Source of the DNA: Ilumatobacteraceae bacterium
GTDB taxonomy: Bacteria; Actinomycetota; Acidimicrobiia; Acidimicrobiales; Ilumatobacteraceae
Direction of reading: 5' to 3'
DNA length: 64,000 bases
Assembly (NCBI GenBank): GCA_033344875.1
Contig: JAWPMO010000001.1
Coordinates: 3,683,595 to 3,747,594, forward strand
Shown here: positions 1-64,000 of the stretch, piece after piece
Layout of the letters: each line of letters starts with the position of its first letter
Numbering within the stretch: the stretch's first letter is position 1
The notes under the pieces: generated by a model
What the model was told of the DNA's origin: nothing
The model's database searches: none
The model's input: the letters and a program-made list of their open reading frames with translations, nothing else
Translations under genes and position numbers: made by a program

Positions 1-192
1 GAGGGTCACGTCGCCGACGATCTGATGGCCGACACGATGCGGGCGCTGCACGCCAAGCAGGGAGCGGTGAAGTTCTTCGGGTCGTGGCCACGGGCCGATG
101 AGCGAGCCCTCGACGCACGGGAGCACGCCGACGAACGCTGGCGTGCGGCCGACGACTGGGTCGGCGAGATCCGCCGCGGCGTCGGCACCTGA
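1..192 (+). CDS. pheA: Prephenate dehydratase, C-terminal end (partial)
   Basis: The frame is open from the first base and gives 63 residues before TGA. The motif EGHVADD..., then KQGAVKFFGSWPRA, resembles the end of the ACT regulatory domain of prephenate dehydratases (GHVA ... (F/L)GSYPRA in mycobacterial PheA). That enzyme converts prephenate to phenylpyruvate in phenylalanine synthesis, and the ACT domain binds phenylalanine. The catalytic domain lies outside the window, so the identification rests on this short tail only. It ends three bases before the stop of the convergent surface-protein gene. Confidence 0.7.
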   Translation, partial: EGHVADDLMADTMRALHAKQGAVKFFGSWPRADERALDAREHADERWRAADDWVGEIRRGVGT

Positions 193-195
193 ACG

Positions 196-2103
196 CTACG
201 AGGTGACGCCGATCGGGTCGGGCACCGGACCGATTAGGTCGGGTGCCGGACACGGGTCGGGTATGGGGGCGCCGACGGTCCACGGGCGCGGGCACGGCCG
301 GTGTTCGAGCGCGGCGATCCAGCGGGCCACGTAGTCGGTGATCGCGTAGGCGCCCGCTCGCGTGACGTGCGTGCCGTCGTGGAACCAGTCCTGCCGACCG
401 TCGCTGTACTCGAACCAGTCCGCGAGGACCACGTCGGTGTACTGGGGCAGCGTCGTCAGTCGACGGAGGTCGACGTTGTTCTCCTGGTAGGCCCGCCGCG
501 CCGTGTCGCGCCGCACGGTCTCGTTCTGGGTGAACCAGACGATCGTGTGTGCGCCCTTCGCTCTGGCGCCGTCGACGACCGCGTCGAACTCGCGCGGGAA
601 GTCGCTGAACCAGTCGTTGTACCCGGCCTTGACCACGACGATGTCGAGCGTGCCGGGCGTCCCGAGGATCGCCTCGACCGCGGTGTTCGGCGTGCGGTAG
701 GTGACGTTGCTGAAGCACGACGGTCGGAGGAGACGCCGGCACGATTCGGCGTCGATGACCGAGTCGAAACCGCGCAGGGCAGCCCACGAGTCGGTGTAGA
801 CGTCGATTCCGGCGAGCGTCGAGTCGCCGACGAGCATCACCCGCGACCGGGTCGGCGTGTTGGGCGGTGGCGGAGTGGTCGCCGCGACGGAGGCCCCGGC
901 GAACCAACCGGCCAGGTCGACGACGAGGTCGGTGCCGGCCAGCGACCAGTACGCGAGTCCGCGGTCGCCGACACGGGTGATGGCGGTGTTGGCGATCGTG
1001 TGGTTCCAGAAGGCCGGATTGACCGCTGACGTCGCCGGCCGTGGGGCGCCGGCGGGGTATGCGGTGACGAAGCCGGCGCGGTCGGCGTCGGTGACGGTGA
1101 CGTTCGTGACGACCGAGGCAGCGGCCCCTCCGGGGACGTGTGCGTCGATCGGGAGCTCGATCGCACCTCCGGGGTGTAGCCGCGGGCGGTCGATGCGTGT
1201 GTCGAGCAGCCGTGTCGGGCTCAACGGATGGAAGAGCCCGTCGGTCGTGTCGGCGGCCGTGGGCCCCGTGAACCAACCGGTCAGGTCGACGATGACGTGA
1301 CCGCCGGTCAACGACCGGATCGTCAAGCCGGCCGGCGACACGGGAGCGATCAGCGATGCCGCCGTGGCCTGGCCGCTGCCGTCGAGGTTCATGAACGACG
1401 TGGTCCGCACGGGTGTACCGGCCGGCCGGACCGACAGGTAGCCGGGAGCCGGGTCGCCGACACTCGTCACGTTGACGGCCAGCGCGGTGGCGTCGGGATC
1501 GACCCCCGCCGGGAGCGGAATCGTGAGGTCGCCGTTCCGGCCGAGCGGCTTGGCGCCACCGGCGGGGGTGCGGGTGTCGACGAGCCGTCGCGTGGTGACC
1601 GAGACCAACCGCCCCGACCGCGACGACTCGGCTCGAACGAACACCCCCGACACGTCGACGACGAGTTCGCCGGGCACCAACTGGAACAGCTCGATCGCTC
1701 CGTCGTCGCCGACCGGGACGATCGTCGAATTCGACGTGACGCGATCGGTCCGCGTGTTCAGCGTCGACGCGAGCGGGCGGTCGGCTCCGCCCGGGTAGGC
1801 GGTGACGAACGCCGGTGTCGAGGTCGGGAGCGCGGTCACGGTGACGGCGACGGCCGTCGCGTCGGGTGCGATTCCCGGACGGCCCACGATGTCGACCCGG
1901 AGTGTCGAGGCGTCGAGGCGGGTGCAGCCGCATGCTCGCTCGCGGGTGTCAGCGAGTCGAAGCGGACCCACAGGCGCGTATGCGGTCGCCGCCGACGTCG
2001 CGAGCGCGTTCGCCGGGGTGTCGTCGGACGTTGCCGGAACTGCGCCGACGGAGGCCACGACGGTGGCAGCCGCGAGGAGCGTCTGTCCTACTCTTCCAGC
2101 CAT
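196..2103 (-). CDS. Secreted repeat protein with C-terminal SGNH-like hydrolase domain
   Basis: A 635-residue protein. It starts with a short basic N-terminus and an Ala/Val-rich hydrophobic stretch (about residues 5-25) typical of a signal peptide. Roughly residues 45-420 hold three to four copies of a beta-rich repeat of about 120 residues, each with an R-L-(L/V)-D-T-R opening and ending in VVDV or VVDL followed by GWF. The last 200 residues look like an SGNH/GDSL hydrolase: GDSTL near the start of the domain (nucleophile Ser) and DGTHVT near its end (Asp-x-x-His). The natural substrate is unknown; a cell-wall or polysaccharide ester is a guess. Its start codon overlaps that of the divergent dehydrogenase gene within CATG. 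A start 57 bases upstream is also open, but the signal peptide favours this one. Confidence 0.75.
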   Translation of the reverse strand: MAGRVGQTLLAAATVVASVGAVPATSDDTPANALATSAATAYAPVGPLRLADTRERACGCTRLDASTLRVDIVGRPGIAPDATAVAVTVTALPTSTPAFVTAYPGGADRPLASTLNTRTDRVTSNSTIVPVGDDGAIELFQLVPGELVVDVSGVFVRAESSRSGRLVSVTTRRLVDTRTPAGGAKPLGRNGDLTIPLPAGVDPDATALAVNVTSVGDPAPGYLSVRPAGTPVRTTSFMNLDGSGQATAASLIAPVSPAGLTIRSLTGGHVIVDLTGWFTGPTAADTTDGLFHPLSPTRLLDTRIDRPRLHPGGAIELPIDAHVPGGAAASVVTNVTVTDADRAGFVTAYPAGAPRPATSAVNPAFWNHTIANTAITRVGDRGLAYWSLAGTDLVVDLAGWFAGASVAATTPPPPNTPTRSRVMLVGDSTLAGIDVYTDSWAALRGFDSVIDAESCRRLLRPSCFSNVTYRTPNTAVEAILGTPGTLDIVVVKAGYNDWFSDFPREFDAVVDGARAKGAHTIVWFTQNETVRRDTARRAYQENNVDLRRLTTLPQYTDVVLADWFEYSDGRQDWFHDGTHVTRAGAYAITDYVARWIAALEHRPCPRPWTVGAPIPDPCPAPDLIGPVPDPIGVTS

Positions 2104-2980
2104 GAGTGCAGCCCCCGTCTCCGTCGTCACCGGTGCCAACTCCGGCATCGGGCGTGCCACAGCCTTGCATCTGGCCGAATCCGGTCACAATGTGTTCGGA
2201 ACGGTCCGATCGATCGCACGGGCGGGCAAGCTGCTCGAAGCGGCGGAGGAACGCGGGGTCGGCATCGAACTCGTCGAGCTCGACATCGCCTCCGATTCGT
2301 CGGTCCGCGATGGCTTCGCGCAGATCCTCGAACAGGCCGGCAGCGTCGACCACCTGGTCAACAACGCCGGCATCGGCGGCAACGGTGTCGTCGAGGAGAC
2401 CTCGGCGGAGCGGCTGCTCGACGTCGTCAACGTCGACCTCTGCGGCGCGGTCCGATGTCTCCAGGCGGTCATGCCGGGCATGCGCGTGCGTGGGAGCGGC
2501 ACCATCGTGAACATCACGTCGGTCGCCGGGCGACTGGCCGGGATCGCCCAGGCGCCGTACGTCGCGGCGAAGTGGGCGCTCGAGGGCATCAGCGAGCAAC
2601 TCGCGATCGAGGTGGCCCCGTTCGGTGTGCGCGTCGCGATCATCGAGCCCGGTGTCACCAAGTCGTCGATCTTCGGCAAGAACGCCGACGCACCGAACGA
2701 ATCGGGTGCGTACGGGCCCCACTACGAACGCATGCTGCAGATGTTCGCGGCCGGCTACCACCACGCGACCGACGCCGTCGAGGTCGCCCGGGTCATCCTG
2801 CACGCGATCGAGACCGACGATCCGAAGCTCCGCTACCCGGTCAGCTGGGGCGGACCCGAGATCGTCGCCGGGCGGGCGGCGATGACCGACGAGCAGTGGG
2901 TCGAGCTGGGGCGTGCGGAGACACTCGACGATTACGTCGCCCAGTTCGGCGAGTACTTCGGGCTCGACATCTCGCTCTGA
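2102..2980 (+). CDS. Short-chain dehydrogenase/reductase
   Basis: A 292-residue classical SDR. The cofactor-binding motif TGANSGIG is at residues 10-17, NNAG at 87-90, the catalytic Ser lies in NITSVAG and the Tyr/Lys pair in YVAAK. These predict an NAD(P)(H)-dependent oxidoreductase acting on a small alcohol or ketone. The substrate cannot be read from sequence. The ATG at 2102 puts the Rossmann motif at the usual distance from the N-terminus. It is divergent from the secreted repeat protein, with overlapping start codons, so its promoter must lie inside that gene. Confidence 0.88.
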   Translation: MSAAPVSVVTGANSGIGRATALHLAESGHNVFGTVRSIARAGKLLEAAEERGVGIELVELDIASDSSVRDGFAQILEQAGSVDHLVNNAGIGGNGVVEETSAERLLDVVNVDLCGAVRCLQAVMPGMRVRGSGTIVNITSVAGRLAGIAQAPYVAAKWALEGISEQLAIEVAPFGVRVAIIEPGVTKSSIFGKNADAPNESGAYGPHYERMLQMFAAGYHHATDAVEVARVILHAIETDDPKLRYPVSWGGPEIVAGRAAMTDEQWVELGRAETLDDYVAQFGEYFGLDISL

Positions 2981-3327
2981 GTCGGGGCCGGCGCTGGTTG
3001 GCCGACTGATGGCATCGTTGGGGCGTCGCAGGCTGCTCGACGACACGATCGTCGACGTCACGCTCGACGCGTACACATCGTCGGCAACCGCGGCCTGATG
3101 TCGAAAGGCACGTTCGTGCACGAGACATCACCCGCGTGGAGATCCACGAGTCATCCAGCGAATGGTGCCGACCCGGCCGACGAGCCGGGCCAGAGACGGG
3201 CACTGGGCAACGCGGATCGTGCAGGGACGGCCAGCGGCACATATGGGTCGATCGCGGTCGGCCAGGCCAAGATCTGAACGGCAGAACAGGAACGTGAGGC
3301 TCAGGCCGGCGCGTCCGGGAGGATGAC
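2981..3327. other. Intergenic region, 347 bases
   Basis: No convincing gene. Two short frames (3009-3098 and 3098-3277, joined by TGATG) are open but have no Shine-Dalgarno site and no recognisable product. A good GGGAGGA Shine-Dalgarno site for lldD lies at its right edge. Confidence 0.5.
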
Positions 3328-4566
3328 ATGACGACACGACAGGTACCCAAACCGAGCGACTTCGCCGAGCTGTTGAAGTTCCAACGGCCCACCTTGAACC
3401 GCACGCAGGCGCGGTTGGCGCGTGCCCACACGATCGCCGACCTACGCGACATCGCCAAGCGGGTCACGCCGAAGGCACCGTTCGATTACACCGACGGTGC
3501 CGCCGAGAGCGAGCTGACGCTCGCACGGGCACGACAGTCGTTCCGGGACATCGAGTTCCACCCGGCCATCCTGCGCGACGTCTCCGATGTCGACACGTCC
3601 TGCACCGTTGCCGGGGGCACGTCGGCGATGCCGTTCGGGATCGCCCCGACCGGCTTCACCCGGATGATGCACACTGCCGGCGAGCGCGCGGGGGCCGCGG
3701 CGGCCGGTGCCGCCGGGATCCCGTTCTCGCTCTCCACCGTCGGCACGACGACACCCGAGGAGGTAGCGGCCGCGAACCCGAACGGACGGAACTGGTTCCA
3801 GCTGTACATGTGGAAGGACCGCGACCGCTCGATGGCCGTGATGGAGCGGGCGGCGACGAGCGGGTTCGACACCCTGCTCGTGACCGTCGACGTGCCGGTC
3901 GCCGGTGCCCGTCTCCGCGACCGGTACAACGGGCTGACGATCCCGCCGACGCTGACCGGCCGTACGGTCCTCAACGCGATCCCGCGCGTGCGCTGGTGGT
4001 TCGATTTCCTGACCACCGAACCGATCGGGTTCTCGTCGTTCAAGAATTTCGACGGGACCGTCGCCGAACTGCTCGATTCGATGTTCGACCCGACGGTCGA
4101 CTTCGACGACCTGGTGTGGATCAAGGACCAGTGGCCCGGCAAGGTCGTCGTGAAGGGCGTGCAGACGCTCGACGACGCCCGCCGATGCGTCGAGCTCGGC
4201 GTCGACGGTGTGCTGCTGTCGAACCACGGCGGCCGCCAGCTCGACCGGGCACCGGTGCCCTTCGAACTCCTGCCGTCGGTCGTGGCCGAACTCGGTGGCG
4301 ACACCGAGGTGATGATCGACACCGGCATCATGTCGGGTGCCGACATCGTCGCTGCGGTCGCGCTCGGCGCCCGCTTCACACTCGTGGGCCGGGCCTACCT
4401 GTACGGGCTGATGGCGGGCGGACGTGCGGGCGTCGACCGGGCGATCGCGATCCTCTCCGACGAGATCGTGCGCACCATGAAGCTGCTCGGTGTGCGGTCG
4501 CTCGACGAACTCGAACCCGGTCACGTGACGCAACTGCGCCGCTACCTCCCGGTCACCGACTCCTGA
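3328..4566 (+). CDS. lldD: FMN-dependent L-lactate dehydrogenase, LldD2-like
   Basis: A 412-residue member of the FMN-dependent alpha-hydroxyacid dehydrogenase family, most similar in wording to mycobacterial LldD2 (Rv1872c). Shared stretches include [36 protein letters not shown] and [15 protein letters not shown]. His300 in SNHGG is the expected catalytic base, followed by the substrate-binding Arg. The family oxidises L-lactate to pyruvate and passes electrons to quinone or cytochrome c at the membrane. Length is normal. The ATG is preceded by GGGAGGA at good spacing. It appears to be a single-gene unit ending just before a tRNA-Ser gene on the other strand. Confidence 0.92.
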
Positions 4567-4590
4567 GGGGTGCCGACCAGCCGGGGTGTG

Positions 4591-4678
4591 TGGCGGAACG
4601 GGGGGGATTCGAACCCCCGGACCCGTGAAGGTCGTCCGCTTTCAAGGCGGGTGCAATCGTCCACTCTGCCACCGTTCC
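4591..4678 (-). tRNA. tRNA-Ser (anticodon UGA)
   Basis: Read on the minus strand, the 88 bases fold as a class II tRNA. There is a 7-bp acceptor stem GGAACGG/CCGTTCC with discriminator G, a D-arm with GGCAGAGTGGACGAT, anticodon loop CTTGAAA (anticodon TGA), a long variable arm and a T-arm with GGTTCGAATCC. CCA is encoded. Serine identity follows from the anticodon and the long variable arm. Confidence 0.96.
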
Positions 4679-4754
4679 GTCGCCCAGGTTACTGATCCGG
4701 CAGCGGCGCGCACCGGGTTCGGTTTCTGGACCGTCCGCACATAGACTCGCTGGC

Positions 4755-4846
4755 GGAGAAGTGCCAGAGCGGCCGAATGGGATGCCCTGCTAAGGCATTG
4801 ACCGGGGTAACTCGGTCCGTGGGTTCAAATCCCACCTTCTCCGCCA
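4755..4846 (+). tRNA. tRNA-Ser (anticodon GCU)
   Basis: The acceptor stem GGAGAAG pairs with CTTCTCC, with discriminator G and encoded CCA. The anticodon loop is CTGCTAA (anticodon GCT), closed by the stem ATGCC/GGCAT. A long variable arm and a T-arm with GTTCAAATC complete the class II shape. A strong terminator follows at once. The 3' half is repeated in diverged form 118 bases downstream. Confidence 0.96.
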
Positions 4847-4874
4847 CGAGCCGAACCCCTTGGGGTTCGGCTCG
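4847..4874 (+). terminator. Intrinsic terminator after tRNA-Ser(GCU)
   Basis: A perfect 13-bp inverted repeat CGAGCCGAACCCC / GGGGTTCGGCTCG starts on the base after the tRNA CCA end and is followed by TTTCGCGTT. Position and symmetry make it the tRNA terminator. Confidence 0.85.
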
Positions 4875-4898
4875 TTTCGCGTTCGGGTCCGTGCCCGC

Positions 4899-4966
4899 GA
4901 TGCGCTGCTCAGGCGTTGAACGGGGTGACTCGGTCCGTGGGTTCACATCCCACCTTCTCCGCCACG
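4899..4966 (+). pseudogene. Diverged 3' fragment of tRNA-Ser(GCU)
   Basis: These bases align without gaps to 4781-4848 of the intact tRNA-Ser(GCU), from the anticodon stem through the CCA end, with six mismatches in about 69 positions. There is no acceptor 5' strand or D-arm, so it cannot be a tRNA. The anticodon stem has a G-G clash, the loop reads CTGCTCA, and the T-loop has one change; the T-stem is intact. A 3' tRNA fragment beside the intact gene is what an old integration (att) event or a partial tandem duplication would leave. Confidence 0.85.
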
Positions 4967-5045
4967 ACGACCGCGAGCACCGCGATCGAGTTGCTTACAA
5001 CGGTGTCATTTGGTTGCGGTTCGATGACGACGATGTTGCGGTTTG

Positions 5046-6611
5046 ATGACGGAACGAGTAGACCTGGGGTTCGCACGTCGGCAACCGACGGGCGTGACCA
5101 CACACCGAACACCCCACGATTCGATGCGACGTTCCGACGACACCTCTCCGTTCGATCACGAACACGAGACCAGCGCCGACCTGACCCAGGAGTTCTGGGG
5201 TGCCGATCACCGGCACGACCGATGGGCGCAGGGCGACCGGTCGACCCGCCGCAATCGCCGGGTCGACGACACCGGTTCGATGCGGGCGCTGCGAGACGGC
5301 GTGGCCGCCTTCCGTCCCCAGCGGGTGGAACTGCGCGACCCGACCGGACAGGTCCGGCGCACACGAGCGCACGGTGCGCCTCGGCCCACAGCTCCGTCGA
5401 TGTCCGATCGGCGTGCGCACGCCACGATCGGGGATCTCGCCGCCGGCCACTTCGACGATCGTCTCGACCTCGACCGCGACGACGACCGCGACCACGACCA
5501 TGACCTGCCGCTGACGCCGGTCGGCCCAGCGACACAGCGCCTCGGGCTCGGTGCGGTCGACCCGCTGCTCACCCGCCTCGGCGCGCTCGTACTGGTCGGG
5601 GTGCTGCTCGTCCCGCTGGCCCTGGCGCTGCGACCGTCGTCTCCCGAGGGGCCCGATACGTTCCAGATCGACGCGCCCGTCGAGCAGGGCGGCGTCGCGG
5701 CGGGTGCCGCCCCGGTCGCCGACACCGCACCGTCAGCGACCGACCCGTCCATCGCCGTCGACGGCGAAGCGTCGGCCCCGACCGACGCGGCCTCGGCATC
5801 GGAGACGACCGCCGTCGTCGCCTCGTCGGCCGCGCCGGGCGTCTCCTCCTCGGACACGACGACGTCCACCGAAGCGGCGGCGAACGCCACTTCCTCCACG
5901 GCGGTGTCCGTCGGCGACGCGACCGAGAGCGTCGACTCGGGTATCTCCGGTGCGGCCACCGCCGAGGTCGCCGCCGAGCGGATCGTCCCCGAGTGCCCGC
6001 AGACCTACACCGCTGCCCCCGGCGACTCGTGGTATGGCATCGCCGACGCCGCCGGTGTCTCGCCCACCGCATTGATGGCCGAGAACTTGGCGACCGTCCA
6101 CACCGTCATCCTCGCCGGTGACGACATCTGCCTGCCGAGCGGCGCCACCATGCCGACGCCGCCGACAACCACCCCGACGACCACGCCGACCGACACGACC
6201 ACGCCGACCGACACGACCACGCCGACCGACACGACCACGCCGGCCGCGCCGACCACGACCGACGCGCCGACCACGACGGTGGCGTCGACGACGCCGTCCG
6301 GTTCTCCCGGCACCGGCGCCTCGGTCGACGAGGTCAAGGCCGTCATCCGCAGCATCTTCCCGGAGAGCGAGTGGGACACGGCGTTCACGATCGCCGACCG
6401 AGAGAGCCGCTTCGTCCCGACCGCCTACAACGGGTGGTGCTGCTACGGGGTGTTCCAGATCTACTGGAACGTGCACCGGAGCTGGCTCGACGATCTGGGG
6501 ATCACCTCGTCGTCCGATCTGTACGACCCGCTCCTCAACGTGCGGGCGGCGTACGCGATCTGGCAGCGCGCCGGCAACAGCTGGTCCCCCTGGTCGACCT
6601 ACGACGGCTGA
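5046..6611 (+). CDS. Membrane-anchored LysM protein with lytic-transglycosylase-like domain
   Basis: A 521-residue protein in four parts. The first is a charged, His/Asp/Arg-rich cytoplasmic region (about 1-170). Next is one membrane segment near residues 178-196, then an Ala/Ser/Thr-rich stalk. A LysM motif follows (YTAAPGDSWYGIADAAGVSP, then NLATVHTVILAGDDICLP), and a Pro/Thr-rich linker leads to a C-terminal lysozyme-like domain. That domain has the catalytic-type Glu in ADRESRF, the YGVFQI motif and a closing NVRAAYAIWQ helix. Such proteins bind and cut peptidoglycan outside the membrane. An alternative TTG start lies one codon upstream. Confidence in the architecture is good; enzymatic activity is inferred. 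Confidence 0.85.
   Translation: MTERVDLGFARRQPTGVTTHRTPHDSMRRSDDTSPFDHEHETSADLTQEFWGADHRHDRWAQGDRSTRRNRRVDDTGSMRALRDGVAAFRPQRVELRDPTGQVRRTRAHGAPRPTAPSMSDRRAHATIGDLAAGHFDDRLDLDRDDDRDHDHDLPLTPVGPATQRLGLGAVDPLLTRLGALVLVGVLLVPLALALRPSSPEGPDTFQIDAPVEQGGVAAGAAPVADTAPSATDPSIAVDGEASAPTDAASASETTAVVASSAAPGVSSSDTTTSTEAAANATSSTAVSVGDATESVDSGISGAATAEVAAERIVPECPQTYTAAPGDSWYGIADAAGVSPTALMAENLATVHTVILAGDDICLPSGATMPTPPTTTPTTTPTDTTTPTDTTTPTDTTTPAAPTTTDAPTTTVASTTPSGSPGTGASVDEVKAVIRSIFPESEWDTAFTIADRESRFVPTAYNGWCCYGVFQIYWNVHRSWLDDLGITSSSDLYDPLLNVRAAYAIWQRAGNSWSPWSTYDG
6186..6239 (+). repeat. Three 18-bp tandem repeats in the Pro/Thr linker
   Basis: Three identical copies of CCGACCGACACGACCACG encode the repeated hexapeptide PTDTTT in the linker between the LysM and transglycosylase domains. 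Exact identity at DNA level indicates recent slippage expansion, so linker length may vary between strains. Confidence 0.95.
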
Positions 6612-6691
6612 CCTGACCGAAGCGTCGCGGACGGTCGTTGCGGATCCGAGTGGGGTTCGTCGTCCGACCGGTCTAGAATCTTCCCCGCTCA

Positions 6692-6764
6692 GCGCCCGTA
6701 GCTCAACGGATAGAGCATCTGACTACGGATCAGAAGGTTTGGGGTTCGAATCCCTACGGGCGCG
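6692..6764 (+). tRNA. tRNA-Arg (anticodon ACG)
   Basis: Acceptor stem GCGCCCG pairs with CGGGCGC, discriminator G. Anticodon stem CTGA[C]/[A]TCAG encloses ACTACGGA-type loop with anticodon ACG. T-arm GGGGTTCGAATCCC. CCA is not encoded, unlike the two serine tRNAs upstream. The A34 would be expected to become inosine to read the CGN box. Confidence 0.95.
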
Positions 6765-6802
6765 CTGACCGGATCCACGGATCTACCAGGTCCGATACCG
6801 AA

Positions 6803-6832
6803 CGAGGGCCCCGCCGAGAGGCGGGGCCCTCG
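6803..6832 (+). terminator. Terminator after tRNA-Arg
   Basis: Perfect 13-bp inverted repeat CGAGGGCCCCGCC / GGCGGGGCCCTCG around a GAGA loop, 39 bases past the tRNA, followed by TGCGTTCT. Strong GC-rich terminator. Confidence 0.85.
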
Positions 6833-6965
6833 TGCGTTCTCGCCCAGGGCTTCACGAGGTCCGCAGGACGTGATGCCGAGCGCGCACCCCGGAGGCTGCG
6901 ATGTGTTGCTGTCGGGGACGCACCATCCTCGAGTCGCGCGTGGACCAACGTGAGCGAGCGCAGAC

Positions 6966-6991
6966 GTTTGCGGGCGCTCGAATCAGGGTAC
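6966..6991 (+). promoter_or_regulatory. Candidate SigB/F-type promoter before ferredoxin
   Basis: GTTTG, 15 bases, GGGTAC, 64 bases upstream of the ferredoxin start. It matches the spacing and -10 of the other candidate sites near the sigma factor gene at 8346-9098. Confidence 0.4.
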
Positions 6992-7054
6992 GGAGCGGAC
7001 GAGGCGGTCGGGCGACGAACCACCGCCCGGCCCTGACCGACGAGGAGGCCCCGA

Positions 7055-7447
7055 TTGGCAGACGTCGCGATCATCACCGAAGCATGCATCGACACGAAGG
7101 ATCGCGCGTGCGTCGAAGTGTGCCCGGTGCAGTGCATCTACGAGTACGACCCCGGACAAGGGGTGCTGTTCGCCGAGGATCAACCCGACGCGGGGGTGGT
7201 GAACACCCATCAGCCGGCCCCGGACGCGATCGGCATCTTCGCCGACACGTTGCTCTACGTCAACGTCGACGAATGCACGGCGTGCACGGCCTGCTACGAA
7301 CCGGGCGTGTGCCCGGTGGGCGCCATCTATTCCGCCGACCTGGTCCCGGACGGTTCCGCTTCCGCCAAGTACAACGACGACGACCCACATGCCGGACACG
7401 ACCACACGTTCTTCCTCGAGCACACCCGCGCCGTGTTCGCCGACTGA
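7055..7447 (+). CDS. Seven-iron-type ferredoxin
   Basis: A 130-residue ferredoxin. The first cluster motif is CIDTKDRACVEVCPVQC and the second CTACTACYEPGVCP, the arrangement of actinobacterial FdxA-like 3Fe-4S/4Fe-4S ferredoxins. About 35 extra residues separate the two motifs, and there is an acidic, His-containing tail. It should carry electrons to cytoplasmic oxidoreductases such as P450s, though no partner is adjacent. The start is TTG at 7055, chosen because CGAGGAGGC lies just upstream and the usual MADVAIITEACI opening begins there. Confidence 0.9.
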   Translation: MADVAIITEACIDTKDRACVEVCPVQCIYEYDPGQGVLFAEDQPDAGVVNTHQPAPDAIGIFADTLLYVNVDECTACTACYEPGVCPVGAIYSADLVPDGSASAKYNDDDPHAGHDHTFFLEHTRAVFAD

Positions 7448-7513
7448 ACTCGTCGGCCGCGGCGAGACCAGCCGGGCACCGGTGTTCTGACGCCGATCAC
7501 TTCCGCAGACGGG

Positions 7514-7666
7514 TCACGACGACGGTCGATGGCGCTCCGGATGGAGTCTCGGCGCCAGCGCGAACGAGGCCAACCAGAACGCAACGCCCGTTGCCGCGAC
7601 GATCGACAGCACGGCGCACGACCGGGAGACCTCCCGACGTCCGGGGTTCGATTTCGGACGGAACAT
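7514..7666 (-). CDS. Small membrane protein coupled to the bifunctional nuclease gene
   Basis: A 50-residue frame whose ATG shares one base with the stop of the upstream nuclease gene (TGATG). A basic N-terminus (MFRPKSNPGRREVSR) is followed by one hydrophobic helix of about 22 residues (CAVLSIVAATGVAFWLASFAL) and a short basic tail, so it is probably a single-pass membrane protein with its N-terminus inside. No family is recognised. The tight coupling and membrane helix argue that it is real; there is no separate Shine-Dalgarno evidence. Confidence 0.5.
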   Translation of the reverse strand: MFRPKSNPGRREVSRSCAVLSIVAATGVAFWLASFALAPRLHPERHRPSS

Positions 7667-8238
7667 CAGACGTCCCCATCCCCCCGTTCGTCGGGTCCAT
7701 CGGCGAAGTCGTCTGGGTCGGCCGAGTCGATGAACGATCTGAACTCTTGGGTGATCCGATCGATCTCGTCGTCGGTGAACGGCTGCGACGGGTCCTGCAT
7801 GATCGCCACCGATGCTGCATCGAACACCTCGCGACGCACCGTCACCGGAGCATCGACCCGCAGCGCCAGCGCCAGACCGTCACTGGGCCGGGCGTCGATC
7901 CTCCGATCGCCGTGTTCGGTGTGCAGCCCCAGTTCGGCGATGAACGTCCGTTCGGCCATCGCGACGATCGCGAGATCGCTGACCTCGGCGCCCGCCGCGT
8001 CCATCGCAGCGACGAACAGATCGTGGGTGGTGGGTCGAGGAAGCTCGACGTCGGCGAGCGCGAAGCCGATCGCCTGAGCCTCGGTCGGCCCGATGAAAAT
8101 GGGCAGCACGCGATCGGACGCCTCGAGTCGCCCGAGCAGCACGATCGACAGTCCCGTCGACGGCTCGACCTGCAATCCGAGCACCTCCACGGGCATCGCC
8201 TCGCCCGGCGCGTCCCCGTGATCGTGGTCCGGCATCAT
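7666..8238 (-). CDS. Bifunctional nuclease family protein (DUF151)
   Basis: A 190-residue protein with the BFN/DUF151 core: VEVLGLQVEPSTG, VLPIFIGPTEAQAIGFAL, PTTHDLFV and DARPSDGLALALR are diagnostic. Plant and bacterial members have been linked to nuclease activity and stress responses, but the physiological substrate is unclear. The ATG is preceded by GGAGGAGG; a second ATG follows directly. It is first in a two-gene unit with the small membrane protein and has a candidate SigB/F-type promoter 27 bases upstream. Confidence 0.88.
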   Translation of the reverse strand: MMPDHDHGDAPGEAMPVEVLGLQVEPSTGLSIVLLGRLEASDRVLPIFIGPTEAQAIGFALADVELPRPTTHDLFVAAMDAAGAEVSDLAIVAMAERTFIAELGLHTEHGDRRIDARPSDGLALALRVDAPVTVRREVFDAASVAIMQDPSQPFTDDEIDRITQEFRSFIDSADPDDFADGPDERGDGDV

Positions 8239-8264
8239 CCTGTGTCCTCCTCCATACCGCGCGA

Positions 8265-8290
8265 CTACCCCGATCGAGCATCGGGCAGAC
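8265..8290 (-). promoter_or_regulatory. Candidate SigB/F-type promoter before the DUF151 gene
   Basis: On the minus strand: GTCTG, 15 bases, GGGTAG, ending 27 bases upstream of the ATG. The same two boxes with the same spacing precede the DUF3040-like gene at 19195. Confidence 0.5.
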
Positions 8291-8345
8291 GCGTCCGGTG
8301 ATCGCCGACGGGCCCCCGGCCGGACGTCCGAACGGATTCGCCCGG

Positions 8346-9098
8346 CTACGCGGCGTCGACGCGGACCGCGCTTCGGAGCCGGCGGAGCGCGGACTTGAGC
8401 AGGCGCGACACCTGCACCTGGCCGATGCCGAGTTCCGAACCGATGTCCTTCTGGGTCCGATCCTCGAAGTAGTACCAGTAGAGGACCTTCTTCGATCGTG
8501 TGTCGAGGTTCTGTACGAGCCTCACCACGTCCAGCCGCTCCACAGGCTCCGGCAGCTGCAGGTTCGTGGCGACCAGGCGGTCGGCGATGTTGCCGTGTTC
8601 GCCGTCCTCACGGTCGATCGACGTCGTTCGGTACGCGGCGTTCGCGTGCAGGGTCGTCGTGACTGCGTCCCGGTCGAGGTTGGCACGTTGCGCGATCTCC
8701 TCGTCGGTCGGCGGGCGTCCGAGTCGTTGCTCGAGCCGCTCGCTCGTGCCCAGCACGAGCGAGCGGAGGTCCTTCGACGTACGTGAGACCGACAGCGCCC
8801 ACGTCCGGTCGCGGAAGTGTCGACGGATCTCCCCGTCGATGGTCGGGCGTGCGTAGCTCTCGAACGTGGTCGGACGGTCCGGCTCGTACCGGTCGGCAGC
8901 CTTCACCAGACCGAGCCGGGCGACCTGCGTGAGGTCGCTGAGCGGTTCCCCACGTCCGCTGAACCGTCGTGCACACTGTTCTGCGAACCAGTTGTACTCC
9001 TCGACGATGCGATTTCGCAGTTCGACATCGCCGGTTCGGCGGTATCGGCGGGCAATTCGGTCGACGTTGCACGACGCCGACAGTGACTTCGTAGGCAT
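8346..9098 (-). CDS. RNA polymerase sigma factor, SigB/SigF/SigG group
   Basis: A 250-residue sigma-70 family protein of the stress/sporulation type (regions 2, 3 and 4, no region 1.1). Region 2 reads EYNWFAEQCARRFSGRGEPLSDLTQVARLGLVKAADRYEP split by short gaps in the alignment, with FESYARPTIDGEIRRHFRD (2.3-2.4). Region 4 has the helix-turn-helix TQKDIGSELGIGQVQVSRLL. In this group activity is usually controlled by an anti-sigma factor and antagonist; neither is adjacent here. GGAGG lies six bases before the ATG. A self-type promoter is visible about 115 bases upstream, suggesting autoregulation. Confidence 0.92.
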   Translation of the reverse strand: MPTKSLSASCNVDRIARRYRRTGDVELRNRIVEEYNWFAEQCARRFSGRGEPLSDLTQVARLGLVKAADRYEPDRPTTFESYARPTIDGEIRRHFRDRTWALSVSRTSKDLRSLVLGTSERLEQRLGRPPTDEEIAQRANLDRDAVTTTLHANAAYRTTSIDREDGEHGNIADRLVATNLQLPEPVERLDVVRLVQNLDTRSKKVLYWYYFEDRTQKDIGSELGIGQVQVSRLLKSALRRLRSAVRVDAA

Positions 9099-9211
9099 TC
9101 GGGACCTCCGGCACGGATCTCGGGCGAATGATGCGACGTCAGCGCCGTGCCGTCGCTGCTCGTCGCGTCGACGACGCGATCAAGGTCCAGGACCGGTCGA
9201 GGTCTTCAAGG

Positions 9212-9237
9212 TTCCCCGATGTGCGCCGGCTCAAACC
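9212..9237 (-). promoter_or_regulatory. Candidate autoregulatory promoter of the sigma factor gene
   Basis: On the minus strand GGTTT, 15 bases, GGGGAA. This agrees with the GTTT / GGGTA pattern known for SigF-type sigma factors and lies 114 bases upstream of the sigma gene. Confidence 0.5.
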
Positions 9238-9333
9238 TTGGTGACGCGAACGTCGCGCTGGTGCTCGATGCCGGCGACCACGGTCGACGCCGGCGGCGCC
9301 CGGGTCGCGACGTGGGTGCGTGGTCCGTCCGAC

Positions 9334-9359
9334 GGTTGCCGATCCTGCCTGGCGGGTAG
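9334..9359 (+). promoter_or_regulatory. Candidate SigB/F-type promoter before the acidic protein gene
   Basis: GGTTG, 15 bases, GGGTAG, 78 bases before the ATG at 9438. Both boxes are identical to those before the DsbA-family gene. Confidence 0.55.
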
Positions 9360-9437
9360 GTGTCGGTCCGTGAGCGAGCACACACGCCGATCGACACCGA
9401 CGTCGACCATGTCCCGGCCCGATGCTGGGAGGACGCG

Positions 9438-9788
9438 ATGACCGGGCCACCGGGCGACGACGACCCGACACTCGACCAACCCGGAGCGGAAGACGGCGCG
9501 ATCGACGAGACCGAGCGCCGCGCCGTCGAACGTTCGACGTCGGAGGTGCTGGGAGCCGGAGTCCGCCGGGACGGACACGGCGAGATCGTGCCCGACCCCT
9601 ATCCGTCGGGCGACGAGGATGAACCGGACCACGACGTACTGGATGAGCATCGTGACGACGTTGACGTCGTCACCGGGCAATCCGGTGTCGGACGGCGCGC
9701 GGCCGACACGCAGGGCTTGACGACGGCCGACGCAGACACAGAGAGCGCAGACACGCACGACGAGACCGGCGACGCGGTGACGGAGTGA
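9438..9788 (+). CDS. Small, strongly acidic hypothetical protein
   Basis: A 116-residue protein rich in Asp, Glu, Thr and Gly with almost no hydrophobic runs, so probably soluble and largely disordered. No domain is recognised. The ATG at 9438 is preceded by GGGAGGA at seven bases, and a matching promoter lies upstream, which together argue for a real gene. It sits between the sigma factor and the DsbA-family gene, both with similar promoters, so a stress role is possible but unproven. Confidence 0.6.
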   Translation: MTGPPGDDDPTLDQPGAEDGAIDETERRAVERSTSEVLGAGVRRDGHGEIVPDPYPSGDEDEPDHDVLDEHRDDVDVVTGQSGVGRRAADTQGLTTADADTESADTHDETGDAVTE

Positions 9789-9844
9789 GCGGCTGCCCGG
9801 GCGTCCGGTGAGCGAGTGGACTGAACCGCGCGGGCGAGCTGCGG

Positions 9845-9870
9845 GGTTGTGACCGCCGGATCGCGGGTAG
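9845..9870 (+). promoter_or_regulatory. Candidate SigB/F-type promoter before the DsbA-family gene
   Basis: GGTTG, 15 bases, GGGTAG; the start codon of the next gene is ten bases downstream, so the transcript would have almost no leader. Confidence 0.55.
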
Positions 9871-9880
9871 TCCAGTCGAC

Positions 9881-10582
9881 GTGACCGACGCACGACTCGA
9901 CGCCACCTTGCACGCCACCGACTTCGGCATCACCGTCGTCAGCGACATCGGGTGTCCGTGGGCGCACGTGGCGATCCACCGGCTCGAACGTGAGCGCCTC
10001 CGTCGGGGTTTGGACGTCGAGCTGCCGGTCGACCATCGCGCCTTTCCGCTCGAGCTCATCAACGGCCGGCCGACGCCGAAAGAGGTGCTCGACCGGGAGA
10101 TTCCACTCTGTGAGCGTCTCGAACCCGACGCCGGCTGGGGGCAACCGCTCGACCCGTGGTCGTTTCCCGTGTCCACGTTGCCGGCCCTCGAAGCGGTACA
10201 GGCCGCCAAGGAGCAGGGGGCGGCGCAGAGCGCGGCACTCGACCTCGCGCTGCGGCGCGCGATGTTCGCCGAGTGGCGTTGCATCGCCGTCTTCCCGGTG
10301 GTTCTCGAGGTCGCGGCCGAGGTCGAGGATCTCGATGTCGACCGGTTGAGCGTCGAGATCCGCACCGGTCGACCGCGTGCCGAACTCTGGGCGGACCTCG
10401 ACCAGCTCGCGACCGAGGTGCCGGGCAGTCCGACATTCGTGCTTCCGGATGGTTCGATCGTCCACAACCCGGGCGTCGAGATCGGTACCGACGACGACGG
10501 ATGGCCGACCGTCGAGCGGGACGAACCCGAAGCGATCGCCGACCTGGTCACGGCAGCGCTGGCGGTCGGTCGCGCCGACTGA
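9881..10582 (+). CDS. DsbA-family (FrnE-like) thioredoxin-fold protein
   Basis: A 233-residue cytoplasmic DSBA-like protein. The redox-site region is DIGCPWAHVAIHRLER, with one Cys followed by PWA rather than a CxxC pair. The helical insertion typical of FrnE and 2-hydroxychromene-2-carboxylate isomerase relatives follows, and the cis-Pro loop is VPGSPTFVLPDG. No signal peptide. Members act as oxidoreductases or glutathione/mycothiol-linked isomerases; the single Cys favours a thiol-conjugate or isomerase role over disulfide formation. The start is GTG at 9881, directly after the candidate promoter. Confidence 0.8.
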   Translation: MTDARLDATLHATDFGITVVSDIGCPWAHVAIHRLERERLRRGLDVELPVDHRAFPLELINGRPTPKEVLDREIPLCERLEPDAGWGQPLDPWSFPVSTLPALEAVQAAKEQGAAQSAALDLALRRAMFAEWRCIAVFPVVLEVAAEVEDLDVDRLSVEIRTGRPRAELWADLDQLATEVPGSPTFVLPDGSIVHNPGVEIGTDDDGWPTVERDEPEAIADLVTAALAVGRAD

Positions 10583-10599
10583 GCGACAGCCGGCACCTC

Positions 10600-10621
10600 C
10601 CGTGATCGAACACGGTCACGG
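10600..10621. terminator. Possible bidirectional terminator between convergent genes
   Basis: CCGTGA / TCACGG inverted repeat between the stops of the DsbA-family gene and the universal stress protein gene. No T-run, so support is modest. Confidence 0.35.
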
Positions 10622-10629
10622 ATCGGTGA

Positions 10630-11106
10630 TCAGCCGAGGTCGGGCTCCGGGACGACGAGAAGTGGCACCTCGCTGACGCGCCGGAGATCGTCGACCACCG
10701 AATCGTCGAAGAGGCGACCGAACCACCCGCGCTGGTGGGCGCCGAGCACGACCACGTCGACGTCGTGCTCGCTCGCCACGGCACCGATCGCCGTGGCCGG
10801 ATCGCCCACTTCACCGACCGGAGCTGCGTCGACGCCGAGTGCTGCGACCTGCTGTGCGGCAACGAGGCGTGCATCGTTGATGGCATCCTGCGTTCCGGCA
10901 CCCCCGTCGAGCCGCATCGCCGACACGACCGGGACCGGCGGGTAGGGGTAGCCGTAGATCGGACCCCAGCGCGGGGTCGACCCGTGGGCGGCCGGCTCGA
11001 CGTGTACGGCGAGGTAGGTCGCGTCGGGCCCGAACAGCGACACCGCGGTCAGCGCGGCGAAGTGCGCAGCATCGGTCTCGTCGATGGCCAACAGCACGGT
11101 CGTCAT
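10630..11106 (-). CDS. Universal stress protein, UspA family
   Basis: A 158-residue single Usp domain. It opens with TVLLAIDETDAAHFAAL and ends with VVLGAHQRGWFGRLFDDSVVDDLRRVSEVPLLVVP, where the GxHxxG...G...S...PV(L)VV pattern resembles the ATP-binding form. Length fits a single-domain Usp. Usp proteins help survival under starvation or oxygen stress by unclear means. The neighbouring sigma factor and a weak matching promoter upstream support stress control. Confidence 0.9.
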   Translation of the reverse strand: MTTVLLAIDETDAAHFAALTAVSLFGPDATYLAVHVEPAAHGSTPRWGPIYGYPYPPVPVVSAMRLDGGAGTQDAINDARLVAAQQVAALGVDAAPVGEVGDPATAIGAVASEHDVDVVVLGAHQRGWFGRLFDDSVVDDLRRVSEVPLLVVPEPDLG

Positions 11107-11115
11107 GAGGACCAG

Positions 11116-11141
11116 CTACCCGATTGGAGCGAGTTTGATTC
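11116..11141 (-). promoter_or_regulatory. Weak candidate SigB/F-type promoter before the Usp gene
   Basis: Minus strand GAATC, 15 bases, GGGTAG, 10 bases from the ATG. The -10 box is exact, the -35 keeps only G and T. Confidence 0.3.
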
Positions 11142-11185
11142 ATGGTCCTGCCCGGCCGCCGGCCGTCGCAGCCGCTGAACCCGGT

Positions 11186-13228
11186 TCATTGGTAGGTGAT
11201 CAGATCGGGGACGGGAGCGAGATCGAGCACCTCCCATGGCTCGAAGATGTCGATGTCCTCGTCGAAGAACAGCTTGAAGCCGTTGTGCAGCGGCGGGTCC
11301 ACCGCGACGATGTCGTAGGTGCCCAGCTTCTGGGCCTGCGTGCCGAAGCCGTCCATGTGGATCACGATCGCCACACCCGCCGGTTCCCGGAGCAACTCGC
11401 GGCGCGTGAGCATCCGCGCCTGGAACTGGTGAACCACCAGCATCTTCTCGGGCAACGAGTGCTCGGCGACGAGCGAGGCGAGGTAGTCGGCCACCTCATT
11501 GACCTCCGTGGCGTCGACCTGCCCGACGACGTCGCCGGGCACCTGACCGGGTCCGACGTTCCACTCCGGGTCGAGGGCCACGTGGACGTTCGGCTCACGG
11601 AGGAACGACTCGTATCGACGAAGCTCGCTCAGGAAGTCGCCCTGGCCCGGTTGGATGTCGAGGATCAACAGCAACCCGTGCTCGGTGGCCGCGTCGAGAT
11701 AGCGCTGGACGTGTTCGGCGCTGGACGGGGATCGATAGAGGCCGGCGTCGCCGGGCGAGCTGGTCGCGATGGTGGCGATCAACTCGAATGCTCCCTGCAC
11801 CGGCCGGTCACCGGCACCGTACGGCTCGGCGATGGCCGCCAGACGATCGGCGGCCTCGTCCGGGGGCTGCTCGCCCAGGACCCCCAGCCGCGCATCGGTG
11901 TCGTTGCCGTAGAGCGCGACCAGTCGGCGGCTCGGAAACAGCGGTTCGGGCGACGGGCAGGTCTGCGACGTCGTCGCGGGCTCGCCGGCGATCCATCCGA
12001 CGACGTCGACGACGAGATCGGTCGCACCGTGATTGAAGATGCAGGTACGACCGGCCTGGTCGATCGGTGCGATGACCGCATTCGCGACGGTGTCGCCCGC
12101 GCCGTAGTTGACAGCTGACGTGACGGGTCGGTCGCCGACGTGCACGGTCAGGAAGCCCGGTTGGCGGGCGCCGACCGCGGTCACGCTGAGGATCGCCGCC
12201 GAGGCGTCGGCGGGAACGCCGGCTCTCCCCACCACCTGGACGGCGGTCGACGAGTGCGGCCCACGAACACCGACGCCGGAGGACGCGCCGTCGACCGTGG
12301 CTCCGCCCGGGCGCGAGTCGACGAGTCGACCCGAGGAGGGCAGCATCTCCGCCGCTTCGAGCGTTCCCATCAGATCGACGACGAGGTGTGTCGAACCCAC
12401 GGTCGCGATGCAGATGTCCCCGGCGGCGTCTGGCTCGACGAATGCGGCGACGGCGATCGTGTCGCCGGCAGCGAAGTTCAGGGTGGACGCCGGCTCCGAC
12501 CTCGCCCCGCAGCGATGCACGGCGAGGTAGCCCGGGGTGGTGGCGTCCACCGCGGCGATCGAGACGATGAGCGGCCCGGTCGGGAGCGTGGTCCGGCCGG
12601 TCACCGGTACGCGGAGGATGTCGCCGGTCGCGACCGGGCCGATCGAACTCATCCTGCCGTCGACCGTTCGGCCGCCGGCTCGCGAATCGACCAGGCGGAT
12701 CGGGACACCTTGGTCCTCGAACTCCTCGTCGGTCAGCAGGTGGGTGAGATCGACGACCAGGTGCGTGGTCGTGAGCACGTAGATGCACGCCCGACCCCGA
12801 TCGTCGAGCGGTGCCACGGCCAGGACGGCGACGACCTCGCCCGCCCCGTAGTTGAGGTTCGAGGTGTCGGGTCGTGCCGTCCCGCATTCGAACACGACGG
12901 CGTGGCCGGGACCGCTGGCATCGACTGCGATCAGGTTGAGGACAGCCGCAGCGGGAGCCTCGATCCGGCCCGCCCGGTCGGCGACGGCCACCTCGAGCAC
13001 CGTGCCACCGCTCACCGGTCCTGTCGCCTCGAATCGCCCGTCGATCGTCGTGCCGTTCGGCCGGGTGTCGACGATCCTGCTGGTTGCGGACACCGCCGCA
13101 CCGGCCGGAGCGACCGGCCGTCCGACCGACACCGCCGTGGCGAACAACGTCAACACGATGACGACGCGGGTGAAGCGCATTCGGCGGCGTCGGAGCGAGA
13201 CGAGTTCCGAACGAGTTGGAGGTGCCAT
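11186..13228 (-). CDS. Secreted repeat protein with C-terminal barrel-like domain
   Basis: A 680-residue protein. An Arg-rich start and hydrophobic stretch (residues 17-45) form a signal peptide ending near APAGA. Three beta-rich repeats follow, each opening with (R/G)-(I/L)-V-D-(T/S)-R and closing with HLVVDL or DLVVDVVGW. They are the same kind of repeat as in the SGNH protein at 196-2103. The last 260 residues (from LVALYGNDTDARLG) contain LLILDIQPGQGDF, VHVALDPEWNV, MLVVHQF and VAIVIHMDGFG. This succession of beta-strands resembles a TIM-barrel glycosidase-like fold; no family name is certain. An internal ATG at 13180 would also give a good signal peptide and fits better with the promoter upstream. 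Confidence 0.7.
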   Translation of the reverse strand: MAPPTRSELVSLRRRRMRFTRVVIVLTLFATAVSVGRPVAPAGAAVSATSRIVDTRPNGTTIDGRFEATGPVSGGTVLEVAVADRAGRIEAPAAAVLNLIAVDASGPGHAVVFECGTARPDTSNLNYGAGEVVAVLAVAPLDDRGRACIYVLTTTHLVVDLTHLLTDEEFEDQGVPIRLVDSRAGGRTVDGRMSSIGPVATGDILRVPVTGRTTLPTGPLIVSIAAVDATTPGYLAVHRCGARSEPASTLNFAAGDTIAVAAFVEPDAAGDICIATVGSTHLVVDLMGTLEAAEMLPSSGRLVDSRPGGATVDGASSGVGVRGPHSSTAVQVVGRAGVPADASAAILSVTAVGARQPGFLTVHVGDRPVTSAVNYGAGDTVANAVIAPIDQAGRTCIFNHGATDLVVDVVGWIAGEPATTSQTCPSPEPLFPSRRLVALYGNDTDARLGVLGEQPPDEAADRLAAIAEPYGAGDRPVQGAFELIATIATSSPGDAGLYRSPSSAEHVQRYLDAATEHGLLLILDIQPGQGDFLSELRRYESFLREPNVHVALDPEWNVGPGQVPGDVVGQVDATEVNEVADYLASLVAEHSLPEKMLVVHQFQARMLTRRELLREPAGVAIVIHMDGFGTQAQKLGTYDIVAVDPPLHNGFKLFFDEDIDIFEPWEVLDLAPVPDLITYQ

Positions 13229-13400
13229 GTCGACGGACCTACCCGACGGTCGTCGACTTCATGCACCGCCGGTCGGTGGCGACCTGGTCGGGACGAGCGC
13301 CGATGTCGCCGACCAGTCCGACACGTCACCGGCGATCGTCGCGCGTATGGATGCGCCGAGCGACGGGGTCGCGCGTATGGATGCGCCGAGCGACGGGTAG
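13227..13400 (+). CDS. Small hypothetical protein, 57 residues
   Basis: ATG at 13227 has GGAGG four bases upstream. The product begins MSTDLPDGRRLHAPP, and its last 20 residues are two copies of a ten-residue unit (ARMDAPSDGV type) made by an exact 30-bp DNA duplication. No family is recognised. Its ATG overlaps the ATG of the divergent secreted protein. It could be a true peptide gene or a chance frame over the promoter region of the next gene. Confidence 0.3.
   Translation: MSTDLPDGRRLHAPPVGGDLVGTSADVADQSDTSPAIVARMDAPSDGVARMDAPSDG
13239..13264 (-). promoter_or_regulatory. Candidate SigB/F-type promoter before the secreted repeat protein
   Basis: Minus strand GCATG, 15 bases, GGGTAG, ending 10 bases before ATG 13228 and 58 bases before ATG 13180. 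Confidence 0.35.
13338..13397 (+). repeat. Exact 30-bp tandem duplication
   Basis: Two identical, directly adjacent 30-bp units (13338-13367 and 13368-13397), beginning GTCGCGCGTATGG and ending CGAGCGACGGG. The second unit plus the following TAG forms GTATG, 15 bases, GGGTAG; the first unit runs into GGGGTC and lacks a good -10. Confidence 0.97.
13375..13400 (+). promoter_or_regulatory. Candidate SigB/F-type promoter inside the duplication
   Basis: GTATG, 15 bases, GGGTAG, 38 bases before the ATG at 13439. Confidence 0.35.
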
Positions 13401-13438
13401 GTGGGTACCAGGCAGATCGCGACGACAGGAGGTCCACC

Positions 13439-13597
13439 ATGGCTCGACGACACGACGACGCCCGCCGGCATCCGGCATCACGCCCGCCGGCGACGAACAT
13501 CGAAGCATGCCGTCGGCGAGCGACACCGCGACCTGCTCGGCTCCGAACAACTCGCCTCGCTCACGACGGGCAGGTCCTCGGAACGATCGGCGCGTGA
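13439..13597 (+). CDS. Small basic protein, 52 residues, coupled to next gene
   Basis: ATG at 13439 follows a full AGGAGGT Shine-Dalgarno site at five bases, the strongest such site seen in this stretch. The product is very basic (MARRHDDARRHPASRPP...) and has one Cys. Its TGA overlaps the ATG of the membrane-protein gene (TGATG). No homologue is recognised. It may be a short protein in its own right or a leader whose translation sets expression of the next gene. Confidence 0.5.
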   Translation: MARRHDDARRHPASRPPATNIEACRRRATPRPARLRTTRLAHDGQVLGTIGA

Positions 13598-14238
13598 TGT
13601 CTCCTGAACCGGACCCCGGCACCGAGGACAGCGTCAGCGTTCGCGAGTGGGTCGAGCGACGGATGCCCGTCGCCGACCTCGCTTCGACGTCGGAACCCGA
13701 ACCCGTCCTGCTCCGGCACAACGCGGTCGCGATCGCGCGTGATCCGGACGCTGCCCGATCGGTGGTGCTCGCGTGGGAACGGATCCTCCCCGAGGATCGC
13801 GCCGTCGGCTTCCTCGCCCGAGGTACCTCACCGGAACAACGGGACGTATCCGGTCGCGCCGACGCTGCGGGGGTCACGGGCCACGCCGCTGCTCGTGTCG
13901 TGCGCGGGGGTGTCCCCGGAGCCGTCCTCGGGGCGTTCGTGGTCGCCGTCGCCGTCTGGATCATGGAAGGGTCGACCACGGTGCTGATCGGGGCGTTGCT
14001 CGGCGGCGCTGCGTTCGGCTTCGTGGCCGGCGGCATGATCAGCTTCGCGACCGGCACCGGGTGGGGCGCCGCGTACCGGGACAGCTTCGTCGACGAGGAG
14101 CAGACCGACCTCCTCGTCGTGTCCATCCACTCCGACGACGAGGCACCGATCGCCGAGGCGGCTGACGCAGTCTCCGGTGTCGAGGCGGTGGAACTGTTCT
14201 TCGTCGACCGGACGGGTGGGAGTTCTCGGCTGCGTTGA
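13597..14238 (+). CDS. Membrane protein with glycine-rich hairpin
   Basis: A 213-residue protein. Residues 1-95 are soluble and charged. Residues about 103-150 form two glycine/alanine-rich membrane helices (GAVLGAFVVAVAVWIM, then LIGALLGGAAFGFVAGG). A cytoplasmic C-terminal region of 60 residues contains LLVVSIHSDDEAPIAEAAD and ends in VELFFVD, which looks like a small alpha/beta domain. The layout recalls DUF1269-type and YflT-type stress membrane proteins, without certain assignment. Translation starts on the overlapping TGATG. Confidence 0.7.
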   Translation: MSPEPDPGTEDSVSVREWVERRMPVADLASTSEPEPVLLRHNAVAIARDPDAARSVVLAWERILPEDRAVGFLARGTSPEQRDVSGRADAAGVTGHAAARVVRGGVPGAVLGAFVVAVAVWIMEGSTTVLIGALLGGAAFGFVAGGMISFATGTGWGAAYRDSFVDEEQTDLLVVSIHSDDEAPIAEAADAVSGVEAVELFFVDRTGGSSRLR

Positions 14239-14337
14239 GGCGACGGCCGAGACGACGTCGGCACCGATCATCGACGTCGGCGGGTGATGGTTGCGTGTCC
14301 GCCCCCCCAAACTGCGTCGAAGGCGACCGGCGACGCT

Positions 14338-14400
14338 CGCTGGGGCAGAACTCCGCTGGGTCAGAACACCGCTGGGCAGAACTCCGCTGGGTCAGGACTC
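14338..14400. repeat. Four degenerate 15-16-bp tandem repeats at convergent gene ends
   Basis: Units of the form CGCTGGGTCAGAACTC at 14338, 14354, 14370 and 14385, differing by one or two bases. The last unit contains the stop codon of the membrane-protein gene on the minus strand. Confidence 0.8.
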
Positions 14401-15501
14401 GGTGTCCGTCGCTTCATCGACGGTCGTTGTGGGCGGCCGGCGTGCAGTCGCCAGTTCTCGGATCGTGCGACGACGTGCTCCTGACATGTCCTCGTCGCCG
14501 ACCCTGGGCTCGGCGATGCGGAGCGACAGGTAGCCGATCGTGCCCACCGGGATCGGGGCCCAGAACGACAGGAGGCGCCATGCGAGTACGCCGAGGGCTG
14601 CAACCTGGCCAGGCGCTCCGAGCGCGACGAGCATCGGGATCAGTACCGCCTCCACGATGCCGAGCCCACGAGGTGTGATCGGCACGGCGGCGATCACGTT
14701 GACGACGCCGAACGCGATGAAGATCGCGAGCGGGCTGCCCGACCACCCGAACGCACCGAGCATGATCCACAGCGCGGCAGCTTCGGCGAGCCAATGCGCT
14801 GCGGCCCAGCCGCCGACATGGAGAGCGAGTGGGCGGTCGGACACGAGTTCTCGCACCTGTTGCACGAAGCGATCGACCGGCGGCCCGACCTCGTCTTTCT
14901 CGACGCCGGGGATCGCTCCGGCGATCCGGGTGATCGTGTCCACGAGCCGAGCTGCCGACCGCGTCACGGCGGCGGTCAGGAGACCGACGGCACCGAGGGC
15001 GACGGCGCCAACCGTCGCGGCGACACCGAAGTTCGCGTGAAACCCGTTCATCGGGATCCACACGGCGAGCGCCGATCCGAGGGCCACATTGAGCACGACG
15101 GACGATCCCACGCCCCGGACGGCCACGGCGAAGCCGGCCGAGGTCCCATCGACACCGGAGTCGGTCAGGAGTCGGTACCCCAGTGCCGTCCCGGCAGCCG
15201 TTCCACCTGGAACGGTGTGGCTGACAGCGGCAGCTGCCAACTCGATGCGCACGACGTCGAAGAGTCGGGGCGTCTCGTGCCGGGGGAGCACCGTTCGGAC
15301 CATCTGGGCCTGCGCGACGAATGCTGCCACCACCAGCACTCCGGCCGCGACGACGCGCAGTGGATCGACGTCGGCGACGAGATCGAGGGCGTCTTCGGCT
15401 TCGTCGAACTGCGGCAGTACGAACCACCAGACGACCAGACCGACGACGAGCGCGGCGAACGCCCACCGCAACCCGGTGGGCAGCCATCCGAGCATACTCA
15501 C
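14392..15501 (-). CDS. Lysylphosphatidylglycerol synthase-like (UPF0104) membrane protein
   Basis: A 369-residue protein with about eight membrane helices, of the flippase-like UPF0104 family (membrane part of MprF, AglD, YbhN). Typical features are the N-terminal hydrophobic pair, AAAAVSHTVPGGTAAGTALGYRLL, ALWIMLGAFG and VPITPRGLGIVEAVLIPML, where the P-x-x-x-G-(L/I)-G motif is characteristic. Stand-alone members are thought to move or protect lipid-linked sugars or aminoacyl lipids; the substrate is unknown. It carries no synthase domain. Divergent from nothing close; a 500-base empty region follows upstream. Confidence 0.85.
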   Translation of the reverse strand: MSMLGWLPTGLRWAFAALVVGLVVWWFVLPQFDEAEDALDLVADVDPLRVVAAGVLVVAAFVAQAQMVRTVLPRHETPRLFDVVRIELAAAAVSHTVPGGTAAGTALGYRLLTDSGVDGTSAGFAVAVRGVGSSVVLNVALGSALAVWIPMNGFHANFGVAATVGAVALGAVGLLTAAVTRSAARLVDTITRIAGAIPGVEKDEVGPPVDRFVQQVRELVSDRPLALHVGGWAAAHWLAEAAALWIMLGAFGWSGSPLAIFIAFGVVNVIAAVPITPRGLGIVEAVLIPMLVALGAPGQVAALGVLAWRLLSFWAPIPVGTIGYLSLRIAEPRVGDEDMSGARRRTIRELATARRPPTTTVDEATDTES

Positions 15502-16003
15502 CGCTCCGGGAAGGGGTGGCCACGAGGATGCATGTCCGGATGCGTACCCCCGAAGGACCGTCGCGCATGCACGGCCCGGGAGCGGTGAACACGCCGCGGT
15601 GCGCCTCGTCCGGGGTGAATACCAGTCGCCCGGCTCGGGTATGGATACCGGGAGCCGGGGATGGGACCTCGCCCTCTGGTCTCATCCCCGGAAGGCTCGC
15701 TCGCGAGCACTCGGCGAGTTCGGCGGGGCGGCTGGAGGACAGTCCTGAGGTCGACCAGGAAGCTCAGCCGGCGTTGGCGCAGCGCGGTCGCGATTTGCGC
15801 ACGGCTCGCCGGACCTCGTGTGCCCGCCGGTTTCGCCCTCGATGCAGCCGGAGCGAACTGTGTCGACGACGGCGCTGCCCGCCAGGGTGGTGATGTGCGT
15901 CGCACGGATACCGAAAGCCGGGCGATCATCGTGATCCGGCTGGTCGGCGTGACGACCAGCCTGCTGTGAGCCACGGCGACCCGCTGCGCCGAACCCCGGG
16001 CTG
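15502..16003. other. Intergenic region, about 500 bases
   Basis: No certain gene. It contains an imperfect inverted repeat (15629-15659, arms CCCGGCTC...GGTAT) and a possible SigB/F-like site (GAATA, 15 bases, GGGTAT at 15637). A 102-codon frame at 15661-15969 starts on ATG with GGAG upstream but encodes an Arg/Ser-rich product with weaker third-position GC than neighbouring genes, so it is not called. Confidence 0.4.
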
Positions 16004-17506
16004 TCAGACGATCAGGCGCTGCCAGCCGGCGTACCGTTCGCGCACGGCCCCGAGCGGTACTGCCGCAACGGCGACGGCGACGCCAGTCGACGTCACGGCG
16101 AGGGCGTAGCCGGTGTCGGTGGCGGCCGGCCAGACGAATCCGGCGACCCCGAGCCCGACCACGACGTTCAACCATCGCATCGCCCGCACCGCCTCGCCCA
16201 TCGCGATGACGGCGCAGACCGTCACCGCGGCTCCCCCGATGTGGGCGACATCGGCGGCACCGCTTCGGATGTCGACGTCGAACACGGCCGGAGCGAACAG
16301 CAGCCAGATGCCGAGCGCGGTGGACACGAGGAGCCACGGCGTCGCCACGAAGCCCCACGTCGCAGCTCGCAGAGCGGCGACCGGTTCGTCCGGGAACCGG
16401 TGGACCGCCGGTGTGCGCTCATCGGGCTGGCTGTCGTCACCGCTGCCGCCCAACCAGAAGATCGTCCAGACCGAGCCGTTCCGGTCGCCGCGACGCGCGG
16501 AGTCGCGCACGTGCTGACCCATCGCCACGACCTCGTCGATCTCGAGTGGGATCATCGGCAGCATGACTGCGGCCGCGAGGATGCACAGTGTGCACCAGTC
16601 GTGTACGACGACCGGTTGCGACATGACGAGCGCGATGTGCGCGAGTCCGAGTGGGATGACGAGGATCCCGAAGATCGTGACCATCCACGGCATCGTCCGC
16701 CATCGCGCCGGCCCGCCCATGTAGCCCATCAGGAACTCGAAGCTGTAGGCCACCGCTCCCATGCCGGCGTCGGAGACGGGCCACGTGTGTGACATGTCGC
16801 TGTCGAGCACGCGCCCGGTGCCCCCACCGAAACCGAAGAACGGGTCCCAGACCGTGTCGATGTAGCCGAGTTGATATGCGGCGAGGTAGCGGGACACGAG
16901 CAGCCCGACGAAGCCGAGTGCGATGAGGATCCAGCGCTGGTCCCAGCTCGACGGGTTGTAGGTCCACCCTGGCGGGCGAGGTGGCCCCATCTGCATGTAG
17001 CGCGCCATGTTCGGCATGCCCGGGACGAGGATGGTGAGCGCGATCACGCCCAACCCGATGAACGAATCGTTTGCGAAGGCTGCCGCGCTCGGCGACCAGA
17101 ACACGACCGGCGCGAAGACGAGCCACACACCGACGCCGCAGGCTGCCCACCACGTGACCGGACGATTGGGGCGCAGCATCGCCCATCCGAAGCCGACCAA
17201 CAGCGCGCCGCTGACGACGTCGGACCAGGTCATCAGACGAGCCCGCAGGAGATCGTGCGTCCCGTCGGAGAACCAGACGCCGCGTCCACCGCTGGGAACG
17301 GCCCAGATCCGCTCGTCGAGGTATCCCAGCGTGAATGGCGACTGGATCAACCAGATGCCGATCACGATGATCGTCCATGGGATCCAGACCGTCAGGCGGT
17401 GGTGACGTTCCAGCGGGGTTTCGTCCGAGCGTGACGCGTCGGAGCTCCCCAGGTCGCTGTCGCCCTCCACCTGGGCCATCGGACGGGTGACACCGCGACG
17501 GCTCAT
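16004..17506 (-). CDS. Multi-pass membrane protein: SPW repeats flanking a VKOR-like core
   Basis: A 500-residue protein with 10 or more membrane helices. Residues 90-160 match the SPW pattern (TWSDVVSGALLVGFGWAML, VGVWLVFAPVVFWSPSAAA), and residues about 395-500 hold a second SPW-like unit (FVATPWLLVSTALGIWLLFAP). Between them HDWCTLCILAAAVML at residues 302-316 has the CxxC (Cys305, Cys308) and following helix of vitamin K epoxide reductase-type quinone-linked disulfide enzymes. A role in disulfide formation or quinone redox is inferred. The start ATG at 17506 overlaps the MgtC stop (ATGA), so the two are co-translated. Confidence 0.75.
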   Translation of the reverse strand: MSRRGVTRPMAQVEGDSDLGSSDASRSDETPLERHHRLTVWIPWTIIVIGIWLIQSPFTLGYLDERIWAVPSGGRGVWFSDGTHDLLRARLMTWSDVVSGALLVGFGWAMLRPNRPVTWWAACGVGVWLVFAPVVFWSPSAAAFANDSFIGLGVIALTILVPGMPNMARYMQMGPPRPPGWTYNPSSWDQRWILIALGFVGLLVSRYLAAYQLGYIDTVWDPFFGFGGGTGRVLDSDMSHTWPVSDAGMGAVAYSFEFLMGYMGGPARWRTMPWMVTIFGILVIPLGLAHIALVMSQPVVVHDWCTLCILAAAVMLPMIPLEIDEVVAMGQHVRDSARRGDRNGSVWTIFWLGGSGDDSQPDERTPAVHRFPDEPVAALRAATWGFVATPWLLVSTALGIWLLFAPAVFDVDIRSGAADVAHIGGAAVTVCAVIAMGEAVRAMRWLNVVVGLGVAGFVWPAATDTGYALAVTSTGVAVAVAAVPLGAVRERYAGWQRLIV

Positions 17507-18021
17507 GCCGCCTCGTCGCCGGTCCCGGATCGTCGATCCAGCGCTCGTGAGATGGGATGCAGCACGGCCAGCGACCCCAGCGCCAGTGCGGCGACGATGA
17601 GTGCAGGCTGCCACAGCCCGAGCCCGCACGCGACTCCGATTGCCGCTGCGACCCACAGGGACGTCGCCGTGGTCAGACCCGTGACTTCGCCGCGGTGTTT
17701 CACGATCGTGCCGCCGCCGATGAAGCCGACGCCGGCCGCGACGTACGAGGCGATGCGGCTGGGATCGACCTGGATGTTCGGGTCATCGGCATCGATGAAG
17801 TCGTCGAACGAGGCGACGGACACCAGGGCGAACAGCCCTGCTCCCAGCGATAGGAGCATGTGGGTTCGAAGACCGGCCTCGTGGCCCTTGAGGTCGCGCT
17901 CGATGCCCAGCATCCCGCCGAGCAGGCACGCCAGACCCAGCCGGCCCGCCATGTGCCAGAGACCGACGTCCATCAGGGGCTCGGCTGCGCCGCTGAGTCG
18001 AGCGGCGCGAGCCTCGAACAT
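17503..18021 (-). CDS. MgtC/SapB family membrane protein
   Basis: A 172-residue MgtC-type protein. The signature helices are present: LACLLGGMLGIERDLKGHEAGLRTHMLLSLGAGLFAL, here quoted in parts of the family pattern GxxxGxER...G(L/M)RT, then SYVAAGVGFIGGGTIVK and TTATSLWVAAAIGVACG. It lacks the long C-terminal ACT-like domain of Salmonella MgtC. Family members inhibit F-type ATP synthase or aid growth at low magnesium. First in a two-gene unit with the SPW/VKOR protein. The start may be at an internal ATG (residue 17). Confidence 0.88.
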   Translation of the reverse strand: MFEARAARLSGAAEPLMDVGLWHMAGRLGLACLLGGMLGIERDLKGHEAGLRTHMLLSLGAGLFALVSVASFDDFIDADDPNIQVDPSRIASYVAAGVGFIGGGTIVKHRGEVTGLTTATSLWVAAAIGVACGLGLWQPALIVAALALGSLAVLHPISRALDRRSGTGDEAA

Positions 18022-18152
18022 CGCGGCCGTGGCTGCCCGTGCGGACTGCTGTTCGATGGTGGTGACGACAACTCGACTCCCTCGTTTCCTGGGGTTCCTC
18101 GCTCATGCGAACCGAGGCCGCTCAGATCCGACCGACGCGTTCCGGCCGAGTC

Positions 18153-18178
18153 CTTCCCGCGATGGCTCCGCCGTAAAC
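18153..18178 (-). promoter_or_regulatory. Weak SigB/F-type site upstream of mgtC-like gene
   Basis: Minus strand GTTTA, 15 bases, GGGAAG, about 130 bases before the MgtC start. The -35 is good, the -10 imperfect. Confidence 0.25.
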
Positions 18179-18199
18179 CCCGCGCGGGAGCGAGGAGAC

Positions 18200-18703
18200 T
18201 CAGTTGCCCAAGCGTTCGGTGCGGAAGACCTCTTCGTCGTCGACGGTGCCGACGAAAACACCGTCGAGCTCGGTCACCGACGCACCGGGCAACTCGGAGG
18301 TAGCGCCCGTCAACGTCGCGAGGCCACCGGCCTGCGTCACGCCCGTGCAGTCGACCTCCACCGCCGTGACGTCGTCGGCCGCGTCTGCTTCACATGCCAG
18401 GTCGCCGTCGAGCGGATGCCCGGCGCTCTCGAACTGTTGGGCACCCTGGGTGCTCGCGATGTTGCGGGCCGCCAGCTCGATCGTGTCCTCGGCCAGTTCG
18501 TCGGCCGCCTCGCCCACCTCGGACACGACGGATCGCGCGTCGTCTTCGATGGCGTCGCCGTCGTCGCACCCGGCCAGTGCCGCCACCAGCAGCCCGCCCG
18601 CCGCGGCGACCCGCCGGCAGCGTGTCGTGGTTCGGCTACCAGGTGGTCGGCGTGCGGACCGAACGGTGGATGTCGAGTTCCTCTGCGTTGGCTCCATGGA
18701 CAT
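18200..18703 (-). CDS. Hypothetical lipoprotein
   Basis: A 167-residue protein with an Arg-rich start, a hydrophobic stretch and lipobox LAGC near residue 45, so it should be lipid-anchored outside the membrane. After the Cys comes an acidic helix (DDARSVVSEVGEAADELAEDT) and a domain with two further Cys (ACEADAADD..., VDCTGVTQAGG) whose spacing recalls DUF4333-type actinobacterial lipoproteins. Function unknown. The start at 18703 is one of three nearby Met codons. Confidence 0.65.
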   Translation of the reverse strand: MSMEPTQRNSTSTVRSARRPPGSRTTTRCRRVAAAGGLLVAALAGCDDGDAIEDDARSVVSEVGEAADELAEDTIELAARNIASTQGAQQFESAGHPLDGDLACEADAADDVTAVEVDCTGVTQAGGLATLTGATSELPGASVTELDGVFVGTVDDEEVFRTERLGN

Positions 18704-18823
18704 CTCGTTCCCGACATCGGACGCCGGCATACGTGGTCGCGAGGTCGAACGGCTCTGTCGAACCAACTCGTCGCAGCGGGTCGTTGATCGAGATGGACGA
18801 TCGAGATGGTGGATCGAGATGGC

Positions 18824-19195
18824 TCATCGCTCGGCTTCCAGCCCCAGCCGGCACTTGGCCTCGAACCACCAGCTCGAATTCGGCGCGAGTCGGGTGATCT
18901 GGGAGACAGCGATCAGTGTCATGACGAAGCCGGCGAACGGTACGACGATCGGCAGCCGGCCGAGGGCGGCGAATCCGAGCCCTGCGCTCATCGCTGCGAG
19001 GAGGCCCCATGTCCATGTTCTGTTCTGCAGCCTCGTTCGTAGGGTGCCCGCCTGCCGACGTTCACGTATCCGATCTGTGATCTCGTCGAAGCGCCGACGT
19101 TCGTCGTCGGTCAGGGGCGGGGAGCAGTGTTCCCCACGAGGGTCGAACGGTCTGCCAGAGCGGCGAGGGTGACCCGGCTCGTCATGCCGATCCAC
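18824..19195 (-). CDS. DUF3040-like small membrane protein
   Basis: A 123-residue protein. PLTDDERRRFDEITDRI near residue 30 matches the acidic opening helix of DUF3040 proteins (L-x-x-x-E-(R/Q)-R-x-L-x-x-I). Two membrane helices follow (TWGLLAAMSAGLGFAAL and LPIVVPFAGFVMTLIAVS), then a short basic tail. The function of the family is unknown. The start is GTG at 19195 with GGGAG upstream. A SigB/F-type promoter lies 44 bases upstream. Confidence 0.6.
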   Translation of the reverse strand: MDRHDEPGHPRRSGRPFDPRGEHCSPPLTDDERRRFDEITDRIRERRQAGTLRTRLQNRTWTWGLLAAMSAGLGFAALGRLPIVVPFAGFVMTLIAVSQITRLAPNSSWWFEAKCRLGLEAER

Positions 19196-19238
19196 GGCCG
19201 CTCCCGATGGTCGAGTCGGTGACATCCACGGACGATGA

Positions 19239-19264
19239 CTACCCGCTCTGCGCAACTGCCAGAC
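19239..19264 (-). promoter_or_regulatory. Candidate SigB/F-type promoter before the DUF3040-like gene
   Basis: Minus strand GTCTG, 15 bases, GGGTAG; both boxes identical to those of the DUF151 gene. Confidence 0.5.
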
Positions 19265-19415
19265 GCGTGAGGTGACATCGAGACGATCGTGTCGCAGATG
19301 GTGGCCCGGCGCGTGTCGTCGGATGCAGCGCTCATCGGTCGGGGGGCCAGCAACGTGGCCACAAGCGGCAGGAGCGGCGCATTGTGTACCGGAGTTTCGG
19401 GTAGGTGACGTGACG

Positions 19416-20483
19416 ATGACCGCGCTCGACGACATGCTTCGGATCGGCCAGCACATTTGGCTGGATGACATCTCGACGACGATCCTCGACGACGGCACGC
19501 TGGAACGCCTCCGCGACGAGTGTGGGGTGACCGGCGTGACCGCCAACCCGACGATCTTCGATCGGGCGATTGCCGAGGGCGCATACGACGAGTTCATCGT
19601 CGACGCCGAGGGCGACGACCACGAGGTGTTCTGGAATCTTGCGGTACGCGACGTGGGTCGGGCCGCGGACCTGTTCGCAGCGATCAACCGGTCGTCCGGT
19701 GGTCGGACCGGCTATGTGTCGATCGAGCTCTCGCCGCGTCTGGCACGGTCCGCAGTCGACTCGGTCCGCCAGGGCGTCGAACTCAGTGACCGAATCGCCC
19801 GCGACAACGTGATGATCAAGGTGCCGGGCACGGCGGAGGGCATCGACGCGATCGAGGAACTCACGTTCCGAGGCATCAACGTGAACGTCACCCTGCTGTT
19901 CGGGATCAGCCAGTGGCAAGCGGCGCGACGGGCCTACGAGCGTGGCATGCACCGACGTCGCCAAGACGGTCGCTCGATGGGCGTCACGTCGGTGGCCTCG
20001 TTCTTTCTGTCACGCATCGACGCTGCTCTCGACGGTGACCTGCCCGACGAGCTCCGCCATCGCGCCGCCGTACTGTCGGCTGCGGCGGTCCAGGCGGAGT
20101 GGCGGGACGCGAACGAACGTCGGGAGTGGCGCCAACTCGCCGATGACGGCGCACTCCCCCAACAGTTGCTGTGGGCGAGCACGTCGCCGAAGACGGACGA
20201 CCTCGCCGAGACCGACTACGTCGCCCAACTCGTCGCCCCCGACAGCGTTGCGACCCTCAAACGGGAGACGCTCGATACCGCGTGTGGCCTCGAGCGCCTG
20301 GACATCAGCCGCCTCGATGATCTCGATCGCACGTCGATCATGGAGACGCTCAGCACGATCGAGCGCCGAACCCGTCCACTTGTCGAAGTCGCCGACGAAC
20401 TCCAGCGCGACGGCCTCCGGAAGTTCACCGACTCGTTCGACTCCCTCCTCTCCACGATTCGCGAGGTTCGTCGCCAGCGGTGA
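19416..20483 (+). CDS. tal: Transaldolase
   Basis: A 355-residue actinobacterial-type transaldolase. GVTGVTANPTIFDRAI is the first signature, Lys135 in NVMIKVPGT the Schiff-base lysine, and INVNVTLLFG the following strand. It moves a dihydroxyacetone unit between sugar phosphates in the non-oxidative pentose phosphate pathway. It stands alone rather than in the usual tkt-tal-zwf cluster, next to stress genes. GTG at 19410 is an alternative start; ATG 19416 is better spaced from GTAGGTG. A weak SigB/F-like site (GCATT, 15 bases, GGGTAG at 19399) overlaps that Shine-Dalgarno region. Confidence 0.92.
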   Translation: MTALDDMLRIGQHIWLDDISTTILDDGTLERLRDECGVTGVTANPTIFDRAIAEGAYDEFIVDAEGDDHEVFWNLAVRDVGRAADLFAAINRSSGGRTGYVSIELSPRLARSAVDSVRQGVELSDRIARDNVMIKVPGTAEGIDAIEELTFRGINVNVTLLFGISQWQAARRAYERGMHRRRQDGRSMGVTSVASFFLSRIDAALDGDLPDELRHRAAVLSAAAVQAEWRDANERREWRQLADDGALPQQLLWASTSPKTDDLAETDYVAQLVAPDSVATLKRETLDTACGLERLDISRLDDLDRTSIMETLSTIERRTRPLVEVADELQRDGLRKFTDSFDSLLSTIREVRRQR

Positions 20484-20540
20484 CCCTCGCCTCCACGTGT
20501 AGGAGCTGCATCGAACAGGCCGCACGTCCCCCATTCGTTC

Positions 20541-21401
20541 TCAGGCCGAGATGTCGCGCCGCGTGAAGGTGGCGGTGGCCGCAACGATGCTGACCAGCAG
20601 CCAAGCGAGCAGCACCACGACCGCCTGCGTCGCGCCGACGAGATCCGAGACGCCGGGCGCTCCTTCGGCGGTTTCGGCGAAGCTTCCCGCGAGCGAACCG
20701 GCGTTGGTGCCCGGAAGGACCTTCGCCGCTGCCTCGATCAACTCGGACTCGGCAGCGAAGTTGCGCAGCAGGAGCTCGACCACGAAGAGGTAGACCAATC
20801 CGGCGCCGATGACCGTGCCGCCACTACGGGCGATGATTCCGCCTGCCAGTCCGATCCCGGCGCCGACCGCAAGGATCAGCCACGCCGCCGCCAGGCCCCG
20901 CACCAGCTCGACGGCGGGTGGTGGCGAGGCGGAGGCCCCCTCGATGGCGGCGATGGTCAGCGCGCTCGCGGCCCCGGCGACGAACGCGGCGACCGCGAGC
21001 AACACGACGGAAACGACGAGGGTCAATGCCTTTGCCGCGATCATGGTCGTACGCCCACGACCCCAGAGCGCCAGCGACCGGATCGTCCGCCACTGGTACT
21101 CGTTGCCCGAGCTCAACGCGCCGAGCACGAGCGCCAGAGCCAGATAGAACAGGGGGAACCCGCTGATCGCGTTCTCCACGAGGCGTTCCGGGAGGAGCAA
21201 CTCGAGCGGTACGGAATATCCCTCCCCGGGTTCCGCTTCGGCACCGTTGTTCCCGGCGGCCGAGCCGTCGGTCCCGGGCCCGACGAGGTACGGGATGAGG
21301 TATCCGAACACGATCGCCATCACCGCTGCGGCGACGGTCGCCCACCACATCGCCGGTCGACGGAGCAGCTTGCCGAACTCGAACCGGACTGCCTGCTTCA
21401 C
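20541..21401 (-). CDS. ABC transporter permease
   Basis: A 286-residue ABC-2-type permease with about six membrane helices (for example WATVAAAVMAIVFGYLI, AKALTLVVSVVLLAVAAF, VVVLLAWLLVSIVAA). The N-terminal MKQAVRFEFGKLLRRPAMWW is typical of exporters of the NatB/CcmB style. It pairs with the ATPase directly upstream, whose stop overlaps its ATG (ATGA). The substrate is not evident. Confidence 0.85.
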   Translation of the reverse strand: MKQAVRFEFGKLLRRPAMWWATVAAAVMAIVFGYLIPYLVGPGTDGSAAGNNGAEAEPGEGYSVPLELLLPERLVENAISGFPLFYLALALVLGALSSGNEYQWRTIRSLALWGRGRTTMIAAKALTLVVSVVLLAVAAFVAGAASALTIAAIEGASASPPPAVELVRGLAAAWLILAVGAGIGLAGGIIARSGGTVIGAGLVYLFVVELLLRNFAAESELIEAAAKVLPGTNAGSLAGSFAETAEGAPGVSDLVGATQAVVVLLAWLLVSIVAATATFTRRDISA

Positions 21402-22327
21402 GTGGACGTCAACTCCATGTAGGACTCTTCGAGACTGCGCCGGCGCTCGGAGATTGCGAACACATCCACACCCGCCGCCACCAGCGACCGCGTGATCTCC
21501 GGTGCTTGATGCGGTGAGGCGAGGATGACCAGCTCATCGCCGTTCCCGTCGTGTCGTACGTCGACGCCGAGTTCGGCGAGTGCGCGCACCGCCATGTCGA
21601 CCTGGGCCACACGCGCCACGAGTTCGTCGCCATCGCGGCGGCGCAGCTCGTCGAGATCGCCTTGGAACACGAGTTCCCCGTTGCTGAGCACCGCGACTCG
21701 GTCGCACACGCGTTCGATCTCGGTGAGCATGTGACTCGAGACGACGATCGTCCGACCCTGGGCACCGAGTTCTCCGAGCAGCTCGCGGATCTCGACGACG
21801 CCCGACGGGTCGAGCCCGGCGCTCGGTTCGTCGAGGAGCAACAACTCGGGATCGTGGATGAGCGAGCAGGCGACTCCCAGCCGTTGGCGCATGCCCGTCG
21901 AATAGCCGCCCGCAACCCGGTCGGCTGCCTCCCCGAGCCCCACGACGTCGAGCTGGCGGGTGACGGCCTCGTCGTCGGCGCCGACGAGCCGACCGAGCAT
22001 GCTGAGGTTCCGTCGGCCCGAGAGGTAGGGGTAGAGCGCCGGTTCCTCGATCATCGCGCCGACGCGCGTCGGCTGGGCTCCCGGCTCGGCGCCGAGTACC
22101 ACCGCCTCCCCGCTCGACGCCCTGATCAATCCGGCCAGCATCCGCATCGTCGTCGACTTGCCGGAGCCGTTCGGTCCGAGTAGGCCGAAGATCTCACCGG
22201 TGCGAACCTCGAGGTCGATCGACCTGACCGCAGCGTGGTCGCCGAACCGCTTCGTGAGCCCGGACGTCCGGAGAGCGACGTCTTCGCCGCCGTTGGACTC
22301 ATTCGTCACGGGTGCGGGCGACATCAT
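21398..22327 (-). CDS. ABC transporter ATP-binding protein
   Basis: A 309-residue ATPase with Walker A GPNGSGKST, signature YSTGMRQRL (an exporter-type variant of LSGGQ), Walker B LLLLDEP and switch-region SSH. The C-terminal 80 residues form the extra domain seen in NatA/BcrA-type exporters. It should energise the permease encoded next, exporting a small molecule or peptide. Confidence 0.93.
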   Translation of the reverse strand: MMSPAPVTNESNGGEDVALRTSGLTKRFGDHAAVRSIDLEVRTGEIFGLLGPNGSGKSTTMRMLAGLIRASSGEAVVLGAEPGAQPTRVGAMIEEPALYPYLSGRRNLSMLGRLVGADDEAVTRQLDVVGLGEAADRVAGGYSTGMRQRLGVACSLIHDPELLLLDEPSAGLDPSGVVEIRELLGELGAQGRTIVVSSHMLTEIERVCDRVAVLSNGELVFQGDLDELRRRDGDELVARVAQVDMAVRALAELGVDVRHDGNGDELVILASPHQAPEITRSLVAAGVDVFAISERRRSLEESYMELTST

Positions 22328-22541
22328 GGGCGTTGGGCGCAGCGGTGTCGGTCGGTGGTGGCGCGAACATCACGGAATCGGACATGCCGGACAACTACCC
22401 GAGGCGAACGTTCGACATTCGGAGCCGACACGACCGACTGCCGACGCCGTGCATCGACCGCCGGACAAGTTGCCGTTCACGGTTCGTGTCGGGTGTCGCG
22501 GTGGGTTCGGTCGTCTCGATCGAACGAGGTGCACGAGCGAC

Positions 22542-22567
22542 GTGTCGCAAGCACGGTATTCGGGTAC
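22542..22567 (+). promoter_or_regulatory. Weak SigB/F-type site before a small membrane protein
   Basis: GTGTC, 15 bases, GGGTAC, 20 bases before the ATG at 22588. Confidence 0.25.
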
Positions 22568-22587
22568 GAGCGACGGGGAGATCTCGT

Positions 22588-22818
22588 ATGCGCCGTCGAC
22601 ACACCCCCATCAACGAGAGCGCCGACACTCGTCCGCGCTCGTTCCGAACGATCTGCCGCCGCTACACGAGCCGGATGCTCGTGGCCGTCGGTGTCGGCGT
22701 CGGCGTTCTCCTCACAGCGTTCGCCACGTGGTGGCCCCTGACCGCTGCCGTCGTCGCGGTCTTCTTCGTGGTGGCCTCGCTCGCTCGACCGTGGTGCATC
22801 GCGGTGCGCGACTCGTGA
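22588..22818 (+). CDS. Small membrane protein, 76 residues
   Basis: A basic N-terminus of 28 residues precedes two closely spaced hydrophobic segments (MLVAVGVGVGVLLTAFAT and LTAAVVAVFFVVASLA), ending in a short tail. The ATG has GGGGAG seven bases upstream. No family is recognised. Longer in-frame starts exist, but the upstream part is unlike a protein. Confidence 0.55.
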   Translation: MRRRHTPINESADTRPRSFRTICRRYTSRMLVAVGVGVGVLLTAFATWWPLTAAVVAVFFVVASLARPWCIAVRDS

Positions 22819-22863
22819 CTGCAGCCGGCGCGATCGCGGCCGCTGTGCCGGCCACCCGAGCCT

Positions 22864-22889
22864 CCCGCTCGCAGAGTCGGACGAGCGGG
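22864..22889 (+). terminator. Candidate terminator
   Basis: 8-bp perfect inverted repeat CCCGCTCG / CGAGCGGG with a 10-base loop, between convergent genes. Confidence 0.5.
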
Positions 22890-23006
22890 TGAAACCAGCA
22901 GGGCTGGCAGATGGGCCGTCGCCGCGGCCCGTGCTCGTCCGGGTGCCGCCGGCGCCGGGATCTGTCATCACCCGCCTCCGTCGCCCGTCACGGAATTCTC
23001 GAGGGT

Positions 23007-24092
23007 TCAGTGCCTGTCGGTGCGACGCCAGTAGCCGGTCATCGACACGGCGGTGGCCGGCATGCGGAGTTCGTGGCGGAGGTACTTGCGCACGGCGGTG
23101 ATCTGCCGGGACTCGGCGGCGCCGAATGCGACGAGTTCCGCTCCGTCGGTGACCGTGGCGCGCACCTCGTCGAGGAGCCGGGCCCCGGTGCCGGGCGCGG
23201 CTCCGCCGCGGTGCAGCCACGTGACGTCGACATCGCTGCGGGTGAAGGTGATTTCGTGGTCGGCGTCGATCGTCTCGGCGATCACTCGTACGGGGGCGGT
23301 GGGTGGTAGCTCGTCGATCAGCGCGGCAACGGCGGCCAGACCGCTCTCGTCGACGACGAATAGGTGCGGTCGTGCGTCGTGGGTCGCACCGAAGCCCTCG
23401 CGAGGCCCCCAACATGCGACGCGGTCGCCGACCTGGCAACGGGCCGCCCACCCGCCGACGCCGCCCTCGTGTCGGTGCAGCACCGCCCAGAGCGTCAGTC
23501 GATGCCGGCCGGGGTCCCACGCTCGCACGGTGTAGTACGCCGCGAGCGGAGCGGTGTCGGGGTCGGCGTCCCGGAGGTCGACCATCGAGTAGCCGTCGGG
23601 GATCTCCGGACCGCCCCGTCGCGGCACCATGAGGTACACGAACTGGTCGCCGCCGACGGAGGGGAAGTCGCTCAACCCGCCGGCGAGCACGATCTCGCGC
23701 AGGTTCGGAGTCAGGTCGCGAACCTCGACGACCCCGGTCACGAACGTGGCGAGACCCGCCACCGCGGCCAGCTCGCGTTCCACGCTGGTCAGCGGGACCG
23801 CGGTGCCGGCCGCGGCTCGGGCCCGGGTGATCGTCGCCATGACCTGGGCGCGAACGTCGTCCACCGTGGTCGCAACCGCCTCGAAACCGATCTGCGACCG
23901 CGACCGCCGTCCGTCGACGACCACGTCGAGATCGATCCCGGCAGCATCGACGGCGACGATCTCGGCATCGACGACGGCCGCCCAGCCGCCCAGGTGTCGG
24001 GCGACGAACAGCACGGTGTCGGCATGGTTGGCGTTGAAGTGCTCGATCGTGAGGTCGAGCGCAGCGGCAACGTCCGGTGCCAGCGCGGTCAC
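23007..24092 (-). CDS. DUF2470-siderophore-interacting (SIP) fusion protein
   Basis: A 361-residue two-domain protein. Residues about 1-90 form a DUF2470 domain (EHFNANHADTVLFVARHLGG), the domain found at the end of HugZ heme-utilisation proteins. Residues 115-361 form an FAD-binding SIP/ViuB reductase: FVTGVVEVRDLTPNLREIVL, YYTVRAWDP (FAD-binding RxYTxR-like), GDRVACWGPREGF and LVVDESGLAAVAALI. SIP proteins reduce ferric siderophores in the cytoplasm. The GTG start at 24092 overlaps the stop of the small Cys protein (GTGA). It is last in a four-gene leftward iron operon. Confidence 0.85.
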   Translation of the reverse strand: MTALAPDVAAALDLTIEHFNANHADTVLFVARHLGGWAAVVDAEIVAVDAAGIDLDVVVDGRRSRSQIGFEAVATTVDDVRAQVMATITRARAAAGTAVPLTSVERELAAVAGLATFVTGVVEVRDLTPNLREIVLAGGLSDFPSVGGDQFVYLMVPRRGGPEIPDGYSMVDLRDADPDTAPLAAYYTVRAWDPGRHRLTLWAVLHRHEGGVGGWAARCQVGDRVACWGPREGFGATHDARPHLFVVDESGLAAVAALIDELPPTAPVRVIAETIDADHEITFTRSDVDVTWLHRGGAAPGTGARLLDEVRATVTDGAELVAFGAAESRQITAVRKYLRHELRMPATAVSMTGYWRRTDRH

Positions 24093-24253
24093 CCGGTCAC
24101 CGCCCGGGTCACGCTCGCCGGCTCGAACGGCCGGCAGGCACACGGCAGCCGAACGCCGATGACGAGCGTCGTCCCGCTCCCGTCGCACATCGAGCAGGTC
24201 ACGACCCCGAACGCTCGTTCCGCGACCGAGCCCCACGGGAGCGGGTCCACCAT
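24089..24253 (-). CDS. Small cysteine-motif protein in iron operon
   Basis: A 54-residue frame tied to its neighbours at both ends: its ATG overlaps the stop of the binding lipoprotein (TGATG) and its TGA overlaps the GTG of the SIP gene (GTGA). The product has CSMCDGSGTT and, 12 residues on, PCACRP, giving a CxxC...CxC set able to bind zinc or an Fe-S/iron ion. No family is recognised. The double coupling strongly suggests a real gene working with iron uptake. Confidence 0.6.
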   Translation of the reverse strand: MVDPLPWGSVAERAFGVVTCSMCDGSGTTLVIGVRLPCACRPFEPASVTRAVTG

Positions 24254-25770
24254 CACGACGGGCAGGCGTTGCGGGCCGAGGCCATGAACGTGCAGAACTC
24301 GTCGCGCCCGACGGTCCACACGCCGTCGACGCGTGCCATCTCACCGTCGAGGGCGGTGTAGGCGGTGGCGTCGCCGAACAGCACGTCGTACGTCACGGTC
24401 GCGACGTCACCGTCGACGCGGACAGCGGTCGGCGCGAGGCCGATGCCGCCCATCGCCTCGCCGGCTGCCGTGTACGACTCGACGGTCGCGCGGAGTTCGT
24501 CGGACGACTCCAGGTACGGCGCCTTGACGTCGAACCCGATCGTCGAATCGAACACGGTCGACCAGGCGGCGGCGGCGGCCTGCTCGTCGTCGTCGAGCAC
24601 GCCGTCGTCCGGGTCGTCGAGTGCGATCGCCGATGGCACGACGGTGGTCGGGTCACCGTCGACGGCGAGGGCCAGTTCCGGCACGAGTTCGTCGATCACG
24701 AACTCGAGGCTGAGCGGACTGGCGTGCGAGAACGCGCCGCTCAACAGCGGGTCGGCGACGACCTCACGACCCTCGGTGTAGGCGGTCAGCGTCGGCCGCA
24801 ACGGCATCGCCCGGACGGCCGCGTAGCCCGACTCGTCACCGAGGATCCAGATCAGCGTGTCGACGTCGAGCGTCGCCAGCTCCTCCTGACTGACGCTGAA
24901 GTAGAAGCTGTCGCCTGCGAGCTGGTCGAACTCGGGCGGGATGACGAATCCGAGTTCGGCCATCACCTGGCTCCGGATGTCGTTCGACGAGTATGCGCCC
25001 GGCAGTTCCTCGAAGGTGAACGCCACCGCCGTGGTGGCTCCCTCGAACTCCGGGTGGGCGGCGCGGGCGTCGGCGAAACGCTGTTCGGTCTCGGCGAGGA
25101 CGGCCTCAGCCTCGGCGGTACGCCCGAGCGCCCGACCGGTGACCGCGAGCTGCTCCCGCCACGGCGTGCCGTAGTCGGGGAACTCCCCCGGCTGGGCGAT
25201 CGTCGGCGCGATCGTCGACAGCGTAGCGTAGTCGCTGTCGCTCATGCCCGACGCGATACCGAGGATGATGTCGGGCCGCATCGCTGCGATCTGCTCGAAG
25301 TTGAGCTCGGCGGCGGCGATGACCTCGGGCTCGGCGTCGCCGAGTTCGTCCTGCGCCCACGGCCAGGTCGCGAACGGTTGGTCGCCGTACCAGTCGCGCA
25401 CCCCGATCGGCGTCACGCCGAGGGCGAGGATGCCGTCGTGCTCCGCGAACCCGATCGACACGACGCGCTCGGGGTCGGCGTCGATCGTCGTCTCGCCGTA
25501 CTTGTGCTCGATCGTCACGGGGAAGGCGGCCGCCGCCTCCTCGCTCTCGTCGTCGCCGGGCGCCGTCGATTCGGACGACTCGGACGACTCGGACATGTCG
25601 GCCGAGTCACTCGATTCGGCGGGCTCGTCCGGCTGTTCCTCGGCGCTCGCGGCGGGGTCGGTCGCCGTCTCGGTCGGTGCCGTGTCGGTGACGGTGTCGT
25701 CGCCGCCACACGCAGCGACGAACGCTGCTGCGACGACGACCGAGATCAGGCGGTGGCTGGTGACTCTCAC
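24253..25770 (-). CDS. Iron-siderophore binding lipoprotein with C-terminal MTB12-like domain
   Basis: A 505-residue lipoprotein. The signal peptide ends at lipobox VAAC (Cys21). An acidic Ser/Glu linker runs to about residue 80. A FepB/FhuD-type periplasmic-binding domain spans about residues 85-370 (PERVVSIGFAEHDGILALGV, RPDIILGIASG, DVDTLIWILGD). The last 110 residues are extra and resemble the NTF2-like domain of mycobacterial MTB12/CFP-2 proteins: AAAAAWSTVFDSTIG, then VDGVWTVGRDEFCTFM and a final ACP. The first part should deliver ferric siderophore to a permease; no permease is in this operon, so it may use the rightward FecCD pair. Confidence 0.85.
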   Translation of the reverse strand: MRVTSHRLISVVVAAAFVAACGGDDTVTDTAPTETATDPAASAEEQPDEPAESSDSADMSESSESSESTAPGDDESEEAAAAFPVTIEHKYGETTIDADPERVVSIGFAEHDGILALGVTPIGVRDWYGDQPFATWPWAQDELGDAEPEVIAAAELNFEQIAAMRPDIILGIASGMSDSDYATLSTIAPTIAQPGEFPDYGTPWREQLAVTGRALGRTAEAEAVLAETEQRFADARAAHPEFEGATTAVAFTFEELPGAYSSNDIRSQVMAELGFVIPPEFDQLAGDSFYFSVSQEELATLDVDTLIWILGDESGYAAVRAMPLRPTLTAYTEGREVVADPLLSGAFSHASPLSLEFVIDELVPELALAVDGDPTTVVPSAIALDDPDDGVLDDDEQAAAAAWSTVFDSTIGFDVKAPYLESSDELRATVESYTAAGEAMGGIGLAPTAVRVDGDVATVTYDVLFGDATAYTALDGEMARVDGVWTVGRDEFCTFMASARNACPS

Positions 25771-25809
25771 GTGGGTGTTCTCCTGTGTCGGGGGTGATGA
25801 TCTGGTGGT

Positions 25810-26397
25810 TCAGTGCTGCGGTTGCCCGGTGGTGTCGGCGATCAGCTCGTCGACGAGGCAGGTGGCGACGAGCCAGGCGGCGGTGGCATCGAGGGCCGAC
25901 TCACGATCGGGCCGTCGATCGCGAATCCGCACGGCGCAGAGTCCGAGAGCGGGGTCGGGCTTGACCGTCACCGCGATCGACGGGCCGCCGATCGCAGCGT
26001 CGTCGGCCGGGCGCCGTCGGACGATCTCGACGATCGCGTCGTCGGGGAGCGAGGTGACGAACCATCGCTCGTCGTCGTCGGTGGAGGACTGGAAGAGGCC
26101 GGCGCCGAGGTGCACGAGTCCGCCGACGAGCTCGATGTGTCGTACCGACCGGGTCGCGGTGTCGGCGGCCGCGCTGTGCGCGAGCAGCACCGAACGCAGC
26201 CGGCAGGGGGCGATGGTGGCGCCGAGGCAGCTGTGCGACACGAGGATCCGTGCCCCGCTCGCCATCACCAGCCGCAACGAGACGCCGGGGACGGTGTGGG
26301 CGAGGCACGTTGCCTCGCGGAGGCGGGTCAGACGGCGTCGGGTGGCGCTGTCGTGAGCGCTCGGATGGTCGTCCCGGTGACGGTCGCCGTCGTACAT
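25810..26397 (-). CDS. Hypothetical protein at head of iron operon
   Basis: A 195-residue protein of unknown family, mostly alpha/beta, with SHSCLGATIAPCRLRSVLLAH near its centre and no signal peptide or membrane helix. It is first in the leftward operon, 39 bases before the binding-lipoprotein gene, and its ATG lies 19 bases from an iron box. It may be an iron-linked enzyme or regulator; nothing in the sequence decides this. Confidence 0.6.
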   Translation of the reverse strand: MYDGDRHRDDHPSAHDSATRRRLTRLREATCLAHTVPGVSLRLVMASGARILVSHSCLGATIAPCRLRSVLLAHSAAADTATRSVRHIELVGGLVHLGAGLFQSSTDDDERWFVTSLPDDAIVEIVRRRPADDAAIGGPSIAVTVKPDPALGLCAVRIRDRRPDRESALDATAAWLVATCLVDELIADTTGQPQH

Positions 26398-26415
26398 GGC
26401 CGGTGACCATACATG

Positions 26416-26429
26416 TTAAGGATACCTAA
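26416..26429 (-). promoter_or_regulatory. Candidate DtxR/IdeR iron box (leftward operon)
   Basis: TTAAGGATACCTAA, a partly palindromic match to the actinobacterial iron box (TTAGG...CCTAA half-sites), in an AT-rich island 19 bases upstream of the leftward operon. It matches the better box at 27565 at 10 of 14 positions. Confidence 0.6.
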
Positions 26430-26652
26430 CGCAATACGGTAGGGGTCGCGACTACGTGTGCCGCGGTCGGTGTCGCTCCTGGCCGCTGTCCCGATCCCCG
26501 GCGGTGGCGGCTCCGGTCCCGACGAGGGCGCGGCCGTCGATCCGGTGATGACGTCGAACTCGACCGGCTCGGCCATGCGGCATCGAGGGGGAGATGCGCC
26601 TCGTCGACGGGCTCGTGACCTTCCTCGGTGGCTGAGGTCGCCGCCGAGGGTC

Positions 26653-27468
26653 TCAGACGTCCTGCGCCTGTTCGGTGAGCCACTGACGTTTGACCTCGCG
26701 CCAGGCCTCGTCCGTGTGGTCTCGCCGCCAGTACGGAGAGATCGATGCCGCCGATCGATCGACGCCGCGCTCCGCGATCAGGAAGCGTCGCACGGCGCGC
26801 ACCTCCGCTGCTTCGCCGTGCACGAACACGTCGGCCCGTCCGGGATGCCACCCGAGGCGCGCGACCGCGTCCGCGAGCAGTTCCTCGGGCGCCGCCGACG
26901 TGCACCGGTGAAGCCAGCGTACGGAGGCACCGCCTGGCATCGCGATCTCGTGTTCGGGGCCGTCGACGACGACGATGACCTCGCATCGCCGGTCGTCGTC
27001 GAGCACCTCCATCGACGCGGCGATCGCCGGGAGGGCGCTCTCGTCCCCGACCATCAGGTGCCACGCGGCCGTCGGATCCGGCCGGTAGTCACCGCTCGGC
27101 CCGGCCATCTGGAGGCGGTCGCCGACGGTCGCCCGCTGTGCCCACCGGCCTGCGTACCCGGCGTCGCCGTGGGCGACGAAGTCGATCGTCAACCGGCGCG
27201 TGTCGGGATCCCATGCTCGGACCGTGTACCGCCGGTTGCGGGGCCGCATCGCCGGGTCGAGATCCCGAACCGCATCGGGGTCGAACGGCACCGAGTACGG
27301 CACTCCGTCCGGGACGAACGCGGCGTTCACGTACTGGTCGGTGGCATCGGTCCGTGTGAAGCCGGCGAGCCCCGCGCCGCCGAACACGATGCGGATCATG
27401 CTCGGTGTCAGTCGATCGACGGCCTCGACGGTGCCGTACTGGACGTGCTGCTGGTCGGTCGATGGCAT
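26653..27468 (-). CDS. Siderophore-interacting protein (ferric-siderophore reductase)
   Basis: A 271-residue single-domain SIP/ViuB protein: VEAVDRLTPSMIRIVFGG, RRYTVRAWDPDTRRL (FAD-binding), FVAHGDAGYAGRWAQRATVGD, HLMVGDESALPAI and a final SPYWRRDHTDE. It should reduce cytoplasmic ferric siderophore using FAD and NAD(P)H. It is a second SIP beside the fusion protein at 23007 and lacks the DUF2470 part. Its promoter region shares the iron box at 27565 with the divergent permease operon. Confidence 0.92.
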   Translation of the reverse strand: MPSTDQQHVQYGTVEAVDRLTPSMIRIVFGGAGLAGFTRTDATDQYVNAAFVPDGVPYSVPFDPDAVRDLDPAMRPRNRRYTVRAWDPDTRRLTIDFVAHGDAGYAGRWAQRATVGDRLQMAGPSGDYRPDPTAAWHLMVGDESALPAIAASMEVLDDDRRCEVIVVVDGPEHEIAMPGGASVRWLHRCTSAAPEELLADAVARLGWHPGRADVFVHGEAAEVRAVRRFLIAERGVDRSAASISPYWRRDHTDEAWREVKRQWLTEQAQDV

Positions 27469-27564
27469 GGGGCTCCTCGGGGTGCTGGTCGTGCGACAGG
27501 GGGCCGTCGCCGGTCGCCGGACCGCTGTCTCGACGGCCCGGCGCGATCACGGACTCGCAATCTG

Positions 27565-27578
27565 TTAGGCAAGCCTAA
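27565..27578. promoter_or_regulatory. DtxR/IdeR-type iron box (shared, divergent)
   Basis: TTAGGCAAGCCTAA, with perfect arms TTAGGC / GCCTAA. It is directly followed by TAATAT, a plausible -10 for the rightward operon whose ATG is at 27594, and lies 97 bases from the SIP start on the other strand. Iron-loaded DtxR/IdeR would cover the -10. Confidence 0.8.
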
Positions 27579-27593
27579 TATGCTCTGGTCGCT

Positions 27594-28682
27594 ATGCCTA
27601 CTACGCTTGCCCCTCGGACCGTCACCGCGGCGCCGGACGAATCGCCCGGCACGGCGGCGAGGGTCGACGACGGCCGGTGCGGGTTCGGCCGACGACGTGC
27701 CGTCGACGTCGCCACCCTGGTCGCACTGCTGTCGGCCGTCGTCATCGCGTCGCTGGCGGTCGGCGCGAAGGCGGTCCCGGTCGGATCGGTGATCGAGGCG
27801 TTCACGTCGTACGACCCGACGAACACCGACCACCTGATCGTGCGCGAACTCCGATTGCCGCGCACGATCGTCGGGCTGCTGGTCGGCGCGGCGCTGGGCG
27901 TCGCCGGTGCGCTGATGCAGGCCGTCACCCGGAATCCGCTCGCCGACCCCGGCATCCTCGGCGTGAACGCCGGTGCCTCGTTCGCCGTGGTCGTCGGGAT
28001 CTGGGCGTTCGGCGTCGGCTCGGTCCTCGGGCTCGTCTGGTTCGCGTTCGCCGGCGCCGCCATCACGTCCGTCGTGGTGTACCTCCTCGGCTCGGTGGGT
28101 CGTGGGGGAGCGACGCCGGTGCGACTCGCCCTCGCCGGAGCGGCGCTGAGCGCGCTGCTGTTCGCGTTGACCCGAGCGGTCACGCTGCTCGACACCAGCA
28201 CGCTCGACCAGTTCCGGTTCTGGGCCGTCGGCTCGCTGTCGGGCCGCGACTCGGAGATCGTGTGGAACCTCGGCGGCTTCATCGTCACCGGCCTCGTCCT
28301 CGCCGTGGCCGTCGCACGCCCGCTCAACGTCCTCGCCCTCGGCGAGGACACGGCGGCTGCGCTCGGTACGAAGGTCGGTTGGACACGGGCCGTCAGTGGT
28401 CTGGCGATCATGCTGCTGTGCGGCGCCGCCGTCGCTGCGGTCGGCCCGGTCGGGTTCGTCGGTCTCGTGGTGCCGCATGCGGTCCGGCCCCGGTTCGGGC
28501 CCGACCAGCGGTGGTTGATCCCGGTCTGCGCGATCGCCGGGCCGGCCCTGCTGCTCGTCTGCGACACGCTCGGGCGTGTGGTCGCTCGTCCCGGGGAGAT
28601 CCAGGTCGGGATCATGACCGCCGGCATCGGTGGTCCGGCCTTCGTGTTGCTCGTCCGCCGGATGCGGGTGATCCGGCTGTGA
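27594..28682 (+). CDS. FecCD-family ABC transporter permease 1
   Basis: A 362-residue permease with about nine membrane helices. LIVRELRLPRTIVGLLVGA, MQAVTRNPLADPGILGVNAGA and GPVGFVGLVVPHAVR are hallmarks of the FecCD/BtuC family that imports siderophores, heme or cobalamin. First gene of a five-gene rightward operon behind the iron box. Its TGA overlaps the GTG of the second permease. Confidence 0.93.
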   Translation: MPTTLAPRTVTAAPDESPGTAARVDDGRCGFGRRRAVDVATLVALLSAVVIASLAVGAKAVPVGSVIEAFTSYDPTNTDHLIVRELRLPRTIVGLLVGAALGVAGALMQAVTRNPLADPGILGVNAGASFAVVVGIWAFGVGSVLGLVWFAFAGAAITSVVVYLLGSVGRGGATPVRLALAGAALSALLFALTRAVTLLDTSTLDQFRFWAVGSLSGRDSEIVWNLGGFIVTGLVLAVAVARPLNVLALGEDTAAALGTKVGWTRAVSGLAIMLLCGAAVAAVGPVGFVGLVVPHAVRPRFGPDQRWLIPVCAIAGPALLLVCDTLGRVVARPGEIQVGIMTAGIGGPAFVLLVRRMRVIRL

Positions 28683-29776
28683 CCGTGACCACCGTGACGC
28701 CGTCGGCCCGGGCGGCGATCGGGAGGACCGACCGCCACTGCCGGTCGCGCTGCCGGGTCGTCCGGACGCGATGGTGCTCGGTCCGGATCGACGTTCGCGC
28801 CGTGGCGATTTGCGCCGCGCTCGGAGCGGCGACCCTCGCGGTGACGTGCTGGTCGATCATGGTCGGCGACTTCCCGCTCTCGATCGGACAGGTGCTGGCA
28901 GCGCTGTTCGGCGACGGCGGTGAGGATGCCGAGTTCATCGTGCAGACGCTCCGCCTGCCGCGGGCGCTCACGGCGATGCTCGTCGGCGCCGCGCTCGGCA
29001 TGTCGGGCGCCGTGTTCCAGTCCCTCGTCCGCAACCCACTCGGGTCGCCCGACATCGTCGGCTTCCAGCAGGGTGCGGCGTTCGGCGCCGTGTTCATGAT
29101 CGTGGTCGCAGGCGGCTCGAGCCTCGAGATCGCCACCGGCGCCGTCGCCGGCGGTGTTGCCACCGCGCTGCTCGTCTACCTGCTGGCGTGGAAGCGCGGC
29201 CTGGCGGCATCGCGCCTGGTCCTCGTCGGGATCGGCATCGGCTTCGCGGCATCGGCCGCCGTCGACTACATGATCACGCGAGCGAACATCCACGACGTGC
29301 AGCGAGCCGCGGTCTGGCTCACCGGCTCGCTCAACGGCCGCAGTTGGTCGCACGTGCGCACCGTCGGCATCGCCTTGGCGCTGCTCGCTCCGCTCATCGT
29401 GCTCGGACAGCGATCGCTCGATCGACTCGAGCTCGGTGACGACGCCGCGGCGGCGCTCGGGATCAGGACCGGCCGCACCAAACTCGTCCTCGTCGTGTTG
29501 GCCGTCGGGCTCGCCGCACTGGCCGTCGCCGCCGCCGGGCCGATCACGTTCGTCGCCTTCGTGGCCGGTCCGGTCGCCCGTCGGCTCGTGAAGACCCCGG
29601 GCGCATGCGTCGTGCCGGCGGCGTTCGTCGGCGCCTTCGTCATGGTCGTGGCCGACCTCGCCGCCCGCCGGGTGCTGGCCCCGACCGAACTGCCCGTCGG
29701 CATCCTCACCGCAGTGGTCGGTGCGCCGTACCTCATCTGGCTGCTGACCCGACGAGCCCGGACGGGGACGTTGTGA
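28679..29776 (+). CDS. FecCD-family ABC transporter permease 2
   Basis: A 365-residue partner permease: FIVQTLRLPRALTAMLVGA, QSLVRNPLGSPDIVGFQQGA and AGPITFVAFVAGPVARRL mark the FecCD family. The start is GTG at 28679, overlapping the previous stop (GTGA); the first 40 residues are basic and Thr-rich. Forms a heterodimeric channel with permease 1. Confidence 0.92.
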   Translation: MTVTTVTPSARAAIGRTDRHCRSRCRVVRTRWCSVRIDVRAVAICAALGAATLAVTCWSIMVGDFPLSIGQVLAALFGDGGEDAEFIVQTLRLPRALTAMLVGAALGMSGAVFQSLVRNPLGSPDIVGFQQGAAFGAVFMIVVAGGSSLEIATGAVAGGVATALLVYLLAWKRGLAASRLVLVGIGIGFAASAAVDYMITRANIHDVQRAAVWLTGSLNGRSWSHVRTVGIALALLAPLIVLGQRSLDRLELGDDAAAALGIRTGRTKLVLVVLAVGLAALAVAAAGPITFVAFVAGPVARRLVKTPGACVVPAAFVGAFVMVVADLAARRVLAPTELPVGILTAVVGAPYLIWLLTRRARTGTL

Positions 29777-30831
29777 CACGGCGTCGGCCGACTTCGGCAA
29801 TCTGGACGATCGTGCTGGTCGCAGCCGCGTGCGGTTCAAACGGTTCGGTCGCGACGCCGGACACTCCGGTCACCGTCGTCGCGCCGGACGCGACGGGTGC
29901 GACCACGACTGCACCGACCACGACCGGGCCGACCGCGACGGCGGCGACGTCCGCGACCACCGCTGCACGGGTGGTGTCCCCCAACGGTCACGCCGTGATC
30001 GACGACCGGGGAGCGGAGGTCCACGTCGCTTCGACCGAGCGGGTGATCCCGCTCGACGGCGACGTCGCCGAGATCGTGTACGCGCTCGGTCTGGGCGACC
30101 GCGTCGTCGCGACCGATCTCTCGGCGACCTATCCGCCGGCAGCGGACGCCCTCCCGCAGATCGGGTATCAGCGTGCGCTCGTCGCCGAGCCGATCCTCGC
30201 CTTCGAACCGACGCTGCTGATCGCGACCGACCTCGCCGGACCACCCGAGACGCTCGACGACCTCGAACGCGTGGGTGTGCCACTCGTCGTCGTGCCCGAC
30301 GAGGCGACGCCGACCGGCGCCGCCGAGAAGATCCTCGCGGTCGCCGAAGCGCTCGGCGTTCCCGATCGCGGTCGAACCCTCGCCGAGCGGGTGCAAGGTG
30401 AGATCGACGCCGCCATCGACACCGTCGCCGACGCGCCGACCGGTCTGCGCGTCGCCACGCTGTACGTGCGGGGGAGCGGTACGCAGCTCGTCCTCGGTGA
30501 GGCCTACGCGAGTCACTGGTTGATCGAGGCCGCGGGAGCCATCGACGTCGCCGACGAACTCGGCGTCGTCGAGTCGGCGCCGATCACCGACGAGGCGATG
30601 CTCGTCGCCGCCCCCGACGTCCTGCTCGTCCCCGCCTCCGGCCTGGAATCGGTCGGCGGCGTGACCGGCCTGCTCGACGCGCTCCCCGCGTTGGCCAGGA
30701 CCCCCGCCGGTGTGGCGGGAGCGGTGCTGTCGTACGACGACCAGCTGATGCTCGGCAACGGCCCGCGCGCCGGATCGTTCCTCGCCACGTTGATCGCCGA
30801 CCTCCGCGACCGCGCGCCGACCGAATCGTGA
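29773..30831 (+). CDS. Heme/iron-binding lipoprotein, HmuT-like
   Basis: A 352-residue lipoprotein. A short signal peptide ends at lipobox VAAAC (about residue 20), then a Thr-rich linker to residue 65. The binding domain has RVIPLDGDVAEIVYALGLGD, PQIGYQRALVAEPILAFEP and AGPPETLDDLE, the wording of HmuT-type hemin-binding proteins. The GTG start overlaps the permease stop (GTGA). It should hand heme or a ferric chelate to the two FecCD permeases. Confidence 0.87.
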   Translation: MTRRRPTSAIWTIVLVAAACGSNGSVATPDTPVTVVAPDATGATTTAPTTTGPTATAATSATTAARVVSPNGHAVIDDRGAEVHVASTERVIPLDGDVAEIVYALGLGDRVVATDLSATYPPAADALPQIGYQRALVAEPILAFEPTLLIATDLAGPPETLDDLERVGVPLVVVPDEATPTGAAEKILAVAEALGVPDRGRTLAERVQGEIDAAIDTVADAPTGLRVATLYVRGSGTQLVLGEAYASHWLIEAAGAIDVADELGVVESAPITDEAMLVAAPDVLLVPASGLESVGGVTGLLDALPALARTPAGVAGAVLSYDDQLMLGNGPRAGSFLATLIADLRDRAPTES

Positions 30832-30871
30832 TGTCCATGCCGGCAACCCTCGACACTTCCAGGAGACGTAC

Positions 30872-31672
30872 ATGTCCGTGACCGATGCCCATGACGCCGG
30901 GGCGCCGCCCGTGGCGGGCGATCCCGCCAACTTCCCCTCGCACGCCGAACTCGTCCGCACACTCCTGGTCGCGGCCGGGTTCGGGTCGCTGACGACGATC
31001 ACCGAGCGCGGCTATCCGTACGGCAGCCTCGCCGCGTTCTCGGTGCTGACCGACGGGTCGGCGCTCATGTGTCTGTCGGACATGGCCGAACACACACAGA
31101 ACGCGCGCCGGGTCGAACGCGCCGGACTGTTCGTCGCGGCGCCTCGCTCGTCGGACGACACGCACGATCCGCTCGACGAACCGCGGGCGAGCATCGTCGG
31201 TGACCTGCGCCCGTTCGACGCCACGCCGTCCGACGTCGAACGACACCTCGCCCGCCACCCGCAGACGGCGAACTACATGGATTTCGCCGACTTCGGCTGG
31301 TGGCGACTCGAGATCGTGTCGGCCCGCTTCGTCGGGGGCTTCGGCTCGATGAGCTGGGTCGACGGCGCCACCATCGCCGCCGCTCCGGCCGACCCGGTGC
31401 TCCCCCGTGCGCGAGCCGCGATCGACCACATGAACGCCGACCACGCCGACGCATGCCTCGACATCGCCCGCCGGCTCGGCGGTCTCGACACGGCGACGTC
31501 CGCGACGGTGCACGCGATCGACCGCCACGGGATGACCCTGTACGTCGACACCGCCGCCGGGTTCCGCGTCGCCCGCCTCGGGTTCCCGGACGGTCCGCTC
31601 GACGATGCCGGTCAGGTGCGCGGCGCGGTCGTCGAACTCACCCGTCGCGCCCGCGACGTCGGCGAAGCGTGA
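30872..31672 (+). CDS. HugZ-like heme utilisation protein
   Basis: A 266-residue protein with an N-terminal FMN-binding split-barrel (AAGFGSLTTITERGYPYGSLAAF, SDMAEHTQNARR) and a C-terminal DUF2470 domain (IDHMNADHADACLDIARRLGG). This is the HugZ/HutZ arrangement; such proteins bind heme and help release its iron, in some cases by ring cleavage. It lies between the binding-protein and ATPase genes of a heme-type importer, in line with that role. Confidence 0.85.
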   Translation: MSVTDAHDAGAPPVAGDPANFPSHAELVRTLLVAAGFGSLTTITERGYPYGSLAAFSVLTDGSALMCLSDMAEHTQNARRVERAGLFVAAPRSSDDTHDPLDEPRASIVGDLRPFDATPSDVERHLARHPQTANYMDFADFGWWRLEIVSARFVGGFGSMSWVDGATIAAAPADPVLPRARAAIDHMNADHADACLDIARRLGGLDTATSATVHAIDRHGMTLYVDTAAGFRVARLGFPDGPLDDAGQVRGAVVELTRRARDVGEA

Positions 31673-32469
31673 CCCGACTCGCAGCGAGCCAGGCGACGCT
31701 GGCCTACGACGGTCACGTCGTCGCCGACCGTCTCGACATCGAAATTCCCGACGGACGGATCACTGCGATCGTCGGACCGAACGCCTGCGGGAAGTCGACC
31801 CTGCTCCGGGCGCTGTCACGTCTGCTGCGGCCGAGCAGCGGCTCGATCTTCCTCGACGGTCGCGAGATCCACCGGCTCCCGACCAAGGAGGTCGCGCGAC
31901 AGCTCGGCCTGCTGCCGCAGAGCCCGATCGCCCCCGACGGCATCACCGTGGGCGACCTGGTGGCGCGCGGGCGGACGCCGCACCAGTCGCTGCTGCAGCA
32001 GTGGTCGCACGCCGACGAGGCCGCCGTGCTGTCCGCACTCGAGGCCACCGGCACCGCAGCACTGGTCGATCGGGCGGTCGATGAGCTGTCGGGCGGACAG
32101 CGTCAACGGGTGTGGATCGCCATGGCGCTCGCCCAGGAGACCGAGTTGCTCCTCCTCGACGAGCCGACCACGTACCTCGACATCAGCCACCAGATCGACG
32201 TGCTCGATCTCGTCGCCGCGCTCCAGCGCGACGCGGGTCGAACGATCGTGGTCGTGCTGCACGACCTGAACCTCGCCTGTCGGTACGCGCACCACGTCGT
32301 GACGATGCGCGGTGGCGAGATCGTGGCGTCGGGCGCTCCGGGGGAGATCATCACCGCAGAGCGTGTCGAGCAGGTCTTCGGACTCCGATGCGTCGTGATC
32401 GACGATCCCGTCAGCCACACGCCGCTGGTCGTGCCGATCGGGACCACCAACTCGTCGACACCGGGCTGA
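31669..32469 (+). CDS. FecE/HmuV-type ABC transporter ATPase
   Basis: A 266-residue ATPase: Walker A GPNACGKST, Q-loop LLPQSP, signature ELSGGQRQRVWIAMALAQ, Walker B LLLLDEPTTYLD, and HDLN switch. Closest in wording to FepC/FecE siderophore importers. GTG start overlapping the HugZ-like stop (GTGA). Completes the rightward importer. Confidence 0.93.
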   Translation: MTRLAASQATLAYDGHVVADRLDIEIPDGRITAIVGPNACGKSTLLRALSRLLRPSSGSIFLDGREIHRLPTKEVARQLGLLPQSPIAPDGITVGDLVARGRTPHQSLLQQWSHADEAAVLSALEATGTAALVDRAVDELSGGQRQRVWIAMALAQETELLLLDEPTTYLDISHQIDVLDLVAALQRDAGRTIVVVLHDLNLACRYAHHVVTMRGGEIVASGAPGEIITAERVEQVFGLRCVVIDDPVSHTPLVVPIGTTNSSTPG

Positions 32470-32490
32470 CCGCCTGGCCGCGACGCTGTG

Positions 32491-33063
32491 TCAGGTGTCG
32501 ATGCCGCGCACGGCGTCGACCACGAGTTGCACGTACAGGTCGCCGAGCGCGTCGCGTTCGGCGGTGTCGCTGGTCGGGCGGACCTGCCACATCAACGGAT
32601 CGAGTCCGCCCCACAACACACGGATCGCGAGGTGCGCCCGCTCGGCGGGCAGGCCGTAGTCGCGCGCGGCCAGGTCGGCGAAGAAGCCGATCGTGCGGTC
32701 CTGACGTTCCCGGCGTTCCCGGCGTCCGATCGGTCCGGCCGGGGTCCCGCTCAACGGGTTGAACACGCGGCCCCACACGTCGGTCGCGTCGAGGAGGCCG
32801 CGCACCAGTGCCCGCAGTTTCGATTCGAACCCGCCGTCGGCGCCGCGCACGAGTTCGATCAGGTGGTCGTCGAGCCGCTGCGCCTCGCGCCGGTACAGGG
32901 CGATCGCCAGGTCGTCCCGGTTGTCGAAGTGCTTGTAGACGAGCGCCCGGGTCACCTCGGCCCGCTCAGCGACCGAACCGATCGAGATCGCCTGCTCGCC
33001 GTCCGCTCGGAGGATGTCGAGGGCGACGTCGAGGATCGCGGTCCGCCGGGCTGCTGCCGACAA
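32491..33063 (-). CDS. TetR-family transcriptional regulator
   Basis: A 190-residue TetR protein. The N-terminal helix-turn-helix is AISIGSVAERAEVTRALVYKHF (given here as its recognisable pattern); the C-terminal ligand domain is not assignable. It is divergent from the P450 gene with 112 bases between them, so it may control that gene and itself. Confidence 0.9.
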   Translation of the reverse strand: MSAAARRTAILDVALDILRADGEQAISIGSVAERAEVTRALVYKHFDNRDDLAIALYRREAQRLDDHLIELVRGADGGFESKLRALVRGLLDATDVWGRVFNPLSGTPAGPIGRRERRERQDRTIGFFADLAARDYGLPAERAHLAIRVLWGGLDPLMWQVRPTSDTAERDALGDLYVQLVVDAVRGIDT

Positions 33064-33175
33064 CCGCTCGCCGTGGCGTGCTCGATCCTGGGAGGTGGTG
33101 GCGATCCGACGAACCTACATCGGGTGGCGTGCCCGGGCTTGGTGTGGTCCGCGAGCGGGCGCGTAGCCTGCGCGC

Positions 33176-34408
33176 ATGTCCGACCGCGACGAGTTGTACG
33201 CACGCTTCGACGTCGACGACCCGGCGTTCATCGCCGATCCGTACCCGACGCTCAACGCGATCCGGGAGGCCACGCCGATCTACCGCGACGAGGCGGCCGG
33301 CCACTGGGTCGTCACCCGGTTCGCCGACGTGCACTCGACGCTGCGCGACCGGCGACTCGGCCGCGACTACTCGCACCGGTTCACGCCGGCCGAGATCGGA
33401 CAGCCCGATCCCGACCCGCGCTGGTCCGACTTCCACCGGCACGAGGCCTGGTCGCTGCTGGCGCTCGAGCCGCCCGACCACACCCGCCTCCGACGGCTGA
33501 TCTCGAAGGTCTTCACGCCCTCGTCGATCGCCCGGCTCCAACCGCTGATCGAGTCGACGTCCGACACCCTGCTCGATCGGTGCGCCGAACTCGGTGAGTT
33601 CGACCTGCTGGCCGACTACGCCCAGCCGTATTCCGTCGCCGTGATCTGCTCGATGCTGGGTGTCCCGATCGAGGACACGCAGCGGCTCCTCGACTGGTCG
33701 CACGCGATCGTCAAGATGTACGAGTTGCGCGCCTCCGACGAGGTCAAGCGGTCGGCCGACGAAGCGGCCGGCGAGTACATCGCCTACACCCGCGATCTGA
33801 TCGCGGCCAAGCGGCGGCACCCCGACGATCGGCTGCTGTCGCAACTGGTCCAGGTCGAGGATGCCGGCGACGTGCTGACCGAGGACGAGATCGTCTCGAC
33901 CGCGATGGTGCTCGTCGAGGCCGGCCACGAGGCGACGGTCAACACATTGGGCAACGGGTTCCGGGCGCTGATGCACCACCGCGACCAGCGGTGGCGACTC
34001 GTCGGTGGCGAGGTCGCCCCGTCGACCGCGGTCGAGGAGCTGTTGCGGTTCGACGCCCCGCTCCAGATGTTCGAACGGTGGGTGCTCGAACCAGGCGTCG
34101 AGATCGCCGGACAACCGGTCGAGGTCGGCGACGTCGTCGCGATGCGGTTCGGTTCGGCGCAGCGCGACCCGCGACGGTTCGACCGTCCCGACGAGTTCGA
34201 CGTCGGGCGCGGCGACGCCGGCCACATCGGGTTCGGCGGCGGTCTCCACTTCTGCATCGGGGCTCCGCTGGCCCGAGCCGAGCTCACGCGATCCGTCGCC
34301 GGCCTCGTCGACCGGTTCCCCGATCTCGAGCTGCTCGAAGAACCGTCGTATCACCCGACCTTCGTCATCCGCGGGCTGACGGCGCTGCGGCTCGCCGCCC
34401 GGCGCTGA
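33176..34408 (+). CDS. Cytochrome P450
   Basis: A 410-residue soluble bacterial P450. The I-helix oxygen motif is EAGHEAT, the ExxR pair is in VEELLRFDAP, and the heme loop FGGGLHFCIG has the thiolate Cys360. The LLALEPPDHTRLRRL stretch in the C-helix is typical. It hydroxylates an unknown small molecule, fed by ferredoxin; a ferredoxin gene exists in the window at 7055 but not here. The divergent TetR gene is the likely regulator. Confidence 0.94.
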   Translation: MSDRDELYARFDVDDPAFIADPYPTLNAIREATPIYRDEAAGHWVVTRFADVHSTLRDRRLGRDYSHRFTPAEIGQPDPDPRWSDFHRHEAWSLLALEPPDHTRLRRLISKVFTPSSIARLQPLIESTSDTLLDRCAELGEFDLLADYAQPYSVAVICSMLGVPIEDTQRLLDWSHAIVKMYELRASDEVKRSADEAAGEYIAYTRDLIAAKRRHPDDRLLSQLVQVEDAGDVLTEDEIVSTAMVLVEAGHEATVNTLGNGFRALMHHRDQRWRLVGGEVAPSTAVEELLRFDAPLQMFERWVLEPGVEIAGQPVEVGDVVAMRFGSAQRDPRRFDRPDEFDVGRGDAGHIGFGGGLHFCIGAPLARAELTRSVAGLVDRFPDLELLEEPSYHPTFVIRGLTALRLAARR

Positions 34409-34545
34409 CCGGCACGACCGGAGTGTCCGGCTCCCGTGCTGGTACGGTGCGGGCTCTTGGGTGAGTCGTCTCGCTTGGGTTCGAGGCCGTCTCCCACGTC
34501 GCCGACCAAGCCGTCTCGCTCGACCAATTCAGAGAGCGAGGAATC

Positions 34546-34827
34546 ATGGCGAAGGCCAAGAAGAAGGTCACCAGGTGGTCGGACGGTTCGATCGACCCCG
34601 AGGACCTGGCTCCGAGTGAGCGCATCGCGCACGAACTCGTGAGCGAGTTCGCCGACCTCGCGCCCTCCGTCGAGAAGATCATGGAAGCCGAGATCAGCGA
34701 CGACGGTCGGATCGAGGCGCTCGAACTGTTCCGTACCTCGCTCGACTCGATCGGCGATCCGAATCGCAACCCGCGCACCGCGATCGAGGCCGCCGGCGGC
34801 ACACCCCCGCCATACCGCACCGAATAA
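34546..34827 (+). CDS. Hypothetical protein, 93 residues
   Basis: Opens with a Lys-rich segment (MAKAKKKVTRWSDGSIDPED), followed by helices rich in Glu and Leu (IAHELVSEFADLAPSVEKI). Soluble, no family recognised. ATG preceded by GAGCGAGGA. A GC hairpin (ACCCCAC / GCGGGGT, one mismatch) at about 34853-34870 may be its terminator. Confidence 0.65.
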   Translation: MAKAKKKVTRWSDGSIDPEDLAPSERIAHELVSEFADLAPSVEKIMEAEISDDGRIEALELFRTSLDSIGDPNRNPRTAIEAAGGTPPPYRTE

Positions 34828-34888
34828 CGTCACCCGGTCGGGCGATCGAAACCCCACGGCTGCGGGGTGATGCCCCGGAATAGCGTTG

Positions 34889-34963
34889 TCATCGGGTCGG
34901 ATCTGCAAAGCCCGCCTCAAGATTCGGGTGGGCCCCTCAAGTCGGGTTGCCGCCGCCCGATGA
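34889..34963 (+). promoter_or_regulatory. Structured promoter region of the GGDEF gene
   Basis: Two readings are possible. First, TCAAGTCG, 11 bases, CCCGATGA (34937-34963) fits the FliA/sigma-28 pattern TAAAGTTT-N11-GCCGATAA; a start seven bases on would be the A of the ATG at 34970, giving a leaderless mRNA, and indeed no Shine-Dalgarno site is seen. Second, the segment is closed by an 8-bp stem (TCATCGGG / CCCGATGA) and contains GCAAAGCC and GGGTTGCCG, which recall the 3' half of the cyclic-di-GMP (GEMM-I) riboswitch; the 5' half is not recognisable. The first reading is preferred. Confidence 0.4.
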
Positions 34964-34969
34964 CGAACC

Positions 34970-36247
34970 ATGAAGTTGGTTCGAAGGGCGTCGCTGGTGT
35001 TCAGCCTGGTGCTGATCGTCGCGATCGTGGTCGGCTACGCCGTCCGGACGTCCGAGCTCGCGCGTGACCGCGATGCGAGCCTGGCCTCGTCCGCCGAACT
35101 CGGCAGCGCACGACTGTCGGCGCTCGTCGACGCAGCGTCGGTCGCCTCCCGTTCCGCGGGTGGCGCCGATCCGGCCAACACGGTCGAGATCGCCGAAGCG
35201 CTGGCCGCTGTCCACCCCGGCCTCGGGGTCTGCGTGATCACGGCCGGTGGATCCACGTGCGCCGGCGACGGACCGATGCCCGCCGCCGACATCGTCGACG
35301 CCGAGCAGGAACGACGCTCCGACCTCGCCGGCCCGGCCGAGGCTGCAACCGGGGTGTCGGTGTACGACTCGCTGATGACGATCGAAGCGACCGGCCCCCA
35401 CGTCACGGTGTTCGCCGCCGCACCCATCGGGATCGGCATCGTCGACGGCCGCACCGCGCACACGGTGCAGGCCACGACGCTCCTGCCGGCCGATGTCCCG
35501 GTGGGCGGGTTCTCCGACGCCCAGGGGCGGCGACAGACGACGGCCGCGGTCGAGGGTGTGCCGAACGTCTACGTGAGCGCGATGGTTCCCGCCGAGGTCA
35601 GCCTGCCCGGCGACGAATTCCGCTTCTACCTCATCATCTTCTCGCTCGCCGTCGTGCTCTTGCTGCTCGCCGGCGTGACGCTCGTGGTCGAGCAACGCAA
35701 CCTGCACGAGCGGGCCAGCTTCGACTCGCTCACCAAGTTGCCGAACCGCGGCGAGTTCGAACGTCGGGCGGCCGAGATCCTCGCCACCGCAGACCGGTCC
35801 GAGACCGGTGTGTGTCTCCTGCTGTTCGACCTCAACGGGTTCAAGCAGATCAACGACACCCACGGACACATCGCCGGCGACGAAGTGCTGAAGGTCGTCG
35901 GATCCCGCCTCCGCAAGGCGGTCCGCGACCACGACGTGGTCGCTCGATGGGGCGGCGACGAGTTCGTCGTCGTGATGCCCGGCATCGCGACGCCAGAGAT
36001 GGGCAGCCGTCGTGCGCTCCAACTCGCCGAACAGGTGGGCGGTCGCACCCGTCTCGACGGCATCGAGGCAGCGCTCAGGGTCAAGGTCAGCGTCGGTGTG
36101 GCGATCTGGCCCGAGCACGGCGAACAGCTCGACGACCTCGTCGTCGCCGCCGACCAGGCGATGTACGAGGCCAAGCGCGAGGGCGTGACGTGCAAGGTGG
36201 CGGCCCCGAAGCCGCCTCAGCCGAGCCTGGTCCATACGCACGCCTGA
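34970..36247 (+). CDS. Membrane diguanylate cyclase (GGDEF)
   Basis: A 425-residue sensor enzyme. One membrane helix (residues 7-25), an extracytoplasmic sensing region (about 26-220), a second helix (FYLIIFSLAVVLLLLAGVTLV) and a GGDEF domain. The active-site loop RWGGDEF has GGDEF at 328-332. An RxxD inhibitory site (Arg319 to Asp322) lies five residues before it, so product feedback is expected. It makes cyclic di-GMP from two GTP. No EAL domain. The promoter is discussed separately. Confidence 0.93.
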   Translation: MKLVRRASLVFSLVLIVAIVVGYAVRTSELARDRDASLASSAELGSARLSALVDAASVASRSAGGADPANTVEIAEALAAVHPGLGVCVITAGGSTCAGDGPMPAADIVDAEQERRSDLAGPAEAATGVSVYDSLMTIEATGPHVTVFAAAPIGIGIVDGRTAHTVQATTLLPADVPVGGFSDAQGRRQTTAAVEGVPNVYVSAMVPAEVSLPGDEFRFYLIIFSLAVVLLLLAGVTLVVEQRNLHERASFDSLTKLPNRGEFERRAAEILATADRSETGVCLLLFDLNGFKQINDTHGHIAGDEVLKVVGSRLRKAVRDHDVVARWGGDEFVVVMPGIATPEMGSRRALQLAEQVGGRTRLDGIEAALRVKVSVGVAIWPEHGEQLDDLVVAADQAMYEAKREGVTCKVAAPKPPQPSLVHTHA

Positions 36248-36272
36248 CCGTCGGCTGTCTACGCTGCGAGGC

Positions 36273-37460
36273 GTGGCCACCGTCGAACACGCGCTCACCT
36301 CCAAGCTCGCCGGTTTCGGGACGACGATCTTCGCCCAGATGTCGGCGCTCGCGGCGTCGACCGGCGCGATCAACCTCGGCCAGGGATTCCCCGACACCGA
36401 CGGCCCGATCGAGGTGCTCGACGCCGCGGTCGAGGCGATCCGGTCGGGCGTCAATCAGTATCCGCCCGGCCCGGGCATGCCCGACCTGCGTGCGGCGATC
36501 GCCGAACACCAGCTCAGGTTCTACGGGCTGACCTTCGACCCCGACACCGAGGTGCTCGTCACCGCCGGAGCGACCGAGGCGCTCGCCGGGGCCCTCCTCG
36601 GCATGCTCGATGCCGGCGACGAGGTGGTGCTGTTCGAACCCATGTACGACAGCTACCAGGCGTGCATCGCGATGGCCGGTGGTGTGATCAAGCCCGTCGT
36701 CCTGGAGCCCGGTGACGACGGCCGGTACGGCTTCGACCGCGAACGGTTCCTGGCCGCGTGCACATCGTCGACGAAGCTGATCCTGCTCAACACCCCGCAC
36801 AACCCGACCGGCAAGGTGTTCACCCGCGACGAACTGGAGTTCATCGCCGGTGTGGCCCAGGAGCGTGACATCCTGGTCGTGACCGACGAGGTGTACGAAC
36901 ACCTGGTCTTCAGCGGCTCCGAACACGTGCCGATGGCCACGCTGCCGGGCATGGCCGAGCGCACGATCTCGATCTCGTCCGGCGGCAAGACGTTCAACAC
37001 CACGGGGTGGAAGATCGGTTGGATGTGTGGCCCGGCACCGATGATCGACGCGGCGAAGACCGCCAAGCAGTTCCTGACCTACGTCAACGGTGCACCGTTC
37101 CAGCCGGCGATCGCAACGGGTCTGCGGCTGCCCGACACGTTCTTCCAGGCGCTCGCCGCCGACCTCGAGGCCAAGCGCGATCGTCTGGTGCCGGGGCTCG
37201 AGGCCGCCGGGCTGATCGCCTACCGGCCGGAGGCGACCTATTTCACCACCGTCGACATCCGTCCCGTGCGCCCCGACGGTGACGGGGTCGCGTTCTGCCT
37301 CGGCCTGCCCGAGTCGATCGGTGTCGTCGCCGTGCCCAACCAGGTCTTCTACGCCAACCCCGAACACGGCCGTCACCTGGTGCGGTTCGCCTGCTGCAAG
37401 CGGCTCGACGTCCTCGACGCCGCCGTCGAGCGTTTGGCCGGCCTCGCCGACCAGGGCTGA
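36273..37460 (+). CDS. PLP-dependent aminotransferase, class I/II
   Basis: A 395-residue fold-type I aminotransferase of the kynurenine aminotransferase/methionine aminotransferase/DapC subgroup. INLGQGFPDTDGP, NQYPPGPGMPDLR, NTPHNPTGK and VTDEVYEHLVF are typical; the PLP lysine is in SGGKTFNTTGWKIGW. The amino donor and ketoacid cannot be fixed from sequence. The start is GTG at 36273, about 25 bases past the cyclase gene. Confidence 0.9.
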   Translation: MATVEHALTSKLAGFGTTIFAQMSALAASTGAINLGQGFPDTDGPIEVLDAAVEAIRSGVNQYPPGPGMPDLRAAIAEHQLRFYGLTFDPDTEVLVTAGATEALAGALLGMLDAGDEVVLFEPMYDSYQACIAMAGGVIKPVVLEPGDDGRYGFDRERFLAACTSSTKLILLNTPHNPTGKVFTRDELEFIAGVAQERDILVVTDEVYEHLVFSGSEHVPMATLPGMAERTISISSGGKTFNTTGWKIGWMCGPAPMIDAAKTAKQFLTYVNGAPFQPAIATGLRLPDTFFQALAADLEAKRDRLVPGLEAAGLIAYRPEATYFTTVDIRPVRPDGDGVAFCLGLPESIGVVAVPNQVFYANPEHGRHLVRFACCKRLDVLDAAVERLAGLADQG

Positions 37461-37483
37461 CGCCGGAGCCCGGCGGGACCGGA

Positions 37484-37975
37484 TCAGCGGCCGGAGAGCG
37501 CCTGGACGCAGGCGTCGAGCAACATGCTGAGATACCCGTAGAGGTGGTATTCGGGTGAGTCTTCGAGGTCCTGGTCGACCTCGTCGCGATCGGGGTCGTC
37601 GGAGACGTCGAGGATCACGCCGAGCACCAGTCGGATCGAGTTGATCGACTGCATCACGGCGATGAGCCGGCCCTCGTCGATCGGCGCATCGCCACCGACC
37701 GCCTCGTCGATGATGTCGAACGCGGCGAGTTTCGACTGGACGAGTTCGTCGCGCATCAGCCGCTGGTACTCGGCCTCCATCTCGTCGTCGTCCGGATAGG
37801 CGACCGGGAAGAGTCGGACGATCAGTGCCTGCGCCTCGGTGTCGGGGTCGTCGTCGGTGAGCACCGCGCGCAGCTGCCCGACGAGCCGTCGGATCAGCGC
37901 CGCCTCCTCGTCGTGGAGGTCGATGACGAAACCCGAACCGGACCGCCGGACGGGGCGGCGGAAGATGCCCATCAC
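37484..37975 (-). CDS. DUF2017 family protein
   Basis: A 163-residue protein with FVIDLHDEEAALIRRLVGQL and LFPVAYPDDDEMEAEYQRLM, the DUF2017 opening. The family is found beside clpS in actinobacteria; its role is unknown. It follows clpS by 15 bases, so they form an operon. Confidence 0.88.
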   Translation of the reverse strand: MMGIFRRPVRRSGSGFVIDLHDEEAALIRRLVGQLRAVLTDDDPDTEAQALIVRLFPVAYPDDDEMEAEYQRLMRDELVQSKLAAFDIIDEAVGGDAPIDEGRLIAVMQSINSIRLVLGVILDVSDDPDRDEVDQDLEDSPEYHLYGYLSMLLDACVQALSGR

Positions 37976-37990
37976 GGTCGGCGTCGACGG

Positions 37991-38296
37991 TCAGGCATCG
38001 GGTCCGTCCTTCTCCATCGTCGCCCACAGGCCGTGCTCGTGCAGCCGGAACACGTGCATCTCCGCCTGCTCGCGGCTGCCGTTGGCGACGACGGCGCGAC
38101 CCTTGTGGTGCACGTCGAGCATCAGCTCGGTCGCCTTCTCCGTCGAGTACCCGAACAGTTTCTGGAGCACGAAGGTGACGTAGCTCATCAGGTTGACCGG
38201 ATCGTTCCAGACCAGCACGATCCACGGGTGGTCGGGCGCGAGGTGCTCGTCGAGGTCAGGTTCTTGGACCTGGGTCGGTTCGAGCGTGGTGGGCAC
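37991..38296 (-). CDS. clpS: ATP-dependent Clp protease adaptor ClpS
   Basis: A 101-residue protein: [39 protein letters not shown] and [20 protein letters not shown] are diagnostic of ClpS. It binds N-degron substrates and delivers them to ClpAP or ClpCP. The GTG at 38296 gives the normal length; a longer frame extends upstream but would add 29 atypical residues. Confidence 0.93.
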
Positions 38297-38381
38297 GACT
38301 CCATTGTGCCGGAACCATCGGTCAACGGGTCGCGCCGGCACGTTGGCCGGTTCGTCGGCGGGGCCGTACGATGGCGGCACC

Positions 38382-39317
38382 ATGGCAGTCGGCAGCCGAC
38401 CACTCGTTCCATCCCGGTTGGCGCCGGGCAGCGTCGCTCACGGGACGCGCCGTCCCGCGACGTCCACGGTGGGGTCGTACATCGCGCTGACCAAACCGCG
38501 CATCATCGAGTTGCTGCTGATCACCACCGTGCCGACGATGGTCGTCGCCGAGCGCGGCTGGCCGTCCACCTGGCTGGTGCTGATCACCCTGGTCGGCGGC
38601 ACGCTCGCCGCCGGTGGGGCGAACGCCATCAACATGTTCGTCGACCGCGACATCGACAAGCTGATGGAGCGGACCAAGAACCGGCCGCTCGTCACCGGCG
38701 TCATCGAACCGCGCAACGCGCTCGTGTTCGCCGTCGCGCTCGAGGTCGTCGCGTTCGCGGTCCTGTGGGCCGGCGCGAACCTGCTGTCGGCGGTGCTCGC
38801 ACTCGCCGCCACCGCGTTCTACGTCGGTATCTACACGCTGTGGCTCAAGCGCACGAGCCGCCAGAACATCGTCATCGGCGGCGCGGCCGGCGCGGTCCCC
38901 GTGCTCGTCGGGTGGGCCGCGGTCCAGAACGATCTCTCGTGGACCCCGGTGGTGCTCTTCGGTGCCATGTTCTTCTGGACGCCGCCCCACTTCTGGGCGC
39001 TCGCCATCAAGTACGCCGACGACTACCGCGCCGCCAACGTCCCGATGCTGCCGGCCGTCGTCCCGTTCGAGCACGCGGTCCGCCAGATGGTCGGCCACAC
39101 CTTGGCGATGGTCGCCTGCACGTTGATCCTGATCCCGGTCGCCGACCTCGGTTGGCTCTATTCGATCTCCGCGGTGGTGCTCGGGGCGATCTTCATCGCC
39201 GCCACCCTCTGGCTCGGTCGGCATCCGACGGCGACCGCCTCGATGCGGGTGTTCGGGTACTCGATCACGTACGTGACGGTCCTGTTCGGAGCGATGACAC
39301 TCGACATCCTGCTGTGA
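38382..39317 (+). CDS. ctaB: Protoheme IX farnesyltransferase (heme O synthase)
   Basis: A 311-residue UbiA-family prenyltransferase with about nine helices. [20 protein letters not shown] holds the first Asp-rich motif, and [17 protein letters not shown] the second conserved region. It adds a farnesyl group to heme b for heme O and then heme A, needed by the aa3 oxidase encoded at 46.3-51.6 kb. Its TGA overlaps the GTG of the DUF1479 gene. Confidence 0.95.
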
Positions 39318-40513
39318 TCGACCCGCGGCTCGCTGCGTTGCTCGACCGGCACGGGTTGACCCCCGACCGTGTGGCCGAACTGTTCGGCATCGCCGCCGAG
39401 CGGATGCGGACCGAGGTCGCGGCCGTCGTCGTCGAGTCCGAACAGGGCGCGGCGGTCCCCGTCGTGTCGTTCGCCGACATCGCCGCCGGAACGGTCGACG
39501 ACTCGACGGTCGACGCCGTCCGACGACGTGGGTGCACGGTCGTGCGGGGCACCTTCGACCGATCCCTCGCCGAGCAGTGGGACGACGACGTGGCCCGCTA
39601 CCTCGAACAGAACCGCTTCGAACACGAGTACCTCGCCCGCTACCCCGATGGCGGCGGCCGCCGGATCTGGGGCGTCTACTGGTCGCCGTCACAGGTCGCC
39701 GCCCGACAGCACGAGCACATGGAGGCGACGCGATCGTTCCTGAACTCGTTGTGGCGGCACGAGTCCGACGGCCGGTCGTGGTTCGACCCCGACGACGACA
39801 TCGGCTACCCCGACCGGTTGCGTCGGAGGGCACCCGGCGTCGAAGCGAGCGGACTGCCGCCGCACTCCGATGCGGCGTCGTGCCGTGGCTGGCGGATCGC
39901 GGAGAACGAACACGTCTTCCGCGAGGTGCTCGCCGGACGTTTCGACGCGTACGACCCGTGGGACGCGGCGTACCGCACCACGGCCGACCCCGACCGTGAT
40001 GCGCCGTCGTCGGTGTTCCGGACATTCCAGGGTTGGACCGCGCTGTCGGAGATGCGCCCCGACGACGGCGTGCTGCACCTGCTGCCGATCCCGCGGGCGG
40101 CGGCGTACATGTTGCTGCGGGGGATCGCCGGCGAGCTGGGCCTCCTGGGGGCCGAGCCCGAGCCCGCGCCGAACCGGTTCGGTGCCGACGAGCTGCTCCT
40201 CCCGGCGCTCGTGCCGATCCCGGCCGTCGAGCCCGGCGACACCGTCTGGTGGCACAGCGACGTGATCCACTCGGTCGCCGACGCATCCAACGACACGCGC
40301 TGGGGCAACGTCATGTACATCGCCGCCACGCCCAGCTGCGAGCGCAACGACGCCTACCGCGCCTCGATGTTCGAACGGTTCGAAGCCGGGCTCAGCCCCC
40401 GCGACTTCCCCGACGAGCACTTCGAAGCCGGGTTCACGGGCCGGCCGACCGTCGACGATCTCGATGCCGTCGGTCGTCGCCATTTCGGTCTGCCCGCCCT
40501 CGTGGACGACTGA
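39314..40513 (+). CDS. DUF1479 (YbiU-like) putative oxygenase
   Basis: A 399-residue protein of the DUF1479/YbiU family, whose fold is thought to be related to 2-oxoglutarate/Fe(II) oxygenases. GLPPHSDAASCRGWR may provide the His-x-Asp pair and WWHSDVIHSV the distal His. HLLPIPRAAAYMLLR and WGNVMYIAATPSCERN are family stretches. Function unknown. The GTG start overlaps the ctaB stop (GTGA), an unexpected pairing. Confidence 0.82.
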   Translation: MIDPRLAALLDRHGLTPDRVAELFGIAAERMRTEVAAVVVESEQGAAVPVVSFADIAAGTVDDSTVDAVRRRGCTVVRGTFDRSLAEQWDDDVARYLEQNRFEHEYLARYPDGGGRRIWGVYWSPSQVAARQHEHMEATRSFLNSLWRHESDGRSWFDPDDDIGYPDRLRRRAPGVEASGLPPHSDAASCRGWRIAENEHVFREVLAGRFDAYDPWDAAYRTTADPDRDAPSSVFRTFQGWTALSEMRPDDGVLHLLPIPRAAAYMLLRGIAGELGLLGAEPEPAPNRFGADELLLPALVPIPAVEPGDTVWWHSDVIHSVADASNDTRWGNVMYIAATPSCERNDAYRASMFERFEAGLSPRDFPDEHFEAGFTGRPTVDDLDAVGRRHFGLPALVDD

Positions 40514-40666
40514 CGTCGACGTCCTGCCGGGAGCGCGACCGCCGCGATCCGATCCGGACGACCCGGCAATGTGCATGTTTCGACGGAATGGGGTATGCCT
40601 GTGTCATGACGTCGAGCACGTCCCGTGCCGCACTCGGCGTCGACAGACTCGAACGGAGGACACGAC

Positions 40667-41287
40667 ATGGAGGCGACATCGCCACCAGAACCCGTCCGAC
40701 CGACGGAACGCGGTCGGTCGGGCGACGCCGACTGGCTCGCAGGAACCGGCGACGGCACCGACCCCGACCGTCACGTCCACATGGTCGTGCTCGGTCCGCC
40801 CGGCGCGGGGAGTTCGACGGTCGGGCGGATGGTGGCGCACGAGCTCCATCGCCCCTACGTCGACCACGACTCGGTCGCCGGCCTCGACCGCGACCCCGGC
40901 GGTGGCGACGGGTCCGGCGTTGATGACGACGGCACCCACGACATCGAGGTGCTGCGGCGCGTCCTCGCGACCCACGGCTCGGTGGTCTACGGCGCCGGTG
41001 GACGTGTCGCCGAGCAGGTTCGCCCCGACGACGTCGCCGGCGCGTACCTGGTCTGGCTCGACGCGAGCCCCGAGGTCGTCGTCGATCGGCTCGGTGACCG
41101 GGAACACCCCGTACTCGGCCCCGATCCGCTGAGCGCGCTCCGTGATTACGTGGCGCGTGTCGATCCGACAATACGAGAGCGCGCCGACCTGACCGTCTCG
41201 GTCGACGACGTCGAGCCCGCCGTGGCGACGGAGCGGATCCGGCAGGCGTGGCGTCGGCATGTCGACGAGATCGAGTCGGCCTCGTGA
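40667..41287 (+). CDS. Shikimate kinase-like P-loop protein lacking the Walker lysine
   Basis: A 206-residue protein. After a disordered 35-residue start comes HMVVLGPPGAGSSTVGRMVAHEL, plainly the P-loop of a shikimate/gluconate-kinase-like fold, but the lysine of GxxGxGK(S/T) is Ser49. VVYGAGGRVAEQ corresponds to the GGG motif region of shikimate kinases and YLVWLDASPEVVVDRL to the later strand. ATP binding is therefore doubtful. GGAGG precedes the ATG. Its TGA overlaps the fumC GTG. Confidence 0.7.
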   Translation: MEATSPPEPVRPTERGRSGDADWLAGTGDGTDPDRHVHMVVLGPPGAGSSTVGRMVAHELHRPYVDHDSVAGLDRDPGGGDGSGVDDDGTHDIEVLRRVLATHGSVVYGAGGRVAEQVRPDDVAGAYLVWLDASPEVVVDRLGDREHPVLGPDPLSALRDYVARVDPTIRERADLTVSVDDVEPAVATERIRQAWRRHVDEIESAS

Positions 41288-42624
41288 CCGACGCCGAACG
41301 TCGGTGGGGGACCGAGACCCAGCACGCGATCGAGAACTTCCGCATCTCCGACCGCACGATGCACCCGTCGCTGATCCGCTGGCTCGCACTGATCAAGTCG
41401 GCCGCAGCGACCGTCAACGCCGACCTGGGGCTGCTCGACCGGGACATCGCCGACGCGATCGTCGTTGCCGCCGACCGGATCGTCGACGGCGAGTACCCCG
41501 ACCAGTTTCCGGTCGACGTGTACCAGACCGGGTCGGGCACGTCGACGAACATGAACGTCAACGAGGTGGTCGCCGCGCTCACCGACCACCTCGCCCACCC
41601 GAACGACCACGTCAACATGGGGCAGAGCTCGAACGACGTGATGCCGACCGCGATGCGGCTGGCGGCGTGCGAGATGATCGAACTCCGTCTCGTTCCCGCG
41701 ACCGACGCCCTGGTCGAGGCGCTGCGGGCCCGAGCCGCCGAATTCGCCGACGTGGTGAAACCGGGCCGGACCCACCTGATGGATGCGGTGCCGGTGCTGC
41801 TCGGCGACGAGTTCGCGTCGTGGGCGGTCCAGATCGAGGAGGCGTCCGAGGTGATCCGGTCGTCGCTCGTCCAGCTCGCCCGGGTCCCGCTCGGCGGCAC
41901 CGCGGTCGGCAACGGACTCGGCTGTCACCCCGACTTCCCCGCACGCGTACTCGACCTGGTCGCCGATCGGGCCGGACTCACGATCCGTCCGAGCTCGCCA
42001 CCCGACCGGATCGCCCGTCAGGGCGGCCACGACGCCGTCGTCGCCGTCTCCGGCGGGCTCAACGTGCTCGCGACCGCGCTCACGAAGGTCTGCAACGACC
42101 TGCGGTGGATGTCGAGCGGGCCCAACACCGGGCTGGCCGAGATCGCGATCCCGGCGCTCCAGAAGGGCTCGTCGATCATGCCGGGGAAGGTGAATCCGGT
42201 CATCCCCGAAGCGGTGCTCCAGGTCTGCGCTCGGGTCATCGGCAACCACACGACGATCACGGTGGCCGGGATGCAGGGGAACTTCGAGCTCAACGTGATG
42301 ATCCCCGTCGTCGCCGACGCCGTGCTCGAATCGATCGGGATCATGACCAACGGGTGCCGAACGCTGGTCGAGCGCTGCATCGCCGATGTGACCGCCGACG
42401 TCGAGCACGCCAGGGCGCTGGCCGCGCGCAGCCTCCCGCTCGCGACCGCGCTCAACCAGGACCTGGGCTACGAGCGGGTGGAGGAGATCGTGAACGACGC
42501 TCGACAGACCGGTCGCAGCGTGCGCGACGCCGCCCTCGCGCTGGGCGTCGACCCCTCCCTGGTCGATCGGCGCCTCGACCTCGACCGGATCGCGCGCGGG
42601 GCCGCGGACCCCGATCGCGCCTGA
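41284..42624 (+). CDS. fumC: Fumarate hydratase, class II
   Basis: A 446-residue FumC. GSGTSTNMNVNEV, GQSSNDVMPTAM, KPGRTHLMDAVPV and the superfamily signature GSSIMPGKVNPV are all present. It interconverts fumarate and malate in the TCA cycle and needs no Fe-S cluster. The GTG start at 41284 overlaps the previous stop (GTGA). Confidence 0.96.
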   Translation: MTDAERRWGTETQHAIENFRISDRTMHPSLIRWLALIKSAAATVNADLGLLDRDIADAIVVAADRIVDGEYPDQFPVDVYQTGSGTSTNMNVNEVVAALTDHLAHPNDHVNMGQSSNDVMPTAMRLAACEMIELRLVPATDALVEALRARAAEFADVVKPGRTHLMDAVPVLLGDEFASWAVQIEEASEVIRSSLVQLARVPLGGTAVGNGLGCHPDFPARVLDLVADRAGLTIRPSSPPDRIARQGGHDAVVAVSGGLNVLATALTKVCNDLRWMSSGPNTGLAEIAIPALQKGSSIMPGKVNPVIPEAVLQVCARVIGNHTTITVAGMQGNFELNVMIPVVADAVLESIGIMTNGCRTLVERCIADVTADVEHARALAARSLPLATALNQDLGYERVEEIVNDARQTGRSVRDAALALGVDPSLVDRRLDLDRIARGAADPDRA

Positions 42625-42908
42625 TCGGCGGTCCTGCGGCGACGGTCGTCGGGCGGCTGCGCTGCCCGGATCACCTCGATACGCTGGGGTGTCGACCCGA
42701 TCCGACCGACCGTCGAGCAGGAGACGAGGTCCGGCCAACCAGCCCGTCGACGTGGTGTGCCGCCCGAACACGAACCCGCGGCAGCCCGCCGAATTTCCTG
42801 TTCGGCGTGGCCCGGCCAGTAGAGTTCGCTCGGTAGTGTCGAGGCAGCTCTCCGGACCCTCGGACCCATGTACCAGGCCAGCGAAGTTCAAGGAACTCAC
42901 AACGTCCC

Positions 42909-44570
42909 ATGACGACGATCGATACACGTGCAGACACGGCGGCGGGCGGCGACGGCTCGTCGGCCCTCGTGTCGTTCTTCGCCGGCGCGGCGAACTGGGT
43001 CGTGACCACCGACCACAAACGGATCGGGCGCATGTACCTCGGCGCCGGCATGCTGGCGCTCGCCGCCGCATCGGTGCTGGGCCTCGTGCTCGGCCTCGAA
43101 CGGGCCGACGAGTCGAGCGCACTGCTCGACGGCGACGCCCTGCTCCAGGTCTTCCAGGCCTATCGAGTCGGGCTGGTCTTCGGCGCCGTGATCCCGCTGG
43201 CGCTCGGTCTGGCGATCGCGATCGCCCCGCTGCAGCTCGGCGCCCGCTCGATCGCGTTTCCCCGGGTCGCGCTGACCGGTTTCTACGCATGGCTCGGCGG
43301 TCTGGCCCTCACGATGTCGGCCCTCGGTGCCAATGGCGGCATCGGCGGCGGTGACGCCGACGCCGTCGACCTGTTCCTCGCCGGCCACGGTCTGATGATC
43401 GTCGGACTGCTCGCCTCCGCCGGCTGCGTCGCCACGTCCGTGCTGACCACCCGGGCCCCCGGCATGACCATGCGCCGCGTCCCACTGTTCGCCTGGTCGT
43501 CACTGGTCGGTGCGCTGGGCATGTTGCTCGCGCTGCCGGTCGTCTTCGGTGCGATCGTCTATCTGTTTCTCGATCACCGCTACGCACAGCTCAACTTCGG
43601 TGGTTCCGAAGGCATCGCCGCCTGGATCGGCTGGGCGTTCTCGGTGCCGGCCGTCGTCGTGTTCGCCCTGCCGGCGATCGGGTTCGCCGCCGAGACGATC
43701 CCGGTCACGTTCAAGGCCCGCCCGGCCGTGCGCGGCGTCGCATTCGCCGGGATCGCTCTCGTCGCGGTCACGGCACTCGCCGCCGTCACCCAGCAGTTCG
43801 TCCACGCGGTCACGTTCGACACCTCCGGTCAGGAGTTCCTCGAGGGCGCCGTGCCGATGCTGGTCTTCACCGGTTTGCCGCTGCTCGGGCTCCTCATCGT
43901 GATGGCCCTCGGCGCGTTGACCGCCAAGAACGGCCTCGCCGACGGTCGGCCTCGCGTCTCCGCACCGTTCGTGTTCGGGTTCCTCGGGCTCGGCATGATC
44001 ACCGTCGGCCTCGTCGGCAACCTGCTCCAGAGCATCACCGACCTCGAACTCCTCGGCACCACCTTCGAAGAGGGCGCCACGCTCTACGTCGTCGACGGCA
44101 CGGCACTGGCCGTCATGGGCGGCGTCGTGTTCTGGGCGCCGAAGCTGTGGGGGCGGGTGCTGCCCGACAAGAAGGTGTTGCCGCTCGCACTGCTGGGCGT
44201 GCTCGGCACGATCCTCGCATCCCTGCCGCTGTACATCGCCGGGTTCCTCGACCAGGCCGGCGGCATCCCCGCCAACGACGCCGACGTCGCGACGTTCCTG
44301 TCGATCGGCGACGTCGAGGGCGAGGCGCTCTGGACGATCCTCTCGCTGGCCGGTCACGGCCTCGTCGCTCTGACGGTCGTCGCGTTCGTCGGCCTGATGC
44401 TCGCGACCTTCACCGGTGACGGCGACGCCGCCGACGACAATCCGTACGGCGGCCACACGATCGAGTGGAGCACGCCCTCGCCGGCTCCCGCCCACAACTA
44501 CGAGCACGTCGCCACGGTGGCGTCCCCGACGCCCCAGTTCGACCTGACCCACGAAGGGAGCCAGTCGTGA
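42909..44570 (+). CDS. Cytochrome c oxidase subunit I homologue without metal ligands
   Basis: A 553-residue membrane protein with about 12 helices that aligns along its length to the true CtaD at 47585. Shared landmarks are W-x-x-T-x-DHK(K/R)(L/I)G, PLQ(I/L)GAR-x-(V/I)AFPR, RAPGM(S/T), a later A/W-PK(L/M)(W/F)G. Yet every catalytic ligand is changed. Helix II His93 is Tyr85, CuB His271 is Val246 and its Tyr275 partner Val250. The HH pair 320/321 is Gln295/Gln296, and the HFH pair 406/408 is Gly389/Thr391. It cannot bind heme a, heme a3 or CuB in the usual way. The gene is intact and first in the oxidase cluster, so a structural or regulatory role is inferred. Confidence 0.85.
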   Translation: MTTIDTRADTAAGGDGSSALVSFFAGAANWVVTTDHKRIGRMYLGAGMLALAAASVLGLVLGLERADESSALLDGDALLQVFQAYRVGLVFGAVIPLALGLAIAIAPLQLGARSIAFPRVALTGFYAWLGGLALTMSALGANGGIGGGDADAVDLFLAGHGLMIVGLLASAGCVATSVLTTRAPGMTMRRVPLFAWSSLVGALGMLLALPVVFGAIVYLFLDHRYAQLNFGGSEGIAAWIGWAFSVPAVVVFALPAIGFAAETIPVTFKARPAVRGVAFAGIALVAVTALAAVTQQFVHAVTFDTSGQEFLEGAVPMLVFTGLPLLGLLIVMALGALTAKNGLADGRPRVSAPFVFGFLGLGMITVGLVGNLLQSITDLELLGTTFEEGATLYVVDGTALAVMGGVVFWAPKLWGRVLPDKKVLPLALLGVLGTILASLPLYIAGFLDQAGGIPANDADVATFLSIGDVEGEALWTILSLAGHGLVALTVVAFVGLMLATFTGDGDAADDNPYGGHTIEWSTPSPAPAHNYEHVATVASPTPQFDLTHEGSQS

Positions 44571-45160
44571 GCACTGCGACCGGCCAGCTGGCACTGCCCC
44601 CCGCAGCCCCGGCGGCGCCCCGACGTCAACTGTTCATCGGCACCGCCGTCGCCTGTGTCGCGGCGACGATGCTCATCGGCGGCATGCTCGCGATCTGGGT
44701 GCTGCTGCGCGAACGGGTCGTCGACGGCGGCGGCCGTTTCCCGGTCGACCACATCATCCCCGAGGTCGCCAGCAACGTGATGCTGATGACCGTCTGGGCG
44801 CTCTGTCTCTTCGCCCAGTGGGCCGTGTACTCCGGTACCCGCGGCGACCGGGCCCACACGGCCCTCGCGCTCGGCGTGACCGGGCTCCTCGCGATCGCCT
44901 TCATCAACGCCCAGGCGTTCGTCTACGTCGACATGGGCGTCGAGATCAACGAGACCTATTACGGGGCGCTGTTCTACGCCATCACCGGTGTCATGCTGGC
45001 GCTGGTCGTGGCCGGCCTCGTCTACTCGACCGTCGCCGCCTTCCGGGCGCTCGGTGGTCGACTGGCCGAAACCGAGATCCTCTCGGCGCACGCCCTCTAC
45101 TGGTACTTCATTGCCATCGCGTACAGCGCGGTCTGGTTCTTCGTCTACGTCACCAAGTGA
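44567..45160 (+). CDS. Cytochrome c oxidase subunit III homologue (divergent)
   Basis: A 197-residue protein with five or six helices in the CtaE/CyoC pattern. Compared with CtaE at 49575, the helix segment YTLTGFHGVHVSVGV reads YAITGVMLALVVAGL here, and GLYWHFVDIVW reads ALYWYFIAIAY, so the conserved histidines are gone. The GTG start overlaps the stop of the subunit I homologue (GTGA). The two make a parallel, probably non-redox, I+III pair. Confidence 0.8.
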   Translation: MSTATGQLALPPAAPAAPRRQLFIGTAVACVAATMLIGGMLAIWVLLRERVVDGGGRFPVDHIIPEVASNVMLMTVWALCLFAQWAVYSGTRGDRAHTALALGVTGLLAIAFINAQAFVYVDMGVEINETYYGALFYAITGVMLALVVAGLVYSTVAAFRALGGRLAETEILSAHALYWYFIAIAYSAVWFFVYVTK

Positions 45161-45173
45161 GTCAGCACCCACG

Positions 45174-46301
45174 ATGTTCACCACCGGTTCCAAACTCCTG
45201 ATCGGCTCCGCCGCCGCCTCCGCCGTCTTCGCGGTGGTGTACGGCATCGCCCAAGGCGGTGCGCTCGGCACCATCGGCCTGATCTCCGCTGCCGTCGCGC
45301 TCGCCGGCCTCGCCGGGCTCAACACGTTCGTCAGCGACTCCAACGTCTCGGCGATGGACCACGATGCGTTCGCCACCTCGGCCGCCGCACAGGCGACCGC
45401 TCGGCCCAGCCTCTGGCCGCTGCTGGTCGCCCTGGGTGCGACCACCGTCACCCTCGGTCTCGTCACCTCCCGGGCGTTCTTCATCGTCGGTTTCATCGCG
45501 ATCATCGCCGGCGCCATCGAGTGGCTGTTGCAGGGCTGGAGCGAGCGGGCCTCGTCCGACCAGGGGTACAACGCCGACGTGCGCAACCTGATGGCCGACC
45601 CCATGGAGCTGCCGGTCGCCGGAGCCATCGGCGCCGCGGTCGTGGTGTACTCGTTCAGCCGCATCATGCTCGGCCTGCCGTCCAAGTCGGCGACGGTCAT
45701 CGCGTTCTCGGTCGCGGCAGCGGTCGTGCTGGCGGTCGGCACGTTCGTCGGCCTCAAGCGTGGCGCCTCCAAGACCTCGCTGACGGGGGCCTTCTCGATC
45801 GCCGCCGTCGCCCTGATCGGTGCCGGCACGTTCGCCGGCCTCAACGGCGAACGCGACATCCATCCGCACCATTCCACGGCGTACATCGCCGAAGAAGACG
45901 AATGCGGCACCGAGGAGACCGAAGCCGACGAGCGAGCCAGCCAGACCGTGGCCGCCAAGTCCAACCTCGCCGCCGAGCTCACGTTCGACGGTTCGACGCT
46001 CACCGCCGAGGCGACGGGTTTCGACGGCAGCTTCGACTCGCTGACGCTGCCCCGTTCGAACCCGAGCAACATCATCTTCCGCAACGAATCCGACCACCAC
46101 GCCCGTCTGGTGATCGAGATGCACCCGGCGATCGTCGACGGCGAACCCGCCGGGCCCGAGCGAATCTGCACGGCGCTGGTCGACGAGGGTGGTGCGCAGT
46201 TGCTCACCATCGTGTTCGATCGGCCGAGCATCGCGCTCGAAGACGGCTACGAGTTCACCGTGGCCGGTAGCGAAGCCATCCTCGAAGTGGTCGTGCCGTG
46301 A
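45174..46301 (+). CDS. CtaF-like membrane protein with cupredoxin-like C-terminal domain
   Basis: A 375-residue protein. Residues 1-130 resemble the actinobacterial oxidase subunit IV (CtaF of mycobacteria): a first pair of helices with GTIGLISAAVALAGLAGL, then SLWPLLVALGATTVTLGL and IIAGAIEWLLQGWSE. Three more helices follow (to about residue 235). The last 120 residues form a beta-rich extracytoplasmic domain (LTFDGSTLTAEATGF, LPRSNPSNIIFRNESDHHARLVIEM) that looks like a cupredoxin but lacks a normal Cys-x2-4-His site. With the two genes before it this gives I-, III- and IV-like subunits ahead of ctaC. Confidence 0.65.
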   Translation: MFTTGSKLLIGSAAASAVFAVVYGIAQGGALGTIGLISAAVALAGLAGLNTFVSDSNVSAMDHDAFATSAAAQATARPSLWPLLVALGATTVTLGLVTSRAFFIVGFIAIIAGAIEWLLQGWSERASSDQGYNADVRNLMADPMELPVAGAIGAAVVVYSFSRIMLGLPSKSATVIAFSVAAAVVLAVGTFVGLKRGASKTSLTGAFSIAAVALIGAGTFAGLNGERDIHPHHSTAYIAEEDECGTEETEADERASQTVAAKSNLAAELTFDGSTLTAEATGFDGSFDSLTLPRSNPSNIIFRNESDHHARLVIEMHPAIVDGEPAGPERICTALVDEGGAQLLTIVFDRPSIALEDGYEFTVAGSEAILEVVVP

Positions 46302-47578
46302 GCCGTCCGGCTACCCTGACCGAGAAAGTACGGACAAGCCCCCTCATGACCGAATCTCGCTCCACCGCCCGTCGTACCGGTCTCGCCGTCGCTGCACTCG
46401 GCGCCGCCATGGTGCTGTCGTCGTGCGCCGCCGACGCCCCGCAAGACACGTGGGCACCCGAGGGCCAGTACGCCCAGGAGATCCACGACCTGCAGTGGTG
46501 GGTGTTCGCGATCGCCGGCGTCGTCGGCGTGATCGTGTTCGCCGTCATCATCTTCGTGGTGATCAAGTTCCGTGACCGTGGTCAGCCGATCCCCGAGCAG
46601 TCGCACGGCAACGCGCTGATCGAGTACGCGTTCATCGCCCTGCCGGCGGTGCTGCTCGCCGTGATCGCGATCCCCACCGTCGGTCTGGTCATCGACCTCA
46701 ACGACACCGACGACGCCGAGTGTGTCGTCAACGTCACCGGTCAGCAGTGGTGGTGGGAGTACGACTACCCGATCGACGCCAACGGTGACATCTGCGGCTT
46801 CACGCCCACCGGCGATGCTGCCCCGATCGTCACCAGCGGCCAGATGATCATCCCGACGCAGGCCAAGGTCGTCATCCGCGGCACCAGCCGTGACGTCATC
46901 CACTCGTTCTGGGTGCCGAAGCTCAACGGCAAGCGCGACATGGTCCCCGGACGCGTGCACACCTGGAACTTCCAGGCCGAACGGCCGGGCATCTTCGCCG
47001 GTCAGTGCGCCGAGTTCTGCGGCCTCTCGCACGCCAACATGCGGATGGAGATCGTGGCGCTCGACGACGACGATTTCCAGGCGTGGATCGACAACCAGCT
47101 CGAGCCGTACCAGGCGCCCGAAGCCGACACGCTCGCCGCCGCCGGCGAAGCGACGTTCATCGCCCAGTGCGCCCGCTGTCACCAGATCGACGGCCTCACC
47201 GACGCCGACGGCGAATTGATCGTGGCGCAGCCCGAGAACTTCGTCTGGAGCGGAGCGGCGCCGAACCTCACCAACCTCATGACCCGCAACACGTTCGCCG
47301 GCGCCACCTGGGATCTCCTGACCCCGTCGTGCCGCGACGACGTGTGGGAGGCCGATCCCGACGAGTTCGGAGCCAAGTACCTCGAGGGCGTCACCGAGGA
47401 ATGTCTCAACGAGATCGACCTGAAGGAGTGGTTGCGCGACGCCCCGGCCAAGAAGCCGATGTACGCCGACCCCGAGCTGCTGGAGGAGACCGACGACAAG
47501 GTCCGCGGCATGCCGAACCTCAACCTGTCCGAAGACCAGATCAACGAACTGGTCGCCTACCTCCTCGAGCGGAAGTGA
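46298..47578 (+). CDS. ctaC: Cytochrome c oxidase subunit II with fused cytochrome c (caa3 type)
   Basis: A 426-residue lipoprotein. Signal peptide to lipobox LSSC, two membrane helices (WWVFAIAGVVGVIVFAVI and ALPAVLLAVIAIPTVGLVI), then the CuA domain with TSRDVIHSFWVP and CAEFCGLSHANM (two Cys, His, Met). A C-terminal cytochrome c domain has CARCH and Met in RGMPNLNLSED. An insertion with two extra Cys (near SCRDDVW and EECLNEI) lies inside the cytochrome c part. It takes electrons into the oxidase. GTG 46298 overlaps the previous stop (GTGA); ATG 46346 would give a more usual signal length. Confidence 0.93.
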   Translation: MSRPATLTEKVRTSPLMTESRSTARRTGLAVAALGAAMVLSSCAADAPQDTWAPEGQYAQEIHDLQWWVFAIAGVVGVIVFAVIIFVVIKFRDRGQPIPEQSHGNALIEYAFIALPAVLLAVIAIPTVGLVIDLNDTDDAECVVNVTGQQWWWEYDYPIDANGDICGFTPTGDAAPIVTSGQMIIPTQAKVVIRGTSRDVIHSFWVPKLNGKRDMVPGRVHTWNFQAERPGIFAGQCAEFCGLSHANMRMEIVALDDDDFQAWIDNQLEPYQAPEADTLAAAGEATFIAQCARCHQIDGLTDADGELIVAQPENFVWSGAAPNLTNLMTRNTFAGATWDLLTPSCRDDVWEADPDEFGAKYLEGVTEECLNEIDLKEWLRDAPAKKPMYADPELLEETDDKVRGMPNLNLSEDQINELVAYLLERK

Positions 47579-47584
47579 TCTGAG

Positions 47585-49582
47585 ATGGCTCTGATCGAAC
47601 GTCCGGCACCCGACACGCTGACACCCGCCGTCGCGACCCCCGAGTCGACCTACGGTGCGTTCCGCCGTCCCGTCCACTCCACCGGTTGGAAGTCGTGGCT
47701 CTTCACGATCGACCACAAGAAGCTCGGCATCATGTACGGCGTCTCGGCGCTGTTCTTCTTCCTGGTCGGTGGCCTCGAGGCCCTGCTCATCCGTGCGCAG
47801 CTGGCCGGCCCCGAGGGCACGATCCTCTCGGCCGACAAGTACAACCAGATGTTCACGATGCACGCCACCACCATGGTGTTCCTGTTCGTGATGCCGATGG
47901 CGGCCGCCTTCGCGAACTACTTCGTGCCGCTCCAGATCGGCGCCCGTGACGTTGCGTTCCCACGCATCAACGCGTTCGGCTTCTGGTGCTTCATCTTCGG
48001 TGCGATCTTCATCAACACGTCGTGGCTCCTCGGTGGCGCCGCCGACGGTGGGTGGTTCATGTACGCACCGAACTCCTCGGTGCCCTTCTCACCGACCAAC
48101 GGCATCGACTTCTGGGGCCTCGGCCTCCAGATCACCGGTATCGCCTCGCTGACCGGTGCGATCAACCTGATCGTCACCGTGATCAACATGCGGGCACCCG
48201 GCATGAGCCTGATGAAGATGCCGATCTTCACCTGGATGATCTTGGTCACCCAGTTCCTGCTGCTCTTCGCGATCCCGGTCATCACCGTCGCCCTGTTCCT
48301 GCTGATGTTCCAGAGGTCGTTCGACGCCACCTTCTTCTCGGTCGAGGCGGGTGCCGACCCACTCCTGTGGCAGCACCTGTTCTGGATCTTCGGACACCCC
48401 GAGGTGTACATCCTGATCCTGCCCAGCTTCGGCATCGTGTCCGAGGTGCTCCCGGTCTTCTCGAAGAAGCCGTTGTTCGGCTACCCGCTCGTCGTGTTCT
48501 CCGGTGCGGCGATCGGCTTCGTCGGCTGGGGCGTGTGGGCACACCACATGTTCGCTTCCGGTCTCGGACCGATCTCGGTCGCCGTGTTCTCGGTGTCGAC
48601 GATGGCGATCGCGATCCCTACCGGCGTCAAGATCGTCAACTGGACCATGACGCTGTGGGGCGGCAAACTCCGATTCACGACGGCGATGCTCTTCGCGATC
48701 GGCCTGATCGTGCAGTTCACGGTCGGCGGTCTGTCCGGTGTGACCCACGCCGTCGCACCGTCCGACACGCAGCAGACCGACACGTACTACATCGTCGCCC
48801 ACTTCCATTACGTGCTGTTCGGTGGCGCGATCCTCGGTATCTTCGCCGGGCTCTACTACTGGTGGCCGAAGATGTTCGGCAAGCTCCTCGACGAGAAGTG
48901 GGGCAAGTGGAACTTCTGGATGATGATCGTCGGCATGAACCTCACGTTCGGCCCGATGCACATCATCGGCCTGCAGGGTCAGCCCCGGCGCATGTACGTC
49001 TGGACCGAGGCCCGCGCCGGATCCGGCTTCTTCGATCTGGGCTTCTGGAACCTGATCTCGTCGATCGGGTCGTTCGTCCTCGGCATCGGCGTGCTGCTCT
49101 TCTTCGTCAACGTGTTCCTCTCGCACCGTCGTCACGGCCCGGCGCCGCTCGACCCGTGGGATGCCCGTGCGCTCGAGTGGCTCACCACGAACCCGCCGAA
49201 GGAGCACAACTTCGATCGCGTGCCGACCGTCGGTCATCTCGACGACTTCTTCCACCGCAAGTACGAAGATCGCGGCGAGGACGGTCACCACGACTTCCAC
49301 CAGGTGGCCACGGCCGAGGAACTGATGGCGGTCGAAGAGGCCAACGCCGATCCCGACATCCACCTGCCGTCGCCGTCGTACTGGCCGATCGTGCTCGCCT
49401 TCGGCCTGCCGGTGATGGCCTACGGCGTGATCTACAACTTCCTGCTGATCCCGGCCGGCGCAGTCATCGTGCTGTTGGCGATGTTCGGCTGGAGCCTCGA
49501 GCCGCACACGGCGACCGAGGCCGACTACGACCCGCCGACCCCCGAGGGTGGCGCCGAACTGGAGGTCGCCGATCATGGCTGA
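47585..49582 (+). CDS. ctaD: Cytochrome c oxidase subunit I (aa3/caa3 type)
   Basis: A 665-residue catalytic subunit with 12 core helices and an extended C-terminus. Heme a ligands His93 (FTMHATTM) and His408, heme a3 ligand His406 (AHFHYV), CuB ligands His271 (GHPEVY, with Tyr275) and His320/His321 (AHHMF) are all present. It reduces O2 to water and pumps protons. The last 130 residues (DPWDARALEWLTTNPP, then two helices) include a further membrane pair as in fused actinobacterial forms. Confidence 0.97.
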   Translation: MALIERPAPDTLTPAVATPESTYGAFRRPVHSTGWKSWLFTIDHKKLGIMYGVSALFFFLVGGLEALLIRAQLAGPEGTILSADKYNQMFTMHATTMVFLFVMPMAAAFANYFVPLQIGARDVAFPRINAFGFWCFIFGAIFINTSWLLGGAADGGWFMYAPNSSVPFSPTNGIDFWGLGLQITGIASLTGAINLIVTVINMRAPGMSLMKMPIFTWMILVTQFLLLFAIPVITVALFLLMFQRSFDATFFSVEAGADPLLWQHLFWIFGHPEVYILILPSFGIVSEVLPVFSKKPLFGYPLVVFSGAAIGFVGWGVWAHHMFASGLGPISVAVFSVSTMAIAIPTGVKIVNWTMTLWGGKLRFTTAMLFAIGLIVQFTVGGLSGVTHAVAPSDTQQTDTYYIVAHFHYVLFGGAILGIFAGLYYWWPKMFGKLLDEKWGKWNFWMMIVGMNLTFGPMHIIGLQGQPRRMYVWTEARAGSGFFDLGFWNLISSIGSFVLGIGVLLFFVNVFLSHRRHGPAPLDPWDARALEWLTTNPPKEHNFDRVPTVGHLDDFFHRKYEDRGEDGHHDFHQVATAEELMAVEEANADPDIHLPSPSYWPIVLAFGLPVMAYGVIYNFLLIPAGAVIVLLAMFGWSLEPHTATEADYDPPTPEGGAELEVADHG

Positions 49583-50213
49583 CGCCGCTGTCACCGACAC
49601 CGCGCCCGAGGCGCACGACGCCCACGGTCACGACGGCCACGGTGCCCACGTCACGTCGACCGGGCTGTCCAACAACAAGCTCGCGATGTGGATCTTCCTG
49701 GGGTCCGAGTGCCTGCTCTTCGGCGGCCTCATCTCCACCTACATGCTGTATCGCGGCCGCCACAGTGAGAACCTCGGCCCCGACCAGGTGTGGGACATCC
49801 CGTTCACGTCGGCGTCGAGTTTCGTCCTGCTGATGTCGTCGCTCACGATGGTGCTGGCCGTCACGGCTGCGCAGCGCAAGGACGACCGCAACACCCGTTT
49901 GTGGCTCACCGTGACGGCGCTGCTCGGTTCGCTCTTCGTCGCCGGCCAGGTCTACGAGTTCACGACGTTCTACCGCGAGGGCCTCGGCTTCACGACGAGC
50001 CTGTTCTCGTCGAGCTTCTACACGCTCACCGGCTTCCACGGCGTGCACGTGTCGGTCGGCGTCATCATGCTGCTCGCCACGGTCGGCATGATTCTGAAGA
50101 ACCGCATTCCGGGCGACAAGGCCGAGGTGGTCGAGTTGGTCGGCCTGTACTGGCACTTCGTCGACATCGTGTGGATCCTGATCTTCACCCTCGTCTACCT
50201 GATCCCTGCCTGA
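49575..50213 (+). CDS. ctaE: Cytochrome c oxidase subunit III
   Basis: A 212-residue subunit III with a His/Asp-rich N-terminus (HDAHGHDGHGAHV) and five helices: WIFLGSECLLFGGLI, VLLMSSLTMVLAVTA, FYTLTGFHGVHVSVG and YWHFVDIVWILIF. The ATG at 49575 lies inside the last codons of ctaD, with GGAGGT just upstream, so translation is coupled. Confidence 0.95.
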   Translation: MADAAVTDTAPEAHDAHGHDGHGAHVTSTGLSNNKLAMWIFLGSECLLFGGLISTYMLYRGRHSENLGPDQVWDIPFTSASSFVLLMSSLTMVLAVTAAQRKDDRNTRLWLTVTALLGSLFVAGQVYEFTTFYREGLGFTTSLFSSSFYTLTGFHGVHVSVGVIMLLATVGMILKNRIPGDKAEVVELVGLYWHFVDIVWILIFTLVYLIPA

Positions 50214-50224
50214 TCGAGAGCGAT

Positions 50225-50626
50225 ATGTCTGACATCACCGAAACGACCGAACTCGGCGACGGCTACGACCAGCCGAACGAAGCGGTGGCCGAATCCGTCG
50301 AGCACGGAGAACACACCGTCGACGCCACGCCCGACGACCACCCCGGCGAACACTGGTCGGACCTCAAGTTCGTCTACCTGGCGCTCGGTCTCGCGGTCAT
50401 CACCGCCGTCGAGGTGGCGCTGAGCTACATGGTCGACGACCTCGGGCCGGTGTTCCTGCCTGCGTTGCTGATCCTCATGCTGGTCAAGTTCTTCGCGGTC
50501 GTGATGTACTTCATGCACCTCAAGTTCGACAATCGGCTGTTCAGCCTGATGTTCTACCTCGGGCTGGGTCTGGCGGTTACCGTGTACGTGATCGCCCTGT
50601 TGACCTTCCAGTTCTTCAACTCCTGA
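50225..50626 (+). CDS. ctaF: Cytochrome c oxidase subunit IV (CtaF/CyoD type)
   Basis: A 133-residue protein: acidic N-terminus, then three helices including VFLPALLILMLVKFFAVVMYFMHLKFDNRLF, of which the VMYFMHLKFD end is the family hallmark. A small stabilising subunit of the caa3 complex. Twelve bases after ctaE. Confidence 0.92.
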   Translation: MSDITETTELGDGYDQPNEAVAESVEHGEHTVDATPDDHPGEHWSDLKFVYLALGLAVITAVEVALSYMVDDLGPVFLPALLILMLVKFFAVVMYFMHLKFDNRLFSLMFYLGLGLAVTVYVIALLTFQFFNS

Positions 50627-50641
50627 GAGAGGGGCGCCGAC

Positions 50642-51577
50642 ATGGCGCGCACCAACGTGATCGCGGCCGATCTGACGGTCGATCCACTGGCATTCCAGTG
50701 GCACCCGGAGGTCTGGCTGCTCGTCGCCTTCCTGACCGCGGCCTACGTGTACATGGTGCGCGTGATCGGCCCGCGGGCGGTCCCCGCCGGTCGTCCGGTC
50801 GTGTCGCGCATGAACATGGTCGCCTTCCCGTTGGCGATGCTGACGCTGTGGATCGCGTCCGACTGGCCGCTGCACGACATCAGCGAGGAGTACCTCTACT
50901 CCGCCCACATGATCCAGCACATGATGCTGAGCTACTTCCTGCCGCCGCTCGCCCTGATGGCGACGCCGACGTGGCTCGCACGGATCCTGCTCGGCGAGGG
51001 CGCGATCCGACGGTCGGTGCAGTTCTTGTCCAAGCCCGTCATCGCCGGGGTGCTCTTCAACGCGATGGTGATGATCCTCCACATCCCGCTGCTGGTCAAC
51101 GCGTCGCTCGACAACGGAGCGCTGCACTACGCACTCCACGTGCTCGTCGTCGCGACATCGCTTCTAATGTGGATGCCGGTGTGCGGACCCGTCCCCGAGT
51201 TCCGGATGGGCATCCCCGGTGCGATGGTCTACCTGTTCCTGCAATCGGTCGTGCCGACGGTGCCGGCCGCGTGGCTGACCTTCGCCGAGGGGGTCGTCTA
51301 CGACGCGTACGACCAGCCGCTGCGATTGTGGGGCATCAGCGCAGTGAGCGACCAGCAGCTCGCCGGTGCCGTCATGAAGGTCGCAGGAGGATTCTTCCTG
51401 TGGTCGATCGTGATCTACCTGTTCTTCAAGAAGTTCGCGGTCCGCGACGACGAGGCGTACAACTTCAGTCGCCGCGGCACCATCCCGTCGGCCGAGATCG
51501 TCGGCAACGACGACACGCCGCTCACCACCGCCGACGTCGAGCGTGAGTTCGCGGCGACGACACCGCCCGACGCCTGA
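50642..51577 (+). CDS. ctaG: Oxidase assembly factor, caa3_CtaG family
   Basis: A 311-residue membrane protein with seven or so helices. YSAHMIQHMMLSYFLPPL, FNAMVMILHIPLLVN and LHYALHVLVVATSLLMWMPV carry the conserved His/Met residues of the Bacillus-type caa3_CtaG family, thought to help insert copper into subunit I. Preceded by GAGAGGGGCG. Last oxidase gene of the cluster. Confidence 0.92.
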   Translation: MARTNVIAADLTVDPLAFQWHPEVWLLVAFLTAAYVYMVRVIGPRAVPAGRPVVSRMNMVAFPLAMLTLWIASDWPLHDISEEYLYSAHMIQHMMLSYFLPPLALMATPTWLARILLGEGAIRRSVQFLSKPVIAGVLFNAMVMILHIPLLVNASLDNGALHYALHVLVVATSLLMWMPVCGPVPEFRMGIPGAMVYLFLQSVVPTVPAAWLTFAEGVVYDAYDQPLRLWGISAVSDQQLAGAVMKVAGGFFLWSIVIYLFFKKFAVRDDEAYNFSRRGTIPSAEIVGNDDTPLTTADVEREFAATTPPDA

Positions 51578-51583
51578 CCTCGG

Positions 51584-52348
51584 ATGCACCGGCCGGTCGC
51601 CATCGCCGATCGCGACACGATCGAACTCGCCCTCGGCCTTCCGGCCCTGGTCCCCCACTTAACCGATGATCCGTCGCCCGGCGCGACGTCTGCGCTGCGG
51701 CGGCAGATGGCCCGCTTCAGCGGCCCCGGCGAGCACCCGCAACGGCGTGCCCTCGTCGACGCCGTGATCGCCGGACTCGACGTCGACGACGCCGAGCGTC
51801 TCGCTCACGCCACCGCCCTCGAACGGCTCCGGACCGGCACCGTGACCCACGCCGACCTCGCGACCACGATCCCGACCGCCACGCTGATCGAACTGCTCGC
51901 GCTCCCGGTCGACGCCGAATCAGCGACCCGCGACGTCGAGGCGATCGTGCGGGTGATCGGCCGAGGTGAAGCGGCTGACGACTCGGCCGACGCCGCGACC
52001 GAACGCCTCCTCGCTGCCGTGCCCGACCCGAGTGTCGCGGTCGCGGTCGTGTCGTTGCTCTATCAGAGCTTCGATGCGACGGCCGCGCTCGTCGCGACCA
52101 CGCTCGCCGCCCGTTCCACGGGGGCAACGCCCGAGCCGGCGGTGCGCGCCACGCGACGCGTCGCGACCGCCCCGACCGACGTCGGTCGACACCGCCTGGA
52201 GACCGGCGACGAGGTCGTGCTCGAGATCGGGCCGGCCGGGCTGCCCTTCGGCGCCGGCCCGCACGCGTGCCCGGGGCGCGAGCTCGCCGAGGCGATCGTG
52301 CGCGGCATCGTCGCTGCGCACGACGAGTCGGCGCCCGCTCCCGGTTGA
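51584..52348 (+). CDS. Shortened cytochrome P450-like protein
   Basis: A 254-residue protein, against about 400 for a normal P450. The heme loop is complete: LPFGAGPHACPGRELAEAI with Cys229. An I-helix-like segment SVAVAVVSLLYQSFDATAAL precedes it at 150-170, and ARFSGPGEHPQRRALV at 43-58 resembles the C-helix region. Between the I-helix and heme loop only about 60 residues remain, and a clean ExxR is not seen (EPAVR at best). It may bind heme as a thiolate protein without normal monooxygenase activity. It begins seven bases after ctaG. Confidence 0.65.
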   Translation: MHRPVAIADRDTIELALGLPALVPHLTDDPSPGATSALRRQMARFSGPGEHPQRRALVDAVIAGLDVDDAERLAHATALERLRTGTVTHADLATTIPTATLIELLALPVDAESATRDVEAIVRVIGRGEAADDSADAATERLLAAVPDPSVAVAVVSLLYQSFDATAALVATTLAARSTGATPEPAVRATRRVATAPTDVGRHRLETGDEVVLEIGPAGLPFGAGPHACPGRELAEAIVRGIVAAHDESAPAPG

Positions 52349-52396
52349 GGCAACCTCTTCGGGGCACGGCGGCGACGGGACACTACGCTCGTCCCC

Positions 52397-53701
52397 GTGA
52401 TCGACGTCCGACTGCTTCGTACCGACTTCGACGACGTGCGCGCCGCGATCTCGCGACGCCATGACGACAGTGCACTGAGGGCGCTCGACCAGGCCCGCGA
52501 GCTCGATGCGCGTCTCCGCTCGATCGGCGCCGAGCGAGACGAACTCCGTTCCCGTATCAACGGGATCTCCAAGGAGGTCGGGATGCTGCGCCGTGACGGC
52601 AAGGTCGACGAGGCCGAGGCGCTCCAGGCCGAGAGTCGAGCGATCGGCGAGACCGAGAAGCACCTCGATACCGAACACGACGAGATCGAGGCCCGCCTGC
52701 GTGACCTGCTGCTCGTGATCCCCAATCTGCCCCACGCCCACGCGCCCGACGGGGAGTCCGACGCCGACAACCCGATCGTCACCGGACCCTTCGTGCCCGA
52801 CGGCTTCCCCGATCACCAGCGGGTGCCGCACTGGGAGTCGGCCGTCGAACTCGGCATCCTCGACAACGAACGCGCGACCAAGATCGCACGGTCGATGTTC
52901 ACGATGCAGCGCGGCGCCGGTGCCACCCTGGCTCGGGCCCTGTGTCAGCTCGCCCTCGATCGCAACGCCGACGTCCACGAAGAGATCAGGGCGCCGTCGC
53001 TGGTCTCCACCGCCACGCTCACCGCGACCGGACAACTCCCCAAGTTCGCCGACGACGCCTTCGCGATCGAACGCGACGATCTGTGGTGCAGCCCGACCGC
53101 CGAAGTCCCCCTGACCTCGATCTATGCCGGTGAGCTGCTCGACGCCGACGATCTGCCGAAGCGGTTCATGGCGTACAGCCCGTCCTACCGTCGTGAGGCG
53201 GGTTCCGCCGGCCGCGACACCCGCGGCATGCTGCGAGCCCACGAGTTCGACAAGGTCGAGATCCTCGCGCTCTCGACGCCCGAGCACGCGCCCGACCTGC
53301 TCGACGACATGGTCGCCCGGGCCGAGAGCCTGATCGTCGACCTGGGCCTGCCGTACCGGATCATCGAGATCTGCACCGGCGACATGGGCCAGAGCCATCA
53401 CCGGAGTTTCGACGTCGAGGTCTACGCCCCCGGCGCGGACGCCTGGCTGGAGGTGTCGTCGATCAGCTGGTTCGGCGACTACCAGGCCCGGCGCGCCAAC
53501 ATCAGGTACCGCCCGGTCGACGCCGACGGCGCGCCGGTCAAGGGCACCCGATTCGTGCACACGCTCAACGGTTCGGCGCTCGCCGTACCGCGGGTGTGGG
53601 CGGCGATCATCGAGAACTACCGCAACGACGACGGCTCGATCACGGTGCCCGAGGCACTGCGGCCGTACATGCGCGGTATCGAACGGATCGAGCGCGCGTA
53701 G
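52397..53701 (+). CDS. serS: Seryl-tRNA synthetase
   Basis: A 434-residue class II synthetase. An N-terminal coiled-coil arm (about residues 27-105) is followed by the catalytic core: TAEVPLTS, FMAYSPSYRREAGSAGRDTRGMLRAHEF (motif 2 region) and NGSALAVPRVWAAIIEN (motif 3). It charges the serine tRNAs, two of which lie in this window. GTG start at 52397. Confidence 0.96.
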   Translation: MIDVRLLRTDFDDVRAAISRRHDDSALRALDQARELDARLRSIGAERDELRSRINGISKEVGMLRRDGKVDEAEALQAESRAIGETEKHLDTEHDEIEARLRDLLLVIPNLPHAHAPDGESDADNPIVTGPFVPDGFPDHQRVPHWESAVELGILDNERATKIARSMFTMQRGAGATLARALCQLALDRNADVHEEIRAPSLVSTATLTATGQLPKFADDAFAIERDDLWCSPTAEVPLTSIYAGELLDADDLPKRFMAYSPSYRREAGSAGRDTRGMLRAHEFDKVEILALSTPEHAPDLLDDMVARAESLIVDLGLPYRIIEICTGDMGQSHHRSFDVEVYAPGADAWLEVSSISWFGDYQARRANIRYRPVDADGAPVKGTRFVHTLNGSALAVPRVWAAIIENYRNDDGSITVPEALRPYMRGIERIERA

Positions 53702-54364
53702 ATGGTGGCGTCCGACGATCGCCAGGCCGTGATCCGTGACCGTCGGGTGCAGTACGAGACGGCCGGCCTCGACGTGGGTGACGTGGCCGCCGACCCGATC
53801 GACCAGTGGCTGCGGTGGCACGACGAGGCCCTCGTTGCCGGCGTCGCCGAACCCAACGCGATGACCGTGTCGACGGTCGATCTCCACGGTGTGCCCGACG
53901 CGCGCATCGTGCTCGCCCGAGGGGTCGATCGGTTCGGTTTCGTGTTCTACACGAACTACGAGTCGGTCAAGAGTCGGCAGCTGAACGCTCGACCCGTCGC
54001 TGCTGCGACGTTCGGTTGGCTCGATCTCCACCGCCAGGTCCGCGTCCGCGGGTCGGTCGAACGTGTGAGCGAACAAGAGAGCGACGAGTACTTCGCGTCG
54101 CGGCCACGGGCGAGTCAGATCGGGGCGTGGGCGTCGCCGCAGTCAGAACCGATCGGCGATCGCGACGAACTCGATCGGCTGGTCGCGGCACAGCACGTGG
54201 CGTTCGAGACGGCCGACTCGGTGCCGCGACCCGCGTTCTGGGGTGGCTGGCGCCTGGTGCCCGACGAGATCGAGTTCTGGCAGGGGCGGACCAGCCGGCT
54301 CCACGACCGGATCCGGTACCAACTCACCGACGATCGCTGGCACATCTCGCGCCTCGCGCCGTAG
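53702..54364 (+). CDS. pdxH: Pyridoxamine 5'-phosphate oxidase
   Basis: A 220-residue FMN enzyme. AMTVSTVDLHGVPDARIVLARG, FVFYTNYESVKSRQLNARP, QVRVRGSVERVSEQESDEYF, the RPRASQIGAWASPQS motif and a C-terminal EFWQGRTSRLHDRIRY are canonical. It makes pyridoxal phosphate. The ATG follows the serS stop with no gap. Confidence 0.96.
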   Translation: MVASDDRQAVIRDRRVQYETAGLDVGDVAADPIDQWLRWHDEALVAGVAEPNAMTVSTVDLHGVPDARIVLARGVDRFGFVFYTNYESVKSRQLNARPVAAATFGWLDLHRQVRVRGSVERVSEQESDEYFASRPRASQIGAWASPQSEPIGDRDELDRLVAAQHVAFETADSVPRPAFWGGWRLVPDEIEFWQGRTSRLHDRIRYQLTDDRWHISRLAP

Positions 54365-54431
54365 CTGAACGTTCCCGAAACGGTTCGGCCCGGGGTTTGA
54401 CCTGGGACCGGCCCGCGTCCAACCTGGTGCG

Positions 54432-55127
54432 ATGCAACATGGAGCCACCCGCGTGCTGGTCGTCGACGACGAGCCGACGGTTCGGGAAGTCGTGGTCGGG
54501 TATCTGCGGCGCGACGGTCACGAGGTCCGCGAGGCCGAGGACGGCACGAGCGCACTCCGGTTGCTCGACAGCGAGGAGTTCGACCTGGTCGTGCTCGACA
54601 TGATGCTGCCCGGGGTCAACGGGCTCGACATCCTGCGTCGCGTCCGAGCGGCGGGCGACATGCCGGTGATCATGTTGACCGCCCGCGCCGAGGAATCCGA
54701 CCGGGTGGCCGGGCTCGAGCTGGGTGCCGACGATTACGTGGTCAAGCCGTTCTCGCCGCGGGAGCTGGCGGCTCGGGTCAACGGCGTGCTGCGACGTGCC
54801 GCACCGAAGGCCCCGGCCACGAGTGATCGGCTGGAGTTCGACGGCCTGGTGATCGACCACCGGTCGCGCGAAGTCGTGCTCGACGGCGAGCTGGTCGAGT
54901 TGACGCCGAAGGAGTTCGACGTGCTGGCCCATCTCGCCGGCGCGCCGCGGCAGGTGTTCTCCCGCGCCGACCTGTTGCGCGACGTCTGGCAGTCGTCGCC
55001 CGAGTGGCAGGACTCCGCAACGGTGACGGTGCACGTGCGCCGGATCCGCAACAAGATCGAGGCCGACCCCGAGAACCCGCGCTGGATCACGACGGTGTGG
55101 GGTGTCGGGTACCGGTTCGAACCATGA
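54432..55127 (+). CDS. OmpR/PhoB-family response regulator
   Basis: A 231-residue regulator: receiver domain with phospho-acceptor Asp56 (LVVLDMMLPG) and Lys in VVKPFSPREL, then a winged-helix DNA-binding domain (ELTPKEFDVLAHLA, VTVHVRRIRNKIE, VWGVGYRF). The stop overlaps the ATG of the sensor kinase (ATGA). Confidence 0.95.
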   Translation: MQHGATRVLVVDDEPTVREVVVGYLRRDGHEVREAEDGTSALRLLDSEEFDLVVLDMMLPGVNGLDILRRVRAAGDMPVIMLTARAEESDRVAGLELGADDYVVKPFSPRELAARVNGVLRRAAPKAPATSDRLEFDGLVIDHRSREVVLDGELVELTPKEFDVLAHLAGAPRQVFSRADLLRDVWQSSPEWQDSATVTVHVRRIRNKIEADPENPRWITTVWGVGYRFEP

Positions 55128-56137
55128 CCCGCCTCGGGATGAATCGCCTCGGCCGCCGCTTCATGTGGGCGTCGATGGGCGTGCTCGCGGTGGCGGTGGT
55201 GATGATCGTCATCGCCGCGCAGCAGATGTTCATCAACGACCAGGACCTCGGCTTCCTGCTGTGGATCCTGATCCCGGCGACGGTCGCCGCCGCGATCGTC
55301 GCCTGGCTGCTGTCGGCGCCGATCGCCCGTGACGCGAAGCGGTTGAGCGATGCGGCGACACGCGTCGCCGGCGGTGATCTCGGCGCACGCTCCGGGGTGG
55401 TGCGCGCCGACGAACTCGGCGACGCCGCGTCGGAGTTCGACCGCATGGTGGTGCGCCTGGAGGCGGTCGAGAAGGAGCGGAGCTTGATGCTCTCGTCGAT
55501 CTCGCACGATCTCCGGACCCCGCTCGCCGCGTTGCGGGCGTCGGTCGAGGCGATCCGTGATGGGGTGGCGCCCGACCCGGACGCGTCGTTGAAGGGGATG
55601 GAGCATCAGGTGCAGGCGCTGGCCGCGCTGGTCGACGACCTGGGACTCCACACGCGGCTCGCGAGCGGCACCTTGGCGATGCGACCGGCGCGGATCGACC
55701 TGACCGAGCTCGCCGACGAGGCGGTCGAGACCCTGCGGCCGCTGGCGACGGCGAGCGACGTGCGGTTGTCGATCGTCGCCGCCGACCGCATCGTGATCAC
55801 CGCCGACGCGGCCCAACTCGGACGCGTCGTCAGGAACCTGATCGAGAACGCGATCCGACACGCCCCGAGCGACAGCACCGTCACCGTCGAACTGGAGGTG
55901 CAGTCCGGCGCCGCCGTCGTGCGCGTCGTCGACGAGGGTGATGGGTTCCCGCCCGAGCTGGGCGACCGTGTGTTCGAGCCGTTCACTCGCGGCGATCCGG
56001 CCCGCGACGTCCGGACGGGTACCGCCGGTCTCGGGCTGGCGATCGCGGCCGCGATCGTCGCCGCGCACGGTGGCTCGATCTCGATCGTGTCGGCCGCGCG
56101 TCCCGGCGGCGCGGTCGAGGTTCGCCTCCCCGCGTGA
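55124..56137 (+). CDS. Sensor histidine kinase
   Basis: A 337-residue kinase with two membrane helices and almost no external loop (about 12 residues), then a HAMP domain, the phospho-acceptor His128 in SSISHDLRTPLAAL, and an ATPase domain with N-box LIENAIRHAP, G1 DEGDGFP, and G2 GTAGLGLAI. The tiny external loop suggests that it senses a membrane state or intramembrane signal. Pairs with the regulator just before it. Confidence 0.94.
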   Translation: MTRLGMNRLGRRFMWASMGVLAVAVVMIVIAAQQMFINDQDLGFLLWILIPATVAAAIVAWLLSAPIARDAKRLSDAATRVAGGDLGARSGVVRADELGDAASEFDRMVVRLEAVEKERSLMLSSISHDLRTPLAALRASVEAIRDGVAPDPDASLKGMEHQVQALAALVDDLGLHTRLASGTLAMRPARIDLTELADEAVETLRPLATASDVRLSIVAADRIVITADAAQLGRVVRNLIENAIRHAPSDSTVTVELEVQSGAAVVRVVDEGDGFPPELGDRVFEPFTRGDPARDVRTGTAGLGLAIAAAIVAAHGGSISIVSAARPGGAVEVRLPA

Positions 56138-56194
56138 CAATCGCCGCCCCACTCGCGCTCAGAGTGTGTTCCATCACCCGATGGGAACATTTTC

Positions 56195-56224
56195 TTTACA
56201 CTCCCATGACTCGCCGTCTAGCTT
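56195..56224 (+). promoter_or_regulatory. Candidate housekeeping promoter
   Basis: TTTACA (56195-56200), 18 bases, TAGCTT (56219-56224), within the most AT-rich patch of this neighbourhood (ACATTTTCTTTACA). Confidence 0.5.
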
Positions 56225-56230
56225 CCCCAG

Positions 56231-56340
56231 TGAGCGGTTCGCCGCTCATCGGCTCCTCGCGACCCACCCGCTTGGGACGAGTGAAGCCGACGGGCATCCA
56301 AGGTGTGGGGGCGATTCCGCCGATCGCCCCCACACTGCCT
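56231..56340 (+). ncRNA. Candidate structured small RNA or leader
   Basis: Starting about seven bases after the candidate -10 there are three successive stem-loops. The first is TGAGCGG-TTCG-CCGCTCA (56231-56248), a UUCG tetraloop hairpin. The second is a nested helix with GGCT/AGCC, CTCG/CGAG and CCCA/TGGG arms (56251-56288). The third is a perfect 13-bp hairpin GTGTGGGGGCGAT / ATCGCCCCCACAC (56303-56335), shaped like a terminator but without a T-run. It ends 62 bases before map. It could be a free small RNA or an attenuating leader of map. No known RNA family is recognised. Confidence 0.45.
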
Positions 56341-56401
56341 GTCGACCGACCGCCCCGACACCCGGATGCGGCGTTGGCGGTTTGCTCGTAGACTGGCCTG
56401 A

Positions 56402-57385
56402 ATGCGCACCCTCTCGCAGCCGCCCGACGTGACCCCGCAGGCCAACGAACCGTGCTGGTGCGGGAGCGGGCGCAAGTACAAGCGGTGCCACAAGAAGCTC
56501 GAGGGGCGCGTGCTCCCGGGTGAGGTCTCGCCGATGCGTTCGGTGCCCGACCACATCGTCCGACCCAACTGGGCCGAGACGGGTGAGCCGGTCTACTGGG
56601 ACGAAGAACGGGTCAAGACCCCCGAGATCATCGAGAAGATGCGCCACGCGGGCAGGGTCGGTGCCGAGATCCTCCGTCTGACCGGCGAGTTCATGCAGGT
56701 CGGGATGACCACCGAAGAGGTCGACGAGTACTGCCACCAGCTGTACATCGAGCGCGACGCCTATCCGAGCACGCTGAACTACAACCACTTCCCCAAGAGC
56801 CTCTGCACGTCGGCCAACGAGGTCATCTGCCACGGCATCCCCGACTCCCGGGTGATCCAGGACGGCGACATCATGAACCTCGACTGCACGGCGTACGTCG
56901 GCGGTGTCCACGGCGACACCAACGCGATGTTCCTGATGGGCGACGTCAGCGACGAGCACCGCGAACTCGTCCGGCTCACCGAAGAGTGCACGTGGAAGGG
57001 CATCGAGGCGATCCGGCCCGGCCGCCCGATCAGCGACGTCGGCCGTGCGATCGAAGATCACGCTCGGGCCCACAAGCTCGGTGTCGTCAAAGCGTTCGTC
57101 GGCCACGGCATCGGCGAACAGTTCCACACCGACATCCAGGTGCTGCACTATTACGACTCCCGCAACTCGATGATCATGCGGCCCGGCATGACCTTCACGG
57201 TCGAGCCGATGATCACGCTCGGCACGTGGCAGCACAAGATGTGGGACGACGACTGGACCGCCGTCACCGCCGACGGCAAGTGGACCGCGCAGTACGAGCA
57301 CACCTGCCTGGTCACCGACGACGGCGTCGAGGTACTCACCGGCGGCGACGGGGCGGTCTCGCCGACGGCGCCCTGGAACCGCTGA
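56402..57385 (+). CDS. map: Methionine aminopeptidase type I with SEC-C zinc motif
   Basis: A 327-residue enzyme. The N-terminal CWCGSGRKYKRCH is a SEC-C zinc motif, as in MapB-type proteins. The peptidase core has His in NEVICHGIPD, metal ligands in MNLDCTAYVGGVHGDTN, VGHGIGEQFH, TVEPM and QYEHTCLVT. It removes initiator methionine from nascent proteins; the zinc motif helps ribosome binding. Start ATG at 56402. Confidence 0.95.
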   Translation: MRTLSQPPDVTPQANEPCWCGSGRKYKRCHKKLEGRVLPGEVSPMRSVPDHIVRPNWAETGEPVYWDEERVKTPEIIEKMRHAGRVGAEILRLTGEFMQVGMTTEEVDEYCHQLYIERDAYPSTLNYNHFPKSLCTSANEVICHGIPDSRVIQDGDIMNLDCTAYVGGVHGDTNAMFLMGDVSDEHRELVRLTEECTWKGIEAIRPGRPISDVGRAIEDHARAHKLGVVKAFVGHGIGEQFHTDIQVLHYYDSRNSMIMRPGMTFTVEPMITLGTWQHKMWDDDWTAVTADGKWTAQYEHTCLVTDDGVEVLTGGDGAVSPTAPWNR

Positions 57386-57438
57386 CCGAAATCGCCGGCG
57401 CCGGGAACTCATCGTCCGCTCGGGGCGACCACTCCGTC

Positions 57439-58002
57439 ATGAAGCGATCCGTTTCCGTGCTCCTGACCGCTGCCATCGCGCTGACCGCGTGCGGCTCCGA
57501 CGACGATGTGACGGTCGCCGGCGCCTGGGCCCGCGCCAGTGCGCCCACCCAGACCTCCGGTGCGGTGTACTTCGATCTGACGGTCGCCGACGACGACGCC
57601 CTGATCGGCGCCTCGGTGCCGGCGTCGGTGGCATCGAGGGCGGAGATCCACGAAGTCGTGATGGTCGATGGCTCGATGGACACGTCCGAGGACGCTCACG
57701 ACATGAGCGGGGACGACATGGACGACACGGAGATGTCGGAGGGTTCCGACGACATGAGCGACACGAGCGACATGGACGACATGGGCGACATGGAGGGTGG
57801 TCAGATGAGCATGCGGGAGCTCCCCGACGGGCTCGCGCTGACCGCCGGCGAGACCGTGTCGTTCGAACCCGGCAGCTACCACGTGATGCTGCCGGAGCTC
57901 GCCGACCCGCTCGAGGTCGGTGACGAATTCGACCTGACCCTCGACTTCCGGAACGCCGACGACGTCACGATCACGGTGCAGGTCGCCGAGACCGCCCCGT
58001 GA
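57439..58002 (+). CDS. PCuAC copper chaperone with Met/Asp-rich insertion
   Basis: A 187-residue lipoprotein (lipobox LTAC near residue 18). The PCuAC fold is shown by AGAWARASAPTQTSGAVYFDL, AEIHEVVMVDG, MSMRELPDGLALTAGETVSF and SYHVMLPEL, giving the Cu(I) ligands His/Met ... His/Met. About 45 residues rich in Met, Asp and Ser are inserted between the first His-Met region and the MSM motif, probably extra copper ligands. It should deliver copper to CuA in CtaC. The stop overlaps the thioredoxin-like gene. Confidence 0.88.
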   Translation: MKRSVSVLLTAAIALTACGSDDDVTVAGAWARASAPTQTSGAVYFDLTVADDDALIGASVPASVASRAEIHEVVMVDGSMDTSEDAHDMSGDDMDDTEMSEGSDDMSDTSDMDDMGDMEGGQMSMRELPDGLALTAGETVSFEPGSYHVMLPELADPLEVGDEFDLTLDFRNADDVTITVQVAETAP

Positions 58003-58532
58003 TGCGCCTGGTCGCCGCCGGCGCGGCGCTCGTGCTGGCATCGTGTGGGGGCGACCCGTCCGAGCCGTCCGCACTCGATGGCGCCGACGTCACCGTCGAC
58101 GCGCCATCCGACGGCGACCGGCTCCCCGACGTCGATCTCATCTCGCTGGCGTCGGGTGAGGAATCGTCGCTCGCGCAGATCGACGGGCCGGCCGTCATCA
58201 ACCTGTGGGCGACCTGGTGCGCCCCGTGCCGTGCCGAGATCCCCGACTTCGAAGAGGTCCATCAGGCGCGCGGCGACGACGTCCGGTTCGTGGGGATCAA
58301 CATCGGCGAAGACCTCGACGACGCACAGGGGTTCATCGACGACATCGGCGCGACCTACGACCAGTTCGCCGACCTCGACGGTGATGTCTCGGTCGCGCTG
58401 TCGGCCACGGCGATGCCGGTGACGGTGGTCATCGACCGTGATGGCGTCGTCACGACGCGCCACCTCGGCCCACTCGATCAGAACGGGTTGAACGACGCGA
58501 TCGACGCGGCGTTGGGCGTCACGACCGGCTGA
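58002..58532 (+). CDS. TlpA/ResA-like thioredoxin lipoprotein
   Basis: A 176-residue lipoprotein (lipobox LASC) with a thioredoxin domain: INLWATWCAPCRAEIPDFEE has the redox CxxC, and ATAMPVTVVID the cis-Pro. It likely reduces CuA cysteines or cytochrome c thiols outside the membrane. ATG 58002 forms TGATG with the PCuAC stop; GTG 57999 is also possible. Its end overlaps the convergent gene by 14 bases. Confidence 0.9.
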   Translation: MRLVAAGAALVLASCGGDPSEPSALDGADVTVDAPSDGDRLPDVDLISLASGEESSLAQIDGPAVINLWATWCAPCRAEIPDFEEVHQARGDDVRFVGINIGEDLDDAQGFIDDIGATYDQFADLDGDVSVALSATAMPVTVVIDRDGVVTTRHLGPLDQNGLNDAIDAALGVTTG

Positions 58533-59496
58533 TCGACCCGACGAGCAACGACCTGATCGAGAGCAGCGCGATCGCCGTCCCGCCCGCCAGTGCAGCACCG
58601 GTGGTCGCTCGGTCGAACCAGAACACCAGATCGGTCGGCAACACCGGCTTGGAGAACACGTCCCGGCGACCGAAGGCCCACAATGCGAGCTGGAGCCCGC
58701 TGAGCGCGAGCAGGCCGCGGATGAGGAGTTCCGAACGCCCGTAGGTGGCGATCGCGGCGAGACCGGCGACGAGCGCGACGGTCGGCATGATCCACCACAC
58801 CATGAGCGGGCCGGTCTCGCTCGGGAGCGAGAGGTACTGGGCGGCCCCGGTCACCGACGCCGCCAGGGCCACGAGCAGTGTCATGAGCGTTGCGGTCGCG
58901 GGACCGAGCCACCAGCCGAGGAGGACGAGCTGCAGACCGAGGAGGATTCCGACCGCCGTCGGCCACCATGACGGAGCGGCCACCAACGTGGTCTCGACGG
59001 TGATCCCGACGGGACGGCCGTCGACCGTGATCGGAATCGTCTGGACGGGCAGCGACATGCCGGGCTCGAACCCGATCGGTGGTTCCGGTGCCATCCAGTG
59101 CGACCGGTGGTCGTGCCACGCCCAGGTGCGACCCGAGCCGACGGTCTGCCATTCGGGTTCCGCCCGGAAGTCGACGAACGGCGGCACCTCACTGACACCG
59201 AACCGGTTCTCGTTCTCGTAGGTGGCGGCCGAGAGCCGGTTGGTCGAAATGGTCCCGTCCGGCGCGAACCTGAGGTACGGCTCACCGGCGTATCCGTACA
59301 CGATCACCTCGGCGTCGCCTGGCGCGGTGAGGCGGACGAACGAGTCGCCGCCCTCGATCGAGACGACGAGTCCGTCGATCGACGGCGCGACCGACACGAT
59401 GGTGGTGCGGTAGTCGGTCGGGCCGGCCGCATCGGCGTGCGCGACCGTCGGCGTCATCGCGATGGTGAGGCCGATGGCGGCCGCCAGCCACTTCAT
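58519..59496 (-). CDS. Hypothetical membrane protein with signal peptide
   Basis: A 325-residue protein. A cleavable signal (to AHA) precedes a beta-rich extracytoplasmic region to about residue 170 (VYGYAGEPYLRFAPDG, TWAWHDHRSHWMAPEPP, with several His and Met that might bind metal). Then come five or six membrane helices. No family is certain. It is last in the leftward ECF-cytochrome c-SCO-cupredoxin operon, joined by ATGA, so a role in copper or oxidase assembly is likely. Confidence 0.7.
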   Translation of the reverse strand: MKWLAAAIGLTIAMTPTVAHADAAGPTDYRTTIVSVAPSIDGLVVSIEGGDSFVRLTAPGDAEVIVYGYAGEPYLRFAPDGTISTNRLSAATYENENRFGVSEVPPFVDFRAEPEWQTVGSGRTWAWHDHRSHWMAPEPPIGFEPGMSLPVQTIPITVDGRPVGITVETTLVAAPSWWPTAVGILLGLQLVLLGWWLGPATATLMTLLVALAASVTGAAQYLSLPSETGPLMVWWIMPTVALVAGLAAIATYGRSELLIRGLLALSGLQLALWAFGRRDVFSKPVLPTDLVFWFDRATTGAALAGGTAIALLSIRSLLVGSISRS

Positions 59497-59894
59497 GCTC
59501 GGACGCGCAGGGTGAACTCGCCGGCGGAGTGCACGGTGCAGCTCCCCGACAGCTCGCCGGGTGCCGTGAACTGTTTAGTGAGCGTCTCACCGGCGCCGAC
59601 GTAGAACACGCCGACGATGTGCCCTTCGTCGTCGGCGTTGATGATCCGGATCGCTTCGCCGACCTCGACCGTGAGTTCGCGGGGGACGAGGTCGACCTGT
59701 TCTCCCTCGTCGATCCGGTCGGCGGTACCGGCCGGGATGAAGTAGTCGTACTCGAAGGCGGTGACGTCGGCGGCGCTGCCGATGCCGACACCGGTGCTGT
59801 CGTCGCCCGGTCGGATCGCACGGCCGATCAACAGACCGCCCACCACGACGAGCGGCACCAGGACGACGAGCAGGAGACGCTGCCACCGGGTCAC
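59493..59894 (-). CDS. Membrane-anchored cupredoxin-like protein
   Basis: A 133-residue protein with an N-terminal membrane anchor (LLLVVLVPLVVVGGLLIG) and a cupredoxin domain. Candidate type 1 copper ligands are His in DEGHIVGVFYV and Cys/His in SCTVHSAGEF. The usual axial Met after the C-x2-H is absent, so the axial ligand would be Glu or a backbone atom. Coupled by ATGA to SCO upstream and to the next gene. Confidence 0.8.
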   Translation of the reverse strand: MTRWQRLLLVVLVPLVVVGGLLIGRAIRPGDDSTGVGIGSAADVTAFEYDYFIPAGTADRIDEGEQVDLVPRELTVEVGEAIRIINADDEGHIVGVFYVGAGETLTKQFTAPGELSGSCTVHSAGEFTLRVRA

Positions 59895-60511
59895 GTCTCA
59901 CCGTCCAGCAACTGTCGGAAGTCGGCGGCGAGCGCATCCTTCGTCACGCCGAACGGCCAGGTCAGGGCGAGCCGGCCCTGGTCGTCGACCGCGTACAGGT
60001 CGGTGCGGTGGCCGACCTCGATCTCACCGTCGGCGTTGGTCGCCACGTCGTACGACGTCCCGAAGGGAGCTGCCACCCGTGCGAGCAGCGAGGCGTCGTC
60101 GGTGCCGAGTGCGTGCCCGTCGTCCGGGAAGAAGCCGCCGATGTACTCGGCGAGGATCGGCAGGTCGCGGTCGGGATCGATCGTGATCATGGCGACGTCG
60201 ATCTTCGACGGGTCGTCGAGCTCGCGGCGGGCCAGCCGGACGTCGGAGAGCGTGGTCGGGCAGAAGTCGGGGCAGTTCGTGTACCCGAAATAGACGACGA
60301 GCAGTTCGCCGGGTTCGGCCCGGAGCGCGAACGGCTCGCCACCGTTGGAGAGATCGGGCAGTTCGAACTCGCCGACCTCGGGCGCCGGCTCGCGGACGTA
60401 GCCGGCGAGTTCGCCGCCGTCGCCGGCATCGGCGGCGGTGAGGTCGTCGGTGCCCCCGCAGGCGATGAGCAGGACGGCGGATGCAGCGATCGTTGCGATC
60501 CGACGGATCAC
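59891..60511 (-). CDS. SCO1/SenC-type copper chaperone
   Basis: A 206-residue lipoprotein (lipobox LIAC). The SCO signature is VYFGYTNCPDFCPTTLSDV with the CxxxC copper site, and the distal His lies in EVGHRTDLYAVD. DPDRDLP fits the family TxDPxRD. It helps assemble CuA in subunit II. The GTG start at 60511 overlaps the cytochrome c stop (GTGA). Confidence 0.93.
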   Translation of the reverse strand: MIRRIATIAASAVLLIACGGTDDLTAADAGDGGELAGYVREPAPEVGEFELPDLSNGGEPFALRAEPGELLVVYFGYTNCPDFCPTTLSDVRLARRELDDPSKIDVAMITIDPDRDLPILAEYIGGFFPDDGHALGTDDASLLARVAAPFGTSYDVATNADGEIEVGHRTDLYAVDDQGRLALTWPFGVTKDALAADFRQLLDGET

Positions 60512-60897
60512 GGGGTCACCACCGCGAGCGCCTCGATGTAGGCCACGAGTTGGTCGACCTCGGTGTCGGACAGATTCGTCGTGGGCATCGGCAGGTTGTA
60601 GCCCTCGACCAGCTTGGCGCCCGGGTCGACGATCGACTCGACCAGGTACGCACGGTCGGCGACGACGGGGTCCTGGCCCTGGATCGACGCCTCGGTGCCG
60701 AACAGGCCGGCCAACGGCGGGCCGACGCCTCCGCCGGCGTCCGAGCCGTGGCAGGCGGCGCAGCCATTGCTGCGGAACACGTCGCGCCCCTCGGCGGCGG
60801 CGGGTGGGAGATCGATCTCGGCCGCCGAATCGTTGGAACCGCACGCGGGGAGGAGTGCGAGACCGAGCGCGGCGAGGCTGGTGATGGTTCGATTCAT
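60508..60897 (-). CDS. Class I cytochrome c lipoprotein
   Basis: A 129-residue lipoprotein (lipobox LPAC). CAACHGSDAGGGVGPPLAGL gives the heme motif CxxCH, and the axial Met is in YNLPMPTTNLSD. A small electron carrier anchored outside the membrane, possibly feeding the caa3 oxidase or linked to copper-site maturation. The ATG overlaps the stop of the ECF sigma gene (ATGA). Confidence 0.92.
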   Translation of the reverse strand: MNRTITSLAALGLALLPACGSNDSAAEIDLPPAAAEGRDVFRSNGCAACHGSDAGGGVGPPLAGLFGTEASIQGQDPVVADRAYLVESIVDPGAKLVEGYNLPMPTTNLSDTEVDQLVAYIEALAVVTP

Positions 60898-61469
60898 CGA
60901 AGACCCGGTCGTCGGCGACGGTCGTCGAGTTCCGCCTCGTCGGGGTTTTCTGTCGCAGCGAGCGCACCGATCAACTGCTCGCGCGCCCGCGAGACGCGAG
61001 AGCGGATCGTGCCGATCGGGACGTCGAGCACCTCGGCTGCTTCGTCGTATCGCAGGCCGTTGATCTGAGTGATCACGAACGCCGCCCGGCGGTCGTCGTC
61101 GAGCTGATCGAGGAGTTCCGCCCACTCGGGGTGGAACGCATCGGATGCCGGCGCCGACATGTCGTCGCGAGCCAGGCCGGTGACCCGCCGCTCGAGACGG
61201 CGCCGTCGGATCCGTTTACGGGTGGCATCGGCGCACGTGCGCCGGGCGATCGTGAGCAGCCAGTGCTTGGCGGGGCCCTCGGCCCGGAAACGGTGCAGCG
61301 AGGCGATCGCTCTGGCGTAGGTGTCCTGGGCGAGATCGTCGGCGTTGTCGCGGTCGCCCAGGTACCGGCACAGGGTGCTCACGTCGTGGTGCGTCTCCGC
61401 GATGAACTGGCGCAGCGCCGCCTCGTCGCCGCCCTGGGCGTCGAGCAGGAGTCGCGTGAGCCGGTCCAT
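60894..61469 (-). CDS. ECF-type RNA polymerase sigma factor
   Basis: A 191-residue ECF sigma factor. Region 2: CRYLGDRDNADDLAQDTYAR and HWLLTIARRTCADATRKR; region 4: INGLRYDEAAEVLDVPIGTIRSRVSRAR (parts of the pattern). It heads the operon for cytochrome c, SCO and cupredoxin. The divergent zinc-finger membrane protein 55 bases away is the likely anti-sigma factor. Confidence 0.93.
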   Translation of the reverse strand: MDRLTRLLLDAQGGDEAALRQFIAETHHDVSTLCRYLGDRDNADDLAQDTYARAIASLHRFRAEGPAKHWLLTIARRTCADATRKRIRRRRLERRVTGLARDDMSAPASDAFHPEWAELLDQLDDDRRAAFVITQINGLRYDEAAEVLDVPIGTIRSRVSRAREQLIGALAATENPDEAELDDRRRRPGLR

Positions 61470-61524
61470 CAGGCAATCATTGTGCCGCGGGAACCGCGCG
61501 GTCGGCAGGGACGACCGTCACATC

Positions 61525-62196
61525 ATGGGACGACACACAGGATCCGATGCCGCCGCCGGGCAGCCGTTGTCGTGCGAATCGGCGCGCGAACTGATCTCCG
61601 CGGAGGCCGACGACGCACTGCTCGGCCACGACGTTGACATGCTCGACGTCCACCTCGCTGGGTGTGCAGCGTGTACCTCGTATCGCGCCGACGTGGTGTC
61701 GCTCGCCCGTTCGACGCGGGTCCGAGCGGTCGACTTCGACCCCCGCTTCGTCGATGCCGTGATGCAGCGGTCCAGGCCGGCGCGCCTCGGTCGCGGCGGT
61801 TGGTTGCGGCCGGCGCTGGCCTGGTGCGGTGTCGTGCTGGCCGGCCAGAGCGTGGCGCCGCTCGTGTTCGGTGAGCTCGACGGCACGCCCACGCACGTGG
61901 CGCGCCACGTGGGCGCGTCGACCCTGGCGCTCGCCTTCGGCCTGCTGTTCGTGGCATGGCGTCCGCATCGTGCCGCCGGGCTCCTACCGTTCGCGGGTGC
62001 GCTGTTCGGATCGATGTTCGCCGGTGCGATGTTCGACGTGTTCAGCGGCGACCGGTCGCCGGTGTCGGAACTCGCTCATGTCGCCGAACTCGTCGGCATG
62101 GTGCTGCTGTGGATGGTCGCCGGGTCGCCGGGGTGGCATCGTGTCGAGCGCGCCGTCAACCTCGGTCGCCGGGGAGTCGTTGCGTCCACCAACTGA
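61525..62196 (+). CDS. Zinc-finger (zf-HC2) membrane protein, likely anti-sigma factor
   Basis: A 223-residue protein. The N-terminal CESARELISAEAD with HLAGCAACTSY gives the His-x3-Cys-x2-Cys zinc motif of zf-HC2 anti-sigma domains. About four membrane helices follow (LAWCGVVLAGQSVAPLVF, LALAFGLLFVAW, FAGALFGSMFAGAMF, GMVLLWMVAG). Divergent from the ECF sigma gene rather than downstream of it, which is less common. It overlaps the convergent methyltransferase gene by 41 bases. Confidence 0.82.
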   Translation: MGRHTGSDAAAGQPLSCESARELISAEADDALLGHDVDMLDVHLAGCAACTSYRADVVSLARSTRVRAVDFDPRFVDAVMQRSRPARLGRGGWLRPALAWCGVVLAGQSVAPLVFGELDGTPTHVARHVGASTLALAFGLLFVAWRPHRAAGLLPFAGALFGSMFAGAMFDVFSGDRSPVSELAHVAELVGMVLLWMVAGSPGWHRVERAVNLGRRGVVASTN

Positions 62197-63517
62197 CGAG
62201 GTGCTCGGCCGCCGTCCCGCCGACGCCGAACGCCTCGCACACGGCGCGGCCGACGGCGACGACCTCGCCGGCGCGGAGTGCGTCGACGGCCGGTTCGAGC
62301 GACCCGGCCGGCCAGGGCGTCGCGGCGAGCGACGTCGGCCCGATGCGGACCGCGGTGGTCGACAACCCCGTGCCGGCGCCGTGCTGCCACGCAGCGACGG
62401 AGGCGATCGGTGAGGTGAGGACGGCGGCGATCTCCCAGACGTCGTGCCCCTGGGTGGGTGTCACCGTCGTGACCGGCACCCCGGGCAACCACGCACCGTC
62501 GGGATCGGCGACGGCCTCGATGATCCGGGTCTGGTTGGCGACGAGCACCTTCGGGACCAGCTTGCGTTCCGCCCAGGCCGGGAACCGACCGGTCAGGCGT
62601 CCGAGATCGACGCGCGGATGGTCGAAGTCGCGTTTGGCGAACCTGACCGGGCGGCGCCCCCAGTGGCATTCGCCCGGATCGATCAGCCCGCTCGTGACGA
62701 GTGGCGGGCCGTCGGCGTCGTCGCTGACGGCGGGCACCAAGGCGTAGTACTCGTCGCGGAAGTTGGCGTTCAGGTCGGCCCGGTCGCCGAGCGTGCCCGA
62801 TGTGGCCGACGCCGCGATGCCGAGCGACGGCACGCCGAGTCGTTCGGTGACGACGCCGGTCCATGCGGCCGGAGGGATCGGTGACGTCGCCGGGCGCTCG
62901 AGCCCGATCGCGCACACGTTCACGCTCGCGTCGAAGTGCCGCTGCGACGGCGACCACCACGACCACGCCAGTCGTGCCATCTCGCCGACCTGACGTCGCA
63001 CGGGTTCGGCATCGCGGGCACCGAGGACCGATTGTGGGAGGACCAGACCCACCCGGCCGCCGTCGGGCCGGGCGAGGCGCGTCGCCAACGCGAGGAACTC
63101 GACCGCAGCGTCGGCGTAGGGGCCACCGCCGTGCCGGCTGCGCCCGCCTCGGGTCGTGTCGACCGCCATCTGCGACAGGAACGGAGGGTTCCCGATCACG
63201 ACGTCAGCGGTGAACGACCCCCACTCGTGGGTGAGCGCATCGGCGTGGATCCGGCGGATCCGCTCGTCGGTGATCGCTGCGAGGGCATTCGCATCGATGT
63301 CGCAACCGACCAGTGCCGAGGTGCCGCCGGCGGCGGCGATGCGGTCGCCGATCGCCGTGAGGAACCGGCCGTCGCCGCACGCGGGGTCGACGACCGTGAT
63401 CGGGCGATCGCGAGACGCGGCTACTCCGTCGAGCACGCCGTCGAGGACGATGTCGATCAACTCGGGTGGCGTGTACCAGGCGCCCAACTGCTTGCGAGCA
63501 TCGGTCGGAGCGGGCAT
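62156..63517 (-). CDS. TaqI-like N6-adenine DNA methyltransferase
   Basis: A 453-residue methyltransferase. [12 protein letters not shown] is the usual lead-in, [11 protein letters not shown] motif I (AdoMet), DVVIGNPPF motif IV (catalytic NPPF), and [14 protein letters not shown] a later motif. The C-terminal 200 residues ([20 protein letters not shown]) resemble the TaqI-type target recognition domain. It should methylate adenine in a specific DNA site. No restriction endonuclease gene is adjacent, so it may be an orphan or the only part of a system in view. Confidence 0.85.
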
Positions 63518-63568
63518 CCCGACATGCTGACACGGGGCCGGATCGAATGCGGGCACTACGTTGTGGCG

Positions 63569-64000
63569 GTGCCCGATCGGTACCTGACGTTCAGCCGCGA
63601 CGACTGGGCGGTGCTGCGCGCGGCGACGCCCCTCACCCTGCGCCAACACGATCTCGATTCGCTCCAGGGCATCAACGAGCGCATCGACCTCGACGAGGTC
63701 GTCGCGATCTACCTACCGCTGTCCCGGTTGCTGAACCTGTACGTGAGCGCCGTGCAGGACCTGCAGCGGGTGTCGGCGACGTTCCTCGGGTCGATGTCCC
63801 CGCGGGTGCCGTACGTGATCGGCGTCGCCGGTTCGGTGGCGGTCGGCAAGTCGACGTTCGCCCGCATCCTGCAGGCGCTGCTGAGCCGCTGGCCGAATCA
63901 TCCGCAGGTCGACCTGGTCACCACCGACGGCTTCCTGTATCCGAACTCGGTGCTCGCCGAGCGCAACATCATGGACCGCAAGGGGTTCCCCGAGAGCTAC
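63569..64000 (+). CDS. coaA: Pantothenate kinase type I, N-terminal part
   Basis: The frame starts with GTG at 63569 (another GTG two codons before) and runs off the window. [62 protein letters not shown] (P-loop, in part) and [10 protein letters not shown] match actinobacterial CoaA closely. It phosphorylates pantothenate, the first step to coenzyme A. Confidence 0.95.

Follow-up and report, generated by a model that had tools for sequence, protein, structure and literature searches.

Positions 42,909 to 46,301 of the window (the entire 64,000-nucleotide stretch that was analysed) hold three genes whose products are related to subunits I, III and IV of oxidases and which run directly into a complete caa3 operon. 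Sequences and structure models show the fold of these proteins, the loss of their metal sites with no replacement ligands, their linkage to caa3, the purifying selection acting on them and the descent of the subunit I relative beside classical actinobacterial aa3 subunit I. A preliminary description of this DNA had proposed that homologues of subunits I, III and IV are kept here as a non-redox set, and conservation, synteny, purifying selection and the lack of replacement ligands strongly support that proposal. Here the three proteins are called shadow subunits (SI, SIII and SIV) and, collectively, the trio.

42909..44570, + strand: shadow subunit I (SI, P0001), 553 aa; COX1 family
44567..45160, + strand: shadow subunit III (SIII, P0002), 197 aa, a CtaE homologue without its histidines; Pfam COX3
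45174..46301, + strand: shadow subunit IV-like protein (SIV, P0003), 375 aa; CtaF-like membrane part and cupredoxin-fold tail
45957..46298, + strand: cupredoxin-fold domain lacking type 1 copper ligands (residues 262-375 of P0003)
46298..47578, + strand: ctaC (P0004), caa3 subunit II, carrying a CuA domain and a motif for c-type haem; TIGR02866 above cut-off, Pfam COX2 and Cytochrom_C
47585..49582, + strand: ctaD (P0005), active caa3 subunit I with all ligands and a CtaF-like C-terminus; TIGR02891 above cut-off
49575..50213, + strand: ctaE (P0006), subunit III; Pfam COX3 2.5e-18
50225..50626, + strand: COX4_pro / caa3 subunit IV (P0007); Pfam COX4_pro 3.3e-9
50642..51577, + strand: ctaG (P0008), caa3 assembly factor; Pfam Caa3_CtaG 2.8e-42

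As originally reported, the three frames are intact and tightly joined, with a GTGA overlap between SI and SIII, a 13-base gap between SIII and SIV and a further GTGA into ctaC at 46298. The trio had also been called a complete mirror of the oxidase; it lacks a counterpart of subunit II and therefore is not one, and by descent it groups with the classical actinobacterial aa3 lineage. PF12270 scored just under its cut-off on the linked CtaD (25.1 versus 26.9), and a promoter and terminator scan and an Rfam search returned nothing decisive.

Shadow subunits without metal ligands

P0001 shares 25% identity with the linked CtaD over 550 columns (BLASTP, E 7e-40) and matches Pfam COX1 above the gathering score (1e-34). 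The fold landmarks of subunit I are retained, as had been claimed: its single-chain AlphaFold2 model (pLDDT 84.9, pTM 0.88) has 12 predicted transmembrane helices and resembles oxidase subunits I with a TM-score of ~0.78 (Foldseek). All six haem and copper histidines are present in 32/32 reference CtaD sequences and none (0/6) is found in P0001. The replacements initially listed for H93 (Y85), H271 (V246), H320/321 (Q295/Q296) and the cross-linked helix VI tyrosine Y275 (V250) stood, while H406 and H408 align to A390 and L392 rather than to G389 and T391; the helix carrying these two positions is free of any histidine. The D- and K-channel residues are likewise absent from P0001.

The same positions were read in the window's family (80 sequences, after removal of a stray frame, L093_29, that formed an 81st row) and in the wider order (92 sequences, 9 of 101 stretches having no shadow I longer than 450 residues). 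The CuB triad is found in 0/92 sequences order-wide and 0/80 in the family, where H406, H408 and all CuB histidines are missing in 80/80 and H93 is retained in 15/80. D122, K349 and the helix VI glutamate E273 each occur in 0/80 family sequences, and the references carry the aspartate and lysine in 32/32 and the glutamate in 30/32. A check of the family for replacement metal ligands found no conserved histidine, cysteine or methionine substitute; the sole invariant histidine is H36, within a cytoplasmic TDHK motif, and no cysteine is invariant.

P0002 is 26% identical to the linked CtaE (BLASTP, E 9e-12) and matches Pfam COX3 (7.6e-10; 39.5 bits versus a gathering score of 23.8), with the histidines of the CtaE motifs HGxH and WH replaced, in agreement with the earlier reading. 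The cupredoxin-like tail ascribed to the third protein adopts a cupredoxin fold in the predicted single-chain model (pLDDT ~90), matching Cupredoxin_1, EfeO and auracyanin with Z-scores up to 10.2 (Foldseek, VIA-align). While this fold is shared with type 1 cupredoxins (auracyanin, amicyanin, Cupredoxin_1), the tail forms one protein with a CtaF-like membrane part, and the His-Cys-His-Met ligands of type 1 copper are absent from P0003 and its family consensus and present in basal relatives. P0003 as a whole matched no Pfam or NCBIfam family above cut-off, nor PF12270; its membrane part is related to CtaF-like segments by weak profile matches only, and residues ~76-135 also match the C-terminal CtaD extension of relatives (E about 3e-4 to 1e-3).

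Conservation, linkage to caa3 and descent

The gene set is widespread among related genomes, with a shadow-level match in 110 of the 121 genomes of the window's family. A pattern scan of genome contigs, reaching other phyla, matched 219 stretches, of which 167 were confirmed; in the best 80 of these 167 loci the SI-SIII order is kept in 80/80, SIV follows in 78/80 and ctaC in 74/80, the remainder stopping at a contig edge. Across the wider order, the shadow lies upstream in 81/81 of the caa3 loci read that had enough upstream sequence. Sixty of the loci read had been picked for the shadow, and it was present in 52/52 of those that had a caa3 ctaD with at least 4.6 kb upstream; another 40 had been picked for caa3 without an obvious shadow, and it was present in 29/29 of those with enough upstream sequence. 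The 8 and 11 loci not counted had no ctaD or too little upstream sequence; uncounted loci include L209, a different oxidase locus, and L183 (from genome G407), in which SIV is cut short and the 8 kb past the trio are free of cta genes. Two of the 40 (L331 and L335) were centred on a second subunit I match and not on ctaD.

Conversely, 70 genomes of the order without a full caa3 ctaD (at least 90% complete; known or suspected shadow or cut-ctaD genomes excluded) were searched. In 67/70 there was no shadow-level match, and the other three had caa3 genes beside the shadow. Weak SIV matches of 19-27 bits, on the CtaF-like segment, occurred in 8 of the 67, and the SIV profile matched 10/10 caa3-carrying genomes used as positive controls. 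A recheck of 13 excluded and related genomes found a caa3 ctaD, be it intact, split or truncated, in 11; a shadow with no caa3 ctaD found is seen in G407 (99% complete, 6% contamination) and G545 (81% complete). Tight linkage is not absolute, since in genus g58 of family f20 the trio lies 7.7-7.8 kb away from ctaD (L207, G465); the gap exceeds 4 kb in L207 and L302. Also against an obligate partnership, a caa3 operon outside the order (L298) has no shadow, and the window's own genome holds an orphan second caa3 ctaD without one. Operon linkage suits an assembly factor just as well as a partner.

P0003 homologues were found across the whole order; among 296 genomes of the class, the P0003 search gave only short matches outside the order, in 2 genomes. 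Two further searches (A3 and A2; 396 and 296 genomes of the phylum) returned, among the matches listed, ordinary oxidase genes and cupredoxins. Twenty stretches from the matches of the phylum searches and of a search in another order of the class were read: the 13 outside the order, which the ligand check covers, all have a six-histidine CtaD, and the 7 inside it comprise 6 ordinary CtaD and 1 basal shadow (L286). In that other order, 4 genomes were covered, and the 3 clusters examined were all ordinary oxidases. A broad shadow profile score did not separate the shadow from ordinary CtaD.

Shadow I is under purifying selection, with dN/dS of 0.03-0.16 and a median of about 0.08 (YN00, 18 pairs), far from 1, and up to 0.21 by NG86; the linked CtaD gave about 0.04 (YN00, 13 pairs with a value). 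These values rule out decay, as the preliminary description had maintained. Neither outcome that it had named as refuting its claim, alternative ligands at the metal sites or absence of the set from related genomes together with dN/dS near 1, was observed. For SIII the case for purifying selection is weaker in individual pairs: at a dS of 0.04 one pair gave 0.64, and a second pair gave 0.34.

In a quick tree of 49 rows, with long branches in play, shadow I grouped with classical actinobacterial aa3 subunit I, and an AU test on the same basis rejected it as sister of the linked caa3 CtaD (p-AU 0.009, lnL difference 21.6). Tree and test reject an origin of shadow I as a duplicate of the adjacent ctaD. 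The best PDB sequence match of P0001 is 6hwh (E 1.1e-33). Shadow I has a C-terminal signature similar to the LEWxTxSPPPxxNF of classical actinobacterial aa3 CtaD (NF050116; for example, in the mycobacterial III2IV2 supercomplex), and the I-III-IV gene order of f28 loci is also alike. The shadow differs from that enzyme in lacking the six histidines, the tyrosine, the D- and K-channel residues and subunit II, and in being joined to a caa3 operon. With A-type caa3 cytochrome c oxidase (ctaCDE-COX4-ctaG) it shares operon and fold, but the linked CtaD has all ligands and a sister relation is rejected.

Relatives that keep haem and copper sites

The low-spin haem pair H93/H408 is retained in 30 of the 92 shadow I sequences order-wide, 10 of which also keep H406; L305 is cut before H93 yet entered as lacking it. 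A type 1 (blue) copper domain with an H..CDxH..M site, counted by a custom ligand pattern, is present on the SIV relative in 22/92; in the window's family the haem pair and type 1 copper are all lost. Copper is accompanied by the haem pair in 22/22 counted cases, but L362 and L364, read by eye, break this rule, making it 22/24, and L363 has the haem pair without copper. Fisher tests associated copper with the haem pair (6e-15) and H93 with H408 (5e-8), both ignoring kinship; a test allowing for kinship comprised 3 pairs and lacked power (median p 0.5).

Compared by their ligand patterns, these relatives preserve intermediate stages of metal-site loss. Quite possibly, the I/III/IV module changed stepwise across the order from a redox complex into one half of a hetero-oligomeric caa3, obligate but free of cofactors, with CuB lost first and haem and type 1 copper later and repeatedly; its basal members would then be an undescribed redox complex with type 1 copper and haem but no CuB. 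The surviving intermediates place the order of cofactor loss within direct test.

Role of the trio

On balance, the trio is probably a cofactor-free membrane complex that is produced alongside the caa3 encoded in its operon and acts as an obligate partner of that oxidase without taking part in catalysis. SI, SIII and SIV would assemble, without a subunit II, into one membrane complex; this would associate with caa3, most likely as a pseudo-monomer docked against the active caa3 core, in a structural role rather than one in assembly or sensing.

That the trio co-occurs with caa3 speaks for a role in assembly or as a partner. Less probable, though a serious alternative, is that the trio is an assembly or maturation platform absent from the finished enzyme, for example templating the docking of subunits III and II or holding subunit I before haem insertion. 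It shares the operon and co-occurrence with caa3, and the operon closes with ctaG, a known assembly gene. However, the redox sites of basal members (haem pair, type 1 copper) would be needless for such a platform, and elsewhere in the class, outside the order, a caa3 operon (L298) lacks the shadow.

It is improbable that the former active-site cavity now serves as a sensor or as a conduit for ions or small molecules. Polar Q80 and E388 are conserved in the membrane part within the window's family, and glutamine often stands for histidine at 271 and 320, but the cavity positions vary from family to family, a Pfam search found no further domain in P0001, and the channel residues are gone order-wide as well as in the family (K349 0/92 and 0/80; D122 2/92 and 0/80). 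Continued redox activity through unusual ligands is very improbable: while basal relatives do keep the haem pair and type 1 copper in the numbers given above, the window's family has lost H406, H408 and the CuB histidines throughout, and its one invariant histidine is cytoplasmic. That shadow I is a decaying duplicate of ctaD is hardly credible, since the loss of every catalytic residue, which would suit it, is set against purifying selection (dN/dS far below 1 already refutes it), widely kept frames and gene order, and a phylogenetic place unlike that of the linked ctaD.

Respiratory complexes include pseudoenzyme subunits, such as the MPP-like core proteins of complex III, which are inactive; they resemble the shadow, in its proposed role, in being catalytically dead paralogues kept as structural parts. 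No equivalent for the haem-copper oxidase core was found in the literature searched, nor any description of such a set, in line with the original statement that none was known. The Nitrospina cbb3-type oxidase (PMC3578206) is a comparable natural departure at the CuB site, with one CuB ligand replaced and the enzyme otherwise largely complete; the shadow differs in that all sites are gone. If the module did change in the stepwise way outlined above, it would be the first core of a haem-copper oxidase to work without any metal. A metal-free core that is conserved and linked to an active oxidase would mean that the scaffold is selectable apart from oxygen chemistry. Metal ligands are the feature by which members of the haem-copper superfamily are recognised. 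At least one published survey dropped sequences without the six conserved histidines before analysis (PMC3084760), and the shadow proteins could have gone unreported for that reason.

The shadow trio and its adjoining oxidase

The window's source genome is a single contig of 4.97 Mb, and the three shadow genes are intact and tightly joined to one another:

42909-46301: the trio, comprising subunit I-like P0001 (COX1 family, Pfam 1e-34), subunit III-like P0002 (COX3 family, Pfam 7.6e-10) and subunit IV-like P0003
45174-46301: P0003, with no family match above the cut-off
immediately downstream: ctaC-ctaD-ctaE-COX4-ctaG

The linked subunit II (CtaC) contains CuA and c-type haem domains, which identifies the adjoining oxidase as caa3 type. 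Shadow subunit I aligns with the linked CtaD over nearly its full length at 25% identity, with all six ligand histidines and the helix VI tyrosine substituted, as are the D-, K- and Glu channel residues. An AlphaFold2 model built from 36 input sequences (pLDDT 84.9, pTM 0.88) contains the 12 long helices of oxidase subunit I and gives TM-scores of ~0.78 against solved oxidases. A search for substitute ligands among invariant residues of the family's shadow I proteins found no cysteine and no methionine other than the start; the sole invariant histidine is H36, within a cytoplasmic TDHK motif. In the P0003 model, ~7 long helices precede a cupredoxin-fold domain (residues 262-375) from which the copper ligands are absent. 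The P0003 family alignment shows an invariant C332 and an almost invariant C244; a disulfide between them may stabilise this copper-free domain.

Conservation and co-occurrence with caa3

Matches clearly better than the ordinary CtaD level (E 1e-46 or better; ordinary CtaD begins at 5.5e-39) were detected in 110 of 121 Ilumatobacteraceae genomes, while five had weaker matches only and six had none. Among the best 80 of 167 confirmed matches, the closest named records are Ilumatobacteraceae-like and include Ilumatobacter nonamiensis. Subunit I is followed by subunit III at all 80 of these loci, with subunit IV at 78 and ctaC at 74; wherever either is missing, the sequence ends at a contig edge. 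The CuB histidines, H406 and H408 (linked CtaD numbering) are each kept in none of the 80 subunit I proteins, and H93 is kept in 15. Glutamine occupies positions 271 and 320 in 60 and 68 of them. The dN/dS of shadow I (YN00) was 0.03-0.16 with a median of ~0.08 (18 close pairs); CtaD, for which 13 pairs yielded a value, stood at ~0.04. Judged from sequence, the shadow set is conserved and under selection in the family.

Searching 298 genomes of the order Acidimicrobiales with the linked CtaD (P0005) gave a mostly clean split between those with caa3 ctaD and those with other oxidases only. Of 60 loci picked for having the shadow, 52 were countable (caa3 ctaD plus at least 4.6 kb upstream); all 52 carried both on the same stretch, 51 of them <4 kb apart. 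Forty further loci were picked as caa3-positive without an obvious shadow, and the 29 with enough room all proved to have one, <4 kb away in 28. In one genus the distance from trio to ctaD is 7.7-7.8 kb. A subunit IV profile, which detected 10/10 caa3-positive controls (164-353 bits), had no control-level match in 67 of 70 order genomes lacking a full caa3 ctaD, and the three matches adjoin ctaC or a frame-split caa3 ctaD. When 13 genomes, mostly ones omitted from that test, were rechecked, caa3 ctaD was found whole, split or cut in 11. In the other two, which have shadow genes (G407, at L183, and G545), caa3 ctaD was sought and not found; the contig may be chimeric or the assembly incomplete, or the shadow may truly stand alone there. 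No shadow was found within 4.8 kb upstream of one caa3 operon from another family of the same class (L298). Two genomes have caa3 ctaD in two frames (L364:5141-7320 and L194:4859-6854), which may be a frameshift or an assembly error.

Descent and stages of metal loss

A tree of 88 rows places the shadow proteins in a single clade (SH-aLRT 100) that joins the classical actinobacterial aa3 CtaD, separate from the linked caa3 CtaD (96). This grouping agrees with the C-terminal signature and with the closest solved relative, mycobacterial CtaD. A single group of shadow and linked caa3 CtaD was rejected on 49 rows (p-AU 0.009). Three classical clusters from another family (L279-L281) read ctaC-ctaD-ctaE-ctaF-like, the same I-III-IV order as in the shadow. 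Outside the order no shadow was recognised among the matches listed, 13/13 loci examined encoding a six-histidine CtaD.

Order-wide scoring covered 101 stretches, with shadow I long enough in 92. None of these retains the full CuB triad and six keep one CuB histidine, whereas all six histidines are kept in 32/32 reference CtaD. The low-spin haem pair H93/H408 is present in 30 of 92, ten of which also have H406. On subunit IV the type 1 copper motif is complete in 22, every one a haem-pair carrier, and 62 sets have neither. Glutamine is the most frequent substitute at 271 and 320 (37 and 45 of 92). The relatives' copper domain matches auracyanin, amicyanin and Pfam Cupredoxin_1. In a 114-row tree, haem pair and copper occur together in 21 of 22 rows of the two deepest clades, with minimum changes of eight for the haem pair and three for copper. 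Three loci inspected later by eye showed copper without the haem pair twice and the reverse once, such that the sequence of these last two losses is not fixed.

The basal loci (L206, L207, L208, L210, L286 and others) have no subunit II of their own. They encode a subunit III, a CuB-less subunit I with haem ligands, and a CtaF-like protein to which a type 1 copper domain is fused; the first CuB histidine position is often Arg or Tyr. Such gene content suggests that the basal relatives encode a redox complex, apparently undescribed. One family (f12; L204, L309, L311, L314) has His at the first CuB position with the other site residues gone; this histidine may remain or may have returned.

Proposed role, novelty and related records

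In the shadow set, mean column identity is 0.64 on the cytoplasmic side, 0.60 in the membrane and 0.48 on the periplasmic side, where one loop is an exception in being well conserved. The shadow set would most likely act as a non-catalytic structural partner of caa3. It has retained its fold, its partner subunits and its association with a single oxidase, with the cytoplasmic side more conserved than the periplasmic, while all redox and proton-channel features are gone; this is what one would expect of such a partner. The main rival is that the trio would serve as an assembly platform for caa3.

We found no description of such a shadow set in the literature searched. By its own account, a published classifier removed sequences without the six conserved histidines (PMC3084760). 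Within the limits of this search, a maintained cofactor-free core of the haem-copper oxidase kind is new.

Public MAG contigs at L109, L131, L134, L137, L079 and L112 bear the titles Bifidobacterium breve, Ferrithrix thermotolerans and Acidobacteria; these titles are at odds with the Ilumatobacteraceae-like content of the contigs and look mislabelled.

The window's genome also has an orphan second caa3 ctaD (L359:9197-11524; G000:C1:3617705-3619684) with 84% identity to the operon copy. On its 19.5 kb stretch ctaC, ctaE and shadow genes were not found; one CtaG-like frame lies 6 kb away, and a P-type ATPase gene (Pfam E1-E2_ATPase) is nearby, as is an IS110-family transposase.
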